From positions 1 through 42,330 of the forward strand of contig JAIUMA010000027.1 in assembly GCA_022565795.1 (NCBI GenBank): a stretch of 42,330 bases of DNA. Direction: 5' to 3'. Shown here one piece after another: positions 1 through 42,330 of this stretch. The stretch comes from Balneolia bacterium. GTDB taxonomy: Bacteria > Bacteroidota > Rhodothermia > Balneolales > Cyclonatronaceae. Below the pieces are notes generated by a model. That model did no database searches. It saw only the letters and a program-made list of their open reading frames with translations, and was not told the origin of the DNA. Made by a program: the position numbers and the translations under genes. Numbering within the stretch: the stretch's first letter is position 1; every line of letters begins with the position of its first letter.

Positions 1-2
1 TA

Positions 3-1124
3 ATGAGTACATACAACGAATCTGTCTCTGTAAATCTGCTGGATAACGCTCCTTTCGGCTATCTGAAAATCGATCACACCGGAACCTTATTAAATATGAA
101 CAATACCCTTCGCGGGTGGCTTGGATTCGGCAACGAGAAAAATGGTGAGAACGGTCATATCAACGACTTACTTACGATGGGAGGAAAAATCTACTTTCAG
201 ACGCATTTTCTCCCAATGCTTCAAGTCGAAGGCGAAGTTTCGGAAGTGAGCCTTACCATGGTTGGCCAGAATAAACTCCGGCTTCCTGTTCTGGTAAATG
301 CCCGAAAAGAGATAGTTGAAGCAGGGTCGTGGCCAGCATACAGCATGTATATTATTGATATCACGCGGCGCAAAATGTACGAGAGTGAATTGCTCAAAGA
401 GCGCAAAAAAGCGGAGTCAATGGCCCGGAAACTCGCTCAGATCAACAATGATCTGGAACACTTTGCCAACGTCGCTTCCCACGACCTTCAGAGTCCGTTA
501 CGAACCATTCAGGGGCTCATCAGCCTGATTGAAAAGAAGCAAATTATCGAGCCGGATTCAGAAGCAGAAAAGCTCTTCTCAATGATCAAAAGCAACGCCG
601 ACCAGATGAAACTGATGATAAAAGATCTGTTGGTAAATTCACAATTCGATGAGCCGGACTCAGAGTATGAGCTTGTTTCCCTCAAGGAAGTTTGCAGAGA
701 AGCCATTGGACTTATAAAATTCGATGTGGATCAAAGCAAGGCCAGCATCAATATATCTAATATGCCGGTTGTACTCGGCTCCAGACCCCAGCTTGTGAGA
801 TTATTTCAGAATCTCTTTGAGAACTCAATTAAGTACAAATCTGAAGCCAATCCCGTAATCAGTGTTGAAGGCTCATCCTGCGATGAGTACATTCTGGTTT
901 CTTTGAAGGACAACGGCATAGGATTTGCAGAAGAGTACGCAGAAGAAATATTTTCATTTATGAAGCGCCTCCACTCGAGTGGGGACATTCCGGGCACTGG
1001 TATTGGCCTTACATCCTGTAAACGAATCATGGAAAACCACGGTGGCTCAATCCGTGCGGAGTCGAAGCCAAATGAAGGCGCCCTTTTTGAGCTGCGCTTT
1101 CCCAAGCACGCCGCCCTGTCGTAA
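3..1124 (+). CDS. PAS-domain sensor histidine kinase
   Basis: This is a soluble sensor histidine kinase that should autophosphorylate and pass phosphate to an unidentified response regulator. A PAS domain fills roughly residues 10-120, with a stretch around 55-90 (LLTMGGKIYFQTHF) typical of PAS modules in bacterial stress-type kinases. A short coiled coil (about 121-150) leads into the HisKA dimerisation helix, with H160 in the H-box SHDLQSPLRT. The HATPase domain shows the N-box (LFQNLFENSIKYK), the G1 box DNGIGF and the G2 box GTGIGL. No transmembrane segment or signal peptide is visible, so it probably senses a cytoplasmic cue. The ATG overlaps a TAA at the window edge (TAATG), so it may be coupled to an upstream gene outside the window, perhaps its regulator. 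It converges on the next gene with only 4 bp between them. Confidence 0.9.
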   Translation: MSTYNESVSVNLLDNAPFGYLKIDHTGTLLNMNNTLRGWLGFGNEKNGENGHINDLLTMGGKIYFQTHFLPMLQVEGEVSEVSLTMVGQNKLRLPVLVNARKEIVEAGSWPAYSMYIIDITRRKMYESELLKERKKAESMARKLAQINNDLEHFANVASHDLQSPLRTIQGLISLIEKKQIIEPDSEAEKLFSMIKSNADQMKLMIKDLLVNSQFDEPDSEYELVSLKEVCREAIGLIKFDVDQSKASINISNMPVVLGSRPQLVRLFQNLFENSIKYKSEANPVISVEGSSCDEYILVSLKDNGIGFAEEYAEEIFSFMKRLHSSGDIPGTGIGLTSCKRIMENHGGSIRAESKPNEGALFELRFPKHAALS

Positions 1125-1128
1125 ATCT

Positions 1129-1758
1129 CTAATTCTGCACCTGTTTGACAAAACCCCGGACCCCGTCACGCCTAAGACGGTGCATTCTGCGCTCGGCATC
1201 CCGGCGGTTGGAAAACGACCCAACATAAACCCGGTACACCGATCGGCCATCAACCCTTGCCTCATGTACCCGCGCCCCGCGAATATTTCGGGCTGCGGCT
1301 TCTGCTTCACGTCTTGTATTGTATGAAGCTACCTGTACCGTAAACTCCTCCCTTGCCGTAGCGGCCCTCGATACGGGCGTCACGCTGCTCAAAATCGTAA
1401 TTTCGACCGGTGCAACTCCGCTGTTAATCATATCTATCTGCCGGGCGGCAGCGCGGGAAAGGTCTATAACTCTGCCTCGTGCGTAAGGTCCGCGATCGTT
1501 TATCCGCACGTCTACATGCTCATTGTTATTTAAGTTTCGAACGCGAACAACGGTATCGAAAGGAAGCGTACGGTGCGCTGCTGTCATCGCCTCCTGATCG
1601 TAGCGTTCACCGTTTGCCGTAGCATTTCCATGAAATCCGGGTCCGTACCAGCTAGCTTCCCCGCGTTCGAAAACATCACCGGATCGTGCGATATCACGCT
1701 GTGACCGGCAGCCTGAAAGCACAAGAACACCCAGAACAAAAAGTATGATATAACGCAT
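1129..1758 (-). CDS. rlpA: RlpA-like septal ring lipoprotein with SPOR domain
   Basis: This is a predicted RlpA-family lipoprotein of the periplasm or outer membrane; characterised relatives are lytic transglycosylases acting on denuded glycan at the septum. The start was placed at the ATG giving MRYIILFVLG, since it yields a clean lipoprotein signal with lipobox LSGC; a longer reading from 1854 adds 32 residues with no signal character. The double-psi beta-barrel domain follows (GEASWYGPGFHGNATANGE, then VRINDRGPY), including the conserved Asp in NDRGPY. The C-terminal 75 residues form a SPOR domain (FTVQVASYNTRREAEAAARN ... YVGSF) that should bind denuded peptidoglycan. Length, 209 residues, is usual for compact RlpA proteins. 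The cytoplasmic side of regulation is not visible. Enzymatic activity in this lineage is inferred from the family. Confidence 0.9.
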   Translation of the reverse strand: MRYIILFVLGVLVLSGCRSQRDIARSGDVFERGEASWYGPGFHGNATANGERYDQEAMTAAHRTLPFDTVVRVRNLNNNEHVDVRINDRGPYARGRVIDLSRAAARQIDMINSGVAPVEITILSSVTPVSRAATAREEFTVQVASYNTRREAEAAARNIRGARVHEARVDGRSVYRVYVGSFSNRRDAERRMHRLRRDGVRGFVKQVQN

Positions 1759-1897
1759 GAAGGATTGGTTTCCGAAGGTCATGTTTAAAAATATTGGGTG
1801 GACAATCTGAAGATAAAACGTAAAGCTGCTAATAGACCTTATAGCTGCACACAAGCTTTAAAGATACTCAAGATTGCAATCAACATTAGCGGTGCTG

Positions 1898-2302
1898 CTA
1901 CATTTTTTCTGAGTAGAAGCCCTCGGATGTGCGCCACCAGGCCGTATCACCATTTGGCAGGCTATGCAACAATGAACAGCTTCCGCCGCGAAACTCTTCA
2001 AAGAAACCAACCGACATCGGTTTTGTTCCGCCACTGTAGTGTAAAACCACCGATTTATTCTGTAAAGACATAAAAAGCTGTTCGGCAACATCCTGAATCA
2101 AATCCAGATTATGGGCATGAACCTGAACCATCTTCAGATCAGGATGAAGCGCATTTTCCAGCTGTAAGCGCAGCTGATCGGCCTCATCACGGGAGTCAGC
2201 CGTGTGGCAAATAATTATACTGTGAGGGTTCACATGAGTAGCAGCGCTGTAGTTAAGCTCAATATCTTCCTCACTGGAAAGCAGACAGACTAATGTTTTC
2301 AT
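1898..2302 (-). CDS. Orphan CARF-like (Card1/DUF1887-type) domain protein
   Basis: The 134-residue product resembles the N-terminal CARF sensor domain of Card1/Can2-type (DUF1887) proteins, which bind cyclic oligoadenylates made during type III CRISPR defence. The order fits a Rossmann-like CARF fold: a first strand (MKTLVCLLSS), a second strand and helix (SIIICHTADSRDEADQLR), and a strand followed by the motif HYSGGTKPMSVG, matching the family's N-x-TGGTK-x-M ligand-binding loop. The protein stops just after this domain; the nuclease domain of Card1/Can2 is missing, and only about 140 bp separate the stop from rlpA, so it cannot be hidden by a frameshift. It may be a decayed effector or a standalone ring-nuclease-like protein. 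No cas gene or CRISPR array lies in the window. The assignment rests on motif reading alone. Confidence 0.55.
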   Translation of the reverse strand: MKTLVCLLSSEEDIELNYSAATHVNPHSIIICHTADSRDEADQLRLQLENALHPDLKMVQVHAHNLDLIQDVAEQLFMSLQNKSVVLHYSGGTKPMSVGFFEEFRGGSCSLLHSLPNGDTAWWRTSEGFYSEKM

Positions 2303-2325
2303 GACCAGACGGACTGTTTTTGTTT

Positions 2326-2360
2326 AGGTTGATGGCTTCCGTGGCTTAAAACATCACCCG
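2326..2360. repeat. Small intergenic hairpin repeat, copy a
   Basis: An imperfect palindrome with outer arms ggttgatg and catcaccc and a core cttccgtggct. It lies between two minus-strand genes. Similar segments occur at 5672-5700, 12519-12558 and 29631-29670, all in the same orientation, suggesting a short dispersed repeat family. Confidence 0.45.
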
Positions 2361-2368
2361 AAGAAACA

Positions 2369-2743
2369 TCATTTCCCGGCTTCTGACTTGCTAAAGAGCA
2401 CCGCCGCAAGATAGAAAGTCGTACCAAGCGCGGGTCCGTAGGCCATAATCACAAAACGGGTTTGTTCGGTAACATCAGACAGGAAAAGCGCCATCACCAG
2501 CATAAAGGTTGGAATACCCATACCAAGCACATAATCGGTTGGGATTTTTTCGGGATAGCCACTCAGCCGTGTGATGAGCATCATTATCGTAAAACCCACG
2601 CCAAACATGGCGGCGAACGTAAAAAATGTTGCCGTGAGCCCTTCAATCAGAAATTCCGGGCGCACAAAAAAGAATACAATCGCAGAAAACCCTGCGCCGA
2701 GCAAAAAGAGCGGAAGCCCCGTTTTATGGATAGTTTCGAACAT
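2369..2743 (-). CDS. Small four-helix membrane protein, function unknown
   Basis: A 124-residue integral membrane protein. Four hydrophobic segments are visible at roughly residues 8-27, 34-58, 69-88 and 97-117, with short charged loops (for example TRLSGYPEKIPTD between helices 2 and 3) and a basic or polar C-terminus (SKSEAGK). No catalytic motif or recognisable family signature was found. It lies 66 bp upstream of the CARF-like gene on the same strand and the two might share a transcript, though the hairpin at 2326-2360 lies between them. A reading as a real gene is supported by its regular membrane topology and lack of any better frame in this stretch. Confidence 0.7.
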   Translation of the reverse strand: MFETIHKTGLPLFLLGAGFSAIVFFFVRPEFLIEGLTATFFTFAAMFGVGFTIMMLITRLSGYPEKIPTDYVLGMGIPTFMLVMALFLSDVTEQTRFVIMAYGPALGTTFYLAAVLFSKSEAGK

Positions 2744-3125
2744 GAAAAAAGAAATTGGTAAGATGAAACGCCATAAATATAACCACGCCAGGCCGACACC
2801 TGAAATCCTTTTTGAGCGGAGCGATTAAGCCACCCCTTCAGGTCGGGAATATTTTGGAATTGCCTACCCTTAGCTTACGCAGGGAGCTACGCACATGCGC
2901 CTTCTCCAGAGCCAGGGGACTTCCTGATAGCTGATTAGTAATTGATGATCTTCGAATCGACACCAATACTCAGCGCAAATTAACGCTAAAGAAAATATCG
3001 TTTATTCTAATTCCTCTTTTGTCAATTCCCTTTTTAGACTCATGCTGTAAATGCTTAGATGCAGTTGAGTCTATTCGGATGCACTCCCTCTTTCTCACAA
3101 TCTGCCATTCGGGAGCGGTAGCTAC
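2744..3125. other. Intergenic region, no gene seen
   Basis: This 382-bp gap holds no convincing reading frame. An inverted repeat, agactca at 3036-3042 and tgagtct at 3066-3072, sits about 55 bp past the end of the ABC permease gene, but lacks a T-run on the minus strand, so it is not a clear terminator. The promoter for the small membrane protein gene should be here; no box could be named with confidence. Confidence 0.5.
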
Positions 3126-5660
3126 CTAAGCCTCCGCGGTTCGCAAAATCTCCAATGGCTTTCTTCCGGAAATACGCCTCATATTGAGTGCGCCAACGGC
3201 GAGAACCAGCAGCACGATGGCTAAAGTGGTGATGGCCAAAGAGACAAAGTCAGGCACATAGGCCAGCTCGAACCAGAACCAGGCGATCAGCCAGCCGGCA
3301 ATGAGCGAAAGACCGAGTCCGGCAAGGGAGGCGAGAAGGCCAAGCAGCGCGTATTCGATCATCTGAATACGATTTACCTGCTTTTGTACGGCACCGAGCG
3401 TGCGTAACAACACGGCCTCTTTAATCCGCTGAAAACGGCTGATTGCAATCGCGCTTCCAAGCACAATCAGTCCCGTCAATACGCTGAACAGCGCCATGAA
3501 CTGAACCGCCATTTCAATTTTTTCGAGGAAGGTTCGCACGCTTTCGAGCACCAGACCAATGTCGAGTGCAGAAACGTTTGGGTGCGCCTGTACGATAACC
3601 TGCTGAAGTCGGGCGACCTCGTCGGGTCCGCCAGACACGTTCAGCACGGTGGCGAAAAACTGCGGTGCAGGCTCCAGAACCCCTGACGGAAATAAAACAA
3701 AAAAGTTCGGTTCGGGTCGCTGGAAATCAATGTCGCGCACGGAGGCAATTTCTGTTTCCACCGGAATGCCCTGCACGTCGAAGGTGAGGCGGTCGCCAAG
3801 CGATGCGTTCAGCTCATCAATAATCTGCTGACCAACGGAAATCGGCACTACGGAATCGAATCCGTCTGCTTCACCGATCCACTGGCCTGAGGTAATTGTC
3901 TCGGCATCATTCAGCTCGGAGCGGTAGGTCACGCGGTATTCGCGCCTCAGCGCCCAGCCGCTGATATTGCTTTCCTCATCATCGCGGAGCTCCTGTATGG
4001 TGCGGCCGTTCAATTCAGTAAGTCGCATAGATACGATGGGCACGTTTTGCAGAACGCTGGCATTATTTTCTTCAGCCAGCCGGATGATGTCATCATTTTG
4101 GTCGGACTGCACGTCGTAAAATACCAGATTCGGCTGCTCGTCGCCGGTCTGGAAAGCGATGCGGTCGAGAATCATATCGCGTGAAATGCTCATCACCCCG
4201 ATTAATAGCATGCCCATACCGAGGGTGGTTATTAGCACGGCGGTCTGATTATTCGGACGAAACAGATTGGCCACGCCCTGACGCCAGGTGTAGGAAAAAG
4301 CCGGAAGCCGGAGTCGGCGAAGTGCAAAAATCAGCAGTTTAGATACGCCCAGCAGAAGGAGAATCGCGATTATAAGGCCGGCCATAAAAGCCACAGCCGC
4401 AAGGACGCTTTCAATAAGCAGCGCCAGGACGCCGGTTACGACCACAAGCGCCATTACAATAATACCTGAGAAAACTCTTTTCCGGATATGCGCCAAAGGT
4501 GAGAAATCAGCCGAACGAATGGCCAGGAGCGGCGGGATGGTATTAACGCTCAGCAGCGGAAGAAGCGCAAAAACAAGGCTGATGAGTACACCAGTACCTA
4601 ATCCGAGCAGAATGGAAGGCCACGACAGAGCCTGCACAATCTCGAAGGGCAGAAACTCCATGAAAAGTAATGGCAGAAACTGCTGCACAAGTACGCCAAT
4701 GACGGCCCCGACGGCCGCGCCGGCAAATCCCATAGCAATCACCTGAATCGAAAATATCGTGAGCGTTTGTGATGAACTTACGCCAAGGCACCGCATGGTC
4801 GCCACAGTCGCGCTTTTACGCTTGATGTAGACGTACACCGCGCTGGCCACGCCCAAAGCGCCAAGCAGCAGAGCCACAAAGCCAATCATACCCAGAAAGC
4901 GGGTCAGGTTATCGACGATTTCGCTGAAATCATCCTTGCGCGACTCGACCGTTGTGAAACGCAGCCTTTCGGTACCTTCACTCTCGCGTATGTTGCTCAC
5001 AATTGCTCTGACATCAGCTTCATTTTCGAAGGCAAAGTAGGCCTTATGCTGCACCCGGCTTCCGCGCTGAAGCAAACCGGTGCCCTCGATGGCCGACATC
5101 GGGAGATAAACTCTCGGACCAATCAACGAGAAGGCTGCCGATTCGCCCGGCACCTCAAGTATCTTCCCCGAAATCTCCAGCCTGGCGCTTCCCACCTGAA
5201 TGCTGTCGCCCACGGCCAGGCCAAGCTGATTCATTACCGGACGGTCGACAAGGGCAGTGCCCTCCTCCTGATAGCGAAGGGATGCACCGGCAGGCTCGGT
5301 CTTAATTTCACCATAAAACGGAAATCCCCCGCTTATGGCCCGGATTTGAGACAGCCGCGTCTCACCCGCATCACCATAAATAACCATAGACGAAAACTCG
5401 ACCGCCCGGGCCTGATGTGCGGAAAGCGTGTCGAAAATGGCTTCGTGGGTTTCGGTGAAAGACTCGTTATGCCTGATTTCCAAATCGGCGCCCAAAAGCT
5501 CCTTGGCCTGCTCGTCGACCGTGAGCAAAACATCGGCCCTGAAAGAAAGAATAGCTACCAGCGCGGCCACGCCTGCAATAATGCCGCTGCAGTAGAGCAA
5601 CAGGCTGCCGAGTTGCGAGCGGGCATCACGCCACGCGGTTTTGAGAGAAAAGAGGTCCAT
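3126..5660 (-). CDS. ybbP: FtsX-like ABC transporter permease (YbbP type)
   Basis: The 844-residue membrane subunit of an ABC system of the FtsX/MacB superfamily. Topology is that of the large YbbP-type permeases: an N-terminal helix (about 20-42), a long periplasmic domain (about 50-245), a first FtsX core of helices (about 255-375), a middle helix group (about 395-445), a second periplasmic domain, then a second FtsX core (about 705-840). The opening (LKTAWRDARSQLGSLLLYCSG) matches the subgroup often annotated as lysophospholipase L1 biosynthesis permease. Its ATPase lies immediately upstream, 35 bp away, so the two form an operon. Such systems are thought to move or extract lipid or lipoprotein substrates rather than pump small molecules; the actual substrate here is unknown. 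Confidence 0.88.
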   Translation of the reverse strand: MDLFSLKTAWRDARSQLGSLLLYCSGIIAGVAALVAILSFRADVLLTVDEQAKELLGADLEIRHNESFTETHEAIFDTLSAHQARAVEFSSMVIYGDAGETRLSQIRAISGGFPFYGEIKTEPAGASLRYQEEGTALVDRPVMNQLGLAVGDSIQVGSARLEISGKILEVPGESAAFSLIGPRVYLPMSAIEGTGLLQRGSRVQHKAYFAFENEADVRAIVSNIRESEGTERLRFTTVESRKDDFSEIVDNLTRFLGMIGFVALLLGALGVASAVYVYIKRKSATVATMRCLGVSSSQTLTIFSIQVIAMGFAGAAVGAVIGVLVQQFLPLLFMEFLPFEIVQALSWPSILLGLGTGVLISLVFALLPLLSVNTIPPLLAIRSADFSPLAHIRKRVFSGIIVMALVVVTGVLALLIESVLAAVAFMAGLIIAILLLLGVSKLLIFALRRLRLPAFSYTWRQGVANLFRPNNQTAVLITTLGMGMLLIGVMSISRDMILDRIAFQTGDEQPNLVFYDVQSDQNDDIIRLAEENNASVLQNVPIVSMRLTELNGRTIQELRDDEESNISGWALRREYRVTYRSELNDAETITSGQWIGEADGFDSVVPISVGQQIIDELNASLGDRLTFDVQGIPVETEIASVRDIDFQRPEPNFFVLFPSGVLEPAPQFFATVLNVSGGPDEVARLQQVIVQAHPNVSALDIGLVLESVRTFLEKIEMAVQFMALFSVLTGLIVLGSAIAISRFQRIKEAVLLRTLGAVQKQVNRIQMIEYALLGLLASLAGLGLSLIAGWLIAWFWFELAYVPDFVSLAITTLAIVLLVLAVGALNMRRISGRKPLEILRTAEA

Positions 5661-5671
5661 TTTTGTTTTGC

Positions 5672-5700
5672 AGGGTGATGAGTTCCGTGGCGTAATCAGG
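5672..5700. repeat. Small intergenic hairpin repeat, copy b
   Basis: The segment agggtgatgagttccgtgg plus its continuation resembles the hairpin repeats at 2326, 12519 and 29631. It overlaps the stop codon of the ABC ATPase gene and fills most of the spacer to the permease gene. Confidence 0.35.
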
Positions 5701-6448
5701 CGTTGAGTTCGGGTGTAACTGCTTCGGCTGAAGTCGCTTCGGCCGTTAATTCATCCCGCTCAATTTTTCCGGCCTTCAGGCGGATGATGCGATCACATTT
5801 TGCGGCCAATTCATTATCGTGAGTGACGATTACAAGCGTGGTGCCCTGTCGTTTGTTGAGGTCGAACAGTATGGACTCAACCTGCTGACCTGTCTCAGTA
5901 TCCAGATTACCGGTGGGCTCGTCTGCAAAGAGGATTTCCGGATCGTTAATAAATGCCCGCGCAATCGCGACACGCTGCTGCTCCCCGCCCGACAGCTGTG
6001 TCGGGTAATGATCAAGACGGTGTCCCAGACCCACATCTTTCAGCAGCACGATGGCTTTTTCGTACACTGTTTGGTAATCACCGCCGCGCAGCTCTACCGG
6101 AACCATTACATTTTCGACGGCCGTGAGCGTGGGAATCAGCTGAAACGACTGAAAGATAAAACCTACATGCTGATTCCGAATTTTTGCCAGCTGATCCTCG
6201 GTCTTTCCGTTGAGCGGATTTCCGGCCAGCTCGACACCGCCTTCAGAAGGCTGATCAAGTCCGGCGCATAATCCCAGTAGCGTAGTTTTTCCGCTGCCCG
6301 ATGGTCCGATGATGGCGCAGCTGATTCCCTGCGGAATATCAAATGAAACGTGGTCCAGAACCGTGAGAGGCGAGCCGGCGCTGTTGTAGGTTTTGGTCAA
6401 TCCGTTTACGCGGAGAATGGGAATTGTATTAGCACTTTCTGCTGACAT
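5696..6448 (-). CDS. ybbA: ABC transporter ATP-binding protein (YbbA/LolD type)
   Basis: The 250-residue ATPase of the YbbA/LolD/MacB class, partner of the permease that follows. All nucleotide-binding motifs are intact: Walker A GPSGSGKT at 48-55, Q-loop Gln100 (FIFQS), signature LSGGEQ at 152-157, Walker B ILFADEP at 172-178 and an H-loop His in IVTHDNEL. The segment ADEPTGNLD is characteristic of this class. It is first in a two-gene minus-strand operon with the FtsX-like permease. In Escherichia coli the ybbA-ybbP pair neighbours tesA; here a TesA-like gene lies about 3 kb away at 9256-9906, outside the operon. The C-terminal tail (about 20 residues, rich in Ala and Glu) is unlike the core and probably disordered. 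Confidence 0.93.
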
Positions 6449-6631
6449 TAAAAAAGCTTCTTAAATATGGTGATGAATTTGGGGTGATTCATCGCAAATT
6501 AAACAAATATACCCTACGGAAAACCACCGTAGAATGTTGGCTACCAATAACGAACGGTTACTCCTTTTCATTCACCAATAATAATACCTGCGACAAAATT
6601 TAAAGAACAGTTTGATGCAGAACCTGTACAA

Positions 6632-6985
6632 CTACTGTGAATCTTTAAGCTGATTCATCACTTTTCCTGTGCTGCGTGTGAAGTGACCTTCTTCGGTATC
6701 GTAATCCTCATAGCCAAACTCCTGCCCCTCTTCAAAATCTTTGCCGTCAAACACGCCATGTCGTATTACGACCCAAGCAAAGAAGATGACCATAACCTGA
6801 GAAAAGAAAAACATGCTGATTAACAGTCCGGCATTAGCTTCAAAATAGGTTAATACTACAAATGCGATTAGGAACAGTGTAGCGAAAAGCAGCATGAAAT
6901 GAGGCGTGCGGACTTTTTTCCACCATTGTGCAAGCTTTTCAGGAAATGCGTGCTGTTGAAAAGCTGGTTCGTTTGCCTGTGACAT
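6632..6985 (-). CDS. Two-helix membrane protein, function unknown
   Basis: A 117-residue protein with a soluble N-terminus (about 30 residues with a WWKKVRTPH motif at the membrane edge), two hydrophobic helices (about 31-49 and 54-74) and an acidic, Tyr- and Glu-rich cytoplasmic tail (EDYDTEEG) ending in a polar helix. No family was recognised. The gene stands alone on the minus strand, divergent from the outer-membrane protein gene at 7167. The 181-bp gap between them contains a near-symmetric T7-cgcgc-A7 stretch at 7059-7077 that could serve both promoters. Confidence 0.7.
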   Translation of the reverse strand: MSQANEPAFQQHAFPEKLAQWWKKVRTPHFMLLFATLFLIAFVVLTYFEANAGLLISMFFFSQVMVIFFAWVVIRHGVFDGKDFEEGQEFGYEDYDTEEGHFTRSTGKVMNQLKDSQ

Positions 6986-7166
6986 GATTGTACCTCTTTG
7001 CTGTTATATGTTTGTACACTCAATAACAATTTCACCCGGCATTGCATTCACAGCCTACTTTTTTTCGCGCAAAAAAAGACGGATTTCATTACTGGTTTTC
7101 TGTAGTTTAGGAGCAAACATCAACTTTATCTCTCCGGCATTAAAACAACGCTAAAGCCTGCACTTA

Positions 7167-8039
7167 ATGAAAAATCTAATCCTGTTGTTAGCAGCTCTTA
7201 ACATCTTCGCAATGTCTGCGCCACAATCGGTCTTCTCGCAATATGATGACTGGTCTTACTCCATCATCCCAAACATCAATCTGCCGCTATCCATACAGTC
7301 TGATATAACGGCAATCGGCATTACCGAGACCATAACTACCAGCACCGGCGACCTGCTTGATTTCGATAAAGCCTTCACGTTTTCTATGCGGGTTGAAGCC
7401 CGTAGAAATAACTCAGGCTTTTATACCGAATACAGTTTTGTGTTTGCGGAGGATACGCGTTCGGTTCAAAACTATCCGCTGCCTCCAACCCTGGCTGCCT
7501 TGATCAACAGCCGGTTCAACCTGCCGGTAACCGTTCCGCCCGGAACGCCTGCTACGGCAAGCATTAATGCGTTCGGCTCATCATCCGCGCTTGATGTGGG
7601 CGTTTTCAGCAGAATTGTGGATTCAGGCGCAGGGAACTCAGGATTCGTTCGCTACTATTTTGAGCCTTATGCCGCGCTGCGTTTCAGCACCATTTATTCG
7701 CGCATTCGGTTTAACCTTGATCTTGCCGACATTCCTGTACTTGACCTTTCACCGTCCACGCTAGACTCGCACCACAAGCTTGTATTCGGATTTGGAACGG
7801 GCTTTTTTGCAACAGACAGCTGGTCTGCCGATCTGAAGACAGATTTTGCAACCGGGCTACTGGGGCCGAGTCGCAAATACGCCTACCGAATAATGCCCGG
7901 CTTATCCTATCAGCTCAGTGAGATTCTTACGCTTTCGGCCGGATATCAGTTTCGCTACCTGGAGTATGAGCAGGATCAGTTTGGGTTGGTACAGGAACAG
8001 CACGCTTTGCACATTGGAGCAAGATTCATTCTCGATTAA
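7167..8039 (+). CDS. Predicted outer-membrane beta-barrel protein
   Basis: A 290-residue exported protein. Residues 1-24 form a signal peptide ending near SVFSQ. The remainder alternates hydrophobic and polar residues in strand-like blocks with aromatic girdles (GFYTEYSFVF, GFVRYYFEPYAALRFS, SAGYQFRYLEY) and ends with a strand HIGARFILD, as expected for a barrel of the OmpW/porin-like kind. A Pro- and Thr-rich insertion around residues 110-135 (LPVTVPPGTP) would be a surface loop. No specific family or ligand could be identified. It appears monocistronic, with an AT-rich leader and no evident ribosome-binding site. Confidence 0.75.
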   Translation: MKNLILLLAALNIFAMSAPQSVFSQYDDWSYSIIPNINLPLSIQSDITAIGITETITTSTGDLLDFDKAFTFSMRVEARRNNSGFYTEYSFVFAEDTRSVQNYPLPPTLAALINSRFNLPVTVPPGTPATASINAFGSSSALDVGVFSRIVDSGAGNSGFVRYYFEPYAALRFSTIYSRIRFNLDLADIPVLDLSPSTLDSHHKLVFGFGTGFFATDSWSADLKTDFATGLLGPSRKYAYRIMPGLSYQLSEILTLSAGYQFRYLEYEQDQFGLVQEQHALHIGARFILD

Positions 8040-8136
8040 TAAATAAGATGCCAGAAGAGCTTCATTGCTGATTTAAACTCAACTTGGATATATTGCGGTC
8101 CGATAATTCTTTCACTCAAATTACTTTTGGCCAAAC

Positions 8137-9243
8137 ATGAAATTCACGGAGATCAGCACGCCAACGCTTTTACTCAACTCAGAAATTGCTCGCCACAATA
8201 TCGCCCGCATGGCGAATAAATGCCGGAAGCATGATGTAGGCTTCAATCCGCATTTCAAGACGCATCAGTCGGCCGAGGTTGGGGCGTGGTTTCGGGAAGC
8301 AGGCGTCGACCGCATCACCGTTTCATCTATAGCGATGGCAGAGTTCTTCGCAGATAAGGGCTGGGAGAATATCACCCTGGCTTTTCCGGTGAACGTGAGG
8401 GAAACAGAACGGCTTAACCGGCTGGCCCAAAGGGTGAAGCTAACCCTGGACGTAATTTCGGCAAAGGCGGCCATTACCCTCACAGAAAAGCTGGAGCACC
8501 ATGTACACATCATGGTAGAGGTTGATGCCGGATACGGAAGAACCGGAGTGCCCGCTTCGGAGCACAGCAGGATCGACAACATTCTGGATGTGGCCAAATC
8601 ATCTGAGAAGCTTTCTTTTTACGGTTTCTACATACACGCGGGCCACACGTATGATGTGCGCGGAAAAGCGGAGGTCGAAAAGATTCACCGCCAAACGCTG
8701 GATGCGCTCCACTCACTGAAGGAAACCTACCTCGGCCGCTTCCCTGCTCTCCGAATCTCTATGGGCGACACCCCGTCCTGCTCCATGCTTGATAACTTTG
8801 AGGGAATTGATGAAATCAGGCCCGGAAATTTTGTCTTTTATGATGTCACTCAGTACGAAATCGGATCGTGCCGCTACAACGATATTGCGGTTGCGCTTGC
8901 GGCTCCGGTTGTTTCAGCCGAGCCTTCACGACGGGAAATCGTGGTTCACGGCGGGGCTATTCATCTTTCCAAAGACTCGATAAAACACGATGATACGGTT
9001 CATTACGGCCTGATTGCACGCCTCCCCGACGAAGGTTGGTCAGCACCGATGGATGGTTGCCGGGTGCGGAAAGTATCTCAGGAGCACGGCATCATCACCC
9101 TTTCGGAAGAAGCCTTTTCGCAGATCGGGGTGGGCGACCTGGTTGCAATTCTGCCGGTTCATTCCTGCCTTACAGCCGACTGCATGGGCGGCTATCTGAC
9201 CGAGCAAGGTGACTACATCCGTATGCTCAACTGGCGGAGTTAG
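8137..9243 (+). CDS. Fold-type III PLP enzyme, D-serine dehydratase-like
   Basis: A 368-residue cytoplasmic enzyme of the alanine racemase-like fold-type III group that includes D-threonine aldolase and eukaryotic-type D-serine dehydratase. The PLP lysine is K41 in PHFKTHQS. The N-terminal TIM barrel spans about 5-240 (HAGHTYDV in the phosphate-binding part), followed by a C-terminal beta domain. The metal site near the end reads PVHSC, giving H342 and C344. As known for the family, D-serine dehydratases use His and Cys for zinc while D-threonine aldolases use His and Asp, so the His-x-Cys pair favours a D-serine dehydratase activity (D-Ser to pyruvate plus ammonia). Substrate choice remains an inference. 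The gene converges on the esterase gene with 12 bp between stops. Confidence 0.88.
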   Translation: MKFTEISTPTLLLNSEIARHNIARMANKCRKHDVGFNPHFKTHQSAEVGAWFREAGVDRITVSSIAMAEFFADKGWENITLAFPVNVRETERLNRLAQRVKLTLDVISAKAAITLTEKLEHHVHIMVEVDAGYGRTGVPASEHSRIDNILDVAKSSEKLSFYGFYIHAGHTYDVRGKAEVEKIHRQTLDALHSLKETYLGRFPALRISMGDTPSCSMLDNFEGIDEIRPGNFVFYDVTQYEIGSCRYNDIAVALAAPVVSAEPSRREIVVHGGAIHLSKDSIKHDDTVHYGLIARLPDEGWSAPMDGCRVRKVSQEHGIITLSEEAFSQIGVGDLVAILPVHSCLTADCMGGYLTEQGDYIRMLNWRS

Positions 9244-9255
9244 TCTTTGTGAGTC

Positions 9256-9906
9256 TCAGTTTTTCGCTTCTTCCAGCACCGGCTTTAGGTATTCCCAGAC
9301 ATTCTGTGCTATGATCTCGTGACCCTCAGCAGTTGGGTGAATCTGATCTGGAAGATTTAGCTCCGGAATCCCGGCTACATCTTCCAGAATGAAGGGCATC
9401 AGCGGTACGTCGTACTCGCGCGCCAGCTCAGGGAAAATCTCCCGGAAGCGAGTGGTGTAGCTATCGCCCATATTAGGCGGGGCCTCCATGCCGGTAAGCA
9501 GTATGCGGACATCGGGATTGGCCTCGCGCACTTTGGTCATGATACCGGAAAGGTTTTCCCTGGTGACGTCCGGATCTATACCGCGGAGGCCGTCGTTACC
9601 GCCGAGCTCGAGTACAAACACATCGACCGGCCGGCGCAGAATCCAGTCAATCCGTCGGAGTCCGGCCGCTGAAGTTTCCCCGCTGAGTCCTGCGTTCACG
9701 ACTTCAAACGCCATCCCTGCCTCATTAACCTTCTGTTGAATTAACGCCGGGAACGCCTCGTCGCTGTCGAGTCCGTAGCCGGCGGCAATGCTGTCCCCGA
9801 AAATAACGACACGCTTTAGGTCACCCTCTCCGGACGAACCAAGCGTGAATGCAGCAAAAAGCAGCGCTATAAGTGGAAGCGTAAATAAACGGGAGAGATA
9901 TTTCAT
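9256..9906 (-). CDS. tesA: TesA-like GDSL/SGNH esterase
   Basis: A 216-residue exported SGNH hydrolase similar to TesA, known as a thioesterase I / lysophospholipase L1 / arylesterase. Residues 1-25 form a signal peptide. All four SGNH blocks are visible: block I FGDSIAAGYGL with nucleophile S39, block II NAGLSGETS with the oxyanion Gly, block III GGNDGLRG with the Asn, and block V DQIHPTAEGH with D187 and H190. It should act in the periplasm on lysophospholipids or other esters. In several proteobacteria tesA lies next to ybbAP; here it is on the same strand but about 2.8 kb upstream of the ABC pair, with two unrelated genes between. It appears to be transcribed alone. Confidence 0.92.
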   Translation of the reverse strand: MKYLSRLFTLPLIALLFAAFTLGSSGEGDLKRVVIFGDSIAAGYGLDSDEAFPALIQQKVNEAGMAFEVVNAGLSGETSAAGLRRIDWILRRPVDVFVLELGGNDGLRGIDPDVTRENLSGIMTKVREANPDVRILLTGMEAPPNMGDSYTTRFREIFPELAREYDVPLMPFILEDVAGIPELNLPDQIHPTAEGHEIIAQNVWEYLKPVLEEAKN

Positions 9907-10141
9907 GAATAAGGAATAAGTAGGTCTCTAATTAGTAAAAGATACTGAGTTTTAACGGATGCTTTTGCTGAGAACGTATGGAGCTGGCGTTTGGATTGTC
10001 ACGAATTTGTGTATGTTGGAAAATAGCAACTATTTTGAAACCCATTATTTGGAGCCCGCAGTTTCTCAATTACTCATAAAAATGAATCTTGACTTATTTT
10101 CCCTCTGCCGCTATCACTCTTTACATTAATCCTATTTAACT

Positions 10142-10936
10142 ATGACTAAGTACATAACTTTGTCGCTTTTTGTAATGCTCTTGATGAACGGATGCGGGGA
10201 AAGTGATCTTCAGAATTCGGAGAATGATCATGACCACGACCTTCAGGTAACCGTGCTTTCAGAGCTTAGGGATGATGGCAGGAACCTGCTTATTTTCTCC
10301 AAAACGAGCGGCTGGCGGCATGATTCCATTGAGGCGGGAATCGAGGCGGTTGGCAGGCTGGCCGGCGAGCATGAGGTGGGAGCGACCGCCACGGAAGATG
10401 CGGATTACTTTACTCCCGAAAATCTGGAAAAGTATGATGCCGTCGTTTTTCTGAATACCACTCAAACCGTTTTTGATGAGCAGCACAGACGGGCGTTTAA
10501 TCAGTTCATACAAAACGGGGGCGGATTTGCGGGAGTTCATTCGGCTTCAGACACCGAGTACGACTGGCCCTGGTACCACGGACTTGTAGGGGCATATTTC
10601 GACAATCATCCCAACGATCCGAACGTGAGAAATGCGGTTATTGATGTGGTCAATCCGCATCACGCTTCCACGGAAATACTGCCTGAACGCTGGCAGCGGG
10701 ATGATGAGTGGTACAATTTCCAGAGTTTCAATGAGGGACTTAACGTTCTGCTGAAGCTGGATACAGACTCATACCAAGGAAGCGATCACCCCGGAAATCA
10801 TCCCGTCGCCTGGTATCATGAGTATGATGGCGGCCGTGCTTTTTATACCGCACTCGGTCACACAAAAGAATCCTTTTCAGAAGACCTGTTTCTTCAGCAC
10901 CTTTGGGGCGGAATAGAGTATGCCATGGGGAAGTGA
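10142..10936 (+). CDS. ThuA-domain lipoprotein
   Basis: A 264-residue lipoprotein with a ThuA (trehalose utilisation) domain of the class I glutamine amidotransferase-like fold. The signal is MTKYITLSLFVMLLMNGC with the lipobox Cys at residue 18, followed by an acidic His/Asp-rich linker (ENDHDHD). The ThuA domain runs from about 47 to the end: a first strand LLIFSKTSGWRHDSI, the block DAVVFLNTTQTVF, then GGGFAGVHSASDTEYDWPWY and a C-terminal AFYTALGHTKESF, all typical of the family in Bacteroidota and Planctomycetes. The biochemical role is poorly known; links to sugar turnover are by association. It stands alone and converges on the BtuG-like gene. Confidence 0.88.
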   Translation: MTKYITLSLFVMLLMNGCGESDLQNSENDHDHDLQVTVLSELRDDGRNLLIFSKTSGWRHDSIEAGIEAVGRLAGEHEVGATATEDADYFTPENLEKYDAVVFLNTTQTVFDEQHRRAFNQFIQNGGGFAGVHSASDTEYDWPWYHGLVGAYFDNHPNDPNVRNAVIDVVNPHHASTEILPERWQRDDEWYNFQSFNEGLNVLLKLDTDSYQGSDHPGNHPVAWYHEYDGGRAFYTALGHTKESFSEDLFLQHLWGGIEYAMGK

Positions 10937-10989
10937 AGATGATATTAAAGAGTGGCTAATTGGGTACTCCTATATTGAATTCCATTTTT

Positions 10990-11053
10990 CCACAAAGCCA
11001 CGATTTTAGCATAAACTTTTGCACCTTCGTGCCTTCCAGACTTCGTGGTTCAC
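10990..11053. repeat. Intergenic gaaccacgaag-type repeat, copy 1
   Basis: The right part reads ccttcgtgccttccagac followed by ttcgtggttcac; the left part holds a partial complement (ccacaaagccacg). The same kind of element occurs at 15018-15093 and 20631-20722. It lies between two convergent genes and could fold into a long imperfect hairpin. Confidence 0.5.
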
Positions 11054-11057
11054 ACAT

Positions 11058-11087
11058 AACCGGCCCCGAAACACTCCGGAGCCGGTT
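11058..11087. terminator. Possible bidirectional terminator hairpin
   Basis: Arms aaccggc (11058-11064) and gccggtt (11081-11087) enclose a GC-rich interior with further pairing. It is followed by only two or three T on either strand, so it is a weak candidate for ending the convergent ThuA and BtuG-like transcripts. Confidence 0.4.
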
Positions 11088-11128
11088 TTCGAAATCGTAT
11101 TCTGTATTCAGCCGATCATCATCAACCC

Positions 11129-12478
11129 CTACTTCACCAGCGTCATTGCGCGGGTGAGGGCCATTCCGGCCGCGGTGAGGCGGTAGTAGTAGACGCCGCT
11201 GGCGAGCGCGGAGGCATCAAAGGAAACGGAGTGCTGACCCGCAGACTGCTGAGCGCCCACAAGCGTGGCCACGCGCTGACCCTGAACATTGTACACCTCA
11301 AGGCGCACAGCCGAGGCTTCGGGAAGCTCGTAGCGAATCGTCGTGGTCGGGTTGAACGGATTCGGATAGTTCTGCTCCAGGCTGAATCCCGCCGCAAGCT
11401 CGGGCGGATTTACCGAAACCGGCTCAAATTCACCGGTAAGCTTCACAAATCCCGGACCAATGCCCGTTGTGAAACTACTGAGCACTTCACCCTGAAGGTT
11501 CAGAATATCCAGGCTTCCGGAAGACCCGAAATCAGGTACATTTGCCCCGTATAGCCGCGCGTCATTTCCTCCCCAAAATCCAATCGCAAAATATGGCGTC
11601 GCGCTGAACAGCTCTTCTTCCAGCTCAAGCGTATCCATGTTGATCTGCTGCACGCCTTCATTCACAATCCATGCGCGATTGTTGATTTCATCGAACTGCA
11701 TGCTGAACGGGCGCCCGCCGACCTCAATTACGCCGGTTACTTCATCGGTCTCCGAATCTATCACGTTAATTTCTCCGAAGGTTTCGGGCCCATCACCAAA
11801 ACCGTAATCTCCGGTGCTAACAACCCATATTCTGCCTGAGCCGTCTGCATATACCTTCTGGGGATTATCATGGACTTCGATGGTTCGAAGCAGCTCATCT
11901 GTTGCCACATCCACGACAGCAACCTCATTTCCTTCTCCAAAAGCCGTGAGTGCCACATAGGCTTTGCCGTTGCTTACCGCGATGCCGTCAGGATTCGGAC
12001 CAACTTCAATGGAACCCGTAATGGTGTTATCATCCAGATCGAGTATAGATATCGTGGTACCGGTAAGGTTGGACACATATGCCTTCGTCTCGCTTACCTG
12101 CTGAATCCACTGCGGTGAGCTTCCCCCAAAGTCGTCCACAAATATCGTAGCGACAGCTTCAAATGTCTGTGGATTGACTACCTCAATCTTATCTGAATTA
12201 CTCACTACAATGTAAAGCAGCTCGTTTATGAGCGCGGTATGGGTAGCTACATCGCCAAGAGGGCGGCCGTTCGCCTGCTGAAATACGTTCTGACTTGCCG
12301 TCTGTGTGGCAGGGTCATAAGCGGTAATGGAAGCATTGCCCTGCAGAAATGCCCCCTGATTTACAACGATCACCTGCTCCGGCTGCTGCGCGAGTGCAGA
12401 ATCAGTTATAAAGCCGGATGATAAAATAAGCAGGGCAGCAAAAAGGCCGCCTGTTAACTGTAGCATTAAATTTTTCAT
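11129..12478 (-). CDS. BtuG-like YncE/YVTN beta-propeller with T9SS sorting domain
   Basis: A 449-residue secreted protein, second gene of the B12-riboswitch operon. Residues 1-30 form a signal peptide ending at SALA-QQ. Residues about 35-355 hold seven or so propeller repeats of the YncE/DUF5074 type ([40 protein letters not shown]). Residues 364-449 are a type A Por/T9SS sorting domain ([12 protein letters not shown] to LVK). In gut Bacteroides, BtuG is a propeller that sits on BtuB and captures cobamides with very high affinity, but it is a lipoprotein. Position directly behind a btuB-like receptor and under the same riboswitch supports a BtuG-like role here, with delivery to the surface by T9SS instead. 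Ligand binding is inferred from context; other YncE-like functions are possible. Confidence 0.72.
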
Positions 12479-12518
12479 GATAATTATTAGGTTTGGTTTA
12501 TTGAGTACTATTTTTTCA

Positions 12519-12558
12519 AGGGTGATGGCTTTTGAGCCAAAAACACATCATTATTTGG
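12519..12558. repeat. Small intergenic hairpin repeat, copy c
   Basis: The segment begins agggtgatggct and contains the perfect inner hairpin tggct-tttg-agcca with flanking gatg/catc. It resembles copies at 2326, 5672 and 29631. It lies between the btuB-like and BtuG-like genes and could adjust the expression ratio of the two by stabilising or ending the transcript. Confidence 0.4.
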
Positions 12559-12628
12559 TAATTGAAGGTTTTTGTGATGATTTTACAGATGAAGCGTTCA
12601 TTCTCATCACAGACATCCAAAGTTTAAA

Positions 12629-14572
12629 TCAGTAGCTGAAGCCAATCCGAACGCTAAGCGTGTGGTATCTTGGCGGCATGGGATAGCGTGCTATGAACTC
12701 GTAGGTTTCGTCAGTGAGGTTGTGAACCGTATAGCTTACCCGAAGCTGGGAAGCCCTGAATGAAATATCTGTTCCCAGCTGTAGCGTGATGTCCGTGAAG
12801 GCCGACAGCGGATCAATCGGGGCGCTGTGGTCTGCCGTCGAAAACCGGCTGCCCGTTCGCTGCCAGCTGATGTTTGAAAACACCGCTCCGTATCTGAGGC
12901 CGCCACCGGCTTTCCAGCTCCACTTCGGTACATAGGTCAGCTGCCGGTTCACGGTAACGGTCTGCCCGTTCTGCTGCTCAGTCCTGGGGCTTTCCGCACG
13001 CGTATAGGCCACAGCCAGATTAGACTGCAGTGTCCACCGGGCGTAGGTGTAGTTTAGCATACCGTCCATTTCGACACCACGGCTGCTTATCTCATAGAGA
13101 TTTACCGGACTCCAAAGTCCGCCGGAGCCGGGAATCCAGCGGATGCCGTTTTCAAACTCTATGGTGTAGACCGTCAGGCCCGCATTTGCCGCCAAGCCTG
13201 AGCGGCTGAACGCTGCGGCAATACCAGCTTCAGCCGACCGGCTGATTTCCGGCTTCAACTCCGGATTTCCACCTTGTGCCCAGAACAAATCATTTAGCCC
13301 GGGCGGACTGAAATTCGAGGCCAGCTGTCCCCTCAGGCTCAGCCAGTTCAGCGGGGTCTGCCAGTTCATACCTAAAGAACCGGTAACCCGCTCGCCAAAA
13401 TCAGAATAGGAAACCAGTCTTGCAGAAGGGTAAAAACTGAGGCCCCAGCCCGGACGATATTCTGCATGTACATAGGCAGACAGCTGCCTGCGCTGTTCAC
13501 TTCCTGCAAAATCATTCGACTCTACCCTGGTAAATCCGCCATCAAAACCGCCCGACAAAAACAATCCATTCATCGCAGCATACCTAACCATCAGCCTGTA
13601 CATCTGCCGGTTAATATCGCTGAGGCTTTCAATACGGGAGGGCGCATCCGTGTAGTTAAGGGTATAATCTTCGTAAAAACTGCTCAGTTGCCACAGCGTG
13701 CTGCCATAGACATATGAGAGATGATTCGACCAGCGAAGAAAATCATCGTCCTGAACAGCCGACGGATTCCGGACGGTAGAAGAACCTGATATATGATGGC
13801 TCATACCTGCAAGCCATACAGAGGTGTCGTAATTCCAGTTTCCACCGGTAAATCCTGCCGTAACCATAGCCTGCCTGCTTAACAGCTGATTATTTCGCCG
13901 GGTCTCCTCCCTGCCGCGGATATCATCGAAATACGGGTAATTATTCGTTGCCTGCCGACCATCGATTACAATCCCGGCGCGGTAAACCGACCCATGATAA
14001 CCCGAACTAAGCTGAAGCTGCTGCTGTCCCCACGCTCCTGTTGACCACTTAACAGCTGTTTCATTCTTCGGACGGGCAGAGTCGAACAGAATCGTCCCAG
14101 CAGCTCCGCCGTCACCAAATCCGGCGCTGCTGTTTCCGGAAACCACGCGTATATCGGATGTCATGGATGAAGGAACCAGATTGTAATCAACCTCACCCAG
14201 CATAGGGTGATTTATACTGAAGCCGTTCCACATCAGCTGGGTCTGTCGGGCTCCAAACCCGCGCCCCGATACCGACTGAATGCCGCCCAAACCGTACGTA
14301 CGCACCATTACCGGGCTGTTAAAACGCAGGGCATCGCCAAGGCTTGATGATGCGGTCGCCTCAACCCTTTCCGAACCCACAATACTAACCTGCACCGGCT
14401 GATTTCGCCATGGTACGGCAAGCCGGGAAGCCTCTATATAAACCTCGCCCAGATCCACCTTAAGCGTATCGGATTCGGAGGCATAAAGATGCCCGGGAGC
14501 TAAAAGCAGGAAAAAGTAACTTATTGCGGGACAAACACTAAATAGTGCTGCGCGCAGATATAAAAATTGCAT
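12629..14572 (-). CDS. btuB: TonB-dependent outer-membrane receptor, BtuB-like (vitamin B12)
   Basis: A 647-residue TonB-dependent receptor predicted to import cobalamin across the outer membrane. A signal peptide covers residues 1-31 (ending LYA-SE). A TonB-box-like stretch, LGEVYIEASR, lies at 41-50, followed by the plug domain (about 55-170, with LMWNGFSINHP and GNSSAGFGDGGAAGTILFDSA) and a barrel ending in an aromatic residue (TLSVRIGFSY). The length is close to that of Escherichia coli BtuB rather than to the larger SusC proteins. A complete cobalamin riboswitch immediately precedes it, which is the main ground for the B12 assignment. The BtuG-like propeller gene follows after 150 bp on the same strand. 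Inner-membrane BtuCDF genes are not in the window. Confidence 0.88.
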   Translation of the reverse strand: MQFLYLRAALFSVCPAISYFFLLLAPGHLYASESDTLKVDLGEVYIEASRLAVPWRNQPVQVSIVGSERVEATASSSLGDALRFNSPVMVRTYGLGGIQSVSGRGFGARQTQLMWNGFSINHPMLGEVDYNLVPSSMTSDIRVVSGNSSAGFGDGGAAGTILFDSARPKNETAVKWSTGAWGQQQLQLSSGYHGSVYRAGIVIDGRQATNNYPYFDDIRGREETRRNNQLLSRQAMVTAGFTGGNWNYDTSVWLAGMSHHISGSSTVRNPSAVQDDDFLRWSNHLSYVYGSTLWQLSSFYEDYTLNYTDAPSRIESLSDINRQMYRLMVRYAAMNGLFLSGGFDGGFTRVESNDFAGSEQRRQLSAYVHAEYRPGWGLSFYPSARLVSYSDFGERVTGSLGMNWQTPLNWLSLRGQLASNFSPPGLNDLFWAQGGNPELKPEISRSAEAGIAAAFSRSGLAANAGLTVYTIEFENGIRWIPGSGGLWSPVNLYEISSRGVEMDGMLNYTYARWTLQSNLAVAYTRAESPRTEQQNGQTVTVNRQLTYVPKWSWKAGGGLRYGAVFSNISWQRTGSRFSTADHSAPIDPLSAFTDITLQLGTDISFRASQLRVSYTVHNLTDETYEFIARYPMPPRYHTLSVRIGFSY

Positions 14573-14616
14573 GAATTACCGGACACGAAAACTTTTACCC
14601 GAAGTTTTGCAGTGAT

Positions 14617-14860
14617 GAATGTACGGCAGGTCTCCTGGCTCATCCGGATTCAATTACAGTCGCCTTCCCATTTCTTTGGGCTCGAAACAGTGGCATGAGA
14701 CTGTGAATGAGAACTCATGGCTGCTTTATCCAACTGACGCAAGTTACGCGCCTGAAGTTTAAAAAACTGCCATCAGCTCCGGAATTACAGTTGCGGGTAC
14801 AGCTTCCGGTTTTCACGGAATTCCCGTTTTAATTGCCCGTTCGGGCAAACCAGTACATTC
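14617..14860 (-). ncRNA. Cobalamin riboswitch controlling the btuB operon
   Basis: Read on the minus strand, the conserved elements of the cobalamin aptamer appear in order: a 5' P1 arm gaatgtac (14853-14860), a P2 hairpin tttgcccgaacgggca, aaaacgggaattccgtgaaa, the core cccgcaactgtaa, the gccactg element, gggaaggcg, and finally the B12 box agccaggagacctgcc (complement of 14625-14640). The 3' P1 arm gtacattc (complement of 14617-14624) pairs perfectly over 8 bp with the 5' arm. It ends 44 nt before the btuB ATG. No T-run follows, so control is probably at translation: B12 binding would hide the start region, lowering BtuB and probably the BtuG-like protein as well. Confidence 0.93.
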
Positions 14861-15017
14861 GTTATCTGATGACCTATGATAGGAGGAATTTTGATTTCCT
14901 GCAAAGGCTTATTGGAATCCATTTTATGATGGCACTTCTGGACCGCAGAGTTTTTTGGACTGCAACTCCCGAATCGAAGGCTCAGTAACCATGCAGATTC
15001 AGCTTCTGATAGAAGGG

Positions 15018-15093
15018 GAACCACGAGGACACGAAGGTCCGAAGGTTCACGAAAATTAGTGTCTTTTAGTGCCTTCCTTTTTAGTGTTTACCG
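15018..15093. repeat. Intergenic gaaccacgaag-type repeat, copy 2
   Basis: The left arm reads gaaccacgaggacacgaagg and the right arm, near 15055-15093, is its degraded complement (gtgccttcc ... tttaccgtg). Same family as 10990-11053 and 20631-20722. It lies between the subtilase end and the riboswitch leader. Confidence 0.5.
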
Positions 15094-15119
15094 TGATGCT
15101 TTATCCCCCAAAACCAGAA

Positions 15120-15150
15120 CAGGGAAACCCGACATCGCCAGATTTCCCTG
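15120..15150 (-). terminator. Terminator-like hairpin after the subtilase gene
   Basis: Arms cagggaaa and tttccctg enclose a short loop; on the minus strand it reads cagggaaatctg ... gggtttccctg, nearly the same as the terminator at 39086. An A6/T6 run flanks it so that termination is better supported for plus-strand transcripts; it may work in both directions. It lies 104 bp past the subtilase stop. Confidence 0.55.
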
Positions 15151-15253
15151 CTTTTTTAGATTCCTGAACTACCTGCGGGTTTAGCGTTTAAGCTGCAAAC
15201 CCATCACAGTTCATTCTTTATTGCTCATTGCAAATTGCTAATTGCTATTACAA

Positions 15254-18200
15254 TTACTTCACCAGCATCATCTTGCGGGTTTCGGTAAAGCTGCCGGCCT
15301 GGATTCTGTACAGGTACATGCCGCTCGACAGGCGCTGCGCGTCGAAAGTTACGCTGTGGCGACCGGCCTGCATCTGCTCGTTTACCAGTACCGCAACGCG
15401 CTGTCCCATTAGGTTGTAGACTTCCACGCGTACGGAAGCGTCTTCCGGCAGGGCGTAGTTAATTACCGTGGTCGGGTTAAACGGATTCGGGTAGTTTTGC
15501 TCGATGGCAAACGCAGTCGGCAAATCTTCATCAGGCAGAGAGGTAACGATTTCCGTCGTGAAGCTGGCCACTTCTGACCATTCTCCGGCCGTTTCACCAT
15601 TTATACCACGGGCGCGCCAGAAGTACACGGTCTGACTTTCCAGCTGTCCGCTTACCAGCGTACGGGCATCATTAAGTCCGTTTCTGGAAAGGGCCACCTC
15701 TTCAAACTCAGCGTCAAGTGCGATTTCCATAGCGTAGGACTGAGCAAAATCAACGCTGCTCCAGGTGAACAGGTTTGTCATGCTTACATCTGTGGCTCCA
15801 TCTTCAGGAGTAAGCAGAGTTACCGCCTGAGGCACGCCTGCAGTTGTCGTGAACGACCAGACCGTTGACCACTCGCTGGCCTCACCGGTACTGCGAACCG
15901 AGCGTACACGCCAGAAATGTTCGCTCAGCTCGGGAAGCAGCTCTTCAGGAGAGAACATGTTTTCTTCCAGCTCATCTGCTTCTACGATCAGCGTTTCGAA
16001 GTCTTCGTCAGCGGCAATCTGGATCCGGTAAAAATCACCATCGGTTTCGCTCCAGGCAAACGACTGATCCAGAGGCAGGTCTTCAGCTTCGTTTTCAGGC
16101 GTTACCAGCTGAGGTGCATCCGGCACGTTATCTGTCGTTAGAAACGACCACGTAGCTGACCACTCACCTGCTCCGGCGGCGTTCGTGCCACGGACTCTCC
16201 AGTAATAGCGGGTATCCGTTCCCAGATCATCAAGCGAAAGGGACGTTTCAGACGTGCTGCTGCTCAAGAGCGTATTTTCGCCCAGATCCGCATCAAGACC
16301 AAGCTCAACATCATAGGCATCAGCCAGGTCATCAGCCGTCCACTCGAGAGATAGCGACAAGTCCTGCTCGTCTGCATTATCAGCCGGACTGTTCAGGGTG
16401 ATGGCATCCGGGAGGCCTTCAAGCACGGTAATCTCAACCGGTATCTCAACAACCGGGCTATCCGGATCATTGCTGCTGATGGCAACCGTAGCCGCATAGG
16501 TTCCGGGCTCAACACCGTTTGTGTTTAGCTGCAGGGTGATGCTCTCCTGAGCCAGAGAAACCAGCGTGCCGGAATCGGGATTCAGCGTGAACTGATCCGA
16601 AATGCCGGCATCATCTGAATCGTTAACGGCTATGTCGAAAGTCAGCTCTTCCTGACCCGTATTCTGGATCGAGAAAACCTGCTCTGTTTCCATGCCGGGC
16701 ACGGTAACAAATGAAAGACCGGTTGTATTTACCGTAATCTGCGGAGTTTCTGATGCAGGGAACAGCTGGAAGCTCACAGGCACTTCAATCAACGGGTTTT
16801 CCGGATCATTTGAACTCACAAACAGCGAAGCGTTGTAGGTTCCCGGCGCCATGTCCGTATCGAACACCAGCTCAGCCTGCGTGCTGCCTTCACCGTTTAT
16901 GGTTCCGCTGCCGTTGCTCACGCTCAGCCAGCCGTCGTTACCGGAAAGAGAAACATTATCAAAAAAGGCAGACTCACCGCTGTTGTTGTTATTTCCAAGA
17001 AATACCACCTGCTCCACGGTCGGCGCTGCGATGAACGGACCGGTATAAACCAGTTCGTCATCGATGTAATAACGAATTTCTGAAGCAGGTACATCAAACT
17101 CTTTGCGCAGGGTGAGCCATTCGCCGGTTTGGTAAGAGCCCAATCCCTGAAAGCCGAGTCCGCCACCGCTTGGGGCAAGTACGCTCATGTTGCCATTGGC
17201 TCCGAATCGAAAACGTGTTGTAAGCTGTCCGTTGGCAGGCGACTGAAGAATCACATCATAATCGGCGCCGCCCGTGCTTTCCACATAAATATCGGTGCTC
17301 AATGTATAGAACAGGAATCCTGTATCAAGCAGCGGAGATCGTAGTCCCACGTTTGTATCGCCAGGAGAGCCGCCCTGTGCGGCGATTTCCAGCGACTGCG
17401 TTCCATCGCTGGCGTTACCCGAAGAAATGACCGGCTGCGTGGTGCTGGCAGCAAGTGCGCTCCAGCCCAGTTGTCCCCCGGCAAAGCCGGGCTCAAATCC
17501 TTCCGAAGCTTCGAATGAGGTATTGATTTCCTGCGCACTCATTAAACCCGAATCCCAGAAGACATCATCAATTAATGCGGCCGTGGATTCTTCAATCACG
17601 TTACCATTGCGCATGTAGGTGTAGGTTTGCACTTCCCGGTTTGCAGCCGTTTCATCGTAAGCGACGCCAATGGTGTAGGAAAGAATTCCGGGAGCATCAT
17701 TGGCTACCGTTAAGAAGTCCGACAAATTCTGCCCCACAACGCCACTAACATCGACATCGTCGGGATTTACGCTTATTGAGGGCGGGCCAAGCTCGGCGAG
17801 GAGCAGTGCGTTATAAGCATTCAGGCGTCCTCCTGCGATGGTGATATTCTCAAAGGCGGGAATTACATCAACGCTGTTCATCAGCCAGCCTCTTATTTGC
17901 TCAGGAGTAGCATCCGGATGCTCACCCTTCAGAAGCGCTGCAGCACCGGCAACGTGCGGACTGGCCATAGAGGTACCGGATTTAAAACTATATCCAGTGC
18001 TGTTGATATCAGTGCTTCTGATAGAGCTACCAGGTGCAGCGAGATGTACGGTATTAACTCCAAAATTAGAGAAGCCACTACGCTGATCATTTCGATCGGA
18101 ACTGGCTACAGCTATTACATTCGGCAGATTATATCCTGCGGGATAGAAGTTTTGGTTATCGTTGTTTGTACCGTTGTTACCCGCTGCGGCTATCGCAAGG

Positions 18201-19096
18201 TGTCCGGCTTCTCCAGCTGCCTGAAGCGCATTGAATGCGGCCTGAGAAAAACCCGGACCACCCCAGCTGTGGTTAGACATTACGGCACCGTTTTCCAGCG
18301 CGTACTGTAGCCCCTGAATCATGGCAGCGCCGTTGCAGTTGGGAGCGCCATTCAGGCCGCAAATTTTAATATTCATCAGCTGTACATCCCAGTTCACGCC
18401 AGTAACTCCTACGCCGTTATTTCCAACAGCACCAATAGTTCCGGCTACGTGCGTACCGTGGCCGTTCAAATCTTCAGGTGTATCACCCAGAAAACTTGCG
18501 CCGGCGTTGCCATTGCTGTCGAACCAGAGGTTATCAACCAGATCCGGGTGATCACTTTTGATACCCGAATCGAAAACAGCTACAATCACATCCGAGGAAC
18601 CCGTGGTGATCTCCCATGCGCTTAGCGCAGAGATGTCTGCACCGGCCGAACCACCTGATTGCCCCGTGTTATGAAGTCCCCATAGACTGCCGAAAAACGG
18701 ATCGTTTGGCGTGGTGTTCATTAAAGACTCAAACGGATCCTCAGATTCTACAGAAAAATCGGGAATACGATATACGAAATTGGGTTCAGCATAAATTACA
18801 TCCTCACGGCTGTTGAGCATTTCCAGCGCTTCATGCACGGTTCCGCTTCGAAATTCCCACTTTTCAGCGTTGATGAGGTCGAGATTTGTAACCATCTCTA
18901 CCTGGAGCTGCTGGCGCATCAGCGCGACATCGGCGCTTTGCACACCCGGAGCAAATTCCACGATAAGCTGATTATTTACAAACTCGATTTCACCAATTCC
19001 GCTTACGTATTCTTGCAGAATTTCCTGTGCATTTATTCGACCGGGGATTATTGCAAACAGCAATACCACAGCCATTATCAGTAGCTTTTGTTTCAT
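15254..19096 (-). CDS. Large secreted subtilisin-like serine protease, T9SS cargo
   Basis: A 1280-residue exported peptidase of family S8. Order: signal peptide 1-23 (INA-QE); an inhibitory prodomain of the fervidolysin type (about 36-110); the S8 catalytic domain (about 135-435) with D176 in [13 protein letters not shown]213 in NGHGTHVAG, the oxyanion N307 in AAGNNG and nucleophile S376 in [12 protein letters not shown]; a jelly-roll or laminin-G-like segment (about 545-715, [13 protein letters not shown]); two Ig-like repeats of the BACON/Hydin-like kind (about 715-895); three fibronectin type III-like repeats (about 895-1185) each ending W-S-F-x-T-T; and a type A T9SS sorting domain (about 1195-1280). 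It should be a cell-surface or released protease for external protein. The triad is complete, so it is probably active. It stands alone, with the upstream region 19097-19509 as its promoter. Confidence 0.93.
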
Positions 19097-19509
19097 TAGT
19101 TAGCAGAGTTATGTTAGGTAAGATTAAATGCTACAGCCATGCAGTCCAGGCTTCATTGCTACGGTAAATTATACCGATTAACACTCCTGTTATTAGCAAG
19201 ACATGACCTTGAGACACGAATTGTCTATGGGGCAAACGGATTATAGCAAAAGCATTTCAATCGTTAAACCCGCTTACATTTTTTGACATTTGACGCTAAC
19301 AAATCTGTGTTAAGTCACTAACACATTGAAACGCATAACTTTCATGTCTCAGATTACAAGTACGTAACCGGAGGGGCGGCCGGATTAATTATTTTTTCTG
19401 CCATAATAACCTTTCAGAAATCGACCTTGTCGTAATTTTAATAAAGAGGAAGACTATTTCTTTAGCGGAAGAAAATAGTTCTCCGCAGAGCCAATGAAGG
19501 GTACTGCGT
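19097..19509. other. Intergenic region, promoter of the subtilase, no gene
   Basis: This 413-bp gap between two minus-strand genes holds no credible frame. It must contain the subtilase promoter and the terminator of the upstream-lying phosphodiesterase gene (hairpin at 19452-19481). The part 19220-19350 is AT-rich with stretches such as ttttttgacatttgacg, but no promoter could be fixed. Confidence 0.5.
19452..19481 (-). terminator. Intrinsic terminator after the phosphodiesterase gene
   Basis: On the minus strand, arms gaactattttctt and aagaaatagtc pair with one mismatch around a ccgcta loop and are followed by a T-rich tail (ttcctctttatt). It lies 29 bp past the stop of the glycerophosphodiester phosphodiesterase gene. 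Confidence 0.55.
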
Positions 19510-20514
19510 TTAGTCCAGTAAATCCGTAATCTCGCTAAGCTCTGCGGCTCTGTTTGGATAATCTGTGATGAGTCCGTCTACGCCCATTTCTACCATTCGC
19601 ACCATGTCATCTTTTTCGTTGATGGTCCATGGCACAAGCTTTATGCCCTCAGTTCGAACGCGCTCTATAGTTGTTTCGTCAATCAAGTTAAAATTCGGGC
19701 TGTACACATGGGGCATAAATCCGAGCTGTTCCACATTCCAGTTGAAGCCGCGGCGGTTTTCAACAAGCAGCACCAGCGGAATGGTGTCATCGATTTCACG
19801 CATAGCCTGAAGCGTGCGTACATCGAAGCTCTGTATGAAGACCCGATCGAGCATATCGAGTTCACGAAGCTCATCATATAGCAGTTGAGCAAACTCCCGC
19901 GGCTCCGGATGATACACATTATCCCACTCCGGCCGGCTTTTGGTTTCGATATTGTAGAATACCTGAGAGCGTCCGGTTTCGGCAAGATGCTCTTCAACGG
20001 CTAGAATAGCATCCTTCATGAGCGGCTTGGAAACCTCCATGGGCTCCTGCTCCGGAAAGTTGATATGCCCTCGTCGCCCGACATCGTACCTGCTGATTTC
20101 TTCGTATGTCATTCGAAACATATTAAGCTCTGGTGCACGCTCAGGGGTAATTTCATTTCCATCGGGATCCGTGCTTATATGATGATGAAACCATGGCTCA
20201 TGCGACAAAACTACCAGACTGTCGGCTGAAATAACAACATCAAACTCCAGCGTGGTAATCGGATACTCAAGCGCAACCAGCAGGCTTGGGATGGTATTTT
20301 CAGGCAAAATACCGCGTGCGCCGCGATGCCCCTGCAGGTCGAATGACGGAAAGTTAGCCATAGCTCTCATGTTGGTTGTTTCGGAAGCCGGTAAATCACT
20401 CTGACTCGCATCGGCATCACCATCACCACTATCCGGACCCGAGCACGCCCAAAGTGAAATTACTATCAAACTACTTAAAATGAATAAACGGGGAATTATC
20501 GAAGTCTTTCGCAT
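19510..20514 (-). CDS. Glycerophosphodiester phosphodiesterase lipoprotein
   Basis: A 334-residue lipoprotein of the GDPD family, which cleaves glycerophosphodiesters (products of phospholipid breakdown) to glycerol 3-phosphate and an alcohol. The ATG at 20514 was chosen over a TTG two codons upstream. Residues 1-23 form a lipoprotein signal with Cys in LWACSG, followed by an Asp/Ser-rich linker. The catalytic TIM barrel shows the family hallmarks: LQGHRGARGILPENT with the first catalytic His and Arg, LEFDVVISADS with the metal-binding Glu/Asp, and LSHEPWF with the second His. A GDPD-specific insertion lies between. The C-terminus has WTINEKDDM and DGLITDYP, also typical. It should work in the periplasm or on the surface. 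It stands alone, ending in the hairpin at 19452-19481. Confidence 0.93.
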   Translation of the reverse strand: MRKTSIIPRLFILSSLIVISLWACSGPDSGDGDADASQSDLPASETTNMRAMANFPSFDLQGHRGARGILPENTIPSLLVALEYPITTLEFDVVISADSLVVLSHEPWFHHHISTDPDGNEITPERAPELNMFRMTYEEISRYDVGRRGHINFPEQEPMEVSKPLMKDAILAVEEHLAETGRSQVFYNIETKSRPEWDNVYHPEPREFAQLLYDELRELDMLDRVFIQSFDVRTLQAMREIDDTIPLVLLVENRRGFNWNVEQLGFMPHVYSPNFNLIDETTIERVRTEGIKLVPWTINEKDDMVRMVEMGVDGLITDYPNRAAELSEITDLLD

Positions 20515-20630
20515 AGTCAAAAAAACAGTGTTGATAGCGATTTAGTGATTGGTTGCTTAATCACCGAATATAAATAATGGAATCGGGTTTCGCATTACGT
20601 GGAGGTAAAGAATGCGAAGGGTACCGGGAA

Positions 20631-20722
20631 TGAACCACGGAGCCCCAATGGCACAAAGGTTCGAAAAGTAGTCGTAATGAGTTTGTTTTGAATCTATGTG
20701 TCATGGAGCCTTTGTGGTTCAC
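20631..20722. repeat. Intergenic gaaccacgaag-type repeat, copy 3
   Basis: The arms tgaaccacggagcccc (20631-20646) and ggagcctttgtggttca (about 20705-20721) are imperfect complements. It lies just past the fumarylacetoacetase stop and could fold into a long stem able to end or protect that transcript. Same family as 10990 and 15018. Confidence 0.55.
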
Positions 20723-20733
20723 AAACGAATCCT

Positions 20734-22035
20734 TCACCCTTCCCGAACCGGCAGTACTTTTCCTTCGCAGTTTCCGAAGCCAACCCGGTAGCCATCACCC
20801 TGCGCCCAGCCGGTGAGGATTACGCTGTCGCCGTCCTGGAGGAATTTACGTTCTTCGCCATTGGGGAATTTCAGTGGCTTGCTTCCGCGCCAGCTGAGCT
20901 CGAGCATGGATCCGTAGCTGTCTTCTGTGGGACCGCTGATCGTGCCCGAGGCAAGTAAATCACCGGTACGCATATTGCAGCCCGTGATGGAGTGGTGCAC
21001 CAGCTGCTGTGCCATGCTCCAGTAGAGATACTTGAAGTTGGATGTACATATCTTGTGCGGCTTATCCATGTTTTCTCCCCTCAGCATCACCTCAAGATTG
21101 ATATCATAGGTGAGGTCGGGTCGTTCAGGCTTCAGATAATCCAGCACTTCAGGATTGGTTTGTTTCGGGCCTTCTGCCCTGAACGGTTTCAGCGCCTCCG
21201 GGGTGACAATCCACGGCGAGATGCTTGTTCCAAAATTCTTGGCCAAAAACGGACCAAGAGGTACATATTCCCATTTCTGTATATCGCGGGCGCTCCAGTC
21301 ATTCACCAATGCGAGCCCCCAGATGTGGTCTTCGACGTCTTTCATGCTGAGCGTCGAGCCCAAATCGTTACCGCCTGAAACGAAGAATCCCATTTCAAGC
21401 TCGAAATCTACCAGCCTGCTCGGACCAAATGAAGGTTTATCGGCATCATCCGCTTTGGTTTGTCCCATCGGGCGGTGGAGGTCGGTGCCTGACACTACAA
21501 CGGAGCTGCTGCGCCCGTGATAGCCCACCGGAATGTGGAGCCAGTTGGGCTGCAGCGCATTGTCTTTACCTCTGAACATGGTTCCAACGTTCGTGGCGTG
21601 CTCACGTGAGGAGTAGAAATCGGTATAATCGCCAATCTGCACCGGCAGCTCCATTACGGCCTCAGACATTGGAATCAGGGCCCTTTTACGTAAATCAGCG
21701 TCGTTTTTCAGGCGATCATCTTCCCCAGACAGCACACGGCTGATCACCTGCCTGGCTTCAATACGCGCCTCTTTGCCTAAATCCATAAATTCGTTCAGAT
21801 AGCGCTCATCAAATACATCCTGACCGCGAAGATTTGGTCCGTCGAAAAACCCATGATTATCAAGCACGCTCAAATCCAGCACATAATCCCCGATAGCCAC
21901 GCCTACTCTGGCCGAACGCTTGGCTCCCGGCCTGAAAATCCCGAATGGAAGGTTTTGAATTGGAAAATGGGAATCAGCGGGAATATCAAAGAAAGCTTTG
22001 AGCTTAGGATCTGTTGTTGAATCAAATTGTGCCAT
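20734..22035 (-). CDS. fahA: Fumarylacetoacetase
   Basis: A 433-residue cytoplasmic hydrolase that splits fumarylacetoacetate to fumarate and acetoacetate, the last step of tyrosine and homogentisate breakdown. The N-terminal SH3-like domain (about 1-130) precedes the catalytic barrel. Active-site and metal residues line up with mouse FAH at a constant offset of 13: D139 and H146 in DYTDFYSSREHATNVG, E212 and E214 in VDFELEMG, D246 in NDWSARD and K266 in FLAKNFGTS. Length is about that of animal enzymes, as in other Bacteroidota. A conserved unknown gene lies 56 bp upstream and should share its transcript. Other pathway genes (hppD, hmgA) are not in the window. Confidence 0.97.
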   Translation of the reverse strand: MAQFDSTTDPKLKAFFDIPADSHFPIQNLPFGIFRPGAKRSARVGVAIGDYVLDLSVLDNHGFFDGPNLRGQDVFDERYLNEFMDLGKEARIEARQVISRVLSGEDDRLKNDADLRKRALIPMSEAVMELPVQIGDYTDFYSSREHATNVGTMFRGKDNALQPNWLHIPVGYHGRSSSVVVSGTDLHRPMGQTKADDADKPSFGPSRLVDFELEMGFFVSGGNDLGSTLSMKDVEDHIWGLALVNDWSARDIQKWEYVPLGPFLAKNFGTSISPWIVTPEALKPFRAEGPKQTNPEVLDYLKPERPDLTYDINLEVMLRGENMDKPHKICTSNFKYLYWSMAQQLVHHSITGCNMRTGDLLASGTISGPTEDSYGSMLELSWRGSKPLKFPNGEERKFLQDGDSVILTGWAQGDGYRVGFGNCEGKVLPVREG

Positions 22036-22091
22036 ATTACAGGATAATTATTTAGAGTTTGATGTTAATTGGGTAATGATTGAATCAAGTC

Positions 22092-23060
22092 TTAGGCTTT
22101 TCTCAGGCCGAGCTCTTCAAGGTCTTCAAGAGGTTCGTTAAAGCTGCAGCTCCCGTATGACGTGGCCAGCGAACTTCTTACCGAGCCAAGCTGGTCCATG
22201 GATGCTTCGAACCCGTTCCAGCTGAAGCCATCTTCAGAAAAAACAAATGTCGACGGCTCTTCTTCGTTCAGCATGGACTCATATTCAGTAACGGTCCATC
22301 CGTAAACAGATCCGAGCACCGCTGCGCCGAATACATTGAAAAAACCGTGCATCATACAGCCAATTTGTGCATTGTGATGACGTACGGGATGATGAAGTCC
22401 GGCCGTGGCTTTAAACGGCACTCCGGTTTTGCGGCAGCTAAACAAAGCAACCGCAACCTGATGCACCGTTGGAAACATATGCGCTTCAACCCCGCCGCAC
22501 CGCAGTTTGAAGCCGCTTTTCCCGTCGTCGCTGCTGAGGTGTCCGGAAAGAGCTGTCGTAAGCACGGAAACACGATCCTGCCAGTTTTCATTACGAACCG
22601 GTTCGTAGAAGAGGTCGACGCTATTGGGAATTTGAGCATTTACACGGCTGCGAATATCAGTCAGCAGACCAGCTAACTCCACGTCAGTAAAGTCAGCATC
22701 GGGCAGCTTTATCTCCATTGAGGTAACACTTACGCTTCCGCGTTGCGCCTCATAGAAGTAGTGAATCTGCTGAAGCGCACCTTCAATATTGGTGATACAT
22801 TCATGTACGGTATTCCCGCCTCCTGCCAATGCTGAAAAAGGAACAGGTCTTCCGGGATCATCAGCGAATGAGTCTGAAAATCCGTTCAGCTCTGACAGTC
22901 TTCCGGACGGAATCACAAAGGCAGAAAGTTTATCTGCATCAGGGGTTGTCCGGTAGGACAAAAAGTTTTCTATTGCCGGCTTCATTTCCAGCGCAGAAGG
23001 CGGAAAAAGACCGGCATAGTCTATCAATCCTTTCATGAATACGGAAAGAGAAGCTTGCAT
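22092..23060 (-). CDS. Conserved protein of unknown function, partner of fahA
   Basis: A 322-residue soluble protein without signal peptide or membrane helix. No named family was recognised. Notable blocks are GLIDYAGLFPPSALEM near the N-terminus (11-26), GFKLRCGG at 183-190 and PFKATAGLHHPVRH at 215-228; the alternating strand-helix pattern and the Lys-, Arg- and His-rich blocks at strand ends suggest a TIM-barrel-like fold with an active site binding an anionic ligand. The last third has FVFSEDGFSWNG and YGSCSFNEPLEDLEELG. It precedes fahA by 56 bp on the same strand and starts with a good ATG, so co-transcription is likely. This points to a role in aromatic amino-acid degradation, possibly isomerase- or hydrolase-like, but no function can be stated. 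Confidence 0.8.
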   Translation of the reverse strand: MQASLSVFMKGLIDYAGLFPPSALEMKPAIENFLSYRTTPDADKLSAFVIPSGRLSELNGFSDSFADDPGRPVPFSALAGGGNTVHECITNIEGALQQIHYFYEAQRGSVSVTSMEIKLPDADFTDVELAGLLTDIRSRVNAQIPNSVDLFYEPVRNENWQDRVSVLTTALSGHLSSDDGKSGFKLRCGGVEAHMFPTVHQVAVALFSCRKTGVPFKATAGLHHPVRHHNAQIGCMMHGFFNVFGAAVLGSVYGWTVTEYESMLNEEEPSTFVFSEDGFSWNGFEASMDQLGSVRSSLATSYGSCSFNEPLEDLEELGLRKA

Positions 23061-23259
23061 GACGCTTTTTTAGCTACGTTTAGAATCAAATAGTTGACAT
23101 TTCGGAATGTGATTCCGGCTTGGCAAAGATGATGCTTTTACATCTAAATCGCAAAGAAGGAGGACCGTATTTTCTTGTTTTGTCACTCGGTTTTGGATTT
23201 TACAATCTGGTTTCGGATAATTAACCTATCCCGTCATCTATCAACTAACCCATTGTTTT

Positions 23260-23742
23260 ATGTGCCCATCACCAAAGCCAGGCCCGAACCACGTTCGTCA
23301 CTTAATCGAACATCTGCGAGAGCTCTCAAATAATCCCCCGCACCCGGATGAAATCGATTCCTTCAAATCGTATGACCTGCCGCCTGAACTTCAGGAATTT
23401 GCAGACGCGGAGCGGTATCTGCACGGAGACGGGTTTACCTTCGCAAAGCTGACGGGGATCCACCAAAATCAGCTTCCGGAATTAAAACACATGACGGATG
23501 CTGAGTGTACCGTACTCTTCGATGAGATTCACCGGCTTCTTACCTACTTTGCTTATGAGTTCGTTTTTCCGGATAACCTGCCCGTAGAGCTAAAATACGA
23601 GGCCTTGAAAAAAGAGTGGCTGGAGCCCCATCCATATATAGGTCCGGGCACCAACGGGATAATCGGAGTTGAGTTCTGTTCGTACGAGCCTAAGGAATGT
23701 CCCTGGCCTGCTAAATACTGCACCTGCCATTTTGATGATTGA
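23260..23742 (+). CDS. Small soluble protein with cysteine-rich tail, unknown function
   Basis: A 160-residue cytoplasmic protein, largely helical by its residue pattern (VRHLIEHLRELSNN, DAECTVLFDEIHRLLTYFAYEF) and acidic. Its C-terminal 20 residues contain four Cys spaced C-x6-C-x6-C-x-C (starting FCSYEPKEC, ending YCTCHFDD), which could bind a metal; another Cys is at position 2 within MCPSPKPGP. No family name could be given. The frame has coding-like character from its first ATG and stands alone on the plus strand, divergent from the fahA operon. Its 3' end nearly meets the convergent bioY gene. Confidence 0.7.
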   Translation: MCPSPKPGPNHVRHLIEHLRELSNNPPHPDEIDSFKSYDLPPELQEFADAERYLHGDGFTFAKLTGIHQNQLPELKHMTDAECTVLFDEIHRLLTYFAYEFVFPDNLPVELKYEALKKEWLEPHPYIGPGTNGIIGVEFCSYEPKECPWPAKYCTCHFDD

Positions 23743-23796
23743 AAATCGCTTCAGGTCTGAAATCCGTCCGGCATTATACTGTCCGGAGAAGCACCA

Positions 23797-24327
23797 TCAG
23801 CCGGTTTGTATCCACCCGCTGTTCGGCCAGCGTTTTTTTATGATGCGGGCTGTGATCAAAATCACGGTCAATCGTATGGTCTCTGCCGTGATGAATATCC
23901 AGTACTGACCAAAAGTTTGCTGCCAGGCTTCTGCCGAATAGAAATAGAGCCAGGTCAGGCCCGAGGTATGAAGTAAAATAGCAGCAAGGAGCAGCGCCAG
24001 CGCATCGCGAATCAGAGAATTCCCTCTTTCCGAGATGAAACCGGTGGTAAATGCCGCTATCATAAATCCAAGCAGATAGCCACCAGTCGGACCAAGCAGG
24101 CGCTCGATTCCTCCCGTTCCGCCCGCATAAACCGGAAGGCCTAAGGCACCCGAAACCACATAGAGCGCGGTTGCGGCCAGTGCTGTTTTGCTTCCAAACA
24201 AAAGCCCGCCCAAATAGATAAAAAACGTGGTAAGCACAATGGGAACCACGCCCATATCGATGGTCACCCGGGCTCCGGCCGTAATCAAAAGAGCCAGAAC
24301 AGGGATGATGATGATTCGCTTGTTCAT
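23797..24327 (-). CDS. bioY: Biotin transporter BioY
   Basis: A 176-residue integral membrane protein of the BioY family, the substrate-binding S-component of ECF-type biotin uptake. Five to six hydrophobic helices are visible. Family marks are an N-terminal helix with GARVTIDMG, the block TFFIYLGGLLFG, VSGALGLPVYAGGTGG and GPTGGYLLGF, the last being the strongest BioY signature. The ATG overlaps the stop of the hemW-like gene by 4 nt (24324-24327), so translation is coupled. No ECF ATPase or T-component gene is near; BioY proteins can work alone or with shared modules. No biotin-repressor site was identified. Confidence 0.92.
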   Translation of the reverse strand: MNKRIIIIPVLALLITAGARVTIDMGVVPIVLTTFFIYLGGLLFGSKTALAATALYVVSGALGLPVYAGGTGGIERLLGPTGGYLLGFMIAAFTTGFISERGNSLIRDALALLLAAILLHTSGLTWLYFYSAEAWQQTFGQYWIFITAETIRLTVILITARIIKKRWPNSGWIQTG

Positions 24328-25499
24328 CCGCGGCTGATTATCTGCAGGGCGATGTAATCGGCCAGCATCAAGCCGCGATCCGATAGGCGAACACCTGCTT
24401 CACCATCCCTTTCGGGTTGAATGTAGCCCTCCTTTCGCATTCGCGCTATCCAGCTGCGCTGATCAGCATTAAGCTTATAATTGTAGCGCTGTGCCAGAGA
24501 TTCTTCTTTAACTCCGCGGGCTGTTCTCAGACCTATCAGCATCCGCTCTTCTGCCAGAGCTTTTTTATCCAGAAACTCTGGCTCAAACTGCCGGAAAAGC
24601 GGGCTGTTTTCTTCACCTCTCTGCATGTATCCTGCCAGCTTTGGCTCGTTGCTCCAGCGCGTGGCTCCTTTTCCATCAGCATCCCACCACAGAGAATGTG
24701 CTGAAGGTCCGAGCCCGAGATAGTTGGTGTGCGTCCAGTATGAGCTGTTATGACGGGATTCGTGGCCGGGCCGCGCAAAATTAGACACTTCATAGCGCTC
24801 TATTCCTGCTTTGCCAAGAGACTCGGTAACCACCTTCATGTGGCGTGAAACCAGGTCGTCTTCTGCAGGCTTCACAATGTTTTTCCGGACCATGCTGCCG
24901 AGCTTTGTTTTAGGCTCGACAGTCAGGCTGTATGCCGAAACGTGGGGCGGATTGTATTCCAGCAGGGCATCGATATCCTGCATCAAATCGGCTTCATCCT
25001 GATCCGGATTACCGTAGATAAGATCGGCGGTCCAGCTTCTGCAGCCCGACTGCTGCAGCGCCTCAAGCGCCAGATGGGCTTCCTCCCTGCTGTGCGCACG
25101 GTTCATAAAGCGAAGCCGCTCCGGGTTAAACGTTTGCACGCCCATGCTTATTCGATTGATACCGGCGTCCACAATCTCAGCCAGATAGCCTTTTTTGACG
25201 TCATCCGGATTCATTTCAAGGGTGATCTCCACCTCCATGCTAACATTCCACAGCAGCCGGATTTTCTCCAGAAGCTGGTTTATTTCAACTGCGGTTAGCT
25301 GTGATGGGGTACCGCCTCCAAAGTAAATCGTCTCGATTTTTTCACTGGTGAAATCAGGGCGTTCCGCTGTCACCATCTCCATTTCACCCAGCAAGCGGTG
25401 CACAAAGTCGGCCCGGTGCTTACGCGAGGTCTCGAAATAAAAATCGCAGTAGGTGCAGGCTTGTTTGCAGAACGGTATGTGAATGTAGAGGCCGGCCAA
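24324..25499 (-). CDS. hemW: Radical SAM heme chaperone HemW-like
   Basis: A 391-residue cytoplasmic radical SAM protein of the HemN/HemW group. The cluster motif is PFCKQACTYCDF (C-x3-C-x2-C) with Phe at the place where true HemN oxidases have a fourth Cys, and the N-terminal extension of HemN is missing; both point to HemW, a heme-binding chaperone, and not a coproporphyrinogen oxidase. The SAM-binding GGGTPS block and the segment GVQTFNPERLRFMNRAHS follow, with the winged HemN C-terminal domain at about 320-391. The start is a TTG: MAGLYIHIPFC is the family's usual beginning and no in-frame ATG lies close upstream. It overlaps bioY by 4 nt. Confidence 0.92.
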   Translation of the reverse strand: MAGLYIHIPFCKQACTYCDFYFETSRKHRADFVHRLLGEMEMVTAERPDFTSEKIETIYFGGGTPSQLTAVEINQLLEKIRLLWNVSMEVEITLEMNPDDVKKGYLAEIVDAGINRISMGVQTFNPERLRFMNRAHSREEAHLALEALQQSGCRSWTADLIYGNPDQDEADLMQDIDALLEYNPPHVSAYSLTVEPKTKLGSMVRKNIVKPAEDDLVSRHMKVVTESLGKAGIERYEVSNFARPGHESRHNSSYWTHTNYLGLGPSAHSLWWDADGKGATRWSNEPKLAGYMQRGEENSPLFRQFEPEFLDKKALAEERMLIGLRTARGVKEESLAQRYNYKLNADQRSWIARMRKEGYIQPERDGEAGVRLSDRGLMLADYIALQIISRG

Positions 25500-25642
25500 T
25501 AGAAAATTGTGAATTTTGAATGTTGAGTGAAGCGAAATCCCGGCCCCGCTTAAAAGCGGGTGTCGGGGGTGAATGGTGTATTATTCGGTGCCTCAGTTAG
25601 TCTTTGTAGTCCAAATTAGACTAAGAAAGTATCCGTGATTTT
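25500..25642. repeat. Intergenic stretch with hairpin and ttgaat-type repeats
   Basis: Contains attgtgaattttgaatgttg (25506-25525), a kind of AT-rich repeat also found at 33681-33715, and a GC-rich hairpin with arms cccgctt and aagcggg (about 25544-25559). It separates the NagZ-like gene from hemW on the minus strand; the hairpin lacks a T-run. Confidence 0.4.
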
Positions 25643-26842
25643 TTAGTCCGTTGACATTTGGGTTTTGAAGGTCCGGATGCGGTCGTAGGATTCCCTGATT
25701 CGGGATTCCGGGATGATGCCTTCATTAACCTTCTGACTTATTATACGGATGGCCCTTTCCGTTATTTCAGGTTCGTAGACTGAATTATTGGCAAAAACGA
25801 GCACATCAATGCCTGCGTTAACCGCCAGCTCCAGGGCCTGCTCCAGTCCGTAATAATCGGTGATGGCGCCCATTTGCATATCGTCTGAGAAAAGCAGGCC
25901 GGTAAAACCCAATTCATCGCGAAGCATGTCGGTCATAATTTCGGGCAACAGCGTTGCCGGATGCTCTGTGCTCCAATTCTCGTTAAAAATATGCGCCGAC
26001 ATCACCAGCTCCGCGCTGCCATCGGCGAATAGCTCTTTGTAGGGTAACAGTTCGGATTCATCCCATGTTTCGGTGACATCCGCCATGCCGTAGTGGGAAT
26101 CATTCCAGGCGCTGCCATGTCCCGGAAAATGCTTGATCGTACCCCAAAGTCCGGCTTCACGAAAGCTATCAAGGAATATGCGGCTGTGTTTGACGACCTC
26201 ATCCGGATTGGCAGAAAAACTACGCTCCAGGCGCCCGATTACGGGATTATCGGGATTTGAATTCACATCCACCACAGGCGCAAAATTGATATTGATGCCC
26301 AGATCAGAAAGCACCCTAGCTGTTCGGCGGGCATGGTAACGGGTCGAATCCGGCTCGTTCAAATCACCCAGGTACTGCATGCTAACCGTGGGTGGAAAAC
26401 CAAACCGCGTCTTCAGCCGGTTCACGCGCCCGCCCTCCTGATCGATGGCAATCATCAGAGGCATCCCGGGGTCCGCATACGACTGAAGCTGCTGAATCAG
26501 ATTCCGCACCTGATCCGGTGACTGCACATTCCGGCCCGATCGCCCAAGCGGCACATCATAATCAAACAAAATCACCCCGCCAAGATTTCGCTCACGAATA
26601 TCCTCCACGATGCGCTCGCTGCCGCTCAGTTCGTATCCGCGAAAACCAACCATCATCATTTGCCCGATCATGCTTTCGATCGAAGGATAGGATACATCTT
26701 CCGGCTCATTAGTCGAATTTTCACCATTGTTCTCTCCGGCACATCCAAATACGAACGTAGATGCAAGCAGCAGCAAGAAGGTTAACAACAGCACAATTTT
26801 GGCTATCACAAGAGTACGAAGCGGGAATGGTTTACGCGACAT
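25643..26842 (-). CDS. nagZ: Glycoside hydrolase family 3 beta-N-acetylhexosaminidase, NagZ-like lipoprotein
   Basis: A 399-residue GH3 enzyme. The ATG at 26842 was preferred to a TTG two codons upstream. An N-terminal hydrophobic stretch ends in FVFGCAG, a plausible lipobox, so unlike the cytoplasmic Escherichia coli NagZ it probably works in the periplasm or on the outer membrane. The barrel shows IDQEGGRVNRL, NFAPVVDVN, the GH3/NagZ hallmark KHFPGHGSAWNDSHYG with the catalytic His loop, and the nucleophile Asp in FSDDMQMGAI. The second GH3 domain is absent, as in NagZ. It should release N-acetylglucosamine from muropeptides or similar glycans during wall recycling. It lies 143 bp upstream of hemW. 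Confidence 0.9.
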   Translation of the reverse strand: MSRKPFPLRTLVIAKIVLLLTFLLLLASTFVFGCAGENNGENSTNEPEDVSYPSIESMIGQMMMVGFRGYELSGSERIVEDIRERNLGGVILFDYDVPLGRSGRNVQSPDQVRNLIQQLQSYADPGMPLMIAIDQEGGRVNRLKTRFGFPPTVSMQYLGDLNEPDSTRYHARRTARVLSDLGININFAPVVDVNSNPDNPVIGRLERSFSANPDEVVKHSRIFLDSFREAGLWGTIKHFPGHGSAWNDSHYGMADVTETWDESELLPYKELFADGSAELVMSAHIFNENWSTEHPATLLPEIMTDMLRDELGFTGLLFSDDMQMGAITDYYGLEQALELAVNAGIDVLVFANNSVYEPEITERAIRIISQKVNEGIIPESRIRESYDRIRTFKTQMSTD

Positions 26843-26963
26843 TTCCAACGGAAGAGACTTTCATTAAAATTGTTATTTCAGCTCTTTAACGCAGCTCGTT
26901 GATAATACCACATAATCTGCTTTTGTGCCTAAAGGGGATTTGTATGATAATGATATTGATATT

Positions 26964-27020
26964 GCCATCCATCGCCGGGGCAGCCATCCATCGCCGGGGC
27001 AGCCATCCATCGCCGGGGCA
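26964..27020. repeat. Three perfect 19-nt tandem repeats
   Basis: The unit gccatccatcgccggggca is repeated three times without change (26964-26982, 26983-27001, 27002-27020). The last unit supplies the outer left arm of the palindrome that follows. The repeats lie past the RAYT 3' end. Confidence 0.95.
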
Positions 27021-27053
27021 GGGGCAACGCATGCGTTGCCCCTGCCCCGGCGA
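27010..27053. repeat. 44-nt perfect palindrome (REP-like)
   Basis: A perfect inverted repeat centred on gcatgc (27029-27034), with arms built of ccggggcaggggcaacgc on the left and its exact complement on the right. It ends 9 nt past the RAYT stop codon. RAYT transposases are known to act on palindromic REP sequences, so this is the likely cognate element. In RNA it would form a very strong hairpin and could also end transcripts. Confidence 0.95.
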
Positions 27054-27062
27054 GGTCAATCG

Positions 27063-27676
27063 TCAACAACCCTTCGAGACCTGATCATCCCACCATTTTT
27101 GCGGATTATTTTTGATGTACTTCGTAATGGCGTGATATTCAGACTTTTCTTTTATCACATAGTCATCGAACGAACGCTGCCATCCCGATTCGAGCCCAAG
27201 CCTGTTCAGGTATTTAGTTACCGCTGATTTATAGCTGCCAACAATTGAAGAAAGTGTTCTGCACCCCTGATTTTGAGACCTGCGTTCGGCTGGCCTGTGC
27301 CCAAATTCTATCATCGTTTCAGGTTGTCCAGATATTCTGCAAGAATGATATCCGTTTGCTTTGGATACCCGTTCATAGTGTCAGGTTTAGCCGCTTCGGT
27401 CACTTGTCGATCATGTTCTTTGATGGAAATTATACCATGCACGTGATCAGGCATTATTACAAATGGACCTAAAAATACATCTTCGAAATGGTTTGAGATT
27501 TCGTTCCATAGAACGTAGGCTACTGCTCCCTGCGGACTGTGGAGCATCTTTCCGTTATTTATCATGCCAAACAGCGGCAGACGATCTTTTGTACAAATTG
27601 TAACAAAATACTGGCCCGGCAACGAATATTCCCACCACTGGGCTCTTGGTGACTTGCGCTTGGGATTGGTTATCAT
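27063..27676 (-). pseudogene. REP-associated tyrosine transposase (RAYT, IS200-like), split in two frames
   Basis: Two adjacent frames together make one Y1/RAYT transposase. The first (27311-27676, 121 residues) has the family opening ARWWEY-like (AQWWEYSLPGQYFVTICTKD) and the HUH motif in MPDHVHGIIS. The second (27063-27314, 83 residues) has SSIVGSYKSAVTKYLNRLG with the likely catalytic Tyr, WQRSFDDYVI and IKNNPQKWWDD, the usual C-terminal half. The stop of the first and the ATG of the second overlap (ATGA), and the break falls in the variable linker before RSQNQGC. No slippery run is seen, so this is probably a disabled gene, though coupled translation of two halves is possible. The 44-nt palindrome and 19-nt repeats sit just downstream. 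Confidence 0.85.
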
Positions 27677-27765
27677 GGCTGAATCCTTCTCGTTTAATCA
27701 TTTTTTCTGATTAGAGTGAGGATTTCTGATTTCCTTACAGACGGGGATTCAATTTGTTGCTCCTC

Positions 27766-29469
27766 CTAAATCCCTTCCGCCTTGCCAATCAATTCTTTGG
27801 CGCTGCTGATGACCGCTTCTGTTAGTTCAGGACCGCTCATGAGTTTGGCGACTTCATGGATATGCTCTTCGGCATCCAAACGGTCGATTCGTGTTACCGT
27901 GCGTCCGTTCGATTCCTGTTTTTTTACCACAAAATGGCTGTGTCCCATGCTGGCGATTTGAGGCAGGTGGGTAATGGCGATAATCTGACAGCTTGCGGCA
28001 AGTTCGCGCATGGTTTTACCGACCTGCAGGGCTATGGGACCGCTGATGCCGGTATCAATTTCATCGAATATCATGACAGGCAAGCGTTGTTCCCGTGCAA
28101 GAATCGATTTGAGGGCGAGCATGATGCGGCTCATTTCTCCGCCCGAGGCCGTTTTGGACATCGGTTTTGGCGCTTCACCTTTGTTTGTGGAGATGAAGAA
28201 GCGAACGATATCCGGGCCCTCAGGCAGGCAACCCACGGGTCGGCCTTCGATGTTAATCCAGCCGCTGGATTCGTAGCGCCATTCCACGTTGACGGCAAAC
28301 TGGGCGTGGTTGAATCCGAGACGCATCAGCTCTTCTTCAATGGCCCGGCTGAGGCGCTCCCCCTCTTTTATCCGCGCTTCGTGCAGGTTTGCAGCCTTTC
28401 TTACTAATTCCTGCTGAGCTTTTCGAATGAGGCCATCCAGCTTTTCCAGCTCGAGTTCATAGTTATCAGCCAGGCTCAGGGTCTGTTCCAGCTCCTGCTG
28501 ATAGCCGATAAGCTCTTCCGGCGATTTGCCGTATTTTTTTTCCAGGCGTCTCAGTTCGGCCTGCCGCTGACGCAGCGTCTCGAGTTGTCGCGGATTGAAC
28601 TCTATGTTGTTCTGGTACTGCTCGGTGAAGCGCAAAAGCTCTTCAACGCTGATTCGTGCCGTTTCCAGCTCCTGAATGTAGCTTTCAAATTCGGGCTCGA
28701 GTCGCGCCATTTCGCTGAGGGACTGCTGCATAGCCCGAAGCAAATCCAGCGCATTAACGTCGGCTTCCTTGCCGGCCTGCAAAATTGATCCGGCCGTTTC
28801 GTTCAGCGCCTCGCTGCTGTCGAGGAGATGGATTTCACGCTCAAGAGTTTCAGCTTCATCTTCCTTGAGATTCGCCGCCCGTATCTCCTTCACCTGGAAA
28901 CGGTACAGTTCCTGCTTTTCCTGAAGCTCGCGCTCCCGCTTTTCCAGCTGCTTCCGCTCCTGCCGCAAGCGGCTGACCTCTTCCCAGGCCGCCTTATATG
29001 CCATCATGTGCGGCATCACGTTTTCGCGCTCGTCTATTACATCGCGATGATGCTCTTCGTTGAGCAGCAGCTGATGATCGTGCTGACCGTGCAGATCAAC
29101 CAGCAGTTCACCGACCTGTCTTAGAACGGAGAGCTGCACCGGCGTATCATTAATGAATGCGCGGCTCCCGCTCTGGCGGACTTCTCTGCGAAGTATGGTT
29201 TCCTCAGCGGGTTCTACGCCGTACTCCTGAAACAAGGCATGGAGCTTATCATCCTTTCCCGTATGGAGCACCACTTCCGCGATAGCCTTGTTGGCACCCT
29301 GCCGGATCGATTCCGTTTGGGCGCGTTCACCCAGCAAAATATTCAGCGCACCGATGATGATAGATTTTCCGGCCCCGGTCTCACCCGTCATGATGTTCAG
29401 ACCCGAGTCGAACGTGGTTTCGAGTTCGTCGATCAGCGCAAAATCCTTAATATATAATGATGTCAGCAC
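27766..29469 (-). CDS. recN: DNA repair protein RecN
   Basis: A 567-residue SMC-like ATPase that helps repair double-strand breaks by holding broken ends or sister chromosomes together. Walker A is GETGAGKS at 29-36, preceded by the family start YIKDFALIDELE. A long coiled coil fills about 150-370 with many Glu, Gln and Leu heptads. The C-terminal half has the signature ASGGEMSRIMLALK and Walker B VMIFDEIDTGISG, then an H-loop THLPQIAS. The length is normal for RecN. The start is a GTG; the family begins ML-x2-L-x-I, so no longer start is needed. It diverges from lon across 348 bp; no SOS-type operator was recognised. Confidence 0.96.
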   Translation of the reverse strand: MLTSLYIKDFALIDELETTFDSGLNIMTGETGAGKSIIIGALNILLGERAQTESIRQGANKAIAEVVLHTGKDDKLHALFQEYGVEPAEETILRREVRQSGSRAFINDTPVQLSVLRQVGELLVDLHGQHDHQLLLNEEHHRDVIDERENVMPHMMAYKAAWEEVSRLRQERKQLEKRERELQEKQELYRFQVKEIRAANLKEDEAETLEREIHLLDSSEALNETAGSILQAGKEADVNALDLLRAMQQSLSEMARLEPEFESYIQELETARISVEELLRFTEQYQNNIEFNPRQLETLRQRQAELRRLEKKYGKSPEELIGYQQELEQTLSLADNYELELEKLDGLIRKAQQELVRKAANLHEARIKEGERLSRAIEEELMRLGFNHAQFAVNVEWRYESSGWINIEGRPVGCLPEGPDIVRFFISTNKGEAPKPMSKTASGGEMSRIMLALKSILAREQRLPVMIFDEIDTGISGPIALQVGKTMRELAASCQIIAITHLPQIASMGHSHFVVKKQESNGRTVTRIDRLDAEEHIHEVAKLMSGPELTEAVISSAKELIGKAEGI

Positions 29470-29817
29470 GGCTCAGAAAACGCATTTGGTTGAGTGATGG
29501 AAACAAAAAGTACCAGCTTTTAGCGTAATCAATGTAACGATAAACAGCGTGAAAATTAACCGGAATTATCTGCGCGCACAGCGCCGTATTTCCAGCTTAA
29601 GCAGCAGACTAAAGCCATTTACCATAAAGTTTTCAGGGTGATGGCTTTCCGCAGGCTTCACCCTTCGTGATTATAGTATTTCCGGTTAATAATGAGGCTG
29701 CAATCCCTTATCTTACCTGATTAAATGAATCGAAGGCCGGATGCCACCCGCATCACCCTGCATTATTCCAGGCAGGCATCCCGCAGCTACTACTTTTAAA
29801 CACGTACAACGTACCGC
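29470..29817. other. Divergent control region between recN and lon
   Basis: The 348-bp gap must hold promoters for both genes. It contains a copy of the small hairpin repeat (29631-29670). No CIRCE element, SOS box or clear promoter hexamers were found by eye, and no gene is seen in it. Confidence 0.5.
29631..29670. repeat. Small intergenic hairpin repeat, copy d
   Basis: Arms agggtga (29635-29641) and tcaccct (29658-29664) enclose tggctttccgcaggct. It resembles the copies at 2326, 5672 and 12519. Confidence 0.5.
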
Positions 29818-32232
29818 ATGAACATTAAGCCAGATCCGGTTGCTGACCTCAATGACGGGTTCCCGGATTCCATACCCGAAGAACTTCCCGTACTCGCCCT
29901 GCGCGACACCATAGTTTATCCTTCCACCCTCTATCCGATTCTGGTTGGCCGCGAGAGCTCTTTGGCAGCGGTTAATCAGGCCATAGAGAGCGGAAAGATG
30001 ATTTTGCTCGTGGGTCAGAAGGATCCGGAGCTGGAAGATCCTGAGGGTAAAGATCTCTATAAAGTCGGCACCGTGGCTCACATTACACAGGTTTTACGAC
30101 TGCCTAATTCGCTCATTAAAGTTCTGGTTAACGGCATCGCTCCGGCTGAGGTCATCTCCTACAGCTCGGACAACCCCTGGCTCACAGCTACCATAAATCC
30201 GCGTGAGGAGTCCGGCAAAAAGCGAATCTCTGATAAACTTGGTGCCCTCATCCGTAAAACGCGTGAGCAGTTCGAGCGCTACGTTTTGCTGCATCAGGAG
30301 CTGCCCGAAGAGGTTCTAACCGGCTTCGACAATGCCGCAAACCCTCAGCAGGGGTTGTACCTGATGGCGTCCTACCTCGATCTGGACCTCGACGAAAAGC
30401 AGCGCTTTCTGGAGCTCAGCACGCTGGAGTCTCAATACAAGCTGCTGCTGGCCAAAGTTACCCGGGAGCTTGAGCTTCTGGTCGTGAGCTCCGAAATCAA
30501 CGAGAAGGTGCAGGATGAAATTCAGGAAACGCAGCGACGCTTTTTCATTCAGGAGCAGATAAAGGCGCTGCAGGAAGAGCTGGATGAAGGCGACTTTGCC
30601 GATCCTGAGCTTTCCAAAATGAAGGAGCAGATTGATGCGGCCAACATGCCCGAGGAGGCTCATGCTAAAGCTATGGATGAGCTTGAGCGTCTGAAGAAAA
30701 CCCCACAAATGTCGCCCGAATACGGCGTTGGCAGAAACTTCCTGGACTGGATGACCAGCATCCCCTGGTCGGAAAGCTCCAAAGACAATCTGGATATAAA
30801 AGGGGTTCAGGAAATTCTGGATAACGATCATTTTGGGCTGGAAAAAGCCAAAGACCGGATCCTGGAACATATAGCCGTACTGAACCTGGTAGAAAATCTT
30901 AAAGGTCAGATTTTATGCTTTGTGGGCCCTCCTGGCGTGGGTAAAACCTCTATGGCCAAATCCATTGCCAATGCCCTGAACCGTAAGACGGTTCGTATCA
31001 GCCTGGGCGGGGTGAGCGACGAAGCTGAGATCCGCGGGCACAGACGAACCTACATTGGCTCCATGCCCGGCCGCATCATTCAGGGAATGCGAAAAGCGGG
31101 AACCGTTAATCCGGTGATGATTCTGGATGAAATCGACAAAGTTGGACACGATTTCCGCGGAGATCCTTCTTCTGCCATTCTGGAAGTGCTCGATCCGGAG
31201 CAGAACAACACCTTTAATGATCATTATCTGGATATGGATTATGATCTCTCCAAAGTGATGTTCATTGCCACCGCGAACGTGGCCTCCTCAATTCAGCCGG
31301 CTCTTTTGGACCGAATGGAAATCATCAATCTGCCGGGCTATCTGGAGCACGACAAGATTGAGATCGCAAAGCGTCACCTGATTCCGAAAATGCTTAAATC
31401 CCACGGACTCAAAAAGTCTGATGTGAAGTTTTATAAAACCGGCATACTACACATCATTCGCAATTACACCTCGGAGGCAGGGGTGCGAACGCTTGAGCAG
31501 CAAATTGCCGCAGTTTGTCGTAAAATCGGTCGCATTTATGTTCAGAAAAAAGCTTCTGGCGAAGAAACGGGCATCTTTAAAGTTAATGAAGAACTGGTTT
31601 CTGAACTACTGGGCGTACCCAAATACCGCGACCGCGCTCCCGACCGCATCGATAAACCGGGCAGCGTAAACGGACTGGCATGGACCAGCACCGGCGGAGC
31701 GATTCTTCAGATCGACGTGGCCGTTATGGAGGGTAAAGCCAACTTCAGATTAACGGGTCAGCTGGGTGATGTGATGAAAGAGTCTGCTCAGGCCGCCCTC
31801 ACCTACATTCGCTCGAACGCCCGCAGATACGGAATTGAGCCCGGCTTTTTTGATAAGCATGAAGTGCACATCCACATTCCTGAAGGTGCCATTCCCAAAG
31901 ACGGGCCGAGTGCGGGTATGGCGATGGTTCTGGCTATGCTATCACTAATTACCGGAAAGCGTGTGCGCCACGAAGTAGCTATGACCGGCGAAATCACCCT
32001 GCGCGGAGAAGTGCTCGCCATTGGCGGACTTAATGAAAAACTGCTGGCTGCACAGCGCAACAAAATCAAGAAAGTGCTCATCCCTAAAGATAACGAACCT
32101 GATCTGCTTGAAATCCCTGCAAAGATTAAGGAAGGCGTGGAGATTGTAGCGGTCAGCACGGTAGATGAAGCTCTCGGGCACACCTTTAAAGACAAGCTCG
32201 ACACAAATTCTAAGCCGGGCAAAAAGTCCTGA
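29818..32232 (+). CDS. lon: ATP-dependent Lon protease
   Basis: An 804-residue LonA-type protease that degrades misfolded and selected regulatory proteins in the cytoplasm. Domains: the substrate-binding LON N-terminal domain (about 22-215), a coiled-coil linker (about 215-320, ETQRRFFIQEQIKALQEELDEG), the AAA+ module (about 325-545) with Walker A GPPGVGKT near 370 and Walker B VMILDEIDKV, and the protease domain with nucleophile S698 in PKDGPSAGMAM and its partner K741 in GGLNEKLLAA. The 43-residue spacing of this dyad equals that of Escherichia coli Lon. A heat-shock element was not recognised upstream. rluD follows 32 bp later and probably shares the transcript. Confidence 0.98.
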   Translation: MNIKPDPVADLNDGFPDSIPEELPVLALRDTIVYPSTLYPILVGRESSLAAVNQAIESGKMILLVGQKDPELEDPEGKDLYKVGTVAHITQVLRLPNSLIKVLVNGIAPAEVISYSSDNPWLTATINPREESGKKRISDKLGALIRKTREQFERYVLLHQELPEEVLTGFDNAANPQQGLYLMASYLDLDLDEKQRFLELSTLESQYKLLLAKVTRELELLVVSSEINEKVQDEIQETQRRFFIQEQIKALQEELDEGDFADPELSKMKEQIDAANMPEEAHAKAMDELERLKKTPQMSPEYGVGRNFLDWMTSIPWSESSKDNLDIKGVQEILDNDHFGLEKAKDRILEHIAVLNLVENLKGQILCFVGPPGVGKTSMAKSIANALNRKTVRISLGGVSDEAEIRGHRRTYIGSMPGRIIQGMRKAGTVNPVMILDEIDKVGHDFRGDPSSAILEVLDPEQNNTFNDHYLDMDYDLSKVMFIATANVASSIQPALLDRMEIINLPGYLEHDKIEIAKRHLIPKMLKSHGLKKSDVKFYKTGILHIIRNYTSEAGVRTLEQQIAAVCRKIGRIYVQKKASGEETGIFKVNEELVSELLGVPKYRDRAPDRIDKPGSVNGLAWTSTGGAILQIDVAVMEGKANFRLTGQLGDVMKESAQAALTYIRSNARRYGIEPGFFDKHEVHIHIPEGAIPKDGPSAGMAMVLAMLSLITGKRVRHEVAMTGEITLRGEVLAIGGLNEKLLAAQRNKIKKVLIPKDNEPDLLEIPAKIKEGVEIVAVSTVDEALGHTFKDKLDTNSKPGKKS

Positions 32233-32264
32233 ACCTTTCCGGGAATCGTTATAAGGCCTGAATT

Positions 32265-33275
32265 ATGAGCAGCAAGCAAAGCGGATACGAAAAAGAGGCA
32301 AAGGAAATAAAGCTGACCGTAGCTCCGGGGCAGACTACGCCCGTTCGTATCGATCGTTATCTTACGGAAATGGTGCAGAATGCAACCAGAAACAAGGTGC
32401 AGCAAGCTATTTCTGACAAGCAGGTACTGGTAAACGGCAAGCCGACAAAGTCTTCGTACATTGTGCAGCCCGGCGACGTAATAGAAGCCGAAATGATGAA
32501 GCCAAAGGTGCCGGATCTGGAGCCCGAGGATATACCGCTCGACGTTATTTATGAGGATGATCAGCTTCTGGTGGTCAATAAACCGGCAGATATGGTCGTG
32601 CATCCTGCTTTCGGCAACTGGACCGGAACTATGGTGAATGCACTGTTGCATCACTCTGCGGAGCTTTCCGATGTAGCCGAAGACGAGGACATGCGCCCCG
32701 GCATCGTACACCGGATCGACAAAGGCACAAGCGGACTGCTGGTCGTGGCACGGAATGATCAGGCCCACCACTTTCTGGCCAAACAGTTTGCCGACCATAC
32801 CACAGAGCGTACCTATCAGGCCGTAGTTTGGGGCACGCCGCCCGAAGAAGGCACATTCGATCAGCCGATCGGACGCAGCAGGCGCGACCGCAAGCTTATG
32901 TCCGTAACTGAAGACGGCAGCGGCAAGCACGCCGTGACCCACTACCGGGTGCTGGAATACTTCGACCACCTTGCCCTTATCGAGGCCCGTCTTGAAACCG
33001 GACGCACGCATCAGATCAGGGTACACTTTGCTCACGCCGGCTATCCGTTGTTTGGTGATGAAACCTATGGCGGCGCATCCGTGCGCTATGGTTCGAATAC
33101 CGGCTTTCGGAAGGATCTGTTCAAAAAACTGTTCAACAAGCTCGGGCGACAGTGCCTGCATGCAAAAACCCTGGGCTTTATACACCCGGTTTCAAAGGAG
33201 CTGGTCATTTTTGACTCCGAACTACCCGAAGATTTCGAAAAAACGCTGGACGCGCTCAGAGAATACTGCAAGTAG
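32265..33275 (+). CDS. rluD: Ribosomal large-subunit pseudouridine synthase, RluD family
   Basis: A 336-residue RluA/RluD-family enzyme that turns selected uridines of 23S rRNA into pseudouridine. An S4 RNA-binding domain lies at about 25-85 (RIDRYLTEMVQN ... VLVNGKPTKSSYIVQPGD), then the synthase domain with VVNKPADMVVHPA and the catalytic Asp D152 in HRIDKGTSGLLVVA; the ETGRTHQIRVH block also fits. An S4 domain and the RluD-like ending favour RluD over RluA or RluC, but exact target sites are not proven. It lies 32 bp behind lon and 72 bp ahead of the gldC-like gene; the three may form a housekeeping operon. Confidence 0.94.
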   Translation: MSSKQSGYEKEAKEIKLTVAPGQTTPVRIDRYLTEMVQNATRNKVQQAISDKQVLVNGKPTKSSYIVQPGDVIEAEMMKPKVPDLEPEDIPLDVIYEDDQLLVVNKPADMVVHPAFGNWTGTMVNALLHHSAELSDVAEDEDMRPGIVHRIDKGTSGLLVVARNDQAHHFLAKQFADHTTERTYQAVVWGTPPEEGTFDQPIGRSRRDRKLMSVTEDGSGKHAVTHYRVLEYFDHLALIEARLETGRTHQIRVHFAHAGYPLFGDETYGGASVRYGSNTGFRKDLFKKLFNKLGRQCLHAKTLGFIHPVSKELVIFDSELPEDFEKTLDALREYCK

Positions 33276-33347
33276 CCTGACCTGTCCGCTTTACGTTTTC
33301 ATCAATCGATTTTAAAAAAATAAAACCAAAACTGATTCACAGAAATT

Positions 33348-33680
33348 ATGGCAACAACCAAGAATATCGATATTTCCATTGAGCTGGACGACAAAAACGT
33401 GCCCGAGAAGATTACCTGGAACGCCGGTGATGCCGGGCTTGACAAACCCGCAGACTGCAGGGCTATGCTGCTTTCACTATGGGATAACGATCAGAAGCAG
33501 ACCCTCAAACTCGACCTGTGGACCAAAGAGATGACCGTCGACGAGATGAAGCTCTTCTTCTACGAAACGCTGGTAACCATGGCCGACACCCTCGAAAACT
33601 CCACCAAAGACGAGCGTATCTCCGGCGACATGCGCGATTTCTGCGACTACTTCGCCGACAAGATGGAGATTAAGAAATAA
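33348..33680 (+). CDS. gldC: GldC-like protein (gliding/T9SS-associated)
   Basis: A 110-residue soluble protein of the GldC family, found across Bacteroidota and relatives and first linked to gliding motility in Flavobacterium. Recognisable blocks are NIDISIELDDKNVPEKITWNA at the start, the core CRAMLLSLWDNDQKQTLKLDLWTKEMTVDEM and FYETLVTMADTLENST, with a final FCDYFADKMEIKK. The length equals that of known GldC. It is not one of the core secretion components, and its role in organisms without gliding is not known. It follows rluD after 72 bp and ends before a patch of ttgaat-type repeats. Confidence 0.9.
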   Translation: MATTKNIDISIELDDKNVPEKITWNAGDAGLDKPADCRAMLLSLWDNDQKQTLKLDLWTKEMTVDEMKLFFYETLVTMADTLENSTKDERISGDMRDFCDYFADKMEIKK

Positions 33681-33720
33681 ATTTTGAATGGTGAATTTTG
33701 AATTGTGAATTGGGCGGGTT
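33681..33720. repeat. AT-rich ttgaat/gtgaat repeat patch
   Basis: Just past the gldC stop, near-repeats of ttgaatggtgaat and ttgaattgtgaatt occur in a row. A related stretch is found at 25506-25525. Such patches are common between genes in this group; their function is unknown. Confidence 0.5.
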
Positions 33721-33863
33721 ATTCTAGCTTTTTCACCTCTTCAAACCGACTTCAACGATTCCAACAAAGCGAAAGTCCGCGTCCTTTAACGTCAGGAAAT
33801 TGTATTTTCGGCCAGTCCTGTCACAGACTGTGTTTTCAAACCTTCCATTAGCTTTTATTTCCC

Positions 33864-35528
33864 GTGCTTTTTCATCCTTACGATTATGTAGTAATTGCGC
33901 TGTATGCTTTTGTAATGCTTGTAGTCGGCTGGCTGGCACAGCGGCGTGGGAATAAAAACCTGAGCGATTATTTTGCGGGCGGCAAAAATCTTCCGTGGTG
34001 GGTAGTCGGTACCTCTATGGTAGCCACCACCTTTGCGGCCGATACGCCCCTTGCCGTTACCGGGATCGTCGCTGCCGAAGGGGTTGCCGGAAACTGGATC
34101 TGGTGGAATTTTCTCTTTTCCGGCATGCTCACCGTTTTTGTGTATGCCAAGCTCTGGAAACGGGCCGATGTAATTACCGATGTGGAATTCATCGAAAAAC
34201 GCTACTCCGGCAAACCGGCCGCCTGGCTTCGCGGGTTCCGGGCCATATATCTGGCTTTTCCCATCAACTGCATCATCCTGGGCTGGGTGACGGTGGGCAT
34301 GGCAAAAATTTTGTCTGTCATCACACCATTGAATGAATGGTCGCTTATACTCATCCTGTACGGACTGACCGGGCTTTACATCATGCTTTCCGGGCTCTGG
34401 GGCGTAGTTGTTACCGACGTCATTCAGTTTGTGATTGCTATGGGCGGTTCGATTCTGCTTGCTGTGATAGCCGTAAATCACGTTGGCGGTATTGAAGGGC
34501 TTAAAACCGAACTGAACCTGCAATTCGGCGAAGGCCATCACTATCTCGACTTCATACCGGTAGACAACCCTGAACTGATGATGACCACCTTTCTGGTCTG
34601 GGTCGGCATGATGTGGTGGTCGAGCTGGTATCCCGGCATGGAGCCCGGAGGAGGAGGTTATGTGGCCCAGCGGATGTTCTCGGCCAAAAATGAAAAACAT
34701 GCCGTTGGCGGCACGCTGTTTTTCTATGTGATGCACTTTGCCCTCAGACCGTGGCCATGGATATTGGTAGCGCTCGTGAGTCTTGTGATGTATCCAAACC
34801 TTACTGATAAAGAGCTTGGCTATCCCATGCTTATGCTCGATCTGCTGCCGCCCGGACTTTTCGGCCTGCTGGTGGTAGCCTTTTTATCGGCATTTATTTC
34901 TACGGTCTCTACCCACCTGAACTGGGGCGCATCCTATGTGGTGAATGATGTCTACAAACGCTTCATCAAACCGGAGAGCGAATTCGATAATGAAGAAGCC
35001 GCGGGCAAGCATTATGTGAGCATTTCCCGAATCGCCACGCTTGTCATTATGGGCTTCGCTGTACTGGTTTCGTGGTATTTTGATAACGTTAAAGACGGAT
35101 GGGAAGCCATTTTGGCGCTGGGTGCCGGAACAGGCCCCGTCTACCTGCTACGCTGGTTCTGGTGGCGTATTAATGCCTGGAGTGAAATCGCCGCCATGAG
35201 CGGAGCGGCTATCGGCGTAATTATTGCTAATATGATTGGAATCGACGGGCTGGCAAACACCCTGTTTTTTACTACTGCTTTCACTACGGTAGTCTGGGTT
35301 TCTGTCACCTACATGACCAAACCAGTCGATTATTCCGTACTTAGAATGTTTTACAATCTTGTACAGCCCGGCGGGCCCGGATGGGCAGTAATAAAAACTG
35401 AAGACAAAGCCCTAAACGCCGACAATGGAAAGGATACGCCACTTTTTAAATCATTCTCTTATGCTGGAATCGCGGCCTTAATGCTTTTATCTGTGATGTG
35501 GCTTACCAAAAAGGCGCTGTTAGGATAA
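33864..35528 (+). CDS. Sodium:solute symporter (SSS family)
   Basis: A 554-residue inner-membrane transporter of the SSS (SLC5-like) family with about 13 helices, coupling sodium entry to uptake of an unidentified solute. Family marks are the first helix YDYVVIALYAFVMLVVGWLA, the loop LSDYFAGGKNLPWWVVGTSMVATTFAADTPLAV lying at the sodium/substrate core (TM1 region), and ADVITDVEFIEKRYSGK. A later helix has LSAFISTVSTHLNWGASYVVNDVY, the SSS signature region. The start is GTG, 5 codons after an in-frame stop, which rules out an upstream ATG. Neighbours do not reveal the substrate; sugars, carboxylates and amino acids are all possible. Confidence 0.93.
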   Translation: MLFHPYDYVVIALYAFVMLVVGWLAQRRGNKNLSDYFAGGKNLPWWVVGTSMVATTFAADTPLAVTGIVAAEGVAGNWIWWNFLFSGMLTVFVYAKLWKRADVITDVEFIEKRYSGKPAAWLRGFRAIYLAFPINCIILGWVTVGMAKILSVITPLNEWSLILILYGLTGLYIMLSGLWGVVVTDVIQFVIAMGGSILLAVIAVNHVGGIEGLKTELNLQFGEGHHYLDFIPVDNPELMMTTFLVWVGMMWWSSWYPGMEPGGGGYVAQRMFSAKNEKHAVGGTLFFYVMHFALRPWPWILVALVSLVMYPNLTDKELGYPMLMLDLLPPGLFGLLVVAFLSAFISTVSTHLNWGASYVVNDVYKRFIKPESEFDNEEAAGKHYVSISRIATLVIMGFAVLVSWYFDNVKDGWEAILALGAGTGPVYLLRWFWWRINAWSEIAAMSGAAIGVIIANMIGIDGLANTLFFTTAFTTVVWVSVTYMTKPVDYSVLRMFYNLVQPGGPGWAVIKTEDKALNADNGKDTPLFKSFSYAGIAALMLLSVMWLTKKALLG

Positions 35529-35680
35529 AGGACTATCTATATGTTTTTTAATAAACTAATAGCCCTTACATTCTTTACATTTTTTTATTGCCGTTTTCTT
35601 CGATGGCTCTTTCAGTCAAATTATATTGCTTTGCGCGTACAAGTATACGTTGCTAAACCCCTAACAAAACTAATCTGACT

Positions 35681-37141
35681 ATGAAAAAGCTATACAATGC
35701 CGGCAAGGTATTCTTGCTGGGATCTGCTTTGCTGTTCGGAACTACCGCAGCTTACGGGCAGAACATTGAACTAACAAATCAAGCTAACATTAATGAGCTT
35801 AGCAGCTCGTTTGCTCCACAGAGCCAACTCCAAAACTCCGAGCTTCTTTTTGAGCAAGAAATCTATGTTGATGACGAAGGCAGTATTAACGGAATCGTAT
35901 CCGGATACTTCGTTCAGACCGAGAACAGAGCTTACTCTGCAGACGATTTTGAGCTCAGCGAAAGTGCTCTGATTACTAATCTTTCTTTTGAAGGATTTCA
36001 AGGAGGCGGCGCACTCTTGCCACTCGATGATATCCTGCTAGGCATGCGGGTTTATATTCTTGAAGGCGGAGCTGCCGGTCCGGATGGCGTTCCTGGAATT
36101 GATGATGCAATTGTAACTATTGATATCGATGCTGATGATGACGCACTTCAAATCGTACAGGAAGATGGAAGCACGATTCAGCTCATCACCCTTGACCTTG
36201 AAGCAAGCGGCGACACCTTCCCGCTTGAAGGCGGTGTTCGCTACTGGATTATTGCCGCTCCAATACACGATCTGACCGATGAAGAAGGTAATTCAACTCG
36301 TTGGAACTGGGCACGTGCAACTCAAAACTTTGGTGGCGAGCCTGTACTTTCAGATCCTGATGAAATTTTTGGTCTTGGTCCAGACTGGGTAGCTTTTTCC
36401 CAAATTGGAGTTGATTGGCTATCACCTCCGGGATTTGCTGGTCTGTCTATGTTTATTGAAGGAATTCCGGGTGAGTTCGGAGATCCTGATCTGGGCGACT
36501 TTGCCCTTCTATCACCAGCAGACGGAGCAGAAGTAACTGTACAGGCCGATGGCGACGATCCTGTTGTTGTTGAATGGGAAGTTTCTGAAAACGCCGAGAC
36601 CTATACGTGGGTTGCCAACATTCCCGGTGAAGGTTTCGACGACCCGATTCTCGCTCTTGCAGCCGATAACGATGGTGCAGATACAAGCCTTTCGCTAACT
36701 ACAGGCATTGTCTACGAAGTACTGGTTGGTCTCGGCATTGAGCCCGGCACATCCATAACCGTAGAATGGACCGTAATCGCTGAAGCAGGCGAGTCTTCGC
36801 TTCAGGCTGAAAACGTTTGGGAAGTAACATTTGTCCTTGAGGAAGGTCCCGTAAGCGTGGATCCGACCGAAACGGTTGAAGGCTTTGCTTTAGAGCAAAA
36901 CTACCCGAATCCGTTCAACCCTACTACAAACATCAGCTTTACACTACCGGAAGCTTCTGAGGTTTCTCTGGAAGTGTACAACATGCAGGGTCAGCGCGTA
37001 GCGACTATCGCTAACGGCACCATGGCAGCCGGTTCGCACAACGTATCGTTTGATGCAAGCAACCTCTCAAGCGGTATCTACCTGTATCGCCTGACTGCTG
37101 GTTCTTTCACAGCTACCAATAAAATGATGCTTGTTAAGTAA
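35681..37141 (+). CDS. Secreted protein with SusE-like Ig domain and T9SS sorting domain (paralog 1)
   Basis: A 486-residue secreted protein, first of two tandem paralogs. Signal peptide at 1-27 (AYG-QN). An N-terminal beta-rich domain (about 50-265) with SADDFELSE, a strongly acidic loop (DIDADDDA) and the block GVRYWIIAAPIHD, ending in the aromatic RWNWARATQNFGGEP; an Ig-like domain at about 272-392 (FALLSPADGAEV ... VEWEVSENAETYTWVANIPG ... VLVGLG) resembling those of SusE/SusF outer-membrane starch-binding proteins; a type A T9SS sorting domain at 401-486. The acidic loops suggest calcium or a saline habitat. A carbohydrate or polymer binding role is a guess from the Ig domain. It has its own terminator at 37224-37261. 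Confidence 0.85.
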   Translation: MKKLYNAGKVFLLGSALLFGTTAAYGQNIELTNQANINELSSSFAPQSQLQNSELLFEQEIYVDDEGSINGIVSGYFVQTENRAYSADDFELSESALITNLSFEGFQGGGALLPLDDILLGMRVYILEGGAAGPDGVPGIDDAIVTIDIDADDDALQIVQEDGSTIQLITLDLEASGDTFPLEGGVRYWIIAAPIHDLTDEEGNSTRWNWARATQNFGGEPVLSDPDEIFGLGPDWVAFSQIGVDWLSPPGFAGLSMFIEGIPGEFGDPDLGDFALLSPADGAEVTVQADGDDPVVVEWEVSENAETYTWVANIPGEGFDDPILALAADNDGADTSLSLTTGIVYEVLVGLGIEPGTSITVEWTVIAEAGESSLQAENVWEVTFVLEEGPVSVDPTETVEGFALEQNYPNPFNPTTNISFTLPEASEVSLEVYNMQGQRVATIANGTMAAGSHNVSFDASNLSSGIYLYRLTAGSFTATNKMMLVK

Positions 37142-37607
37142 TGTGACTCTCAGGAGTACAACAGCAGTTTTCATCAGGTCGGCAGCCGTTTAAGCCGGCT
37201 GAATACTGCGCATTATTCTGAAAAGGGAAATTCGGTTAACTCCGGGTTTCCCTTTTTTTTTGACGGAATCTCCAGCTTAAGCATGGAATACACAGCGTTA
37301 GGCATTTGCCAAATTTAAGCTACCTTTTTCGAGTATCTGCGCATCGGATCCAATCAACAGGAGAATAGATTACGGAAGCCCAATTATTGTTTAACATTTC
37401 TTTTCATATCGGCATTTTTAAAAAAATATTCCCATAATTTTTTAATGATAACTAATTAAAAGAGCTATAATTCACTGATATACATAGGTTTAAAAATTTA
37501 TTGGTGTAACAAAAATATTTTTCATAATTAATTGTCTATTAATTTATATTAAACCTTCGCCAGCCACAAAAGGCGAATTTCAACTAATCAATCAGATCTA
37601 ATTAATT
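37142..37607. other. Intergenic region: terminator and very AT-rich promoter stretch
   Basis: This 466-bp gap holds the paralog 1 terminator (37224-37261) and then a strikingly AT-rich block (about 37385-37560). A weak sigma-70-like pair, ttggtg (37500 area) and taatta 18 nt later, can be seen there but is not certain. No gene was found. Confidence 0.5.
37224..37261 (+). terminator. Intrinsic terminator after paralog 1
   Basis: Arms agggaaa (37224-37230) and tttccct (37247-37253), with further cgg/ccg pairing, are followed by a run of about nine T. A clear rho-independent terminator, of the same agggaaa/tttccct design as 15120 and 39086. Confidence 0.9.
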
Positions 37608-39023
37608 ATGACTAAACTCTACCAAGCAGGTAAGTCCTTGCTTGCAGTTTCTGCGTTCATGATGCTTTCAACTGCTGCAATGGCCCAGTCCAACCAACTG
37701 GAAGTGCGTTCAAACGCACCATTCGTAACTCCGCCAAGCACACCTGTACTCAACAACTCGGTAGTTTTGTTTGAGCAGGCACGCGCTGAAACCGGTGGAA
37801 TTGTAACAGGCTACTTCTCTGGACTTGATACTGGTGTATATAGTTCCGATGATTTTGAACTCTCAGAGCCGGCCCGTGTAACAGGCTTCAGCTTTCTGGG
37901 TTTCCAAAATAATGGAACACTGCTGGACGGTGTTCTTGAATCATTCACCGTTTACATTTTTGCCAACGCAGGTGGACAGCCAGCTGGTAATCCTTATGAT
38001 GATGGTTCATGGCTTTACTCAATTACACTTGAGCAGGGTGATGATGGCCTGACAATTAATCAGGAAAACAACCTGTACACTTTCGTACTTGACCTCGAAG
38101 CGGCTACAGACGAAATCTGGCAGCTTCAGGCCGAACGCTACTGGATTGTCGCTGCGCCGACAATGGATATGGACAACCTCGATGGTTCTACCCGCTGGAA
38201 CTGGGCGCAAGGGCAGCAGACATTTGGTGAGCCACTGCTTATCGACCCGGACAACAATTTTGGCGCAGGTGCAACCAACTGGACACCGTTCTCTACACTT
38301 GGTGTAGCCTGGACTCCTGCCGGACTAACCTTCTCTGTTTCTGGTATTGTTGGTGAGTTTGGTGATCCTGATCTCGGCGATTTCGCTCTTCTTTCTCCAG
38401 CAAATGGCGCTGAAGTACCAGTAGAAGAAGACGGAACCGACCCGGTTGTTGTAGAGTGGGAAATCTCTGAAAATGCAGAAACATACGTATGGGTTGCCAA
38501 CCTGCCTGGCGCCGGGTTTGAAAACCCGCTTCTCTCGCTGCCTTCCGACGACGGTGGTTCTGCCAACACGCTCACCCTTACCACAGGAATTGTATATGAC
38601 GTACTTGTTGGTCTTGGCGTTGAGCCGGGTTCTGAAGTTACCGTAGAATGGACCGTAATTGCGTCTGCCGGCTCAAACGAACTGCAGGCTGAGAACGTAT
38701 GGGAAGTTACCTTCATCCTGGCTGACGGTCCTGTTAGCACAGAGCCTACACAAACCGTTAAAGGCTTTGAGCTTGGCCAAAACTATCCAAACCCGTTCAA
38801 CCCTACAACCAACATCAGCTTCACCCTTCCTGAAGCTTCTGAAGTTCGCCTCGAAGTGTACAACATGCAGGGTCAGCGCGTGGCTTCTTTGGTTAACAGT
38901 TCCATGAGCGCAGGTTCACACATCGTTAGCTTCGATGCGACCAACCTTTCAAGCGGTATCTACATGTATCGCATGACAGCAGGCGCGTTCACAGCTACAA
39001 ACAAAATGATGCTCGTGAAGTAA
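37608..39023 (+). CDS. Secreted protein with SusE-like Ig domain and T9SS sorting domain (paralog 2)
   Basis: A 471-residue secreted protein and close paralog of the gene at 35681. Signal peptide at 1-27 (AMA-QS), with even the first residues alike (LYQAGK against LYNAGK). The order of domains is identical: N-terminal beta domain with SSDDFELSE and ERYWIVAAPTMD, the RWNWAQGQQTFGEP block, an Ig-like domain from GEFGDPDLGDFALLSP, and the sorting domain at 386-471. The Ig and sorting domains are almost the same in both, while the N-terminal domain differs much more, including a loop with NAGGQPAGNPYDDG. This suggests duplication followed by divergence of the binding part. Its own promoter lies in the AT-rich gap before it and its terminator at 39086. 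Confidence 0.85.
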   Translation: MTKLYQAGKSLLAVSAFMMLSTAAMAQSNQLEVRSNAPFVTPPSTPVLNNSVVLFEQARAETGGIVTGYFSGLDTGVYSSDDFELSEPARVTGFSFLGFQNNGTLLDGVLESFTVYIFANAGGQPAGNPYDDGSWLYSITLEQGDDGLTINQENNLYTFVLDLEAATDEIWQLQAERYWIVAAPTMDMDNLDGSTRWNWAQGQQTFGEPLLIDPDNNFGAGATNWTPFSTLGVAWTPAGLTFSVSGIVGEFGDPDLGDFALLSPANGAEVPVEEDGTDPVVVEWEISENAETYVWVANLPGAGFENPLLSLPSDDGGSANTLTLTTGIVYDVLVGLGVEPGSEVTVEWTVIASAGSNELQAENVWEVTFILADGPVSTEPTQTVKGFELGQNYPNPFNPTTNISFTLPEASEVRLEVYNMQGQRVASLVNSSMSAGSHIVSFDATNLSSGIYMYRMTAGAFTATNKMMLVK

Positions 39024-39085
39024 TTAGCAATGAACCATGCCGGGTTTGTAAAATAAGCCCGCCGGAAGTTCAGCAGTATACAACG

Positions 39086-39127
39086 CAGGGAAATCTGATG
39101 ACAAAATCAGGTTTCCCTGTTTTTTTT
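39086..39127 (+). terminator. Intrinsic terminator after paralog 2
   Basis: A 14-bp stem with one mismatch, cagggaaatctgat against atcaggtttccctg, around a gacaaa loop and followed by eight T. Nearly the same sequence as the hairpin after the subtilase gene. Confidence 0.92.
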
Positions 39128-39128
39128 A

Positions 39129-39183
39129 CCCACTCTCCCACTCTCCCACTCTCCCACTCTCCCACTCTCCCACTCTCCCACTC
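39129..39183. repeat. 8-nt tandem repeat, about seven copies
   Basis: The unit cccactct is repeated almost seven times without change. It lies between the paralog 2 terminator and the TauE/SafE-like gene, ending about 100 bp before that gene's start, where a promoter would be expected. Copy number may change by slippage. Confidence 0.95.
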
Positions 39184-39284
39184 AAGCTGTAGTTTATTTT
39201 TTAATCTGTGATGCCTTACCTTAGCAATCGTTTTGATAAACAGAAGAAAACAAATCAACTGAACCAACCCACGGGCAAACTTCT

Positions 39285-40103
39285 TTGCTGTATCTCATCC
39301 TGTTACTCATTGGCATAGCCGGCGGAGCCCTGGCCGGCCTTCTGGGCGTAGGCGGCGGACTTATCTTTACTCCCGTCCTCATCTTCCTGTATGCCGGAAG
39401 CTTTGAAAACCCCGTACCCTGGATTATTGCAACCTCGCTTTTGTGCACGTTTGCGGCATCATTGAGCAGCATCAGAAAGCATCAGCTGATGAAAAACCTG
39501 TTCCTGAAAGAGTCGGTAATGGTGGGCTTATGCGGGCTGACCGGAACGCTTGCCGGTAAAGCAATAGTCAGCTCCGCTTTCTACAGCGAAACAGAATTCA
39601 TCATCCTTTTCTCACTCCTTCTGCTGTACACCGGTTTTCGGTTTTTACGGGCTAAACCAACAGCTCCGGAACTCAATAATCCGGAAACTGCTGAAATCCC
39701 GATTATTCGTTTTCATCACGCCCTTTTGATTGGCGCTCTGGGCGGCCTGGTCGCCACCCTGGCCGGCGTTGGCGGTGGCATTGTGATGGTACCCATTATG
39801 CTTATGATACTTAAACTGCCTTACCTTAAGACCATCAGTATTTCATCAGCCGCCATTGTTTTTATTTCTTTTTTTGGATGGGCTCAGTTTGCCATCGACA
39901 CCCCTGCCGAGCCATCCCTGTCCGGCTATGCTGTTGGCTATGTAGACTTCGGAAGCGCGCTACCGCTCATTATCGGAGCGTTGGCAGGTGCCCATGGCGG
40001 CGTTTGGCTTTCGACCATTTTATCCCGCAAAAAAGCTGAAATCATCTTTGCCATGATGGCTTTGGCCGTTGCCGCCCGCCTTATCTACGGACAGTTTTTC
40101 TGA
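39285..40103 (+). CDS. TauE/SafE-family sulfite/anion permease
   Basis: A 272-residue inner-membrane protein of the TauE/SafE (DUF81) family, implicated in export or import of sulfite, sulfoacetate and related organosulfur anions. About eight helices occur in two inverted halves, each opened by a Gly-rich block: GIAGGALAGLLGVGGGLIFTP and GALGGLVATLAGVGGGIVMVP. The linker around residues 115-135 is hydrophilic. The frame has no ATG near its beginning; the start shown is a TTG (MLYLILLLIG), and an in-frame stop at 39237 limits any longer version to 16 further codons. The substrate is unknown. The 8-nt repeats lie just upstream. Confidence 0.88.
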   Translation: MLYLILLLIGIAGGALAGLLGVGGGLIFTPVLIFLYAGSFENPVPWIIATSLLCTFAASLSSIRKHQLMKNLFLKESVMVGLCGLTGTLAGKAIVSSAFYSETEFIILFSLLLLYTGFRFLRAKPTAPELNNPETAEIPIIRFHHALLIGALGGLVATLAGVGGGIVMVPIMLMILKLPYLKTISISSAAIVFISFFGWAQFAIDTPAEPSLSGYAVGYVDFGSALPLIIGALAGAHGGVWLSTILSRKKAEIIFAMMALAVAARLIYGQFF

Positions 40104-40141
40104 TTGCCCGCGTGGCCTCACACTTTTGGCCAGGGCCCCGG

Positions 40142-40162
40142 TTGTGATGCATGTTATCACAA
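40142..40162. promoter_or_regulatory. Dyad upstream of the Na/phosphate cotransporter gene
   Basis: A perfect 7-bp inverted repeat, ttgtgat and atcacaa, with a 7-nt spacer. It lies about 150 bp before the cotransporter start. It could be an operator or a small hairpin; the spacing does not fit the CRP consensus. Confidence 0.3.
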
Positions 40163-40312
40163 TGTTAATTCAAAAACCGGGACAGCTAAAAACTCCTGTG
40201 TTCTCACATTTTTTTGATATTTTAGACGCTGTGCAAAATGATCATAATGCGGAGCAGATACGCTTCCGGGAATCTGAATTAATACACATACTGTTTCGGC
40301 AGAACGTAATTT

Positions 40313-42094
40313 ATGACCTATACCTTCTTTGATTTTCTGCAGCTCGTAGGTGCGCTTGGCATCTTCATTTTCGGAATGAAAATTTTTAGCGACGGACTGC
40401 AGAAAGTAGCGGGGAGCAAGCTTCGATCCATTCTTAAAGGCATGACCCGCAACCGGTTTACCGGTATTTTAACCGGGTTTGGCACAACCACCATCACCCA
40501 GTCTTCGACCACTACAACCGTAATGGTTGTGAGTTTTGTAAATGCCGGACTGCTCACCTTTGTTGAATCCACCGGTGTAATCATGGGTGCCAATATTGGC
40601 ACTACCATTACCGCATGGATGGTGGCCGTCTTTGGATTCAAGTTTCAGATCACCCCCATTGCCATCAGCCTGATTGGCATTTTCTTTCCTTTTCTGTTTG
40701 TAAGCAACCTAAAGCTGCGCAACGTTGCAGAAGCAATGATTGGCTTTGGTATCCTGTTCATTGGTCTGGAATTCATTAAAGATGGCGTACCCAATATAGA
40801 TGACAACCCTGAGATCTTCGCCTTCCTCGACAGCTATACCGACATGGGCTATCTGTCTCTCCTGCTGTTTGTGCTGGTCGGCGCTATTCTTACGCTGCTC
40901 ACGCAGTCTTCTTCGGCCGCTACAGCTATTACGCTGGTTATGCTTTTTCAGGGCTGGATTAACTTCCCTATTGCTGCAGCGATGATTCTGGGTGAAAATA
41001 TTGGTACAACCGTAACCGCCAATATTGCCGCCATCATTGGTAACGTACACGCCAAACGAGCCGCCCGTTTTCACTTCTTCTTTAACGTTGCCGGGGTCGT
41101 ATGGATGCTCATTGTTATTTACCCCTTCCTGAACGGTATTGATGCCGTTATGCAGTGGTTCAGCCCGGGTTCTCTATCAGTTTTCTCTGATGACCCGGCG
41201 GCAAGACCAAACGCAACCCTTGCGCTTTCGCTGTTCCATACCAGCTTCAACATCATAAATGTTACTTTACTATTTGCTTTTGTTCCTATGCTCATTCGTC
41301 TCGTTGAGCGAATTCAGCCGGATAAAGGCGGAAGCGACGACCGATTTGAACTCAAATACATCAACATTGGCCTCATGTCCTCTTCCGAGCTTTCTATCGA
41401 ACAGGCTAAAAAGGAGATTAGTCTTTTTGCCAAGATGATTGAAAAGATGCACTATGGATTTACCGGGCTGCTTTACAAGAAACAGGAGAAGCGACGAAAA
41501 TTCCTCAAGAAACTCGAGAAACGAGAGGACATTACCGACCAGCTTGAGGTTGAGATTGCGGAATATCTGGTGCAAATATCGGAGAACACCAATATTTCTT
41601 CGCATTCCATCCGTAAGATCAGGAACATGCAGAGCATCATTAACGATTTGGAGCGCATTGGCGATATCTATTTCCAGATGTCTAAAACGTATGAGCGCGC
41701 CATGGACTCTGGCGAGCTGCTCCCGGGTGAAGCACTCGAAGAGCTTCGGGAAATGCTGGAAGCCGTTCATGATGCCATCATCATTATGAAAGACAACATA
41801 CTGGCCCATACGCATGAAGTGGATATGGATGCCGCTATCGCTGCGGAGAATCGCATCAACGAGGTGCGTGACAGACTCCGTGAAGGCCACTATGCGCGTC
41901 TTGAACTGGGAACCTACTCAGTGCGCGCCGGAATCATTTATCTGGACTACCTCAACCGTCTGGAGAAAATCGGTGACCACATCATAAACGTGAGTGAAGC
42001 CGCCGGCGGCAAGAAATTCCGCATCTCCAAACTCCACCACGATGCCGACGATGCCCTGCTTCAGAATTCCCGCTCGACCGGCAAAGACGAGTAG
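40313..42094 (+). CDS. Na/phosphate cotransporter with C-terminal PhoU domain
   Basis: A 593-residue inner-membrane protein of the PNaS (NptA/YjbB-like) family. The membrane part (about 1-330) has two copies of the family motif, TQSSTTTTVMVVSF near residue 62-75 and TQSSSAATAITLVM near 197-210, which form the sodium and phosphate sites. The remaining part (about 350-570) is a PhoU-like helical domain (IRKIRNMQSIINDLERIGDIYFQMSKTYE, LEKIGDHIINVSEAA), rich in charged heptads, which probably adjusts transport to phosphate state. A function in phosphate uptake or release is expected; direction is not clear from sequence. No pho-box was recognised. The gene ends in a strong terminator. Confidence 0.94.
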   Translation: MTYTFFDFLQLVGALGIFIFGMKIFSDGLQKVAGSKLRSILKGMTRNRFTGILTGFGTTTITQSSTTTTVMVVSFVNAGLLTFVESTGVIMGANIGTTITAWMVAVFGFKFQITPIAISLIGIFFPFLFVSNLKLRNVAEAMIGFGILFIGLEFIKDGVPNIDDNPEIFAFLDSYTDMGYLSLLLFVLVGAILTLLTQSSSAATAITLVMLFQGWINFPIAAAMILGENIGTTVTANIAAIIGNVHAKRAARFHFFFNVAGVVWMLIVIYPFLNGIDAVMQWFSPGSLSVFSDDPAARPNATLALSLFHTSFNIINVTLLFAFVPMLIRLVERIQPDKGGSDDRFELKYINIGLMSSSELSIEQAKKEISLFAKMIEKMHYGFTGLLYKKQEKRRKFLKKLEKREDITDQLEVEIAEYLVQISENTNISSHSIRKIRNMQSIINDLERIGDIYFQMSKTYERAMDSGELLPGEALEELREMLEAVHDAIIIMKDNILAHTHEVDMDAAIAAENRINEVRDRLREGHYARLELGTYSVRAGIIYLDYLNRLEKIGDHIINVSEAAGGKKFRISKLHHDADDALLQNSRSTGKDE

Positions 42095-42110
42095 AGTCAA
42101 ATATAAGCTT

Positions 42111-42154
42111 CAACAAAAAAGCCTTCAGTAGTCATGCTGAAGGCTTTTTTGTTG
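42111..42154. terminator. Strong bidirectional intrinsic terminator
   Basis: Arms aagccttcag and ctgaaggctt enclose tagtcatg, with an A-run before and a T-run after, making it symmetric and able to work on both strands. It ends the cotransporter transcript. The remaining bases to 42330 show no gene. Confidence 0.93.
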
Positions 42155-42330
42155 TATAAACAGATTCTCAACTCATTTATAAATCAGCAATTACTGTTGT
42201 CCGGGAAAAAACTGAATCGAACCAGACTATCACCTTTGAAACTTAACAGGGGTCGATGTTAAGGCTCGTCCATATATGAACCCCTTTACTTCTGAATCAG
42301 TTGAGTAGCTTCTAAATCGAAGTAAGCTTC

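Follow-up and report, generated by a model that had tools for sequence, protein, structure and literature searches.

A single-copy perfect palindrome fused to three 19-nt repeats beside a frameshifted RAYT gene in a Balneolia bacterium, and the symmetric edges of related REP-type palindromes

The stretch of 42,330 nt from a Balneolia bacterium analysed here (the window) contains a perfect palindrome that is fused to three direct 19-nt repeats next to a gene for a REP-associated tyrosine transposase (RAYT, or TnpA_REP). The structure is real, non-random and single-copy; it is related to a known kind of REP, from which it has decayed, and its edge is unusual. Comparison of its sequence with related genomes indicates that it is most likely the decayed cognate double-foot REP of the adjacent RAYT, and we incline, with some reservation, to the view that template switching and slippage shaped both its arms and its array. 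The question touched is how REP palindromes stay perfect amid sequence drift, and how they spread. The window locus itself is modestly interesting; what merits a genome-wide test is the pattern seen in the wider survey, with inverted flank copies peculiar to each locus and arrays linked to RAYTs.

The 20-nt string GCCATCCATCGCCGGGGCAG occurs at window positions 26964, 26983 and 27002, with a period of 19 and copies that are 100% identical, and TRF reported the array as 3.1 copies with 100% matches and a score of 116. The palindrome arms (27010–27031 and 27032–27053) are 100% complementary over their 22 nt. Array and palindrome overlap: 12 nt (27010–27021) are common to the third 19-nt unit and the left arm, and each unit is composed of 7 nt from outside the palindrome and 12 nt of the left arm. 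The first-pass annotation had described the palindrome, the three units and the inclusion of the left outer arm in the third unit exactly, omitting the frameshift of the RAYT gene near 27320. When the window was simulated 100 times with a first-order Markov model, palindrome arms reached at most 11 nt, and among the perfect palindromes of the window itself the second longest has 8-nt arms; the palindrome is therefore not a product of chance. A search for intrinsic terminators (a GC stem followed by a T run) found 0 sites in 26700–27900, ruling out that the palindrome is one.

Table 1 Features of the palindrome and RAYT region, in window coordinates
Feature	Position	Strand	Basis
Three tandem 19-nt units, GCCATCCATCGCCGGGGCA x3 + G	26964–27021	.	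String search and TRF
Loop-free perfect palindrome, 44 bp with arms of 22 bp	27010–27053	.	
28-bp core, counterpart of double-foot REP	27018–27045	.	Comparison with G002 C100:2271–2298, GTAGGGGCAACGCATGCGTTGCCCCTAC
Symmetric arm extension past the foot, TCGCCGGG	27010–27017, mirrored 27046–27053	.	
RAYT N-terminal piece, HUH motif MPDHVH	27311–27676	-	NF047646, E 7.9e-07
Open frame with RAYT C-terminal piece (WQ, YIKNNP)	27063–27380	-	NF047646, E 2.4e-05
Glycoside hydrolase family 3 (NagZ-like), downstream neighbour	25643–26848	-	PF00933, E 5e-68
recN, upstream neighbour	27766–29469	-	TIGR00634, above cut-off

When the core was searched with up to 3 mismatches in the 3.59-Mb genome, two matches were the two arms themselves, a third, with 3 mismatches, lay on another contig, and no other convincing copy was found. 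This rules out a dispersed mobile repeat in this genome, and the core lacks the many dispersed copies by which a REP is recognized. The 19-nt unit, with up to 2 mismatches, was absent elsewhere in 6 genomes of the genus, no relative had the array in a shorter or longer form, and no plasmid relatives were found. Among 11 family genomes the core was present, with at most 1 mismatch, once in the window genome (G000) and once in G002, both times beside a RAYT, and in none of the other nine. The first-pass annotation had proposed a genome-wide search for the core, with a lack of other copies counting against its reading; the outcome was mixed, as the core is single-copy in its own genome and present at the orthologous RAYT of a second one.

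In the congener G002 a 22-bp core identical to that of the window is found once, where the orthologous RAYT, intact in that genome, has its 3′ end. The element there reads CTGGT-GTAGGGGCAACGCATGCGTTGCCCCTAC-ACCAG, that is, a 28-bp core with GTAG/CTAC feet and 5 further symmetric bases. The two elements share the inner 22 bp; in the window the feet are GCAG (27018–27021) and CTGC (27042–27045), replacing GTAG/CTAC, and are followed by 8 different symmetric bases. Thus, the G002 palindrome ends as a double-foot REP does, in a GT[AG]G foot on one side and the complementary foot on the other, and its window counterpart does not. Within the genus, double-foot palindromes numbered 4 in G000, 25 in G001, 5 in G002 (this core included), 1 in G004 and 0 in G003 and G005. 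The four in G000 have other cores and lie elsewhere in the genome, two of them in or beside its other two RAYTs. In G001, five GTAGAGACGC palindromes are spaced ~400–430 nt apart (C1 1052807–1054501), as if a palindrome-bearing unit had been repeated.

Both pieces of the window RAYT match the NCBIfam family NF047646 below its curated cut-off, and between them they hold both Y1-family motifs, HUH (MPDHVH) and catalytic tyrosine (YIKNNP). Their two open frames abut at a single frameshift near 27320. Each half can be aligned to the intact ortholog in G002 (50% and 66% identity), which itself matches Pfam Y1_Tnp above cut-off. The window gene thus appears from its sequence to be frameshifted and not intact, and the break is recent, a sequencing error being possible. 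The GH3 gene matches PRK05337 (beta-N-acetylhexosaminidase) slightly under cut-off. In G001, G004 and G005 recN lies directly beside the GH3 gene without a RAYT. Only in G002 is a RAYT again found beside recN, which is 90% identical there; the gene on the far side of the RAYT differs from that of the window. The distance from the RAYT stop to the palindrome is 9 nt in the window; in G002 it is about 55 nt. The flanks of the two genomes do not align by eye, so that orthology rests on the gene order and the identical core.

According to Quentin et al. 2018 (PMC6006769), double-foot REPs flank tnpA_REP genes of subclass 2.4 and insert in frame in them. The window element resembles the TnpA_Y1 subclass 2.4 double-foot REPs as described there in its perfect stem, in ends modelled on GT[AG]G and its complement (the window foot being GCAG) and in its place beside a tnpA_REP gene. 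It departs from that description in its GCAG/CTGC feet, single-copy core, extra 8-bp symmetric extension, three tandem edge units outside the gene and frameshifted RAYT. The subclass motifs WQ and YIxNNP are present in the window protein, the latter as YIKNNP, whereas NH[IFV]H is replaced by DHVH. Neither the window RAYT nor its G002 ortholog has a REP inserted between HuH and Y; a RAYT-internal REP-type palindrome occurs in another RAYT of the window genome (L006). With the REP/BIME and REPtron systems of E. coli, Stenotrophomonas and Marinomonas, as presented in PMC2817692 and PMC8266576, the locus shares palindromes with GTAG-type feet beside a RAYT and tandem amplification concentrated at rayt genes, but the BIME units described there hold whole REPs that alternate in orientation, whereas the window unit is a directly repeated half arm and the core is not dispersed. 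TIRtrons (TIRYT; Di Nocera et al. 2013, PMC3733652) likewise combine RAYT-like genes with long, partly self-complementary flanking inverted repeats; as described, their TIRs lie on both sides, whereas the window palindrome is one-sided and its ortholog has a GTAG-type core. Quasi-palindrome template-switch mutation, as treated in PMC8794818, makes or repairs perfect stems by inverted copying and yields multi-base paired changes, but that account concerns RNA genes, and here we deal with REP-type elements and an extension past the transposase foot. A limited literature search found no published link between template switching and TnpA_REP.

We surveyed 173 RAYT loci, 93 of the order and 80 of a wider genome collection, mostly from other phyla; they were chosen among the matches listed, 19 duplicate or off-topic loci were left out by a hand-written list, and the set was not thinned by kinship. 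The palindrome density was 0.62/kb near the RAYT and 0.064/kb in the far flanks, a tenfold difference. A palindrome was near the gene in 82/173 loci and inside the gene span in 70/173, and 65/173 had double-foot palindromes; 72 of the 87 near double-foot palindromes span 28 bp. The in-gene palindromes are concentrated just past the HUH motif, with 63/72 lying 240–370 nt from the domain start. Such a placement is already reported by Quentin et al. 2018 (PMC6006769), and no novelty is claimed for it. One locus (L278, in G012) has an N run in the palindrome centre, and at another (L132, in G059) the contig ends in a palindrome with 46-bp arms; assemblies break at palindromes, and counts from draft genomes are therefore low estimates.

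The symmetric extension past the foot recurs in many double-foot palindromes. It measured at least 4 bp in 27 of 67 sequence-distinct RAYT-linked double-foot palindromes, compared with 0.26 expected by chance. Counted by distinct context, 30/86 linked and 26/56 dispersed palindromes had such an extension (Mann-Whitney p 0.91), the 56 dispersed contexts coming from selected genomes after 9 of 73 loci with RAYT signal were dropped and with one L196 palindrome counted twice. This equal frequency rules out that the extension is peculiar to RAYT-linked copies. None of 21 RAYT-linked palindromes outside the order had an extension of at least 4 bp, indicating that the process is not universal; the extension was pronounced in certain genomes of the order, and in the window's genus the dispersed copies showed it weakly. 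In G031, one core occurs at many places with an extension that differs at nearly each of them (TAAATCCC, ATACACC, TGAAAACC, AATCCC, AAAACCC and others).

Tandem arrays (period 9–60) were counted with a single detector within 500 nt of the RAYT gene and in the farther flanks. There were 52 near and 8 far arrays (0.200 and 0.018 per kb), making them 11 times denser near the gene. All 32 arrays inside the gene have periods divisible by three, compared with 11/20 outside it (Fisher p 5e-05), which clearly shows that array growth is filtered by the reading frame. The edge-unit pattern of the window recurs at L073, L089, L111, L138 and, most clearly, at L005, where a RAYT of the same genome has five 15-nt units behind it, joined to half of a palindrome. 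To a sample of 60 other loci we compared each array for an inverted match of its unit in its own flank; the match averaged 8.1 nt in the own flank and 6.6 nt elsewhere, and 12/52 arrays reached p<0.05. The window array is among these: its unit matches 12 nt of the inverted flank, and no other locus sampled gave as long a match. Half-arm units are thus established for a minority of arrays; for the others they are unproven. The locus L005 also has an upstream palindrome (1376–1421) and a short in-frame one (1783–1806), its 3′ units and palindrome spanning 2071–2160; in the third RAYT of the genome, L006 (1802–2023), the in-frame palindrome GTAGAGACGCGATGCATCGCGTCTCTAC is followed by 42-nt and 24-nt in-frame repeats.

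Within the order, 8 arrays lay within 120 nt of 66 RAYT-linked double-foot palindromes and 0 within that distance of 73 dispersed ones, the Poisson probability of zero at the linked rate being about 1e-4. Because of its GCAG feet the window array is absent from this count. No array was found within 120 nt of the 21 RAYT-linked palindromes outside the order. This RAYT link is suggestive of a possible role of the enzyme; the dispersed copies may be younger or otherwise constrained.

The flanks of 20 sites were joined and searched for in congeners, and the orthologs were then aligned; most were filled, half or unalignable, and two sites were clearly empty. At L248, the empty form (G038) contains TTTCCACAGG once, on the left, followed directly by CTATTTTC and with the right inverted copy absent, whereas the filled form (G031) reads TTTCCACAGGCA, core, TGCCTGTGGAAA, GC, CTATTTTC. 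The palindrome is also absent from this site in five more genomes, which align poorly at the junction. At L232, neither the palindrome nor the left inverted copy is present in G017, G012 and G016. At both sites, the inverted arm arrived with or after the insertion, as an inverted copy of the flank. Insertion into ready-made palindromes is ruled out at L248 and L232; L247 and others may fit it. At L247, five relatives (L266–L270) have a different quasi-palindrome where G031 has the REP, which speaks partly against arrival of the inverted arm with the insertion and hints that hairpin sites perhaps attract REPs or get replaced by them. The empty form of L241 is ambiguous, since a deletion between TTAAAT repeats might have produced it; at L230, two species have the inverted copy and others lack it, whether by gain or by loss. 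Ortholog cores showed 21 two-sided pair changes that keep pairing and 11 one-sided changes, in a count that used the best palindrome per ortholog and is biased to intact ones, with L306 lost and L283 and L209 read on the other strand. Taken together, the inverted flank copies at empty sites and the joint changes of ortholog arms point to template switching during replication.

In the mechanism that we prefer, the palindrome would fold during replication, and a stalled nascent strand would switch template and copy one flank, inverted, onto the other side. Such inverted copying would extend the arms and keep them perfect. A backward misalignment of like kind could duplicate the arm edge together with its flank, after which the 19-nt repeats may have slipped from two to three copies; a RAYT-made 3′-OH may have begun the arrays while the gene was intact. 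Template switching is the best single account of the locus-specific symmetric edge and the paired changes and, in principle, of the tandem units. It fits the feet, which are altered symmetrically (GCAG on both sides), and the perfection of a palindrome whose neighbouring gene is broken. Several results count against this explanation. The first duplication of the window unit would have had at most 1 nt of microhomology, only the 12 arrays mentioned passed the inverted-flank test, and the lack of arrays at the 73 dispersed palindromes argues against pure replication slippage, which, with no relative carrying another array length, is not directly seen. Locus-specific extensions with matched empty sites would be a footprint by which copying at insertion could be counted directly, and the RAYT-linked arrays would part enzyme effects from replication effects.

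The first-pass annotation took the tandem units as copies of the palindrome's edge that record the growth of the element by repeated nicking or slippage at one arm by the neighbouring HUH transposase. This is borne out in part: the edge is indeed contained in the units, the pattern recurs at the five other loci, and arrays keep to RAYT-linked palindromes; the nicking is doubtful. In its fuller form, this explanation has the HUH enzyme cut beside the foot and the 3′-OH prime folded-strand or rolling-circle synthesis, producing inverted and then tandem copies of the edge, and we hold it to be possible but rather unlikely. The concentration of arrays near RAYT genes and at linked palindromes argues for it, as do reports that one third of rayt genes are directly joined to BIMEs (Nunvar 2010, PMC2817692), where an amplification targeted to rayt genes, akin to RAYT-driven growth via BIMEs, was proposed, and that the 3′-OH can prime replication for related enzymes (PMC8266576). 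In the window, however, the gene is now broken and the foot is GCAG, which is barely cleaved by the S. maltophilia enzyme, a member of another RAYT group (PMC8266576). The 19-nt units are half stems that alone could not fold as REP substrates, array borders coincide with the foot in the window, but in L005 they fall about 10 nt into the core, and symmetric extension is equally common at RAYT-free sites. Enzyme-driven growth is thus a live rival through the RAYT link of the arrays, and it is weakened for the window. We would also entertain, as possible but rather unlikely, a reading for the whole order in which REP-type palindromes copy their own flank inverted at or after insertion and, at RAYT-linked master copies, hairpin-primed synthesis from the RAYT 3′-OH yields half-arm arrays, filtered by the frame to multiples of three within the RAYT gene; an inverted duplication of the target flank would then, just as tentatively, take the place of a direct target duplication.

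Selection for complementary mutations has been suggested for such palindromes (Nunvar 2010, PMC2817692), and selection on the stem could be another source of the paired changes. The stem would then be kept as an RNA or DNA hairpin, such as a protein-binding site or an mRNA 3′ end, with the paired changes being compensatory. The excess of paired over single changes and the position between the RAYT 3′ end and the next gene agree with this explanation, which we nevertheless regard as improbable: the extension is locus-specific even for identical cores in G031, so that no shared sequence is selected, no terminator-like site was found, and the window palindrome is perfect despite the broken gene. 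It is very improbable that the tandem duplication arose by chance next to a palindrome unrelated to it, or that the structure is an artefact of assembly. Palindromes do disturb assemblies, as seen in the N run and the contig end described above, but the pattern recurs at other RAYT loci, the window units and arms are 100% identical and well inside a 42-kb contig, and chance arms of 22 are excluded. Template switching with slippage, acting on a decayed cognate REP, is retained as the preferred explanation.

Elsewhere in the window, a cobalamin riboswitch (RF00174, 83.6 bits) lies at 14608–14870 on the minus strand, and at 42111–42154 there is a terminator-like inverted repeat (18/18, loop of 8 nt) that has A/T runs. 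The octamer CCCACTCT is perfectly repeated in 6.9 copies at 39129–39183, a possible phase-variable or VNTR tract.
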